DNA from: Parcubacteria group bacterium GW2011_GWF1_45_5
Lineage (GTDB): Bacteria > Patescibacteriota > Minisyncoccia > UBA6257 > Brennerbacteraceae
Direction: 5' to 3'
NCBI GenBank assembly: GCA_001001795.1
Contig: LCLB01000001.1
Location: 8,249 to 43,351 of the forward strand
DNA: 35,103 bases
Below, in pieces: positions 1 through 35,103 of the stretch. Both the position numbers and the translations under genes were made by a program. Position 1 is the first letter of the stretch; every line of letters starts with the position of its first letter. The notes beneath the pieces were generated by a model. It did not search any database. It was not told where the DNA came from and saw only the letters and a program-made list of their open reading frames with translations.

Positions 1-1
1 C

Positions 2-529
2 GTGAAGGGAAGCTTTGCCGTAGCGATGCGTGCAATACGGAACGTGGTGAACTTGGATGCGAGTATCGTCACCAACATCGTGGTGTGTTCAGAAAATTTC
101 CGTTTCCTCAAACAATATATCGATGTTCTTGTACAGGCACGGGTGAGCAAGACTATTTTCCTGTTCATTGTGCCCGAAGGGAATGCGTTGCGTAACTCGT
201 CTTTAATCCCGGCGCTTCCGGAAGTTATCCCGTACGTACAGGATGCCGTTGATTATGCCAATATAAAAGGTGTTTACCCTGCGCTAACTTTTTTCCCTTT
301 TTGTGCGCTTGATCCGTATTATATTTCGTATGCGGCGGAAGCATATATGCCGGACCGGTTTAAAGATCCCGAGGCGTTTTCCGCGCGGAGGCATAGGCCA
401 CCGCAGTGTCTCCGGTGCGCGTGTTATCGATTATGCCCCGGGGTCTGGGAAGCGTATTATACACTCCATAGTTTTTGTTTTAAGCCTTTCCCGGTACGCC
501 GCCGTAGTGTGGGATCTCGTCACAAGTAG
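2..529 (+). CDS. Radical SAM protein, C-terminal part only (5' end outside the window)
   Basis: Aligns by eye along its length with the C-terminal ~60% of ORF 686-1570 (VKGSF..A..AI.N, VVCSENF.FLK.YI, FFPFC.L, CxxCxxxxxCPGVWE.YY). The frame runs to the window edge. Confidence 0.8.
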   Translation: MKGSFAVAMRAIRNVVNLDASIVTNIVVCSENFRFLKQYIDVLVQARVSKTIFLFIVPEGNALRNSSLIPALPEVIPYVQDAVDYANIKGVYPALTFFPFCALDPYYISYAAEAYMPDRFKDPEAFSARRHRPPQCLRCACYRLCPGVWEAYYTLHSFCFKPFPVRRRSVGSRHK

Positions 530-532
530 CCG

Positions 533-652
533 ATGACCGGTAGATTATTGGTTTCTCTGCCACATTTTTTATCCCACGCGGTTCGCGCGCTGACGGAGGG
601 CGGTGGTATATCATGGAATCTCATTTGTTTTCTTAATATTCTTATATTATGA
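533..652 (+). CDS. Possible 39-aa small ORF (MTGRLLVSLPHFLSHAVRALTEGGGISWNLICFLNILIL) between two rSAM genes
   Basis: ATG lies 3 nt after the upstream stop; open to TGA at 650-652; occupies most of the intergenic gap. No homology support. Confidence 0.2.
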   Translation: MTGRLLVSLPHFLSHAVRALTEGGGISWNLICFLNILIL

Positions 653-685
653 TAAACAGTACAGATAGCGGATATTCATACTTTC

Positions 686-1570
686 ATGCGTCATTACAGA
701 CTTTTCCTGACGAGTGTTCGCAATGAGAATTGTTCGTTTTGTTCGGTAAAAGACGATCCGTTTGTCTCCCTTTCTTTTTTGGATGCGGTTACCTTGCTCC
801 GGGAGGCTCGAAGAAAAGGTGCCGATTATTTAAGCATAGACGGAGGAGAGGTAACGATGACGTCCTACTTTACGAAACTGATTCAGCGAAGCGTTTCCCT
901 TGGTTTCAAAAAGATAGTCGTCAATACAAACGGTTTTGGTTTTCGCAATCGTGATTTTACCGAAACCGTTTTGGAAGAAAGGCAGCATATATTGAGGATA
1001 TGCATTTCCTTGTATGGTCATAATAAGCGCGTACATGACAGATTGACTAACGTAAAAGGAAGCTTCGATGCCACGATAAAGGCCATAAAAAACATAACCG
1101 ACATGCGAGGTGATCTTGTTGCCAGTCTGGTCGTATGCTCGGAAAACTTTCCCTTTTTGAAAAAATATATCGGCACTCTGAAACGATTGAAGATAAAAAC
1201 AGTGATTATATCATTTGTTGCAGTTGAGGATGATGTGTTATGGAAGCCGTCATTTGTTCCCGATATAAGAGATACCATTCCGTTTCTTCAAAAGGCAATT
1301 GACTACGCCAATACAAAAAATATAAGCATATCGCTTGTTTTTTTTCCTTTTTGCGTACTGGGTAAATATTACACCGAGTATGCGACCGAGAGGTATGCGG
1401 GCAATCGTTATAAGAATCAAAAAGAGTTTTTTAAAGGAAAACACATTTCGAAACAGTGTTTTGGATGCACCTATTACAATTCATGTCCGGGCGTTTGGGA
1501 AGAATATTATAAATTGCGCGGTTTCAGGTTCAGGCCCGTATCCGCAAGACTTCACGAGTCATCTAATTAA
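686..1570 (+). CDS. Radical SAM-like protein with degenerate cluster motif (RNENCSFC) and GGEV
   Basis: Aligns with the neighbouring rSAM ORFs; has SLYGHNKRVHDRLTNVKGSF, FFPFC and CFGCTYYNSCPGVWEEYY. Confidence 0.82.
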   Translation: MRHYRLFLTSVRNENCSFCSVKDDPFVSLSFLDAVTLLREARRKGADYLSIDGGEVTMTSYFTKLIQRSVSLGFKKIVVNTNGFGFRNRDFTETVLEERQHILRICISLYGHNKRVHDRLTNVKGSFDATIKAIKNITDMRGDLVASLVVCSENFPFLKKYIGTLKRLKIKTVIISFVAVEDDVLWKPSFVPDIRDTIPFLQKAIDYANTKNISISLVFFPFCVLGKYYTEYATERYAGNRYKNQKEFFKGKHISKQCFGCTYYNSCPGVWEEYYKLRGFRFRPVSARLHESSN

Positions 1571-1582
1571 TGAGTATTCATT

Positions 1583-3517
1583 TTGTTTCTAATGGAACGC
1601 ATAGATATAAAAATAGGATTCCAATGCAATAATCGTTGTCTTTTCTGTATTCAGGGAGAGAGGCGGTACAGTGAGCCGGATAAGTCCGAAAAAGAAATAC
1701 GGGATATTCTGCGAAGGATGAGGAAAAACCATAACGGTGTTGTTTTCACCGGTGGAGAGCCGACCATAAGACCGGAGCTTTTGGACCTGGTGCGGTACGC
1801 TAAAGAAATAGGGTACCGGCATATTCAAATCCAAAGCAACGGACGGATGTTCGCGTATCCGGAATATTGTCAGGCGTTGATAAGGGCTGGATGTAACGAA
1901 TTTTCTCCCGCACTTCACGGTTCCACTTCTCGCATACACGACTCTTTGACTCGTGCGCCCGGCAGCTTCAATCAAACAGTTCGGGGTATCCGGAATCTGA
2001 AAGCGCTGGGTCAGCACATTATTACCAACAGCGTTGTCACCAAAATGAATTATAAAGATTTGCCCGCGCTGGCTCGTTTGCTGGTGAGTCTTGGTGTTGA
2101 TCAGTTCCAGTTTGCCTTTATGCATATTAATCCGGTCATAGCGCACGATTCTTCATTGATCCGAAAACTTGTCCCCCGATATCAAGAAGCAGTTCCTTAC
2201 ATGAAGAGAGGTATAGAGATAGGGGGAAAAGCGGGGATAAGGGTTATGGTTGAAGCAACGCCATATTGTTTTATGAAAGGATATGAGAAATATGTGTCCG
2301 AGCAGTATATTCCTTTCTCAAGCGTAGTAGACGGCAAAAAAGAAATAACGGATTACGGTTCATATAGGAAAAATATCGGAAAATCCAAAGGGCCTAAATG
2401 TAGTCAATGTATATATAATGGGGTCTGCGAGGGTCCTTGGGCCGAATATCCCCGTATTTTCGGGTGGTCGGAATTAAAACCCGTATATTCCGATCCAGAA
2501 ATTATATCCAGTACCGGTGCCGTAGACGAAAAGGAAAGCGTAAAACGTGGGAAAGGATCAAAGGAAGACCAATCGTCTTCCGGAAAGGTTTTTCTGGTCA
2601 TGACGGGCTTTTTATGCAACAACGATTGCGTTATGTGCAGCGTGAAACCCAAGGCGTTGCAGTATGTTTCCCGAAGCACAAAAGAGATTATCAAGGACAT
2701 GGAAAGGGGAATAAAGTCCGGCTATGAGAATATTGAATTTACAGGAGGAGAGCCGACAACAAGAGATGATGTATTATTACTGATCAAAAAGGCGAAAAAA
2801 TTGGGATACAGGGATGTCGCGCTCGGAACCAATGCCCGGACGTCGAGTTCTTTGTCGTTTTTGAAGGAATTGCAGAGAAATGGTTTAACCAGGTTGGTAA
2901 CAACAGTATACGGACCGACCCCGAAAGTTCATGATAAGGTGACCCGGGTGCGGGAAAGTTTCAGGCAAACTATTCAAGGTGTTAGAAACTCGCTTCGTTT
3001 AGGGATTATGACAAGCGTTAACACAGTTGTCTTCAATATGACTGTTGGTTCTTTGAGGGACACGGGGCTTTTTCTATTTTCTCTTGGTGTGAGGCATTGG
3101 ACTTTGCTCGATTTGATTCCGGACGGATATGTACACGATCAGTATTCGCTTTTTTCGGTGCACCCAGAAAGTCTACAAAATGCTTTGAAAAGAATAGGTC
3201 CGGTTCTTCCAAAATTCGGGCAGGTTTTATTCATGGACTTCCCTTATTGTTTATTCCCACCCTCATTATTGAAAATGGAAAACTGTCATTTCATTAACGC
3301 GAAAGAGAGAACCGAGATCATTAAACAGGTTGGCTATAATCCAAAGCGTTTTCAAGAAAAATCTAATACCTATTACGATATCCATAAAACCAGGGTTCGG
3401 AAATGCTCGAAATGCGTCTATCGCGACGAATGTGGAGGCGTCTGGGTTCCATTTCCGGATTCATATGGGGAGTCTTTTATTAAACCGTTTATCAGGAGAA
3501 TAGACAGGGATCGATAA
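1583..3517 (+). CDS. Tandem-fused double radical SAM protein
   Basis: Two full sets of motifs: CNNRCLFC...FTGGEPTIRPE...TPYC...CSQCIYNGVCEGPW, then CNNDCVMC...FTGGEPTTRDD...FPYC...CSKCVYRDECGGVW. Confidence 0.93.
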   Translation: MFLMERIDIKIGFQCNNRCLFCIQGERRYSEPDKSEKEIRDILRRMRKNHNGVVFTGGEPTIRPELLDLVRYAKEIGYRHIQIQSNGRMFAYPEYCQALIRAGCNEFSPALHGSTSRIHDSLTRAPGSFNQTVRGIRNLKALGQHIITNSVVTKMNYKDLPALARLLVSLGVDQFQFAFMHINPVIAHDSSLIRKLVPRYQEAVPYMKRGIEIGGKAGIRVMVEATPYCFMKGYEKYVSEQYIPFSSVVDGKKEITDYGSYRKNIGKSKGPKCSQCIYNGVCEGPWAEYPRIFGWSELKPVYSDPEIISSTGAVDEKESVKRGKGSKEDQSSSGKVFLVMTGFLCNNDCVMCSVKPKALQYVSRSTKEIIKDMERGIKSGYENIEFTGGEPTTRDDVLLLIKKAKKLGYRDVALGTNARTSSSLSFLKELQRNGLTRLVTTVYGPTPKVHDKVTRVRESFRQTIQGVRNSLRLGIMTSVNTVVFNMTVGSLRDTGLFLFSLGVRHWTLLDLIPDGYVHDQYSLFSVHPESLQNALKRIGPVLPKFGQVLFMDFPYCLFPPSLLKMENCHFINAKERTEIIKQVGYNPKRFQEKSNTYYDIHKTRVRKCSKCVYRDECGGVWVPFPDSYGESFIKPFIRRIDRDR

Positions 3518-3545
3518 GGATATATGATTAAGGTGTACAGTACAT

Positions 3546-4430
3546 ATGAGTGGTATCAGAAAAAAGATTAAAAATAAAGAAACGAGCCCATACGTTTACG
3601 TTGGGTATGCTTGCAACAATAATTGCATATTTTGCAGTGAGGCCGATGAATATCTTTCTGGGTTGAAGGAAAAGTCCATTGCGGAAATCAGAAAAGAACT
3701 CCGGATAATAAGAAAAAAATATGATTTCGTAAGCATCATGGGCAGGGAGCCGACAGTGAGAAAGGATATTCTAGAAATCATAAGATTTGCCCGGAGCCTT
3801 AAGTTCAGACAGGTGGGGTTGACAACGAATGGTCGTATGTTCTCTATCTCGTCTTTCACGAAAGCGGTTCTCGCTACGGGTATCAATCAAATCGGGGTTT
3901 CTCTTTCCGGGGCATCGGCCCGTATCCATGATCGCCAGACACTTGTCCCGGGAAGTTTTAAACAAACAATCGCCGGCATCAAAAGCATCATCAGATACAA
4001 AGGAAAAAACACAAGCCTTCTTGTTAACCTTCCAATGAACAGGTTGAATTATCGTAATCTTGGCGCGGAGCTGGAGCTATTAACCGGTTTAAGAGTCCGA
4101 GAGATAAATATTCTAAATATTTCCCCATTAAGCACGCGTTCTGCCACCAAAAAGCTGATTATGCCGATGCCCCGGCTTGGCGCTTACGTTTTTAATGTTT
4201 TAAAAAGAGGTGGTTTTTTGAACAAAACAGATTTGAGGGTTTTGTTGGTCGAATTTCCTCCGTGCAGTTTGCCGAAAGAGGCGCAGGTATATTCTTTTCC
4301 TTGCCTGGAGAAAAACAACGACAAAGTCAGAATCTCTCTTTGCAGACAATGTTCTTATAAAATTAAATGTGACGGAATCCTGAATTCATATCTTCGTTTG
4401 TATGGCGATAATGAGTTTATCCTGGAATAA
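3546..4430 (+). CDS. Radical SAM protein with GREP variant
   Basis: CNNNCIFC cluster motif; MGREPTVRKD at the GGEP position; SLSGASARIHD...GSFKQT; FPPC; CRQCSYKIKCDG. Confidence 0.88.
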   Translation: MSGIRKKIKNKETSPYVYVGYACNNNCIFCSEADEYLSGLKEKSIAEIRKELRIIRKKYDFVSIMGREPTVRKDILEIIRFARSLKFRQVGLTTNGRMFSISSFTKAVLATGINQIGVSLSGASARIHDRQTLVPGSFKQTIAGIKSIIRYKGKNTSLLVNLPMNRLNYRNLGAELELLTGLRVREINILNISPLSTRSATKKLIMPMPRLGAYVFNVLKRGGFLNKTDLRVLLVEFPPCSLPKEAQVYSFPCLEKNNDKVRISLCRQCSYKIKCDGILNSYLRLYGDNEFILE

Positions 4431-4431
4431 A

Positions 4432-4572
4432 ATGAACACCGGAGCTTTAACCATATCTCGAAATAGGATATTGGATTTAGTTTACGAACCTCTCAAAAAA
4501 CCGGGCACTCTTTCCGGAATTCCTCGGTGGTTGTCGAAGAGATGTCCTTACACGATCCTTTATAATTTATAA
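4432..4572 (+). CDS. Possible 46-aa small ORF (MNTGALTISRNRILDLVYEPLKKPGTLSGIPRWLSKRCPYTILYNL)
   Basis: ATG 1 nt after the stop of the preceding rSAM gene; fills the 150-nt gap to the next rSAM gene. Below the ORF-track size cutoff; no homology support. Confidence 0.25.
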   Translation: MNTGALTISRNRILDLVYEPLKKPGTLSGIPRWLSKRCPYTILYNL

Positions 4573-4581
4573 TATCTTGAT

Positions 4582-5598
4582 ATGAAAAGAGCCGAAAACA
4601 ATCAGGGTGTTGCCCCAGGCGGGAGCGTTGTGACGCACGAGGCACATGCGTATATCCAACTGAACACTACTTGTAATCAAAAATGTTTATTTTGTAACAG
4701 ACCACCCATGGATCCGACGAAGGTCGTTAAGTGGTGTATTCCAAAATCGAAGGACGTCATGAAGGCAATCAAGGATAAGTTAAGGGATCCCGCGATGAAA
4801 AGAATTATCTTTACTGGCGGAGAACCTCTTTTATATCCCGACATTTCTAAAGTTATCCGTTTTGCGAAGAAGTGCGGTTTTATGGTCGAAATTCAAACAA
4901 ATGGTACGTTGTTGGACAGACAGATGATATCTACCTTGAAAGACGCCGGACTGGACATTATTAACTTCGGGTTGCACAGTCATAAGAAGAATGTCAGCAG
5001 CCAGTTGCGGGGTGTCCGGTTTGGCTTTGAAACCATTATAAAAAACCTCCGGCTTGCCGATAAAAACGGTTTTAAAATCCATATCATTCATGTCATTAAT
5101 TCGTTCAATTATAAAGACCTTCCCGGGTTTATTGATTTTATGCACAAGTTGCGTCTTCATAATCTTTGGTTGAATCTTAGTCTGGTTGTTCCGGAGGGCT
5201 GGGCATGGGAGAATAAACGAGTCATTCCCAGGGCGCGGGATATTAAGCCGTTTTTGCAAAAAGCGATGAAAAAATGTTCGACTTACGGAATTCGTTTTGA
5301 TGTTTCGGAAATCGTACCGTTGTGTATCGTTGACGGCTTTGAAAACCATGCCATTTCAACTTTATTCAAGATATCCCAATTTAAAATAGTGGATGATTAT
5401 CTTTCCGGGGTGCGGGGTCTCGATTTTTCCAAACCGTCTTCTTTACAGGCCGCAAAAGCTCCACAGTGCAAAAAGTGTACCATGAATGCGATATGCGCAG
5501 GATTCTACCCACGGCTTAAGGAACTCTACGGTGTAAGAGACTTTATCCCGCGTACAGATGATCCTTTACCGGTTTATAAGAAGCTACGCCTTATATGA
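4582..5598 (+). CDS. Radical SAM protein
   Basis: CNQKCLFC; FTGGEPLLYPD; HVINSFNYKDLPGF; VPLC; CKKCTMNAICAGF. Confidence 0.92.
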   Translation: MKRAENNQGVAPGGSVVTHEAHAYIQLNTTCNQKCLFCNRPPMDPTKVVKWCIPKSKDVMKAIKDKLRDPAMKRIIFTGGEPLLYPDISKVIRFAKKCGFMVEIQTNGTLLDRQMISTLKDAGLDIINFGLHSHKKNVSSQLRGVRFGFETIIKNLRLADKNGFKIHIIHVINSFNYKDLPGFIDFMHKLRLHNLWLNLSLVVPEGWAWENKRVIPRARDIKPFLQKAMKKCSTYGIRFDVSEIVPLCIVDGFENHAISTLFKISQFKIVDDYLSGVRGLDFSKPSSLQAAKAPQCKKCTMNAICAGFYPRLKELYGVRDFIPRTDDPLPVYKKLRLI

Positions 5599-6500
5599 TG
5601 AATGAAAAAGAACTGTCCAAAGCGGCAAGAATTGTTCCTCAAACCAATTTTGTTTTGTCGGAATTCATGGCGATGTTGGTCGGTGAAAAACCGGCCATAG
5701 TGACAAGTTTTCAGAATAGAGGAGAGGATAGCTTCATAAAGACCAATTTTCCAGGTTTATTTATGGCCATAGGAAATGGATCCTGGTACATAAAGGAACC
5801 GATTTTAGCCATATCCAGGAATAAAGAATTCGCCCGACAGGCAGCCGACTATCTTAATGTAGTCTCAATAGAGGCGCAAGGGAGGGTTCTGGGCTACCCG
5901 AATTGTTGCAGCAAGCGGCATGCTGATTTTTGTCGCGATGGCAAGGCGCTTGATTCGTCTTTTATTGTCTTCGAAACACACCGAAGTTCAGAGAAACATA
6001 ATTACCTGTTGAATAATCTTTTCAATTTTTACAGTAGGCTCGGGATGGACCAGGGGAGGTTTGATGATTTTATCCGATATGGTAAAGTCAATGAAAGAAT
6101 TTTAGGATTTTATGCCTTCCACCTGGAGTATATTTCTCATATACCTTGCCGTTACGACTGTCCCAAAAGTGTAAAAATCGGAAAAAGGATAGAGTCAATT
6201 TTGAGAAAATATGCCCCCGTGATGGAGAACAACATAAAATATTCCCTTGCGAAACCGGTATTATTCTTCAACCTTTTTAATCTGGTTGTGTTCGATGGTT
6301 ACTGCGAAGGCGACACCTTGTTTTATAGTAAGGTGGCGCCCCCTTATTTTCCTTCAGCCAGTACTTTGGTAGCGCTCCTTAAAGAAGGCAACAGAATTGT
6401 TGTTTCCGACCGCAGAATCTCGATATACAACGGGAACAAAAAACTATTTTCCTATAAAAAAAAGAGTATAAGAGACGGTTTTATCATCGATTTCAAATGA
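5595..6500 (+). CDS. Uncharacterised protein with GYPNCCSKRHADFC motif (loosely like DUF483-type proteins)
   Basis: ATGA overlap with the upstream rSAM stop; conserved-looking LGYPNCC segment. Family assignment is from memory and weak. Confidence 0.7.
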   Translation: MMNEKELSKAARIVPQTNFVLSEFMAMLVGEKPAIVTSFQNRGEDSFIKTNFPGLFMAIGNGSWYIKEPILAISRNKEFARQAADYLNVVSIEAQGRVLGYPNCCSKRHADFCRDGKALDSSFIVFETHRSSEKHNYLLNNLFNFYSRLGMDQGRFDDFIRYGKVNERILGFYAFHLEYISHIPCRYDCPKSVKIGKRIESILRKYAPVMENNIKYSLAKPVLFFNLFNLVVFDGYCEGDTLFYSKVAPPYFPSASTLVALLKEGNRIVVSDRRISIYNGNKKLFSYKKKSIRDGFIIDFK

Positions 6501-7762
6501 TTCCTTCGGGACAGAATCTTACATTAGATCAATCCAAGAATAAAATGAAAACAACCGACATATTTAAAGGCAAAGAGATCGAAGCATCTTCTCATGATTC
6601 CGTGCGCCATCCGGAGATGCTCTATATCAGCATAGACGAGCAATGCAATCAGAACTGTGCCTTTTGCGTGGTAAAAGGGGGTAACGAAGGGAAGTTCGGT
6701 TCAATGAGCACCAGCGCAGTGAAAAAGATGATCAGGGCATTTATTGGTTCAGGAGGAAGGCATATTATCTTTACCGGAGGGGAACCTACGTTGCGCAACG
6801 ACCTCCCCGGAATCATAGCGTACGCTGAAAAATTTGCAGGATTATACTCGATCGCCATTATTACCAATGGCACGCGTCTTTCCGATAAGCAGTACGGCAA
6901 AGACCTTCTTGCCGCTGATAAGAAGAACAAGCTCGGCATTTGTGTTTCCTTGCATTCCCACAAAGAAAGAATCAGCGAGTCGCTTACGCATTCTTTCGGA
7001 ACTTTCAAAAAAACAATGAGGGGGATCGAATATTTCGTGAATCACGGGAAGAACCTTTCGATATATCATGTAATCACCTCCCGGAATTACAAGGATCTTC
7101 CGGGATTCGTGAAGTTTTTAAATAAAACATATCCCAGGATAAAGGATGTTACCTTCGCATATCCGTTCCCTCAAGGGAATGCCCTGTTGAATGACTGGAT
7201 TTACGTAAAATTCAGCGCTTTGAAACCATATTTTTTAAGAACCCTTTCCTTTTTGGAAAAAGAGAAATACAACGTAAGCATAGCAAGCTGTGGACAGTTC
7301 CCTCTATGCATTCTGCCCGGATTCGAAGAAAAAGTGCTCCAGCCACTATCTGAGAGCGAGGAGAATGTCTCCGGTGTGGTTGGGGAAAAATCTTTTCATG
7401 AGTTCGAAATGTCATCCTCGGAATGGATTGATCAATATAAAATAGGAGGGAAAGGATGCCGTAATTGTATATTAAACAGGTACTGTCAAGGGTTTTGGAA
7501 AAAGTACGTCGATTTGTTTAGTTTTAACGGTATGCGACCGGTTACAATTTCTAATTTCAAGGGAAACAAAATAAGGGCACCATTAACTAGTGGAAAACAA
7601 ATGCAGGAGATGATCAATAGAATAAAAACAACCAAGATGAATCTTATTCTGCTTGCGCATGTTGACGATGATTATTTGAAAGGACTTTTGGAGTTCTTGA
7701 GAACAAAAAAGGTGTTTGCGGTGGTCGTACATAAGAAACGTATTTTATACCCTTTATCTTAA
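6497..7762 (+). CDS. Radical SAM protein with ~70-aa C-terminal extension
   Basis: CNQNCAFC; FTGGEPTLRND; HVITSRNYKDLPGF; FPLC; CRNCILNRYCQGFW; extra C-terminal tail relative to its paralogues. Confidence 0.92.
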   Translation: MIPSGQNLTLDQSKNKMKTTDIFKGKEIEASSHDSVRHPEMLYISIDEQCNQNCAFCVVKGGNEGKFGSMSTSAVKKMIRAFIGSGGRHIIFTGGEPTLRNDLPGIIAYAEKFAGLYSIAIITNGTRLSDKQYGKDLLAADKKNKLGICVSLHSHKERISESLTHSFGTFKKTMRGIEYFVNHGKNLSIYHVITSRNYKDLPGFVKFLNKTYPRIKDVTFAYPFPQGNALLNDWIYVKFSALKPYFLRTLSFLEKEKYNVSIASCGQFPLCILPGFEEKVLQPLSESEENVSGVVGEKSFHEFEMSSSEWIDQYKIGGKGCRNCILNRYCQGFWKKYVDLFSFNGMRPVTISNFKGNKIRAPLTSGKQMQEMINRIKTTKMNLILLAHVDDDYLKGLLEFLRTKKVFAVVVHKKRILYPLS

Positions 7763-7796
7763 GTATTTTTAGTCAAGGCGGTGGCATAAGCGTCAT

Positions 7797-8735
7797 ATGA
7801 AACAAATAAAAAAAACAGTCATTTTTTTCAGTTATACATGCAACAACAGATGCGTTTTTTGCATTAATTACAATAAAAGGAAGATTGCCGCGCCGTCTTA
7901 CACAGATGTTAAAAAGGATATATTGAATGCAAAAAGGAGAGGAAGCACGTATCTGGAACTCATCGGAGGGGAACCGACCATAGATCCCAATATCTTGGGG
8001 CTTATTCTGTTTGCCAAAAGAATGAAGTTCGAGACCGTTATGATGGCGACAAACGGCAGGATGTTCGCCTATAAAGATTTTACCGAAAAGATTTTACGCG
8101 TGGGCCTTAATAGCATTATTTTCTCTATTCATGGTCATACGGCAACGCTGCATGACTCATTGACCGGGGTGCAGGGGAGTTTTGCGCAATTGAATCAGGG
8201 GGTAAAAAATGTCCAAAAGATCTCCAAGAAACTTCACCTACAGGTAATGCTCGGGACAAATACAACCATTGTGAGGCAAAACTATAAACTTTTACCACGA
8301 ATCGGAGCCTATATAAAAAAAATCGGTCTTTATAACGCAGAGTTCATTTTCGTTGATCCAACGTACGGTGGGGCGCATGATGATTTCCGTACCCTTGTGC
8401 CCAAGATTTCGGAGATTGCGCCATACGCTCATGCATGCTTGGATATTGGAAAGAAATACAAGATTCAGCACTGGCATATCCGGTATGTTCCCTTGTGTTA
8501 CTTTCAGAATTATCTTGACCAAATCAGTGAATTGAATGAAATAAATGTTTATAGTAATGTCGAGCACATTGCCCCTGACTTTTACAATTCACATGCTCTC
8601 GAAGGAAGGAAATTAGTAGGGAGGGCGCGTCCTTCGAAATGTAAAGGGTGCGGACTTTATGCGATGTGTGAGGGGATATGGAAAGAATATCTTCGCCATT
8701 ATGGCGATTCTGAATTAATCCCTCAAAAGGCATGA
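7797..8735 (+). CDS. Radical SAM protein
   Basis: CNNRCVFC; LIGGEPTIDPN; SIHGHTATLHDSLTGVQGSF; VPLC; CKGCGLYAMCEGIWKEYL. Confidence 0.93.
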   Translation: MKQIKKTVIFFSYTCNNRCVFCINYNKRKIAAPSYTDVKKDILNAKRRGSTYLELIGGEPTIDPNILGLILFAKRMKFETVMMATNGRMFAYKDFTEKILRVGLNSIIFSIHGHTATLHDSLTGVQGSFAQLNQGVKNVQKISKKLHLQVMLGTNTTIVRQNYKLLPRIGAYIKKIGLYNAEFIFVDPTYGGAHDDFRTLVPKISEIAPYAHACLDIGKKYKIQHWHIRYVPLCYFQNYLDQISELNEINVYSNVEHIAPDFYNSHALEGRKLVGRARPSKCKGCGLYAMCEGIWKEYLRHYGDSELIPQKA

Positions 8736-9784
8736 TAGAGCCCTTGCGGGAGGAGGATTACGGAGTATGGGACGCTTTCGTGGAAGAATCTTCCGACGGG
8801 ACATTATTCCATACGATCGCGTGGAAGAGAATTTTAGAGGAAACATTCGGTTACCAGCCATATTATTTTATTTTAAGAGACGCCAAAGGCGGGATTGCCG
8901 GGATATTTCCGGCGTTTTTGGTCAGGGGTATCCATGGAAAGGTGCTTGTGTCGTTGCCGTTTATGGAGTACGGAGGGCCAATTGTACGGGATGGGTATTA
9001 CGCATCGATGTTTGAAAGTATCGTTAATTTATTTGTGATGTTAAAAAAAGAACAAGGCGTACGTTATCTTGAGATAAAGACGCCTCCAGATACGCAATAT
9101 CATGACGCAGAGTCGTTCTTATTTGCGCCGGTTGTTAAGGCATACGATTATAGTATTAATATCGGCGGGAGGGATTTTACGAATGATTTTTGGCCGAAGA
9201 TGAAAGCGAAAACAAGGGTTCGGCACTCAGTTGTGCAATCGTGCCGGTACGGGGTAGGAGTGGCAGATGCCGATATACACTCCTTCTATGCGCTTCATGT
9301 CAGTAGTATGGCGCGTGTCGGTTCACTTCCATGGCCACAACGATTTTTTGCAAATATACGCACATATTATCCTGCATCACGGTTTATCGGGGCATATATT
9401 GATAAAAAAATGATCGGGGCAATGCTTAATTTGCCGTATCGGGCAAGGGATTTAGCGGTTGTGCTGTCGTACGATCGTTCATGCCAAGCATACCGGGCAA
9501 GCGATCTTTTGTATTATCATGAGATACGGTTTGCTTTTGAGAATCGATTCGCCACAGTTGATTTTGGCCGTACCCGTCCCGATTCCCCGTACGAAAAATA
9601 CAAACAAAAATGGGGAGCGACAAAACATACGCTTTATAGCTACGTGTACCCCGCAGATATGTGCCATTTGGTCGATCCGTATGCCTCCTATACGCGCTTC
9701 GCGCGATTCACAAGAAATAACATAGCATGGAACGCCTTCGTACATACTTTTTTCGGGCAAAACGCCATACGCTATTTCCCGTAA
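8732..9784 (+). CDS. FemAB/GNAT-superfamily protein (resembles FemAB-related exopolysaccharide-associated proteins)
   Basis: N-terminus ...LFHTIAWKRILEETFGYQPYYFILRD...GIFPAFLV and C-terminal ...SDLLYYHEIRFAFENRFATVDFGRTRPDSPYEKYKQKWGA; ATGA overlap with the upstream rSAM. Confidence 0.8.
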   Translation: MIEPLREEDYGVWDAFVEESSDGTLFHTIAWKRILEETFGYQPYYFILRDAKGGIAGIFPAFLVRGIHGKVLVSLPFMEYGGPIVRDGYYASMFESIVNLFVMLKKEQGVRYLEIKTPPDTQYHDAESFLFAPVVKAYDYSINIGGRDFTNDFWPKMKAKTRVRHSVVQSCRYGVGVADADIHSFYALHVSSMARVGSLPWPQRFFANIRTYYPASRFIGAYIDKKMIGAMLNLPYRARDLAVVLSYDRSCQAYRASDLLYYHEIRFAFENRFATVDFGRTRPDSPYEKYKQKWGATKHTLYSYVYPADMCHLVDPYASYTRFARFTRNNIAWNAFVHTFFGQNAIRYFP

Positions 9785-10440
9785 ATTTGGAGATCCGACA
9801 GCGGATATTTTTCAACCGTGTTGCGGAAGATTTCGGGACACGTGCGTGGGCTACGGGTAGGGTGGCGGAACGGCAGGCAATACGTCGATGGACGGCAGAA
9901 CGTATCATATACGGCGAGAACATTCTCGACGTCGGTGTCGGCAACGGTCTTATGTTCCAGTACCTTAAAAGGAAAATCAATTATACGGGTATCGATATTT
10001 CCGAGAATATGCTTATTCAGGCCGGAATTCGGGCGCGTCATTACGGGATTCCCTTCACTGCCCTACAGGGTAATGCCGCTGCGTTGCCGTTCCCCGATAG
10101 TTCGTTCGATACAGTTATGTGCATAGATATGTTCCATCATATTCCCCGGTTTCTTCGGAGTCGCGTATTAGGTGAACTTGTACGGGTAGTGCGTCCCCGC
10201 GGTCAAATTATTATAGAAATAAAGAATCAATGGAATCCATTCATCGCATGTGGATATTTGATTGGCGGTATGGTTCATGGCGTTACTATGGTCCCCGTTA
10301 ATCCGTTTAATGTCCGGCATTATTTCTCCGAAACAGGTTTTCATATACAAGACAAATTTATTGTGCCTCCGCGCATATGCCCGCCGTTCATCGTGTTTGA
10401 TTTGCGTCAGGGTACAGGCGATGTCCGTGTGATACAATAA
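9727..10440 (+). CDS. SAM-dependent methyltransferase (class I)
   Basis: ILDVGVGNGLMFQYL...YTGIDISENML...LPFPDSSFDTVMCIDMFHHIP...LVRVVRPRGQIIIE. The start may lie downstream of 9727, since it overlaps the upstream CDS by 58 nt. Confidence 0.88.
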   Translation: MERLRTYFFRAKRHTLFPVNLEIRQRIFFNRVAEDFGTRAWATGRVAERQAIRRWTAERIIYGENILDVGVGNGLMFQYLKRKINYTGIDISENMLIQAGIRARHYGIPFTALQGNAAALPFPDSSFDTVMCIDMFHHIPRFLRSRVLGELVRVVRPRGQIIIEIKNQWNPFIACGYLIGGMVHGVTMVPVNPFNVRHYFSETGFHIQDKFIVPPRICPPFIVFDLRQGTGDVRVIQ

Positions 10441-10477
10441 AACAAGGGAATAAAATTATGTAAATATTTTTCCTACC

Positions 10478-11173
10478 TTGATTATGACGGTATCAGTTAT
10501 TGTTCCGGTGTACAACGAAGAAAAAACCATCGCGACAACCATTCGCGCGATCAATGCGGTTAATATATCAAAACAAGTGATTATTGTTGATGATGGCTCT
10601 ACGGATGCAACCCGTGAGGCTATCGGTATGCTGTGCGATCAATACCAGTTCATATTAATCAGACACGAGGGTAATCAAGGGAAAGGAACCGCCATTCAAT
10701 CGGCGCTTGCCCATGCCACTGGCGAAATATCTGTTATTCAGGACGCGGATCTGGAAACCAGCCCCGATAATTATCCACGCCTGGTAGAGCCGATTATCCG
10801 GGGCGAAACAGGGGTGGTGTTTACGTATCGCATACGTGCCCCTATAACCAAAGAATCATTGTCGCATTGGGTGTACCGTTGGGGGAACGCGGTGCAAACA
10901 TGCTTGGCTAATTTGTTATTTGGCGCCAGTATACGTGACGTAAACAGTGGTTGTAAGGCGTTCAGAACCGATATATTGAAAGCATTTGAATTGCGGGAAC
11001 GGGGATTTGCCGTTGAACATGAGATGACGGCGAAGGCATTAAAGAGGAGTCGTTGTATATACCAACTGCCGATTCGATATTTTCCCCGTACGATTAGGCA
11101 GGGTAAGAAAATAAATTTTTTTGACGGTATCAAAGGAATTACAGCCCTTATTCGATACAGATTCATTCCGTGA
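10478..11173 (+). CDS. Glycosyltransferase family 2 (dolichyl-phosphate-mannose-synthase-like)
   Basis: VSVIVPVYNEEKTI...VIIVDDGSTDAT...NQGKGTAIQSAL...QDADLE. An ATG start at 10484 is more likely than TTG at 10478. Confidence 0.93.
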   Translation: MIMTVSVIVPVYNEEKTIATTIRAINAVNISKQVIIVDDGSTDATREAIGMLCDQYQFILIRHEGNQGKGTAIQSALAHATGEISVIQDADLETSPDNYPRLVEPIIRGETGVVFTYRIRAPITKESLSHWVYRWGNAVQTCLANLLFGASIRDVNSGCKAFRTDILKAFELRERGFAVEHEMTAKALKRSRCIYQLPIRYFPRTIRQGKKINFFDGIKGITALIRYRFIP

Positions 11174-12999
11174 AGAATATGTTTTCCAACAAGATGATTT
11201 CTAAAATGTTGACGGTTACGGTCATTATGGCGGTATATGTTCTGCTTATTTTGTTCATTAATCCCGGCATCCTGTCGTTCCATCGTGATCCGATATTATT
11301 CGAGGAAGATATCAGAATTTTCGTTTATACTTTTCCTTTATTGGCAGTGATTATTGCCGGATACATTTGTTTTTGCGAAAGGCGTGTATTTCTGGAAGTG
11401 ATGCGTTCGGTTCCTAAAAGATATTTTATAACCCTGGGGATAACGGTGATTATTTTTCTTCTTGTCTGTTGTTGGGGAGGATTGACCCTTAAGTTTTTTA
11501 ATCCAACCGATGCCGAATGGGCCGAACTGCATTACGCCAGGGACTTGGTGACGGGCGATAAACGTGCATTTCTTTATCTTATAGACCGGGTAATGGGCAT
11601 CTTGATATATGCCATAGGATTTAAGGTATTTGGATTTACGCCTTTTGTAGGGACAATAACCAGCTTAGTGGTCGGCGCCCTCTCCATTGTCGCGGTTTTC
11701 TTCTTGGCCCAAGTTCTATTTCGTAATCCTCGGATCAGTTTGGCCAGCGGCATGGTGTACGCCGCGAACCCCCATGTCCTGATTTTTTCTTCGGTCAGGA
11801 TGGGATACACGATTATAGTCGGTCTTTTCATGTTACTTTTTATTATCGCCGCGGTTTTAGCCTTTAGGCGGCATTCTTTTCCCCTGCACATTGTCGCCTT
11901 GGCTTGTTTTGCGGTTATGAATCAGACCAAACCAGAGTACTTTGTTCTGATCGGGGTTTACGCATTTTGCTATCTGTTATTCGGAGAATTTAGGCATTTA
12001 TCCTGGCGACGTACGGCAGTATTGTGTCTGGTTTTGTTTTTATTCTCCATACCATTTTTACTAACTAATTATCATTTCCGCCAGACAACCATGGATGGTT
12101 GGTGTAGCTTTCCTTCGCAACCATTTCATGATGGCAGATTCTATTCTTATTTTTCGCCTGTGCTAGCCCCTATGGACGTAGCTTTGCGTTTCTTATTGAA
12201 TAATCGTTTTTCCCTGAATTATTTCTTCAACGATATTCCTTCGTTTATTTCGTTTTGGGGTTCTCTGAAGATGGTAATTATAAGCGTGGTGGCAATGGTT
12301 GGCTTTTTGCTTTCTTTTAAGAAACATTTTAGGGATAATTTGTTCTTATTTTTATCCTTCGTAATAATGTCGTTTATATATTTAGCCGATTGTATTTACT
12401 ACGAGGATCGTTTGGCGGTTCCGACTTACAATATTGCTGTTTTGTATGTCGGTTTTGCCATTGGTTTTCTTGCGGATTCGTTGACGAGGTTCATCGGGAA
12501 GGGCGAGATATCCAGGTATATTTCTGTCATCATCATTTCGTTGGCTGTTTCATTGGTGTCGTTGGGAGTGGCTTTTAAAAGTTATCGTTCATATCTCGGT
12601 GAACGTCTTTTGCCGCATTCGCTGTTGGACCTTTCGTCAACTTATAGTGTCGATATTTATGGAGACTTAAGATCAATCTCGGATAAATACGGTTTTGCGC
12701 CCGCGCAATCATATCTTATTCTCCCTGGTCACGCTGAGCTGCATTCGGCTCAATTTCTTGGTTATGAAGCGATTGCTCTTTCTGATATGTTCGACAGCTC
12801 GTTTTTTACTGACCGCGATCTTTTCCTTGGAAACTTTCAACTGCCTCATGGGGCATTTAAGAATAATTATTTCATCGAGAGTCCCCAGTGTTCTCCGCCC
12901 GATCAGGAGCTTGGTGTCATGTGCGAATTTGTAAAAATAAACTATAAGGAACGTATGATAGGGCAATGGGGAGTGTATACTATATATCAATTAAAGTAA
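11170..12999 (+). CDS. Multi-pass membrane glycosyltransferase, GT39/PMT-like
   Basis: Many hydrophobic segments; early acidic motif FNPTDAEWAELHYARDL; GMVYAANPHVLIFSSVRMGYT; GTG start overlapping the GT2 stop. Confidence 0.72.
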   Translation: MKNMFSNKMISKMLTVTVIMAVYVLLILFINPGILSFHRDPILFEEDIRIFVYTFPLLAVIIAGYICFCERRVFLEVMRSVPKRYFITLGITVIIFLLVCCWGGLTLKFFNPTDAEWAELHYARDLVTGDKRAFLYLIDRVMGILIYAIGFKVFGFTPFVGTITSLVVGALSIVAVFFLAQVLFRNPRISLASGMVYAANPHVLIFSSVRMGYTIIVGLFMLLFIIAAVLAFRRHSFPLHIVALACFAVMNQTKPEYFVLIGVYAFCYLLFGEFRHLSWRRTAVLCLVLFLFSIPFLLTNYHFRQTTMDGWCSFPSQPFHDGRFYSYFSPVLAPMDVALRFLLNNRFSLNYFFNDIPSFISFWGSLKMVIISVVAMVGFLLSFKKHFRDNLFLFLSFVIMSFIYLADCIYYEDRLAVPTYNIAVLYVGFAIGFLADSLTRFIGKGEISRYISVIIISLAVSLVSLGVAFKSYRSYLGERLLPHSLLDLSSTYSVDIYGDLRSISDKYGFAPAQSYLILPGHAELHSAQFLGYEAIALSDMFDSSFFTDRDLFLGNFQLPHGAFKNNYFIESPQCSPPDQELGVMCEFVKINYKERMIGQWGVYTIYQLK

Positions 13000-13009
13000 T
13001 CAAACAATT

Positions 13010-13228
13010 ATGGTTAAAAAGGTATCGACGAAAATTAAGGAATATGTTCTGGTATACCAAAGCCAGGAACATTATGAGGTGCTGGGGTATGTTCGAGCTC
13101 CATCTATGATAGTAGCCAAGAAGAGGGCTCAAAAAAAACTTCTGCCGGAAGCGAAATATTATAATGTTCCGCAAGCGGAAATAGACGAGATAGCGGGTTT
13201 CGACAGAGTAGACTTTGATTTGAAATAA
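13010..13228 (+). CDS. Small 72-aa uncharacterised protein
   Basis: Complete ORF filling the gap between the GT39-like gene and an rSAM gene; EYVLVYQSQEHYEVLGYVRAPSMIVAKKRAQKKL. Confidence 0.6.
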   Translation: MVKKVSTKIKEYVLVYQSQEHYEVLGYVRAPSMIVAKKRAQKKLLPEAKYYNVPQAEIDEIAGFDRVDFDLK

Positions 13229-13250
13229 TCATTTTGTATTTTCCGTTTCA

Positions 13251-14195
13251 TTGCCATTCTTGATTATGCCCGATGTTGCCATTTGGAACCAGTGTAACAA
13301 TCATTGCGTGATGTGCACGAATTCTTTATCTTTCCAATCGGAGAAAGAGAGTGTTCCTTACGCATTTAAAAGTATCAAACAAAGATGGGTGCGACGCGCC
13401 ATGGGGCCGGAGGATGTGATTTCTTTCAGCGGGGGAGAGCCCACGATTCATCCTGAATTTTTCGAAATTATCCATTGGTTTCGTGCCGAATATCCCAAAC
13501 GCACCATTGTAGTGGTGTCGAACGGGAGAATGTTTAGTTATCTTCAATTCACGAGAAACATTCTGAAAATCAGTAATATTCTTTTTGAAGTCGCCCTTCA
13601 TGGATACGATGAGAAATCGCACGACAGTGTAACCCGTGCTCCGGGGAGTTTCCGACAGACCGTTCAAGGGATTCATCACATCTTACGCCACAAGAAAGCA
13701 TCGCAAGAATTGGAGATACGGATTGTCGTCACCAAACTTACTTATAAGCACCTGGGGAAGATACTCTCTTTTGTTGAAAAAGAATTCGGCGCTCAAAAGA
13801 TACGGGACATCGCTCTGATTTTTATAGAAATGGAGGGTCAGGCTCAAGATAACGCACGAGTCGTGGGCATATCGTATGAAAAGGTAAAGAAATATATAGA
13901 ATCTGCCGTCCACGACTGGTCATCGTCTTTCCGTGAACTTCGATTGCTTCATTTTCCTTTATGCACAATTCCTCAAATATTATGGCCGTACGCATGGAGA
14001 ACGCTCAGGGAAGAGGAGGTGACCTTTTTGTCGCGTTGTGCATCGTGTCTGATGAAGAAATATTGCTTGGGAATCCATAAGGACTATATAAGCATCATGG
14101 GGAAGGGAGAATTCAAACCGGTTCGAAATATGAAGAAAAAGATAGAAAAGGGGATCTCTTTCTATAAGCCCATTAAAAGCATTTCGCGGGGATGA
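13251..14195 (+). CDS. Radical SAM protein
   Basis: CNNHCVMC; FSGGEPTIHPE; ALHGYDEKSHDSVTRAPGSFRQT; FPLC; CASCLMKKYCLGIHKDY. True start probably the internal ATG at 13266 or the first codon. Confidence 0.92.
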   Translation: MPFLIMPDVAIWNQCNNHCVMCTNSLSFQSEKESVPYAFKSIKQRWVRRAMGPEDVISFSGGEPTIHPEFFEIIHWFRAEYPKRTIVVVSNGRMFSYLQFTRNILKISNILFEVALHGYDEKSHDSVTRAPGSFRQTVQGIHHILRHKKASQELEIRIVVTKLTYKHLGKILSFVEKEFGAQKIRDIALIFIEMEGQAQDNARVVGISYEKVKKYIESAVHDWSSSFRELRLLHFPLCTIPQILWPYAWRTLREEEVTFLSRCASCLMKKYCLGIHKDYISIMGKGEFKPVRNMKKKIEKGISFYKPIKSISRG

Positions 14196-15373
14196 CCATT
14201 CCTTCAACCGTTATTACCTATTTATTCCTGATTCCTCTTGGATTGCTTGGTGGCATCACCAGTTATACTGACATCAGATACGGGAAGATAAAGAACATTC
14301 ATTTGCTTTTGGGGTTGATATATTCGATTTGTTTGTATTCTTTTCTGATTGTTTACAGTACGTACGGCATTCATCAACCGGGTAATCTGAAATATCTTTT
14401 CAATCTATTTCTAAACGGATCCTTTGCGTTTTTATGCGGTTATCTTTTATGGCGTTTTGATTTATGGGCGGCAGGGGATGCGAAACTTTTTTCTCTTTTT
14501 GCGTTTCTTATCCCTCTGGAGTTTTATTCTCGCAGTTATATCTCTCTTTTCCCCTCGGCAACGCTTCTGATCGATGCATTCCTTTTCATCTGTTCCGCTT
14601 TTATTGTTGAAATGCTTTGCAAATTGACCCTATCGCTGTACGGTATCGCTAGGAGTTTTCTTAGAAAAATTAAAGAAGGTTTTAGGTTGTCTTTCTCCGA
14701 TTTTTTCCGAATGCGATGGGGAGTTTTAAAGAGCTTTATTATAGAAACAGGGAAATTGTTTCTATTGTGCACCAGCGCGCTTATTGCCATCGAGGGCCTT
14801 TCAATTTTTCTGAAAAAGATTATCCCTTCGGCGAACATATCGCACCCTTTGCTTTTTCAAACATTTTTTTTCGCGTTGCAAATCATTTTATTTAGATCCC
14901 TTTGGAAAAACAAAATATTTGTTAGATTAATTTTAGTGGCAGGCGCAGTATGCGGTACCATTTTTCTTTTATCGCATAATGGAATATTATTACTGAATCT
15001 GGTAAAAAACTCTATAATCCTTTTGCTTTTGGTGGGAGTTGTCATGCAGATGGTCTATACGTACATCGAATCTCACGAGACCAGAAGAATAAGGGCTAAA
15101 GATGTTTGTCTGGGTAGCTTTATTACCCCGGAGTCGTTACTTTATATAGAAAATGAGTTTAAAAAGAAAAATAAGGCAGATGAGCTCGGTACCTGTTGTT
15201 CCGATGGTTTGACAAGGATCCAGGCGGATCTTATCCGTGACGTATTCGAAAACGATGACAGCATTCGGATAAACGTATATAAAACCTTCTTTTTCGCACC
15301 TTTTATATTTTTGGCCTTCTTATTCACGATTTTGACAAAGGGATCATTCTTGTTTTTCCTTCTGGATCTTTAA
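14192..15373 (+). CDS. A24-family (prepilin/preflagellin) peptidase-like membrane protein, archaeal type
   Basis: SYTDIRYGKIKN and WAAGDAKLF match the two aspartyl motifs; C-terminal DGLTRIQADLI and FAPFIFLAFLFTIL; multiple TM segments; ATGA overlap with the rSAM stop. Confidence 0.78.
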   Translation: MTIPSTVITYLFLIPLGLLGGITSYTDIRYGKIKNIHLLLGLIYSICLYSFLIVYSTYGIHQPGNLKYLFNLFLNGSFAFLCGYLLWRFDLWAAGDAKLFSLFAFLIPLEFYSRSYISLFPSATLLIDAFLFICSAFIVEMLCKLTLSLYGIARSFLRKIKEGFRLSFSDFFRMRWGVLKSFIIETGKLFLLCTSALIAIEGLSIFLKKIIPSANISHPLLFQTFFFALQIILFRSLWKNKIFVRLILVAGAVCGTIFLLSHNGILLLNLVKNSIILLLLVGVVMQMVYTYIESHETRRIRAKDVCLGSFITPESLLYIENEFKKKNKADELGTCCSDGLTRIQADLIRDVFENDDSIRINVYKTFFFAPFIFLAFLFTILTKGSFLFFLLDL

Positions 15374-15375
15374 CC

Positions 15376-15403
15376 TTGTTCCTTCGGGGCTTTTTGTTAT
15401 ACT
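15376..15403 (+). promoter_or_regulatory. Candidate sigma70-type promoter for the cysteine desulfurase gene
   Basis: TTGTTC - 16 nt - TATACT. Confidence 0.45.
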
Positions 15404-15482
15404 GTAAGAGCAGATATCTATTTTCTGACCTTTGCGATAATATTTGCACGACATACTTTGCGATAGATCGAGTTTATTATTT

Positions 15483-16700
15483 ATGGATACGCGCGTGTAT
15501 TTGGATTGCGCCGCTTCAACGCCGGTTGACCCACGGGTCGTTGCTTCTATGGAGCCGTATTTTTCGGCTATATTCGGGAATCCCGGGTCGGTACATGCAT
15601 TTGGCAGGGAGGCCCAAGCTGCGCTTGATATGGGTCGTCAAAATATCGCCCGACTATTCGGAGTTGATTTCGGTAATGTCGTATTTACTTCTTCGGCAAC
15701 CGAAGCGAATAATTTGATCATTCAGGGAGCGGTAAAAATGTACAGGAAAGAACAGGGACCGGACCACGAGCTCCCCCATATTATTACCAGTAGTATCGAG
15801 CACGAATCAATACTGGAAGCTTGCAGAGATCTGGAACAGAATAGTTTGGCAACCGTTACCTATGCGCCCGTTAACAAAGAAGGGTTCGTTGATGTAGCGG
15901 TTATAGCCGGAAGTTTGCGTAAAGAAACCGTGTTGGTTTCCATTATGTATGTGAATAATGTGACCGGAGCGATCCAGCCGGTTGAAGAGATCAGCAAGAT
16001 TATCAAGGGATTCAAAAGCGATAAACTTTCCCCTCGGCATCAGTCGCGTTACTCTCCTAAAGAGTTGATGTATCCGATTTTTCATAGCGATGCCGCACAG
16101 GCAATCCACTGTCTCGAAAAGATTGGTCTTTATGATCTAGGGATGGATGCCGTGACAGTTTCCTCTCATAAAATTTACGGTCCCAAAGGAGCAGGGGCTC
16201 TTATCGCCGGTTTTTCTTTTGGCATCGGGATTGCTCCAATGATAATGGGGGGGATGCAGGAGTTTGGCATACGCGCAAGCACGCAGGATGTGCCGGGTAT
16301 TGTTGGCTTTTCCGATGCGCTTAAATTTGTACGCGAAGAACTTGTACAAGAAAAAAAACATACTAAAGAATTGAAGAACATTCTTGTGAAGGGGATTATT
16401 TCCTCTTATCCTCGGGCGGTTATCAATTCCTGCGAACCATGTATCTCGAGTGTGTGCAACATTTCGTTTCCGGGATTCGGACTCGAAGAACTGCTGTATC
16501 GGTTTGATCAACAAGGGATTGCGGTTGCCGCGGGGTCGGCATGCAGCGCAAAGGTTCTGGGACCTTCTCACGTTCTCGTCGCCATGGGGCTGGATGAACC
16601 TTTGACGACTTCAGCGATCCGTTTCAGTTTTGGAAAATTTATTACGCGGGAGGCTATGCACTATTGTGTTGAACGGATTCCCTTGATTCTCGCCCGGTAG
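15483..16700 (+). CDS. Cysteine desulfurase (NifS/IscS family); start revised from 15444 to the in-frame ATG at 15483
   Basis: VYLDCAASTPVDPRV...NPGSVHAFG...SSIEHESIL...HSDAAQ...SSHKIYGPKGAGAL...GSACSA. Confidence 0.95.
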   Translation: MDTRVYLDCAASTPVDPRVVASMEPYFSAIFGNPGSVHAFGREAQAALDMGRQNIARLFGVDFGNVVFTSSATEANNLIIQGAVKMYRKEQGPDHELPHIITSSIEHESILEACRDLEQNSLATVTYAPVNKEGFVDVAVIAGSLRKETVLVSIMYVNNVTGAIQPVEEISKIIKGFKSDKLSPRHQSRYSPKELMYPIFHSDAAQAIHCLEKIGLYDLGMDAVTVSSHKIYGPKGAGALIAGFSFGIGIAPMIMGGMQEFGIRASTQDVPGIVGFSDALKFVREELVQEKKHTKELKNILVKGIISSYPRAVINSCEPCISSVCNISFPGFGLEELLYRFDQQGIAVAAGSACSAKVLGPSHVLVAMGLDEPLTTSAIRFSFGKFITREAMHYCVERIPLILAR

Positions 16701-16704
16701 CTTT

Positions 16705-16733
16705 TTGCTTTTTCTCCTTTTTATCTTTATACT
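16705..16733 (+). promoter_or_regulatory. Candidate sigma70-type promoter upstream of the clpB-like gene
   Basis: TTGCTT - 17 nt - TATACT. Confidence 0.5.
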
Positions 16734-16785
16734 ATTTTAAAGTATTTCATTTTTCGTCCGGGTTTTATCCCTATCTCTCATTTTT

Positions 16786-19410
16786 ATGAATAATCCATTT
16801 AATCGTTTCACGAATCGTGCCCAAGAAGCACTACAGCGGGCTCAAGAACTGGCTGCCGAAAAAAACCATCCCGAGATCACGAGCTTACATGTTCTACTGG
16901 CTTTGTTGTGGCAGGAGGAAACTATTATCGCAGAGGTATTCCGGCGACAAAGCGTCAATGTCGAAGAATTATCTCGCCGTGCCGAGGATCGTCTAGAGAA
17001 TCTCCCGCGTTTGTTTACCATGGGTCAGGCGTCTCCTTTCGGATCTTTTTACATTTCCCAGGAATTAATCCTTGCCTTTCAAAAAGCAGGAGAACTTCTA
17101 AAGAAATTCGGAGATGAGTTTGTGGGTCCCGAACACCTGATACTTGCGCTTGTTTCCCACAAAACCAAGGTCCAGGAAATTCTTCTGGAAATGAAATGTA
17201 CCGCGGAAAATCTGGAACAGACAATCCGCGAGGTGCGCGGGGAGTCCCATATTCAGGATGAAGCCGATGACAAGCGATATGGAATATTGGAGAAATATAC
17301 TGTTAATCTGACCAACCAAGCACGCGAGAAAAAACTTGACCCGGTTATCGGCAGGGAAAAGGAGTTACGCAGAGTCATGGAAGTATTGTCGCGCAGAACC
17401 AAGAACAATCCTCTTCTTATTGGCGAGCCGGGAGTCGGCAAAACAGCGGTGGTTGAAGGATTGGCACAAATGGTGGTGGCAAACGAGGTTCCCGGGCCGT
17501 TGCGCGATAAAGAAATACTTGTTCTTGATATTGGTTCGGTGGTTGCCGGAACAAAGTTTAGGGGAGAGTTCGAGGAACGCCTGAAAGCAATTTTGAAAGA
17601 AATAAAAGAAGCTTCCGGGAAATATATTATTTTTATTGATGAAATTCATACTATCGTCGGAGCGGGGTCGGCAGAAGGAGCGATAGACGCCTCGAATATG
17701 CTGAAACCGGTTTTGGCACGCGGAGAACTCCATTGTATCGGAGCGACTACTTCAAAAGAGTTTAAGCGGTATATAGAAAGGGATCCTGCTTTTGAGCGCA
17801 GATTCCAGCCGATTATGGTCGAAGAGCCGTCTCGCGACGATGCAGTTTCCATTTTGCGGGGTATTAAGGAGAAGTACGAGGTTCATCATGGGGTTAAGAT
17901 AACCGACGGAGCCCTGATTGCGGCCGTTGATCTGTCTATCCGCTATATTCCTGACCGGTATCTGCCGGATAAAGCCATTGATTTGATGGACGAAGCCTCG
18001 TCGTCGTTACGGTTGGAGATCGAAAGTGTGCCTACCGAAATTGATGAGATACGCAGGGCTTTGCGGCGGTTAGAAATAGAATTTGAAGCGATGAAAAAAG
18101 AAGAAACAAAGGAAGCGCGAATTCGTCAGAAAAAAATTGAAAAAGAAATTGCCGAGTTGCGTGAAAGCGATGCGGCGCTAACCGGACAATGGGACAAGGA
18201 AAAGACCGTAGTCGGAAAGATTCAATCCCTGCGGTCCCAAATGGAATCCTTAAGAGACGAATCCAGCAAGCTTGAAGCAGAGGGGAATCTTACTGGTGTA
18301 GCGGAGATTGTGTATGGGAAAATTCCTTCATTGGGGAACGATTTGCGCGTTGCGGAAAGGAAGGCCGAAATATCTCGCAAGCGGGCTCGGTTTGTAAAAC
18401 AATGGGTTGCGGAAGAGGAGATCGCGCGCGTAGTATCACGATGGACCGGAGTGCCGGTGACAAGAATATTGGAATCGGAAGCGGATAAGCTTTCCCGTCT
18501 GGAGGAAATATTGGCGCAAAGAGTAATCGGTCAGTCAGTGGCAATCAGCGCCATCAGCCGGGCTTTGCGTCGTTCTCGTGCTGGATTGTCCGATGAAAAC
18601 CGGCCGATCGGTTCATTTATGTTTTTGGGTCCTACAGGAGTAGGAAAAACCGAGTTGGCGAAGGCTCTGGCGGAAGCAATGTTTGGCGACGAACGTACTA
18701 TTATCAGACTTGATATGTCTGAATATATGGAACGTCATACCACAGCTCGGCTTATTGGGTCTCCTCCTGGCTATGTCGGTCATGAGGAAGGAGGACAACT
18801 TACCGAACTGGTAAAACACCGGCCTTACAGCCTTATTCTTTTTGACGAAATAGAGAAAGCGCATCCCGAGGTGTTTAACGTATTGTTGCAAATGCTCGAT
18901 AATGGCCGATTGACCGACGGGAAAGGGAAAACAGTTAATTTCAAAAATACGATTATCATTATGACCTCGAACCTCGGGAGCGAATATATCAAAGAAATGT
19001 CGGGAATGGGGTTCGCGACCGCTCAGACAAAAACAGTGGAAACTTTAAAGGATAAAATCATGGAAACGCTTCGCCAAAACCTGCGTCCCGAGTTTTTGAA
19101 CCGCATCGACGAGATAGTGGTTTTCAATCCTTTAACCAGGAAAGATATTGCCGCGATTGTCGATATTCAGCTGAAAAAGGTCACGGAACGGCTGCAAGGG
19201 AAAGGAATCATTATCGATATGAACGATAAGGTTCCGATGTTCTTGGCGGAACAAGGGTTCGATCCCGAGTTCGGTGCCCGTCCACTTAAACGAGCTATTG
19301 AACGGCTTTTGGTGGATCCTCTTTCGGAAAAGATTATTGACGGAAAAATTAGTCAAGGTGCCAAAGTTCGTGTAAGAGTGCGGGATGGCGCACTACGTAT
19401 CGGATCATGA
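16786..19410 (+). CDS. clpB: Hsp100 AAA+ ATPase, ClpB-like (Clp N domain, two AAA+ modules, long middle domain)
   Basis: [24 protein letters not shown] and GPTGVGKT Walker A motifs, ClpB-type M-domain (QWDKEK...[18 protein letters not shown]), [14 protein letters not shown]. Confidence 0.92.
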
Positions 19411-20090
19411 ATTTCGTGGTTGTGAGTTTGTGTATCTTTGTTTTTCTGGGGATCGGCGGCCTCACGGGGACTTTTTTATGGTGGATCGCCGCTTGTACCC
19501 TTCTTATAATCGAATGGGTTCGTCGTATCCCCGATTTTTGTGGTAGAAGAATAGGACGTATTGTCGTGCTGTTTGGTATGGCGGCGCCGTTTTTATTTCA
19601 GGATACCGTGCGATTGATTTTAGGGATAAGCCTTATTGTTATCTGGACGGGAGTTCGTGTCAGACGTTCATATTGGGGCATCACTTATCAAACAATTTAC
19701 CAATGGTGCATGTTGACATTGTGCGGGTATGGCGCTTTATTCTTCTTTTCCCTTGTTATGAGGGGAAGCGTATGGGTGTGGGTCGGATGGGTAGAAGCGA
19801 TATTGGTGTGCGCGTTATTGTTTCCGTGTTACGCGGAACTGTATGGATTTCGGTTTTCTCGGTTTGAGTACTGGGCGATTATTATGTATGTAAGCCAGGT
19901 AATTTTAATGCTTTATTTTCTTCCTTTGCCATGGGGGACACTCGTGTTTTTATTTTTGATTTTTATTGTTTGGATGTTGCGTGAACTCAAAGAATTACAT
20001 TCAAAAACATGGACATGGAAGGCTTTTTGCCGGCACTTTGCCGTGGTGAGTGCGATTTCTTTTGGCCTATTTTTTACGATTCGATTTTGA
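19407..20090 (+). CDS. Multi-pass membrane protein of unknown function
   Basis: Highly hydrophobic ORF; ATGA overlap with the clpB-like stop. Confidence 0.75.
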   Translation: MNFVVVSLCIFVFLGIGGLTGTFLWWIAACTLLIIEWVRRIPDFCGRRIGRIVVLFGMAAPFLFQDTVRLILGISLIVIWTGVRVRRSYWGITYQTIYQWCMLTLCGYGALFFFSLVMRGSVWVWVGWVEAILVCALLFPCYAELYGFRFSRFEYWAIIMYVSQVILMLYFLPLPWGTLVFLFLIFIVWMLRELKELHSKTWTWKAFCRHFAVVSAISFGLFFTIRF

Positions 20091-20645
20091 TGGCGAGGCA
20101 TCTTTGGAGATAAGTGAAACCAGGGTATTTTCTATATCCGGGTAAATTTTTTCGATAAGTATTATTCGTTCTGCGGCATTGAACCTTTTTAAGACAAATG
20201 TCCCTGCTTGTGATTGTTGATGAGCGTGTCGTACTCCGATGCGAATCCGTGTAATCTCCTGTGTTTTCAAAATAGTAGCTATTGACTCTATGCCGTGATG
20301 CCCTGCTGGTCTACTGGCGCGCGCTACTTTGATTCTACCCAGGATCAAATCACTATCGTCATGGACGATGATGCAGTGAGGAATCGTGATTTTTAGATTT
20401 TTTAAAAGAGTAAACACAGCCCGGCCAGAATCGTTCATAAAGAGTCGGGGGAGCGCATAAATAACCGGGGTACCGTTAAGAGTAAAGGAAGCGGTATCTG
20501 CCAGCAGTAGGGCGTGCGATTTCCATGACGTCTCGAGGTGTTGAGTAAGCGAATGGATAAGGAAATCTCTTCCTATGTTGTGTGGGGTGCCGGTGTATGC
20601 GGCCCCGGGATTTCCCAGCCCGATAACAAGAAATGCGTTTTTCAT
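20067..20645 (-). CDS. pth: Peptidyl-tRNA hydrolase
   Basis: FLVIGLGNPGAAYTGTPHNIGRDFL...FMNDSGRAV...IIVHDDSDLILGRIKV...GHHGIESI. Confidence 0.96.
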   Translation of the reverse strand: MKNAFLVIGLGNPGAAYTGTPHNIGRDFLIHSLTQHLETSWKSHALLLADTASFTLNGTPVIYALPRLFMNDSGRAVFTLLKNLKITIPHCIIVHDDSDLILGRIKVARASRPAGHHGIESIATILKTQEITRIRIGVRHAHQQSQAGTFVLKRFNAAERIILIEKIYPDIENTLVSLISKDASPSKSNRKK

Positions 20646-20658
20646 ATAATGATAAGGC

Positions 20659-20686
20659 TTGATTTTGTCGGGTGGTTTGTTACAAT
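20659..20686 (+). promoter_or_regulatory. Candidate promoter for lepB
   Basis: TTGATT - 16 nt - TACAAT just upstream of lepB. Confidence 0.5.
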
Positions 20687-20711
20687 CGCTTATTAAGGCT
20701 TGGTTATTTTA

Positions 20712-21263
20712 ATGTCAAAAATCAGAGATTTTCTTGCAGAATTGATCGAGATGGTTGTTATCTCCCTTCTTATTATTGTACCAATACGATTTTTCATTAT
20801 CCAGCCCTTCTTTGTCAAAGGACAATCTATGGAGCCGAACTTTCTGGAGAACGATTACCTGGTTATCGACGAAATTTCTTTTCGTTTGCGTGCTCCCGAG
20901 CGGGGAGAAGTTGTCGTACTTAAGTCTCCTCAAGCAGAGGGTCAGTATTATATAAAACGAATTATCGGGTTGCCCCATGAGACCATAGAAATAAAGGATG
21001 GTGTGGTGAAGATTTATTCTTTTAATGATCCTGCGGGACAGATATTGCAAGAGCCGTATCTGCAAAACGGAGAAGTGACGGAAGGGAACCTGAAGATAAC
21101 AATGCAGGAAGATCAATATTTTGTTTTGGGTGACAATCGGAAGTTTTCGTACGATTCCCGAAGATGGGGTTTGTTGGTGCGAAAAGATATCATCGGCAGA
21201 GCGTGGATTCGTTTGTGGCCGCCTCAGGCGGTTACCGTTTTTGCGGTTCCCGAAACAAATTGA
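20712..21263 (+). CDS. lepB: Signal peptidase I; start revised from 20700 to 20712
   Basis: N-terminal TM; GQSMEPNF (catalytic Ser) and YYIKRIIGLPHETI (catalytic Lys); VLGDNRKFSYDSRRWG. Confidence 0.95.
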   Translation: MSKIRDFLAELIEMVVISLLIIVPIRFFIIQPFFVKGQSMEPNFLENDYLVIDEISFRLRAPERGEVVVLKSPQAEGQYYIKRIIGLPHETIEIKDGVVKIYSFNDPAGQILQEPYLQNGEVTEGNLKITMQEDQYFVLGDNRKFSYDSRRWGLLVRKDIIGRAWIRLWPPQAVTVFAVPETN

Positions 21264-21288
21264 TTTTTAATAGGTATCTATAAAAAGT

Positions 21289-22620
21289 ATGCCTCGAAGA
21301 AAAAAAGAACAGGGGAAGGTATCGCGCGATCGGAAGTCGTTAAAGCATCCGGTGCAGATTCTGAAAGGTATGCACGATGTTGTCTATCCGGAGGTGGCTT
21401 ACTTTGAGCAGCTGCGTTCGGTATGCCAGGAGGTCGCGAGCAGGTACGGATACGGTTTTCTGGAGGTGCCGGTCTTGGAGCATCAGGATCTTTTTAAAAA
21501 AAGTGTTGGAGGAACAACGGACATAGTGCAAAAAGAGATGTATGCATTCAAAACGCGGGGAGGGGATGAAGTTGCGTTGAGACCGGAATTCACCGCCGGC
21601 ATGGTTCGTGCGTACATTGAAAACGGTATGAGTAACTGGCCCCAGCCGGTAAAATTGTGGACGTGGGGACCAGCCTTCCGTTACGAAAATCCCCAGGCAG
21701 GAAGATACCGCCAGTTTTGGCAGATTGATTTTGAATACTTTACAAGTGCCGATCCGATTGTTGATGTCGAGGTTATGCAGATGGGAGTGGATCTTTTAAA
21801 GAGCTTTGGTATCAAAAACGTATGTTTGGAGCTCAATAGTATCGGGTGCTGGGGGTGCCGGGACACTTATCGGAAACAATTAAAGAATTACTATCGTTCA
21901 AAGAAGCGGAAGCTTTGCCTGGATTGTAAAAGCAGGTTCGATAAAAATATTTTACGGCTTTTGGACTGTAAAAACGAACAGTGTCAGCCTTTTAAAACCG
22001 ACGCTCCGCAGATGCTAGATTATTTGTGCAAAGAATGTAACGCTCATTTTAAAAAAGTTTTAGGGTACTGCGAAGAGCTGGGTTTAGGGTACGTGTTAAA
22101 TCCATTTTTGGTGCGTGGCCTGGATTATTACAACCGAACCGTATTCGAGTTTTTTACTCAGAATAGCGAAAATGAAGGCGGTGGGGCGAAACTTGCACTC
22201 GGCGGCGGCGGGAGATTTGATTATTCCACGCAACTCTTGGCCGGGCCGGAAACGCCGGCATGCGGATTCGCTCTTGGAGTCGAGCGGATTGCCACTCTGT
22301 TGGGCAAGGACCCGAAAAGTATTTCCGAGCCAACCGTGGATGCGTATTTTGTTCAGATCGGGGAGCCGGCTCGGGTACGTGTGCTTGGGTTAATCGAGAA
22401 GTTTAAGCGATGCCGGGTTCGTATAGGATTTGATGTTGGTCGAGAGAGTCTCAGGGCACAGTTCAAATCAGCCGATCGTTTCCATGCCCAGTTTGCGGTG
22501 ATTATCGGCGAAAAAGAAATATTTGATAATACCTTTATCTTACGGGATATGGTCAGCGGTATTCAAGAAACATTTCCCATAGATACGTTGATGGATGTGC
22601 TTCGCGATCGCGTGAAATAG
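21289..22620 (+). CDS. hisS: Histidine-tRNA ligase
   Basis: KGMHDV, RPEFTAGMVRAYIENG, WTWGPAFRYENPQAGRYRQFWQID, VRGLDYYNRTVFEF, GFALGVERI. Confidence 0.97.
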   Translation: MPRRKKEQGKVSRDRKSLKHPVQILKGMHDVVYPEVAYFEQLRSVCQEVASRYGYGFLEVPVLEHQDLFKKSVGGTTDIVQKEMYAFKTRGGDEVALRPEFTAGMVRAYIENGMSNWPQPVKLWTWGPAFRYENPQAGRYRQFWQIDFEYFTSADPIVDVEVMQMGVDLLKSFGIKNVCLELNSIGCWGCRDTYRKQLKNYYRSKKRKLCLDCKSRFDKNILRLLDCKNEQCQPFKTDAPQMLDYLCKECNAHFKKVLGYCEELGLGYVLNPFLVRGLDYYNRTVFEFFTQNSENEGGGAKLALGGGGRFDYSTQLLAGPETPACGFALGVERIATLLGKDPKSISEPTVDAYFVQIGEPARVRVLGLIEKFKRCRVRIGFDVGRESLRAQFKSADRFHAQFAVIIGEKEIFDNTFILRDMVSGIQETFPIDTLMDVLRDRVK

Positions 22621-22626
22621 GATCAT

Positions 22627-22959
22627 ATGGAAAGTTGTTTATTGTGCGATATCGGGAAAAGATCAGAACCAAGCGAAATTATCTGGGAAGACGCGGAGTA
22701 CCTTTGTATTGAGAATAAGTATCCCCAGGCGCCGATTCATGTTTTGGTGTTCCCTAAGGAACACATCGAAAAAAGCGAGGTGAGAAACGGTAATAGGAAG
22801 GATTTTTTTGAAAGCATGATGGGGGCAGTGTACGAGGTGGTAAAGTTTTTAGGGCTCGATACCAAGGGGTACAAACTCATAAACAACGGCGCCGGGTATA
22901 ATCATATCGAGCACGAGCATTGGCATATCTTAAGCGGGTTGAAAGAAAAACAGGAATAA
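22627..22959 (+). CDS. HIT (histidine triad) family protein
   Basis: CLLCDI...; HVLVFPKEHI; IEHEHWHIL triad. Confidence 0.9.
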   Translation: MESCLLCDIGKRSEPSEIIWEDAEYLCIENKYPQAPIHVLVFPKEHIEKSEVRNGNRKDFFESMMGAVYEVVKFLGLDTKGYKLINNGAGYNHIEHEHWHILSGLKEKQE

Positions 22960-22967
22960 GGTATACT
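22939..22967 (+). promoter_or_regulatory. Candidate promoter for rpsU, beginning inside the HIT CDS 3' end
   Basis: TTGAAA - 17 nt - TATACT. Confidence 0.5.
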
Positions 22968-23000
22968 GTAAAATATAGAATATTTCATTAATTTACGGGT

Positions 23001-23270
23001 ATGGCAGTAACAGTAAAGCGAAAAGACGGGGAAAATACATCAAGTTTTCTGTACCGGGCGACCAAGCGCATTCAGAAATCCGGTGTTCTTTTGCAGTCAA
23101 GGCGGAATCGGTTCTATAAGACTGTTTTAACGAAGAACAAGCGCTGGACAACGGCGATGCATCGCATGGGCATGGAGCGTCAAATTCAGAAATTTTTGAA
23201 GCTTGGGTATCCTCTTGATGAATCAATCGCTTTGGCGCGTAAGATTACCAAAGGGATTATAAAAAAATAG
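23001..23270 (+). CDS. rpsU: Small ribosomal subunit protein bS21
   Basis: VTVKRKDGENTSSFLYRATKRIQKSGVLLQSRRNRFYKTVLTKNKRWTTAMHR; basic short ORF with bS21-like pattern. Confidence 0.75.
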   Translation: MAVTVKRKDGENTSSFLYRATKRIQKSGVLLQSRRNRFYKTVLTKNKRWTTAMHRMGMERQIQKFLKLGYPLDESIALARKITKGIIKK

Positions 23271-23300
23271 ATTCCCTTTAAAAGGAGAATCTATTTTTTT
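23262..23300 (+). terminator. Intrinsic terminator overlapping the rpsU stop codon
   Basis: AAAAAATAGATTC (23262-23274) perfectly complementary to GAATCTATTTTTT (23287-23299), followed by T. Confidence 0.8.
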
Positions 23301-23320
23301 AATATTGATATTTTTTATAT

Positions 23321-23797
23321 ATGACCCTTCAAGAAAAAATACAACAAGATATGCGCATTACGCTTAAGGCGCGGGATGAGTTCCGTTTGGGAGTGTTGCG
23401 CATGCTCAATGCCGCATTGGGGAATAAAGAAATAGAAAAGCATGCCGTATGCGTGCATGCCGGGATGTCTCCGGAACCTTTGACCAACGACGAATGCTGT
23501 GAAATTTTTCAGAAAGAATACAAACAACGCAAAGAATCCGCTTTGGCGTACGAACAGGGTAAGAGAAAGGATTTGCAAGAGATAGAACTCAAGGAAGCCG
23601 AGATTGTCGCCGAATACTTACCACAACAATTCTCGGAAGACGAGATTAAAGAAAGGGTACGGGTTGCGATTTCATCATCGGGAGCAAACGGTGCTGCCGG
23701 AGTGGGAACGGTTATGGGTATTCTTTCCAAGGAACTGAAAGGCAGGGCCGATATGGGCACTGTTTCTCGGATAGTGAACCAGTTGCTTTGTTCGTAG
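23321..23797 (+). CDS. yqeY: GatB/YqeY domain protein
   Basis: MTLQEKIQQDMRITLKARDEFRLGVLRMLNAAL...AYEQGKRKDL...EYLPQQFSEDEI...MGTVMGILSKELKGRADM pattern. Confidence 0.92.
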   Translation: MTLQEKIQQDMRITLKARDEFRLGVLRMLNAALGNKEIEKHAVCVHAGMSPEPLTNDECCEIFQKEYKQRKESALAYEQGKRKDLQEIELKEAEIVAEYLPQQFSEDEIKERVRVAISSSGANGAAGVGTVMGILSKELKGRADMGTVSRIVNQLLCS

Positions 23798-23801
23798 ATT
23801 T

Positions 23802-24269
23802 ATGGTTGTTCTTGAAAATTCGGGAGGGTATCCGTGTTCCGAACGTATTATTGTCAGGGCAGCCGATACAATCCTCCGTATTTTGAAAATTCCGCCAGGA
23901 TGGATTTTGGAGTTGCATCTTTTGGATGCCCGTAAGATGTATTGGTTGAACAGGCGATTTCGGGGTAAAAACAGGGCAACCACCGTTTTGAGCTTCGAAG
24001 GGAAAGAATTCCCCGTTGGTTCTGCGCGCCTTCTTGGAGAGGTTTTTTTATGTCCAAAGGAAATTTTACGGGCAAATCCGCCTTCTTATGTTGTGGCGCG
24101 GGGAGAATCTTCTTACTTGATGTATTATTTGATACATGGGATACTACATTTAAAGGGGTTTACTCACCAAGGTTCTTTGCGGAATCGTTTTTCTATGGAA
24201 CGGGCCGAGCGAAGAGTTTTTACCAAATTGTTTTCTTTTCATGAATCAAAAACCATTTTGCGCAATTGA
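23802..24269 (+). CDS. ybeY: rRNA maturation endoribonuclease YbeY
   Basis: LNRRFRGKNRATTVLSFEG...LLGEVFLCPKEI...YLIHGILHLKGFTHQGS. Confidence 0.88.
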   Translation: MVVLENSGGYPCSERIIVRAADTILRILKIPPGWILELHLLDARKMYWLNRRFRGKNRATTVLSFEGKEFPVGSARLLGEVFLCPKEILRANPPSYVVARGESSYLMYYLIHGILHLKGFTHQGSLRNRFSMERAERRVFTKLFSFHESKTILRN

Positions 24270-25467
24270 TATCGGCAGTTTTTCTATCAAGGGATTGGTG
24301 GCGGATATCAACTCCAAAAAAGGGAGTGTTGATATCGTGCACATGGCGGAAGCTTCTTCGCACGGCGTCCGGAGAGGCATTATTTTTGATGTTGAAGATG
24401 CGGCGCATGCGATCGCCGGAGTTTTATCACAGTGCGAAGAAGCGGCAAAACAGGAGATCAACGAAGTTTCTGTCGGCATCGGGGGTCCGTGTCTCGAAAC
24501 TCGTTTTGCCAAGGGGACGATTATTGTTTCGCGTCCCGACGAGCAAATCGGAGAAGACGACGTGCGCCGGGTACAGGAAACTATTCATACGACTCCGGGG
24601 CCGCAGAATCGGACTATCCTTCACGTGATTCCCCGTTATTATTGTATTGATGAGGTGGACAGGGTAAAAACATCTCCCGTTGATATGCAAGGTGCCCGAC
24701 TTTCTCTTGAGGCGACTGTTGTCGATCTTTTCACCCAAGCATCCTTGAATCTTTCGAAGACGTTTGCGGTTGTCGGTGTGCAAACATCTGTTCCGGTGGC
24801 GAACATTTTGGCGGTTAGCAAAGCATTCATTTCCAAACGTGACCGCGAACAGGGTGTTGCGGTTATCGAAATTGGCGCAGAAACGACATCGCTTGCCGTT
24901 TTTGAAGACGAAGAATTATTGCATTTAGCGGTGGTTCCTTTAGGATCCCAGAACATCACCAATGATATTGCCAATGCTTTGAAGATACATTTCGATACGG
25001 CCGAACGGATTAAGATTGCCTTTGGATCGGCTATCGAAGCAAAGGTTAATCGAAAAGAAGAAATTGACCTTTCGCAATTCATAGAAGGGGAGGATGAGAT
25101 TGTCTCGCGTCGTCATGTCGCGGAAATTATTGAGGCGCGCGCCTCGGAAATTTTAGGATTCGTAAACGACGAACTTAAGAAAATGGATCGTGCCGGCAAA
25201 CTTCCTGCGGGCGCATATGTGTACGGAGGAGGGTCACAACTTCCTTATTTTACGCAATTAATGAAACATGAACTGAAATTATCGGCACGCTATCTGACAT
25301 TCGATCAGTACAGTCGTTATTTCGATTCTCATATCGGAATATCTTATGCGGGTGTCTGTGGACTGTTGGTTTGGCACCTCGATTCCATTATGGGCGAGCG
25401 AAGACCCATGGGTCAATCAGGTATGGCAGGGTGGCTCAAGAAATTTATAGGAAACTTTCTTCCCTAA
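24241..25467 (+). CDS. ftsA: Cell division protein FtsA
   Basis: CAIDIGSFSIKGLVADIN...; VVPLGSQNITNDIANAL...; YVYGGGSQLPYF; C-terminal amphipathic WLKKFIGNFLP. Confidence 0.94.
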   Translation: MNQKPFCAIDIGSFSIKGLVADINSKKGSVDIVHMAEASSHGVRRGIIFDVEDAAHAIAGVLSQCEEAAKQEINEVSVGIGGPCLETRFAKGTIIVSRPDEQIGEDDVRRVQETIHTTPGPQNRTILHVIPRYYCIDEVDRVKTSPVDMQGARLSLEATVVDLFTQASLNLSKTFAVVGVQTSVPVANILAVSKAFISKRDREQGVAVIEIGAETTSLAVFEDEELLHLAVVPLGSQNITNDIANALKIHFDTAERIKIAFGSAIEAKVNRKEEIDLSQFIEGEDEIVSRRHVAEIIEARASEILGFVNDELKKMDRAGKLPAGAYVYGGGSQLPYFTQLMKHELKLSARYLTFDQYSRYFDSHIGISYAGVCGLLVWHLDSIMGERRPMGQSGMAGWLKKFIGNFLP

Positions 25468-25476
25468 AAGGCGGTT

Positions 25477-26706
25477 ATGAAACGCAAAAATATAAAAACA
25501 AAGAAAAAACCGATTGTTTCCCGTATATACGATCTACGTGAACGTCAAAAACAAAAAGTACGAGAGCCTGACGCGTATCGGGCCGTGTTACCGCGTATGA
25601 AAATCATCGGGATAGGTGGTGCCGGCGGCAATGCCTTGAGCCGGATGCACGGTGTTATCAAGGGGATTGGAACAATCGCCCTAAACACCGACGCGCAGGA
25701 CCTGCGTTTTACCCAGGCGGATTATAAAATTCAGGTCGGGAAAAATGTTACCTTTGGCAGGGGCGCCGGCATGAATCCCGAGATGGGGAAAAAATCAGTT
25801 GAGGAAAGCAAGGATGAAGTCATTGCTGCTCTTCAGGGCACAGAACTGGCTTTTATTACCTGCGGGCTGGGAGGCGGTACAGGATCGGGTGCGGCGCCGG
25901 TAGTGGCGGAGCTTTGCCGGTCGTTGAATATGGTGACCATTGCGGTTGTCACTATGCCGTTTACTTTTGAAGGAAAAGAGCGTATGCAGATTGCCCAAGG
26001 CGCATGGAACGCATTGGTGACCCATGTGGATGCTTTGATTACGGTGCATAACGATCGGGTATTTTCCATTATCGAGGCGAACACATCTTTGAAAAAAGCA
26101 TTTTGGCATGTCGATGAAATTTTGCGTGAAGGGATACAGGCGGTGTCGGATTTGATCATTAAGCCGGGACTTATCAATGTCGATTTTTCTGATTTGAAGG
26201 CGATTGTGCAGCGGGCGGGGCCGGCGCTCTTGGGAATTGCGACCGCTCAAGGGAAAGATCGCGCCGAACGTGCCGCCGAGCATGCGATTACCAATCCTCT
26301 CGTAGAGAGTTCCATAGACAATGCGCGACGGGTTCTTTTGAATATTACGGCATGCGGTGATTTGAGCATGATCGAAGTTCAACGGGTTGCTCAAGTTATC
26401 ACCGAACGCGTACATCCGGACGCCAAAATAATTTTCGGTGCGAATTTTGATTCTACCCTTGGGAAAGGTACTATGAAGGTTACGGTTGTTGCCTGCGATT
26501 TTGAGGGGAGTATGCAGACATCGCTTATCGAGAACGACAACGATGCCTTGTTTCAAAGAAAACAAAACACAGAAACGTCACGAACCCAGTATCAGAATGT
26601 GCAGGAAAATTCTCCTCTTTTGAAAGACATGCTTGGAGAAAAGATAAAACCATTCGAGAATCTCGAAGACCAACCGGCTTTCCTAAGGAAGAAAAAGCGC
26701 GAATAA
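25477..26706 (+). CDS. ftsZ: Cell division protein FtsZ
   Basis: IGIGGAGGNALSRM, GLGGGTGSGAAPVVAEL, ALNTDAQDL; C-terminal DQPAFLRKKKRE tail peptide. Confidence 0.97.
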   Translation: MKRKNIKTKKKPIVSRIYDLRERQKQKVREPDAYRAVLPRMKIIGIGGAGGNALSRMHGVIKGIGTIALNTDAQDLRFTQADYKIQVGKNVTFGRGAGMNPEMGKKSVEESKDEVIAALQGTELAFITCGLGGGTGSGAAPVVAELCRSLNMVTIAVVTMPFTFEGKERMQIAQGAWNALVTHVDALITVHNDRVFSIIEANTSLKKAFWHVDEILREGIQAVSDLIIKPGLINVDFSDLKAIVQRAGPALLGIATAQGKDRAERAAEHAITNPLVESSIDNARRVLLNITACGDLSMIEVQRVAQVITERVHPDAKIIFGANFDSTLGKGTMKVTVVACDFEGSMQTSLIENDNDALFQRKQNTETSRTQYQNVQENSPLLKDMLGEKIKPFENLEDQPAFLRKKKRE

Positions 26707-26722
26707 TCGTAGAAATATAAAT

Positions 26723-26755
26723 ATGCAAAACCGGCTTCTTGAGCCGGTTTTGCAT
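26723..26755. terminator. Strong terminator-like hairpin after ftsZ
   Basis: Perfect 14-bp stem ATGCAAAACCGGCT / AGCCGGTTTTGCAT with 5-nt loop. Confidence 0.75.
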
Positions 26756-26805
26756 ACACTGTCGAATAGTTTTAAATTTGGAGAAAAAGTTATCGGGAGA
26801 GCAAC

Positions 26806-26834
26806 TTGACCGCCGCATACGAATATTTTACAAT
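26806..26834 (+). promoter_or_regulatory. Sigma70-type promoter for the ribonucleotide reductase gene
   Basis: TTGACC - 17 nt - TACAAT, 86 nt upstream of the ATG at 26920. Confidence 0.7.
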
Positions 26835-26919
26835 ATGCCAATTCAAGCTCTTTAAATCAGATGTTCTTGTCCACAGATCGTTCTTGCAGCGGTGGTACAA
26901 TCACCATATCCCTACGCAT

Positions 26920-29172
26920 ATGTCCCAACCGAATATCATTACCAAGATTATAAAGCGCGACGGCCGGATAGTGATATTTGATCAGGACAAGATTACCCAG
27001 GCGATTTATAGGGCGCTTCGGAGCGTCCGCGAGACGAACGTGTTACTTGCACAGGAAGTTTCCGACAAAGTGGTTGAAGTTTTGAATGATCGGTTTTCGA
27101 ACAGTGTCCCTGGAGTCGAGGATATCCAAGATGTCGTGGTCAGCATTTTGTCTGCCATAGGGTACGAAGAAGTCGCGCGTTCATATCAGGAATACCGCGA
27201 GAAACGGGCGTTCATCCGGGAGGCGAAATATTGGCTTTTAGCTCGCGATATCCGCACCAAGCTCTCGGAGAATTCTGTGAAAGTACTAGAAAGCCGGTAT
27301 TTGCGCAAGAGCGAAGATGGAAAAATTCTTGAAACCGCGCAAGAATTATTCAAGCGGGTTGCCCATAATATTGCGTCTGCGGAAAAAAATTTCAATCCCT
27401 CGATTACCGATGACGAATTGTTCCGCGTCGAAGAAAAGTTTTACCGCATGATGGCTCAATTGGAGTTTCTCCCCAATTCTCCCACCCTGATGAATGCGGG
27501 GAATTATCTTCAGCAGTTGTCTGCGTGTTTCGTGCTTCCTATAAATGATTCTCTCTTGAGTATTTTTGAGGCGTTGAAACAAACGGCGTTGATTCATCAA
27601 TCGGGCGGGGGAACGGGATTCGATTTTTCGCACTTGCGTCCTCATGGAGATTTCGTGAAGACCACCGCAGGTGTCGCATCGGGTCCGATTTCGTTTATGA
27701 GAATTTTCGACTCTGCTACACAGGAGATTAAGCAGGGTTCGTTCCGTCGCGGGGCGAATATGGGTATTTTGCGCGTAGATCACCCGGATATTCTGGAATT
27801 CATTGCGGTGAAAGCGGACAACAAAACACTGCAAAATTTCAATATTTCGGTTGCGATTACCAACGAATTTATGGAGGCGTACGAAAAGGACGAGATGTAT
27901 CCGTTGCGTAATCCCCGTACGGGGCAGGTTATTGAGAAGCTTTCCGCGCGTATGGTATTCGATTGCATTGCACGTACTGCGTGGACAACCGGCGACCCGG
28001 GTCTTTTATTTATTGATCGGATGAATGACGAGCGTGGGAACCCCGTCCCTTCTCTCGGCAGGATTGAGGCGACCAATCCATGCGGTGAAATTCCCATGCT
28101 TGCGTACGAGAGCTGCAATTTAGGCAGCATCAACCTGAACGCCGTGCTTAAAGAAGAAGGTGAGGGGAAATGCGTATTTGATTGGGATGGATTCGGGACA
28201 TTGGTTCATAATGCGGTTCATTTTCTGGATAATGTGATTGAGATGAGCAGATACCCCTTGAACGAGATTGATCAGGCGACTCGGTCAATGCGGCGTATCG
28301 GGCTGGGGATTATGGGGTGGGCGGATATACTCATGAAACTGGGCATCCCCTATGATGCGGAGGAGGCGTATGAGTTTGCCGGGCGATTGATGAAATTCGT
28401 CCAGGACGAGGCGAGGCGTGCCTCTGACGAGTTGGGTAAATTGCGCGGACCATTCCCCAATTATACGTACTCGATTTTCGTGCATACCGATCGCAAACCG
28501 CGCAATGCGGCTCTTACCACTATTGCGCCCACAGGCACCATTTCGGTTATTTCGGATTGTTCTTCCGGTATCGAACCGATTTTCGCTCTTGCGTATATCC
28601 GTAAAGCAAGATTGAACCGCGGGGCGCGCGACGATAAGGATGAATGGGTCGATTTGCTTGAAGTCAACAAGACGTTTGAGGAGATCGCTAAGCGCGAAGG
28701 ATTTTATTCAGAAGAGCTTATGAAAAAAGTCGCATTGCGGGGATCGGTGCAGGGTATTACGGAGATACCGGAGCATTGGCGTGCGGTTTTCAAAATCGCT
28801 CACGACCTTAAGTCGGAAGACCATATTCGTATGCAGGCGACTTTTCAGAAATTCGTTGATAATGCGGTTTCGAAAACAGTTAATTTTTCGAATACGGCCT
28901 CGCTCGAAGATGTAAAAAAAGCATATTTGTTGGCCTGGGAATCCGGCTGCAAAGGTATCACCATTTATCGTGACGGATCAAAAGAGTTCCAGGTGCTAAA
29001 TCTCGGTTTTTCTCAAGAACCCATAACCGTGACTACAGAGGAAGAAGATCATCGTGGGGAGAATAACATCGACGAAACCGTTTCCGAAGCCGCAGTAAGC
29101 ATTGCGTACGATCAGGTGCCCAATACTGTTATCATGGCAAAGGATTCTGGTGTTTGCCATAACTGCGACTAG
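26920..29172 (+). CDS. nrdJ: Class II (adenosylcobalamin-dependent) ribonucleoside-diphosphate reductase; start revised to 26920
   Basis: N-terminal ATP-cone (IIKRDGRIVIFDQDKITQAI), FLPNSPTLMNAG...QQLSACFVLP, GGGTGFDFSHLRP, ATNPCGEIPMLAYESCNLGSINL, C-terminal VCHNCD. Confidence 0.93.
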   Translation: MSQPNIITKIIKRDGRIVIFDQDKITQAIYRALRSVRETNVLLAQEVSDKVVEVLNDRFSNSVPGVEDIQDVVVSILSAIGYEEVARSYQEYREKRAFIREAKYWLLARDIRTKLSENSVKVLESRYLRKSEDGKILETAQELFKRVAHNIASAEKNFNPSITDDELFRVEEKFYRMMAQLEFLPNSPTLMNAGNYLQQLSACFVLPINDSLLSIFEALKQTALIHQSGGGTGFDFSHLRPHGDFVKTTAGVASGPISFMRIFDSATQEIKQGSFRRGANMGILRVDHPDILEFIAVKADNKTLQNFNISVAITNEFMEAYEKDEMYPLRNPRTGQVIEKLSARMVFDCIARTAWTTGDPGLLFIDRMNDERGNPVPSLGRIEATNPCGEIPMLAYESCNLGSINLNAVLKEEGEGKCVFDWDGFGTLVHNAVHFLDNVIEMSRYPLNEIDQATRSMRRIGLGIMGWADILMKLGIPYDAEEAYEFAGRLMKFVQDEARRASDELGKLRGPFPNYTYSIFVHTDRKPRNAALTTIAPTGTISVISDCSSGIEPIFALAYIRKARLNRGARDDKDEWVDLLEVNKTFEEIAKREGFYSEELMKKVALRGSVQGITEIPEHWRAVFKIAHDLKSEDHIRMQATFQKFVDNAVSKTVNFSNTASLEDVKKAYLLAWESGCKGITIYRDGSKEFQVLNLGFSQEPITVTTEEEDHRGENNIDETVSEAAVSIAYDQVPNTVIMAKDSGVCHNCD

Positions 29173-29187
29173 AAAGAACGTTTTTTC

Positions 29188-29216
29188 TGGACTTTTGCTT
29201 TATTTCCCGCTACAAT
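29188..29216 (+). promoter_or_regulatory. Candidate promoter for the bL25 gene
   Basis: TGGACT - 17 nt - TACAAT. Confidence 0.45.
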
Positions 29217-29233
29217 AGTACGTAATCAAACGT

Positions 29234-29914
29234 ATGGATATTTTTACTTTACAGGCTTCATTGCGTACTATAGTGGGGAAATCCGTGGCAGAACTTCGCG
29301 AACAGGGCATGATTCCTGCCGTGATTTATGGCCCCGATATGGAAAATGTTTTGATAACCGTTCCTAACCAGGCGCTTATTGATTTACAAAAGAAGGCATC
29401 GGAAAACTCCATTATCGAGCTTACGGTGGGGGAAGGAAAAGATAAAACGGTGTGCAAAGTTCTTATCCAGGAAATCCATCGGGGGCCGTTATCCCAAATC
29501 ATTGACCACATTGATTTTTATAGGTTCAACTCGACCAAAAAGGTTCATATTGACGTTCCTATCGAGCTTGTCGGGATTTCTCCAGCGGTGGCTGATTTAG
29601 GAGGAGTTCTTTTGCAGAATATAGACAGGATTGAGGTCGAGTGTCTCCCTGATGCCATTCCTCAGCAGTTTGTTGTTGATATTTCAAAACTTTTGACGCT
29701 TAATGACACGATATATGTGGAAGATTTAATCATGCCTGAACATGTTATCTGCCACGTAGAACCACACGTTCCGATTGTTTCGGTTACCGAGCCGCAGAAA
29801 GAAGAGGTTGTCCCCGTTGAGCCGGTAGCGCCCGAAACGGTTTTGACCGAGGCAGAAGTGAAGCGCAAAGAGCAGGAAAAAGAAAAAGAAGAAGAGACTG
29901 CGGCGCAGGGGTAA
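29234..29914 (+). CDS. rplY: Large ribosomal subunit protein bL25 (Ctc family)
   Basis: ELREQGMIPAVIYGP...VCKVLIQEIHRGPLSQIIDHIDFYRF...KVHIDVPIELVG; acidic C-terminal tail. Confidence 0.93.
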   Translation: MDIFTLQASLRTIVGKSVAELREQGMIPAVIYGPDMENVLITVPNQALIDLQKKASENSIIELTVGEGKDKTVCKVLIQEIHRGPLSQIIDHIDFYRFNSTKKVHIDVPIELVGISPAVADLGGVLLQNIDRIEVECLPDAIPQQFVVDISKLLTLNDTIYVEDLIMPEHVICHVEPHVPIVSVTEPQKEEVVPVEPVAPETVLTEAEVKRKEQEKEKEEETAAQG

Positions 29915-29941
29915 ATTCATTTGGTTTAACATACCAACCAC

Positions 29942-31378
29942 ATGGTGGTTGACATTTATCCAAGGTATAAACATATTCGGCGCCCTGCCATTTCATATCG
30001 GGAGGCGTTTTTGGGATTTACTCATAGTTTCAGTTCTTTTTTTACCTTCCGTAGATATATTCCGTTTGTACGATGCGGTATCATGCTTATAGTGGTTGCG
30101 TACGCGGTGCAAGGGAGCATATTTGTGAAAGCCCCGGATGCACAACCAATGGGATTGGTTTTGTTTGCAGATACGTTTGAAAATCGGCAACAGCTTGAAC
30201 AGAAACTGAACGAGATTGAAAAAGAGATTGCTGATTACGAACGTAATATTGCCGATACGCAAGCACAGAAGAAGACTCTTGCCAACGAGATCAAAATCCT
30301 TGACGCTCAAATCGCCAAAATCAATCTTCAGGTAAAGCTGCTCGATTTGGAAGTCCAGCGGTTAAGTTTGCGAATAAACGACCTTGGCCTCAGCATAGAG
30401 GGATCAGAATCGAAAATTGACAAAGCAAAAGTGGTGCTTGCGTCTTCCCTTCAAAATGTCTATGAATTTGATAAATTATCCTTGGTTGAGATTCTGGTCG
30501 GACGAGACAATATGTCTGATTTTTTTGATGAGGTGAATGCACATGCCACTATCCAATATCAGCTGCAAACCGAACTTGAAGAGATACGTACGTTGAAAAG
30601 GAGTTTGGAAGATCAACAAGACGATCTTATAGGGCGCAGGGAAGATCAGCGGGCCCTTTTGGATCTGCAGGAGGTCCAGCATAACCAGTTGTCGAAAAAG
30701 AAAGAAGAAAAGGATACCCTCCTCAGGGTTACCAAAGGAAAGGAAAGCGCCTTTCAGCAGTTATTGAAGCAATCTCAAAAAACAGCTGCCGAGATTAGAG
30801 CTCAACTATATAAGCTTATTGGCGGAGGGGAAATTAAATTCGGTGACGCACTCCAGTACGCCGACTTTGCCTATCAACAGACAAGTGTCCGCCCCGCATT
30901 TTTACTGGCGGTTTTGGATAAAGAATCGGCGTTAGGGAAAAACGTGGGCAGGTGTTCTTGGGAGAACGCCATGCATCCTACCAGGGACAAACCCGCGTTT
31001 ATCCAGATTACCCAGGAGCTGGGGCTGAATCCCTTGACCCTTCCTGTTTCATGTCCCATTATTTCGGACGGGGCGTACGGAGGGGCTATGGGAATCGCTC
31101 AGTTCTTACCGTCAACCTGGTTGCTTTATAAAAACAGAATTCAGGCGATTACCGGCAGCGTACCTTCGCCATGGAATCCTCGTGACGCGTTCATCGCAAC
31201 TGCATTATATCTGAGAGATGCCGGAGCAAGCAAGGGTGGTTATACGGATGAACGTATTGCTGCGGCTAAGTATTATGCCGGTTCGCGCTGGAGATATTAT
31301 TTAGGGACGTACGGAGATAGGGTGATGGATCGCGCGAAATATTACGAGGGCCAAATATCAATCTTAAGGGGAGTATGA
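29942..31378 (+). CDS. Coiled-coil murein hydrolase-like protein with C-terminal lytic-transglycosylase domain
   Basis: TM segment, long coiled coil (ENRQQLEQKLNEIEKEIADYERNIADTQ...), then LLAVLDKESALGKN...YGGAMGIAQFLPSTW...NPRDAFIATALYLRDAGA. Confidence 0.85.
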   Translation: MVVDIYPRYKHIRRPAISYREAFLGFTHSFSSFFTFRRYIPFVRCGIMLIVVAYAVQGSIFVKAPDAQPMGLVLFADTFENRQQLEQKLNEIEKEIADYERNIADTQAQKKTLANEIKILDAQIAKINLQVKLLDLEVQRLSLRINDLGLSIEGSESKIDKAKVVLASSLQNVYEFDKLSLVEILVGRDNMSDFFDEVNAHATIQYQLQTELEEIRTLKRSLEDQQDDLIGRREDQRALLDLQEVQHNQLSKKKEEKDTLLRVTKGKESAFQQLLKQSQKTAAEIRAQLYKLIGGGEIKFGDALQYADFAYQQTSVRPAFLLAVLDKESALGKNVGRCSWENAMHPTRDKPAFIQITQELGLNPLTLPVSCPIISDGAYGGAMGIAQFLPSTWLLYKNRIQAITGSVPSPWNPRDAFIATALYLRDAGASKGGYTDERIAAAKYYAGSRWRYYLGTYGDRVMDRAKYYEGQISILRGV

Positions 31379-31379
31379 A

Positions 31380-31410
31380 ATCAAAAACAGCCCTCTGGGC
31401 TGTTTTTGAT
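31380..31410. terminator. Terminator between the lytic-transglycosylase gene and rnpB (probably bidirectional)
   Basis: Perfect 14-bp stem ATCAAAAACAGCCC / GGGCTGTTTTTGAT with 3-nt loop. Confidence 0.85.
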
Positions 31411-31753
31411 AGGTTCGTAAGCCGGATTCTGTTTCTAAGCGATCATTTATCTAGCCCCGACGTTACCGTCGGGGTCAAGCAACCACTCCCAACTCTTTGT
31501 TCAGCTGTCCAAAAAGTTGGGCACGAGTTTTGTACCCCGTAAGGATTTTGCCGTTTCACCCCCGATGTTGCCATCAGGGCTCGCCCCTTGAAAATCTTGG
31601 GGCGCTGTAATACTTTCGCATTCCAGCGTCTCTGCTCGCACCTCTGTCCCGACGCGATGTCGTGGCGGTGGGTGTTACCCACTACGTTCTCGCTTAAGGC
31701 GAGAGGTATCCGGACTTTCCTCTCCGACGTTGCGTCGGAGCGATCACTCGACC
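31405..31753 (-). ncRNA. rnpB: RNase P RNA, bacterial type A-like
   Basis: On the minus strand: GAGAGGAAAGTCCGGATAC near the 5' end, GGGGTGAAACGGC internally, ACAGAATCCGGCTTACGAACC near the 3' end. Ends approximate. Confidence 0.93.
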
Positions 31754-31760
31754 TGTATAT

Positions 31761-31789
31761 ACTATACCATGTCAAAGCTTATCATGCAA
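31761..31789 (-). promoter_or_regulatory. Promoter for rnpB
   Basis: Minus strand TTGCAT - 17 nt - TATAGT, about 8 nt upstream of the inferred RNA start. Confidence 0.6.
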
Positions 31790-31801
31790 CTTTATGTATC
31801 T

Positions 31802-31833
31802 TTGCTTTTTACGGTTATGCGTGATACTATAAT
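31802..31833 (+). promoter_or_regulatory. Promoter for rpmE
   Basis: TTGCTT - 17 nt - TACTATAAT. Confidence 0.5.
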
Positions 31834-31855
31834 AGTATTCTAATACCGAGATCAT

Positions 31856-32170
31856 ATGAAAAAAGATATTCATCCAACATATTATCCAAAAGCCCAGGTT
31901 ACCTGCGCGTGCGGGGCGGTTTTTACCATAGGGGCGACAAAGCCGGCGTTTGAGGTAGAAATTTGTTCCCATTGCCATCCGTTCTATACAGGGAAAGAGA
32001 AGATAGTTGACGTTGCGGGGCGCGTAGAAAAGTTTAAAGCGCGTATGGAAAGAACAAAAGACGTTAAAACAACGCGTGCGGTGAGCAAGCGGGCAAAACG
32101 GGTTATAAAAACCGAGAAAAAAGCGAAAAAACAGGCAGGAGAAGAACCAAAGAGAAAAAAGGGCAAGTAG
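31856..32170 (+). CDS. rpmE: Large ribosomal subunit protein bL31 (zinc-type) with Lys-rich C-terminal extension
   Basis: [63 protein letters not shown]. Confidence 0.95.
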
Positions 32171-32240
32171 CAGATACCATGGTCATATACGACATGAAAC
32201 GTGCCGTTTTTTGTTTTGCATTTTCTCGTTACAATACGAT

Positions 32241-32327
32241 ATGCCCCGTAGTGAAACTTTGACGAAAGTGTCTGCCGAGTGGATAGTCAGTAATTACTAC
32301 TGGGCGGTTAAAATAACATTGTATTAA
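32241..32327 (+). CDS. Possible 28-aa leader ORF upstream of prfA (MPRSETLTKVSAEWIVSNYYWAVKITLY)
   Basis: ATG-to-TAA ORF starting just after a TACAAT -10-like element; overlaps the left arm of the inverted repeat. Confidence 0.2.
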   Translation: MPRSETLTKVSAEWIVSNYYWAVKITLY

Positions 32328-32393
32328 TCCTATTACTCACTGAAAGTAATAAATAAACACTTTGACCCATCCAGTCAAAGTTCTACTACGGGG
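32244..32393 (+). promoter_or_regulatory. Long inverted repeat / predicted structured 5' leader covering the prfA start region
   Basis: CCCCGTAGTGAAACTTTGAC (32244-32263) versus GTCAAAGTTCTACTACGGGG (32374-32393): 18/20 Watson-Crick plus one G-U. Confidence 0.65.
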
Positions 32394-32394
32394 T

Positions 32395-33456
32395 ATGCGC
32401 GAAGAATTCAAAAAAATACTTGAGGAATACCGATCTCTTGGATTGCGCCTGGAGGATCCTGAATTTCTGAAAAAGGGGCAAGAGTATGTGACGGCGAGCA
32501 AGCGTTTCGCGGAATTACAAGAGCTCGGCTCATGTCTTACCAAATACCACGATTTCGAACGGCGCCTGGATGAAGCTGTTGCTATGGCAAAACAGGAATC
32601 CGATCCGGAGTTGAAAATCATGGTGCAACAGGAAACCGATGAGCTTTCGAAAACTTTAGAAAATTACGAACAGGAATCATCCCGCTTGTATGCCGTGTTT
32701 CAAGAACCGAAAGAAGCAGACCAAACTCATAAGGAAATGATTCTTGAAGTACGGGCAGGGACGGGCGGGGATGAAGCGGCTCTTTTTGCCCGTGATTTAT
32801 TTTCCATGTACGAACGGTATGCACTCAATCATTCTTGGGACATTACGCTTATTCATGAAAATAAAGATGAGCTTGGGGGATATAAGGAAATTGTCGCGGA
32901 GGTACGCGGCAAGGGAGCATACGACGTATTTCAGCACGAACAGGGAGTCCATCGTGTGCAGCGGATTCCCGAAACCGAAAAGTCCGGACGGATACATACG
33001 TCTACCGCCACGGTTGCGGTTCTGCCTGTAGTGAAAGATGTCAATATAGAAGTTCAAGATAAGGATTTAGAGATCGAGTTTATCCGGAGCAGCGGTCCCG
33101 GTGGTCAAAACGTCAATAAATTATCGACCGCTGTGCGCATGAAACATATTGCGACAGGGGTTACCGTGTTCTGCCAATCGCAACGCCATCAGCACCAAAA
33201 TAGGGAAAAGGCCCTCGAGATTTTAAAATCGAAGCTGTATCAACGCGAACTTGAAGAACGGCAACAAAAAGCGACTGCGGCGCGACGCGCACAGGTCGGG
33301 ACAGGAGAACGTTCGGAAAAGATACGTACTTATAATTTTCCGCAAGACCGGGTGACCGATCACCGTATCAATCAATCGTGGAAGAATATGAGCCGCATTA
33401 TGAACGGTGATCTTGACATTATTTGGGCCGCACTCCGTGCGGCCCCTCCATCATGA
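32395..33456 (+). CDS. prfA: Peptide chain release factor 1; start revised from TTG 32362 to ATG 32395
   Basis: MREEFKKILEEY...; EVRAGTGGDEAALFARDLFSMYERYA; SSGPGGQNVNKLSTAVRMKH; NFPQDRVTDHRI. Confidence 0.95.
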   Translation: MREEFKKILEEYRSLGLRLEDPEFLKKGQEYVTASKRFAELQELGSCLTKYHDFERRLDEAVAMAKQESDPELKIMVQQETDELSKTLENYEQESSRLYAVFQEPKEADQTHKEMILEVRAGTGGDEAALFARDLFSMYERYALNHSWDITLIHENKDELGGYKEIVAEVRGKGAYDVFQHEQGVHRVQRIPETEKSGRIHTSTATVAVLPVVKDVNIEVQDKDLEIEFIRSSGPGGQNVNKLSTAVRMKHIATGVTVFCQSQRHQHQNREKALEILKSKLYQRELEERQQKATAARRAQVGTGERSEKIRTYNFPQDRVTDHRINQSWKNMSRIMNGDLDIIWAALRAAPPS

Positions 33457-35066
33457 TTAGTATCGCGAAATTTTTCGAACCTTCTCCAACCGTTGAACGT
33501 GGAGCTTTTATTATCGCTGTAGTAACCGCTTTCGGCAGTGCGCTGGGAATAGTGAAGAATACGCTGCTTGGGGCTCAATTCGGGGCGGGCGCAGAACTCG
33601 ATCTCTATTTTGCGGCATTCAGGATTCCCGATTTTTTGTACAATATTTTCATATTTTCCACTCTTTCAAGTTCATTTCTGCCTATTTTCTCCCGATTGAT
33701 AATACAAGGGAAAGAAAAACTCTGGGGAGTGTTGAGCAGCCTTATATTGATATTTACGGTTGTTCTTGGGATATGCGGTTTAGTCGTTTTGGTCTTTTCC
33801 CATGAAATCGTGGGGATTCTCGCTCCGGGCTTTTCTTCTGTCAACGCGGACCGACTTTCTTTGTTTTTACGCGTTCTCATGATTCAACCGATCCTTTTGG
33901 CAGTGTCGAATCTAATAGCCATGACACTTCAGGGTTTTAAGCGTTTTTTTATTTCCTCATGTGCCCCTATTTTTTATAATGCAGGAATTATCATCGGTAT
34001 TTTGGTTTTTTCTCAATGGTGGGGCATGATGGGTGTTATTTTTGGCGTGATTTGCGGTGCTTTATTTCATCTCCTTATTCAACTCCCTTCACTATGGAAG
34101 CTGGGGTTCAGTTTCCGCCCTGCGATACAAGGGTCCCTTCCTCACCTGAAAGAGATGTTTCTTTTAATGATTCCTCGGTCGTTTGCGCTGGTCGCGAACA
34201 GCTTTCTTTCCCTGTGGGTCGTTATGGTTAGTTCTTTATTGATTCCCGGTTCGCTTTCCGTGTTCGATTTGGCAAATTCAATCCAAGCATTGCCCCAGAC
34301 TATATTCGCACTTTCGTTCATTACGGCATCGTTTCCGTTTCTTTCGTCCGCGTGGGCAGCCGGAGAATCCCAAGACGGTCAAGGAGAAAAGAAGGTTTTT
34401 ATTCGTCTGGCGGAACAGACTATGCACCATATTATTATGGTGATGATTCCTGTTGCGATGGTTTTGGCGGTTTTTGCTCCGGTTGTCGTCCGGATGATGC
34501 TTGGATACGGAAATTTTTCCGTCGATGATCAATCACAGACAAGCCTTGCGCTCGTTATGTTTTGCATCGGGATTCCATTTCAGGCACTTCTTATGTTTTT
34601 GGTACGTGGATTCTTCGCCATGAAAAACACCAAAATTCCGCTCTATTCGGTTCTGATCACGAGTGCCTTGATGATTCCCGGGATATGGTTGTCAGGAGTC
34701 CGTTTCGGAGTTTGGGGCATTGCGCTCGTAATGAGTTGTGGAGCAATCTTGAATACCATATATCTCTTTTTTATTTTTAAAAGGATTCTCGGCGGGGTTG
34801 CGTTTCCTATGGTGCGGGAAGGAATGAAGAAAGGTTTTATTTTAGGGAGTTTTGCGGCATTTCCTGGCGGTGTCGCGTATTATATTATCCATGCCATGTT
34901 AAAAGGTGCTACCTCATGGATTTTTATCTTTGAGCTGATGATTGCCGCATTGGTGAGCTGCGTTTCCGTATTCGTAGCGCTTTATGTGATAAAGGTTGTC
35001 GATTTGCGGGAGTTGTTCAAAAAACAAGGATTAAACGATTTAGAGAATGGATCAGAGCCGCATTAA
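33453..35066 (+). CDS. murJ: Lipid II flippase MurJ; start revised to 33453 (ATGA overlap with prfA)
   Basis: SALGIVKNTLLGAQFGAGAELDLYFAAFRIPDFLYN...SSSFLPIFSRL; many TM segments. Confidence 0.94.
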   Translation: MISIAKFFEPSPTVERGAFIIAVVTAFGSALGIVKNTLLGAQFGAGAELDLYFAAFRIPDFLYNIFIFSTLSSSFLPIFSRLIIQGKEKLWGVLSSLILIFTVVLGICGLVVLVFSHEIVGILAPGFSSVNADRLSLFLRVLMIQPILLAVSNLIAMTLQGFKRFFISSCAPIFYNAGIIIGILVFSQWWGMMGVIFGVICGALFHLLIQLPSLWKLGFSFRPAIQGSLPHLKEMFLLMIPRSFALVANSFLSLWVVMVSSLLIPGSLSVFDLANSIQALPQTIFALSFITASFPFLSSAWAAGESQDGQGEKKVFIRLAEQTMHHIIMVMIPVAMVLAVFAPVVVRMMLGYGNFSVDDQSQTSLALVMFCIGIPFQALLMFLVRGFFAMKNTKIPLYSVLITSALMIPGIWLSGVRFGVWGIALVMSCGAILNTIYLFFIFKRILGGVAFPMVREGMKKGFILGSFAAFPGGVAYYIIHAMLKGATSWIFIFELMIAALVSCVSVFVALYVIKVVDLRELFKKQGLNDLENGSEPH

Positions 35067-35103
35067 GAATTTTGTCATCATTGCCCATATTGACCACGGG
35101 AAG
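35047..35103 (+). CDS. lepA: Elongation factor 4, N-terminal fragment (runs off the window)
   Basis: MDQSRIKNFVIIAHIDHGK, translational GTPase P-loop start. Confidence 0.9.
   Translation, partial: MDQSRIKNFVIIAHIDHGK

Follow-up and report, generated by a model that had tools for sequence, protein, structure and literature searches.

An expanded HxsC section in a probable His-Xaa-Ser (Hxs) RiPP cluster of a 657-kb genome, with a dedicated prepilin-type peptidase

The radical-SAM array described here is, in all likelihood, the expanded HxsC section of an Hxs (His-Xaa-Ser) RiPP cluster, comprising about nine HxsC-derived domains. This reading rests on the adjoining HxsD, HxsD-like and HxsB genes, whose products score above the cut-offs of their families, and on the array domains themselves, for which the best NCBIfam family is HxsC or HxsC4; the exception is C5, which scores slightly higher with MoaA/tungsten-maturase models than with HxsC-type ones. 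The genome (657 kb, 51 contigs, 96.6% complete) was analysed in a window of 35,103 nucleotides, C1:8249-43351, and in the contig to its left. Throughout, the prefix "C1:" denotes the contig, while the names C1 to C8 denote the HxsC-like domains of the array.

Results

The array and its domains

The ORFs, together with Pfam searches, confirmed the claim of the first-pass annotation that nine radical-SAM domains lie on one strand in eight ORFs, all on the plus strand (Table 1), the first of these domains being partial: a scaffold gap of 10 N (C1:8239-8248) breaks its gene, which starts at C1:7807, and only the C-terminal half of the domain is inside the window. Pfam Radical_SAM scored above its cut-off in every full-length array domain (45.6-166.7 bits). 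The core motifs that had been described as common to the array hold for most of its members, with three exceptions. In C2, R-NENCSFC replaces CxxxCxxC, with Arg (codon CGC) at the position of the first cysteine, and GGEVT stands in place of GGEPT; C4 carries GREPT, which its orthologues keep, and C5 carries GGEPL. Towards the C-terminus, all eight complete domains carry CxxC(x5)C and, ahead of it, one more cysteine within an FPxC-like motif, an arrangement that we take to be the mark of one auxiliary cluster, as in SPASM/twitch proteins.

The cluster holds 11 of the 13 Pfam radical-SAM matches of the genome. Five genomes of the same family have 0-2 such matches, and none of them has a TIGR03978 match above the HxsB cut-off; the 14 relatives with an HxsD gene have 10-34. 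A promoter/terminator scan gave a small excess of terminator-like sites (25 against 18.3 expected) and no excess of promoter-like ones.

Table 1. Genes of the cluster and of its left flank (window positions, unless prefixed with the contig)
Feature	Position	Strand	Remarks
HxsD	C1:3300-3734	+	70.6 bits, above cut-off 50
HxsD-like protein	C1:3625-3960	+	69.3 bits, above cut-off 41
HxsB	C1:3957-5420	+	499.5 bits, above cut-off 370
HxsA-type precursor, 147 aa	C1:5417-5860	+	HxsA4 model 48.6 bits, cut-off 55
SPASM-type radical-SAM protein, 646 aa	C1:5919-7859		
HxsC-like domain C1, C-terminal half	1..529 (ORF 2-529)	+	best relative C2
HxsC-like C2	686..1570	+	TIGR03977 94.7 bits; sister of C1
Two-domain radical-SAM protein	1583..3517	+	C3a (residues ~1-320) and C3b (~321-644); separate genes in relatives
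HxsC-like C4	3546..4430	+	GREPT signature
HxsC-like C5	4582..5598	+	family searches and tree
DUF483-like protein	5595..6500	+	invariant GYPxCC and two further cysteines; DUF483 18.2 bits
HxsC-like C6	6497..7762	+	family searches and tree
HxsC-like C7	7797..8735	+	NF038332 136.7 bits, cut-off 500
FemAB/GNAT-fold protein	8732..9784	+	cargo; other clusters without it
SAM methyltransferase	9727..10440	+	cargo
GT2 glycosyltransferase (AglJ-like)	10478..11173	+	cargo
PMT_2-type membrane glycosyltransferase	11170..12999	+	cargo
72-aa protein	13010..13228	+	family F14; no Pfam match
HxsC-like C8	13251..14195	+	TIGR03977 182.3 bits, cut-off 267.9; closest to canonical HxsC
A24 prepilin-peptidase-type membrane protein	14192..15373	+	terminal gene of the conserved set

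The left flank and the Hxs assignment

The array had been expected to continue leftward, and extending the contig, as had been proposed, bore this out: HxsD, HxsD-like, HxsB and an HxsA-type precursor precede the array on the same strand, a SPASM-type enzyme lies between them and the array, and the genes mostly overlap, HxsB and the further SPASM-type enzyme bounding the stretch C1:3957-7859. The family HMM searches, likewise proposed, gave the HxsC and HxsC4 matches named above, all of them below the cut-offs. No array domain reached the curated HxsC cut-off, C8 coming closest with TIGR03977. The HxsC4 cut-off of 500 (NF038332) was reached neither by the single domains (136.7-175 bits) nor by the two-domain protein (288), and we therefore rejected HxsC4 membership.

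Further left of the cluster lie an FNR-like oxidoreductase, recognised by eye, and then two proteins with N-terminal hydrophobic segments (L001:434-1138 and L001:1290-3266). One of the two has a phage tail-collar domain; the family of the second occurs near hxs genes in six genomes and adjoins hxsD here and in G371, G376 and G178.

HxsD was considered as a PqqD-type RRE for the leader, and this was not supported: the winged-helix fold was not seen in a structural model of HxsD from locus L033 (pLDDT 78, pTM 0.60). The model has a beta-alpha-beta-beta-long helix arrangement and gave no match in the PDB at E <= 0.001, the weak ones being mainly ferredoxin-like folds. Leader binding would then have to happen elsewhere, which, together with the loss of the first triad cysteine in C2, fits an arrangement in which some HxsC-like proteins are not enzymes but serve one large maturation complex as scaffold or for recognition. 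We consider this unlikely, however, as all other complete clades retain CxxxCxxC and the C-terminal cysteines across families.

Relatives, gene order and the paralogue tree

Of 384 genomes sampled from the class, 20 have HxsD (18 above the cut-off), and 14 controls gave none; among 380 genomes sampled across the phylum, those outside the class gave no HxsD match above the cut-off. Relatives of HxsB, found by name, occur in Paceibacterota, Parcubacteria, Gracilibacteria, Melainabacteria, Proteobacteria and Bacteroidales. HxsB with a single HxsC and a short precursor is the form seen in loci of Melainabacteria, Photobacterium, Caulobacter, Komagataeibacter, one gammaproteobacterium and Bacteroidales, and also in one Paceibacteria genome (G301). 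Otherwise, Paceibacteria have the expanded form, in the order HxsD, HxsD-like, HxsB, HxsA, further radical-SAM genes, C3a, C3b, (C6, C5), C4, (DUF483-like), C7, C8, A24. Examination of neighbourhoods in relatives, another of the proposed checks, showed that this order with its terminal A24 gene recurs in independent assemblies from other families. Hence, an assembly artefact, for which the first-pass annotation had allowed, was rejected; although 10 Ns interrupt the sequence at the window's left edge, such an artefact, or unrelated radical-SAM genes brought together by chance, is exceedingly improbable, given the conserved order and the eight of nine domains that lie in ungapped sequence.

A maximum-likelihood tree of 95 domains, in which the bootstrap was not fully settled and several long branches remained unplaced, separated local duplication from older divergence, as had been suggested. 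The domains are diverged, in agreement with their earlier description as paralogues and not copies. C3a, C3b, C4, C6, C7 and C8 each form a clade with their counterparts in other families (bootstrap 97-100), C5 forms a pair with its orthologue from the same order, and C8 is sister to the single HxsC found in other phyla. C1 and C2 are sisters specific to the present genome and the only local duplication; recent local tandem duplication was thus rejected for all other domains, and with it the idea of a diversifying family in recent local expansion. The paralogues are ancient and one-to-one, with an order conserved across families of the class. These one-to-one clades and the conserved order across several families support the other reading offered by the first-pass annotation, a dedicated multi-step modification pathway.

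Several paralogue clades repeat the same inner branching (e.g., G126 with G298, G210 with G249), as would be expected if the enzyme set moves as a unit. The members of family f46 do not group together within the C3a clade but occupy two places in it, which may point to exchange among families. The G298 cluster contains a second HxsB-like gene, encoded on the opposite strand (L054:2799-4280).

The Gracilibacteria loci are readable only under code 25 (UGA = glycine). HxsD and HxsB are present in L036, L038-L042 and L046, and an HxS-repeat precursor in five of these loci (L036, L038, L039, L041, L046), with a DESGKI variant of the leader in four; L041 has several further radical-SAM genes.

The precursor HxsA

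HxsA of the present genome has a leader, a hydrophobic segment, an AQA junction and 17 HxS units. About 25 HxsA-type proteins share this layout: a common leader P.IKK.IK.FLTSEEGKI.KK, a hydrophobic stretch, an A-x-A-like junction and HGS/SHS repeats. In the present genome and the relatives of its order, the motif HTSxFxNxxGxGxHxS stands ahead of the repeats, and the present HxsA has two FxN motifs. The precursors of two relatives scored 89-91 bits with the HxsA4 model, above the cut-off of 55. Synonymous variation among the repeat codons (TCC, TCT or TCG for Ser, GGT or GGG for Gly) shows that the repeat is more than a DNA microsatellite. The number of HxS units ranges from 2 to 56 among the about 25 proteins while the enzyme set stays broadly constant; hence, the Hxs enzymes probably work iteratively, each on one kind of site.

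In three loci (L033:3311-4825, L054:5248-6915, L055:1503-3068), the repeats of HxsA are followed by a conserved C-terminal domain of ~300 residues (CPFI..WNGK......NNILP.SEN), which had no Pfam match in the two proteins searched. A protein family with an N-terminal hydrophobic segment and without a Pfam match (L054:6912-7718, and also in G191, G287, G202 and G354) is encoded beside HxsA in five genomes.

The A24 peptidase and other partners

The catalytic residues Asp27 and Asp96 (AGDAK) are both present in 13 of 13 A24 proteins; with Pfam PF01478 (cut-off 26.5), the present one scored 18.9 bits and its G371 orthologue 33.2. In 13 Paceibacteria clusters, the A24 gene lies next to where the radical-SAM array ends, and a likely fourteenth lies just past the stretch read of L052; most of the Paceibacteria clusters without a visible A24 gene are cut off by the end of a contig. 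Since the canonical prepilin peptidase of the genome is encoded on contig C32, the A24 protein of the cluster is a second, dedicated one. G389 (Gracilibacteria, locus L036) has the leader motif and no A24 match; A24 is thus not needed wherever the leader occurs, which weakens the idea that A24 generally cuts the leader after EEG.

The first-pass annotation had noted transferases and a peptidase interleaved with the array. The peptidase does belong to the conserved set, as does the DUF483-like gene, which lies inside the cluster in eight genomes, the present one included (29 bits in an orthologue with the DUF483 model, cut-off 25). The transferases fall outside it: the FemAB-like, methyltransferase, GT2 and PMT_2 genes sit between C7 and C8 here and are absent from other clusters, and we rejected them as pathway members, regarding them as cargo of the present genome. 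Four genomes have the gene of the 72-aa protein between C7 and C8. At 15444-16700, the A24 gene is followed by a NifS-type cysteine desulfurase, which most relatives lack at this place and which could possibly supply iron-sulfur clusters to the radical-SAM enzymes.

Linkage to type IV pilus genes

In six relatives (G249, G189, G257, G218, G286, G110), the hxs cluster lies directly 3' of type IV pilus genes on the same strand; within the limits of each contig, these comprise pilB/T, pilC, pilins and pilD. The genes pilD and hxsD share 4 bp in G110, and about 46 bp separate them in G218; Pfam matches confirmed PilC and PilD in the examples searched. In G298 and G126, pilB-pilC lie some kilobases downstream of the cluster. 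The six pilus-linked genomes represent three families, and the chance of three independent pilus-linked cases among 20 is ~3e-6, a rough figure that ignores relatedness and gene-order biases. No pilus gene was seen on contig C1 of the present genome among the ORFs read.

The adjoining pilus genes, together with the surface-protein families F8/F9 that flank many clusters, raise the alternative that the HxsC-derived enzymes act on other surface proteins (type IV pilins or cluster neighbours), HxsA being modified by HxsB and C8 alone. Such a division would agree with the classical systems (Photobacterium, Caulobacter, Bacteroidales and Melainabacteria loci), which use one HxsC only, and with the finding that the conservation of C3b, C4 and C7 is close to that of C8, yet the repeats that they would act on look uniform. 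The present genome, however, has the full enzyme set with no pilin among the genes read near the array, and the pilins near the clusters of relatives look ordinary (GFTLIELLVVIAIIG); hence, we judge this alternative quite improbable. HxsA, a presumably exported His/Ser/Gly-repeat peptide, is most likely the substrate of the Hxs enzymes.

Discussion

Substrate and system had been regarded as unknown in the first-pass annotation. That view does not stand for the system, which is Hxs with an HxsA-type precursor, HxsB and HxsD adjoining, but it holds for the HxsC expansion, which is undescribed as far as we searched; we thus regard the cluster as an expanded form of a known RiPP system. The Hxs system (HxsA, HxsB, HxsC, HxsD; NCBIfam TIGR03976-TIGR03978) is attributed to Haft and Basu (PMC9062424). 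The cluster shares with its classical form HxsB and HxsD above cut-off, a secreted HxS-repeat precursor and a tight operon, and C8 is a sister lineage of the classical HxsC. It differs in having about nine HxsC-derived domains, whereas the classical form has one HxsC and a short HxsA, and in the extra SPASM enzyme, the HxsD-like and DUF483-like proteins, the dedicated A24 peptidase and, in relatives, up to 56 HxS units. Curators have already noticed some of this diversity, since NCBIfam names HxsC4, HxsA4 and HxsD-like families (NF038332, NF038313, NF038315). The HxsD-like protein is above cut-off here and HxsA4 in two relatives tested, and C3a and C7 score best to HxsC4; however, no tested array domain reaches 500 (best single ~175), and these are separate subfamilies. 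Our searches of the open-access literature turned up no description of an HxsC set enlarged in this way, of an A24 peptidase dedicated to the cluster or of a link with pilus genes, and, among the matches listed, nothing specific on Hxs chemistry or on radical-SAM RiPPs of CPR/Patescibacteria; in the papers searched, no experiment connects an Hxs enzyme with a product.

SPASM radical-SAM enzymes are known to form cross-links from His(i) or Phe(i) to residue i+2 (Phe-Asn, Phe-Ser, His-Ala; PMC11002830). The triceptide systems (XncB, OscB/GrrM, MscB, HaaB, YhhB) likewise have SPASM-type radical-SAM maturases, which join an aromatic residue or His at i to a partner at i+2, His and Ser both being known partners, of separate enzymes (PMC11002830); the FxN motifs of the present HxsA are a further likeness. 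In contrast, HxsB scores 61.2 against the GrrM/OscB cut-off of 310 and 61 against the YhhB cut-off of 445, HxsC belongs to a shorter class, and there are far more enzymes per precursor. Because HxS and FxN are both i/i+2 motifs like those of known cyclophane enzymes, we tentatively favour a His(i)-to-Ser(i+2) cross-link, on the model of three-residue cyclophane enzymes, while judging it somewhat less likely than not that the reaction is of this kind.

In the mechanism that we propose, the leader of HxsA would remain cytosolic and hold the core during modification, which would be carried out by HxsB, the second SPASM-type enzyme and about nine HxsC-derived enzymes, one of them apparently inactive. 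Sec would then export the modified HxsA, signal peptidase would cleave it, and either the leader or a partner may be the target of the A24 peptidase of the cluster. A surface or pilus-associated role of the product is conceivable, if rather doubtful. Still more speculative is the full picture, in which certain CPR Paceibacteria would make a surface- or pilus-linked polymer of radically cross-linked His-Xaa-Ser units on a line of ~ten radical-SAM enzymes, one step to each, with a private prepilin-type peptidase for its release, and use it in host contact or metal binding; as a whole, we hold this to be doubtful.

Genomes of ~650 kb discard most biosynthesis, and the present one keeps ~11 oxygen-sensitive, iron-costly enzymes for one peptide system. 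With a naturally sorted set of HxsC paralogues and a candidate substrate, Hxs chemistry becomes directly testable. Since the enzyme set is old, ordered, kept across families and joined to the pilus operon in several relatives, the cluster may matter for the surface behaviour of these, probably host-dependent, bacteria.
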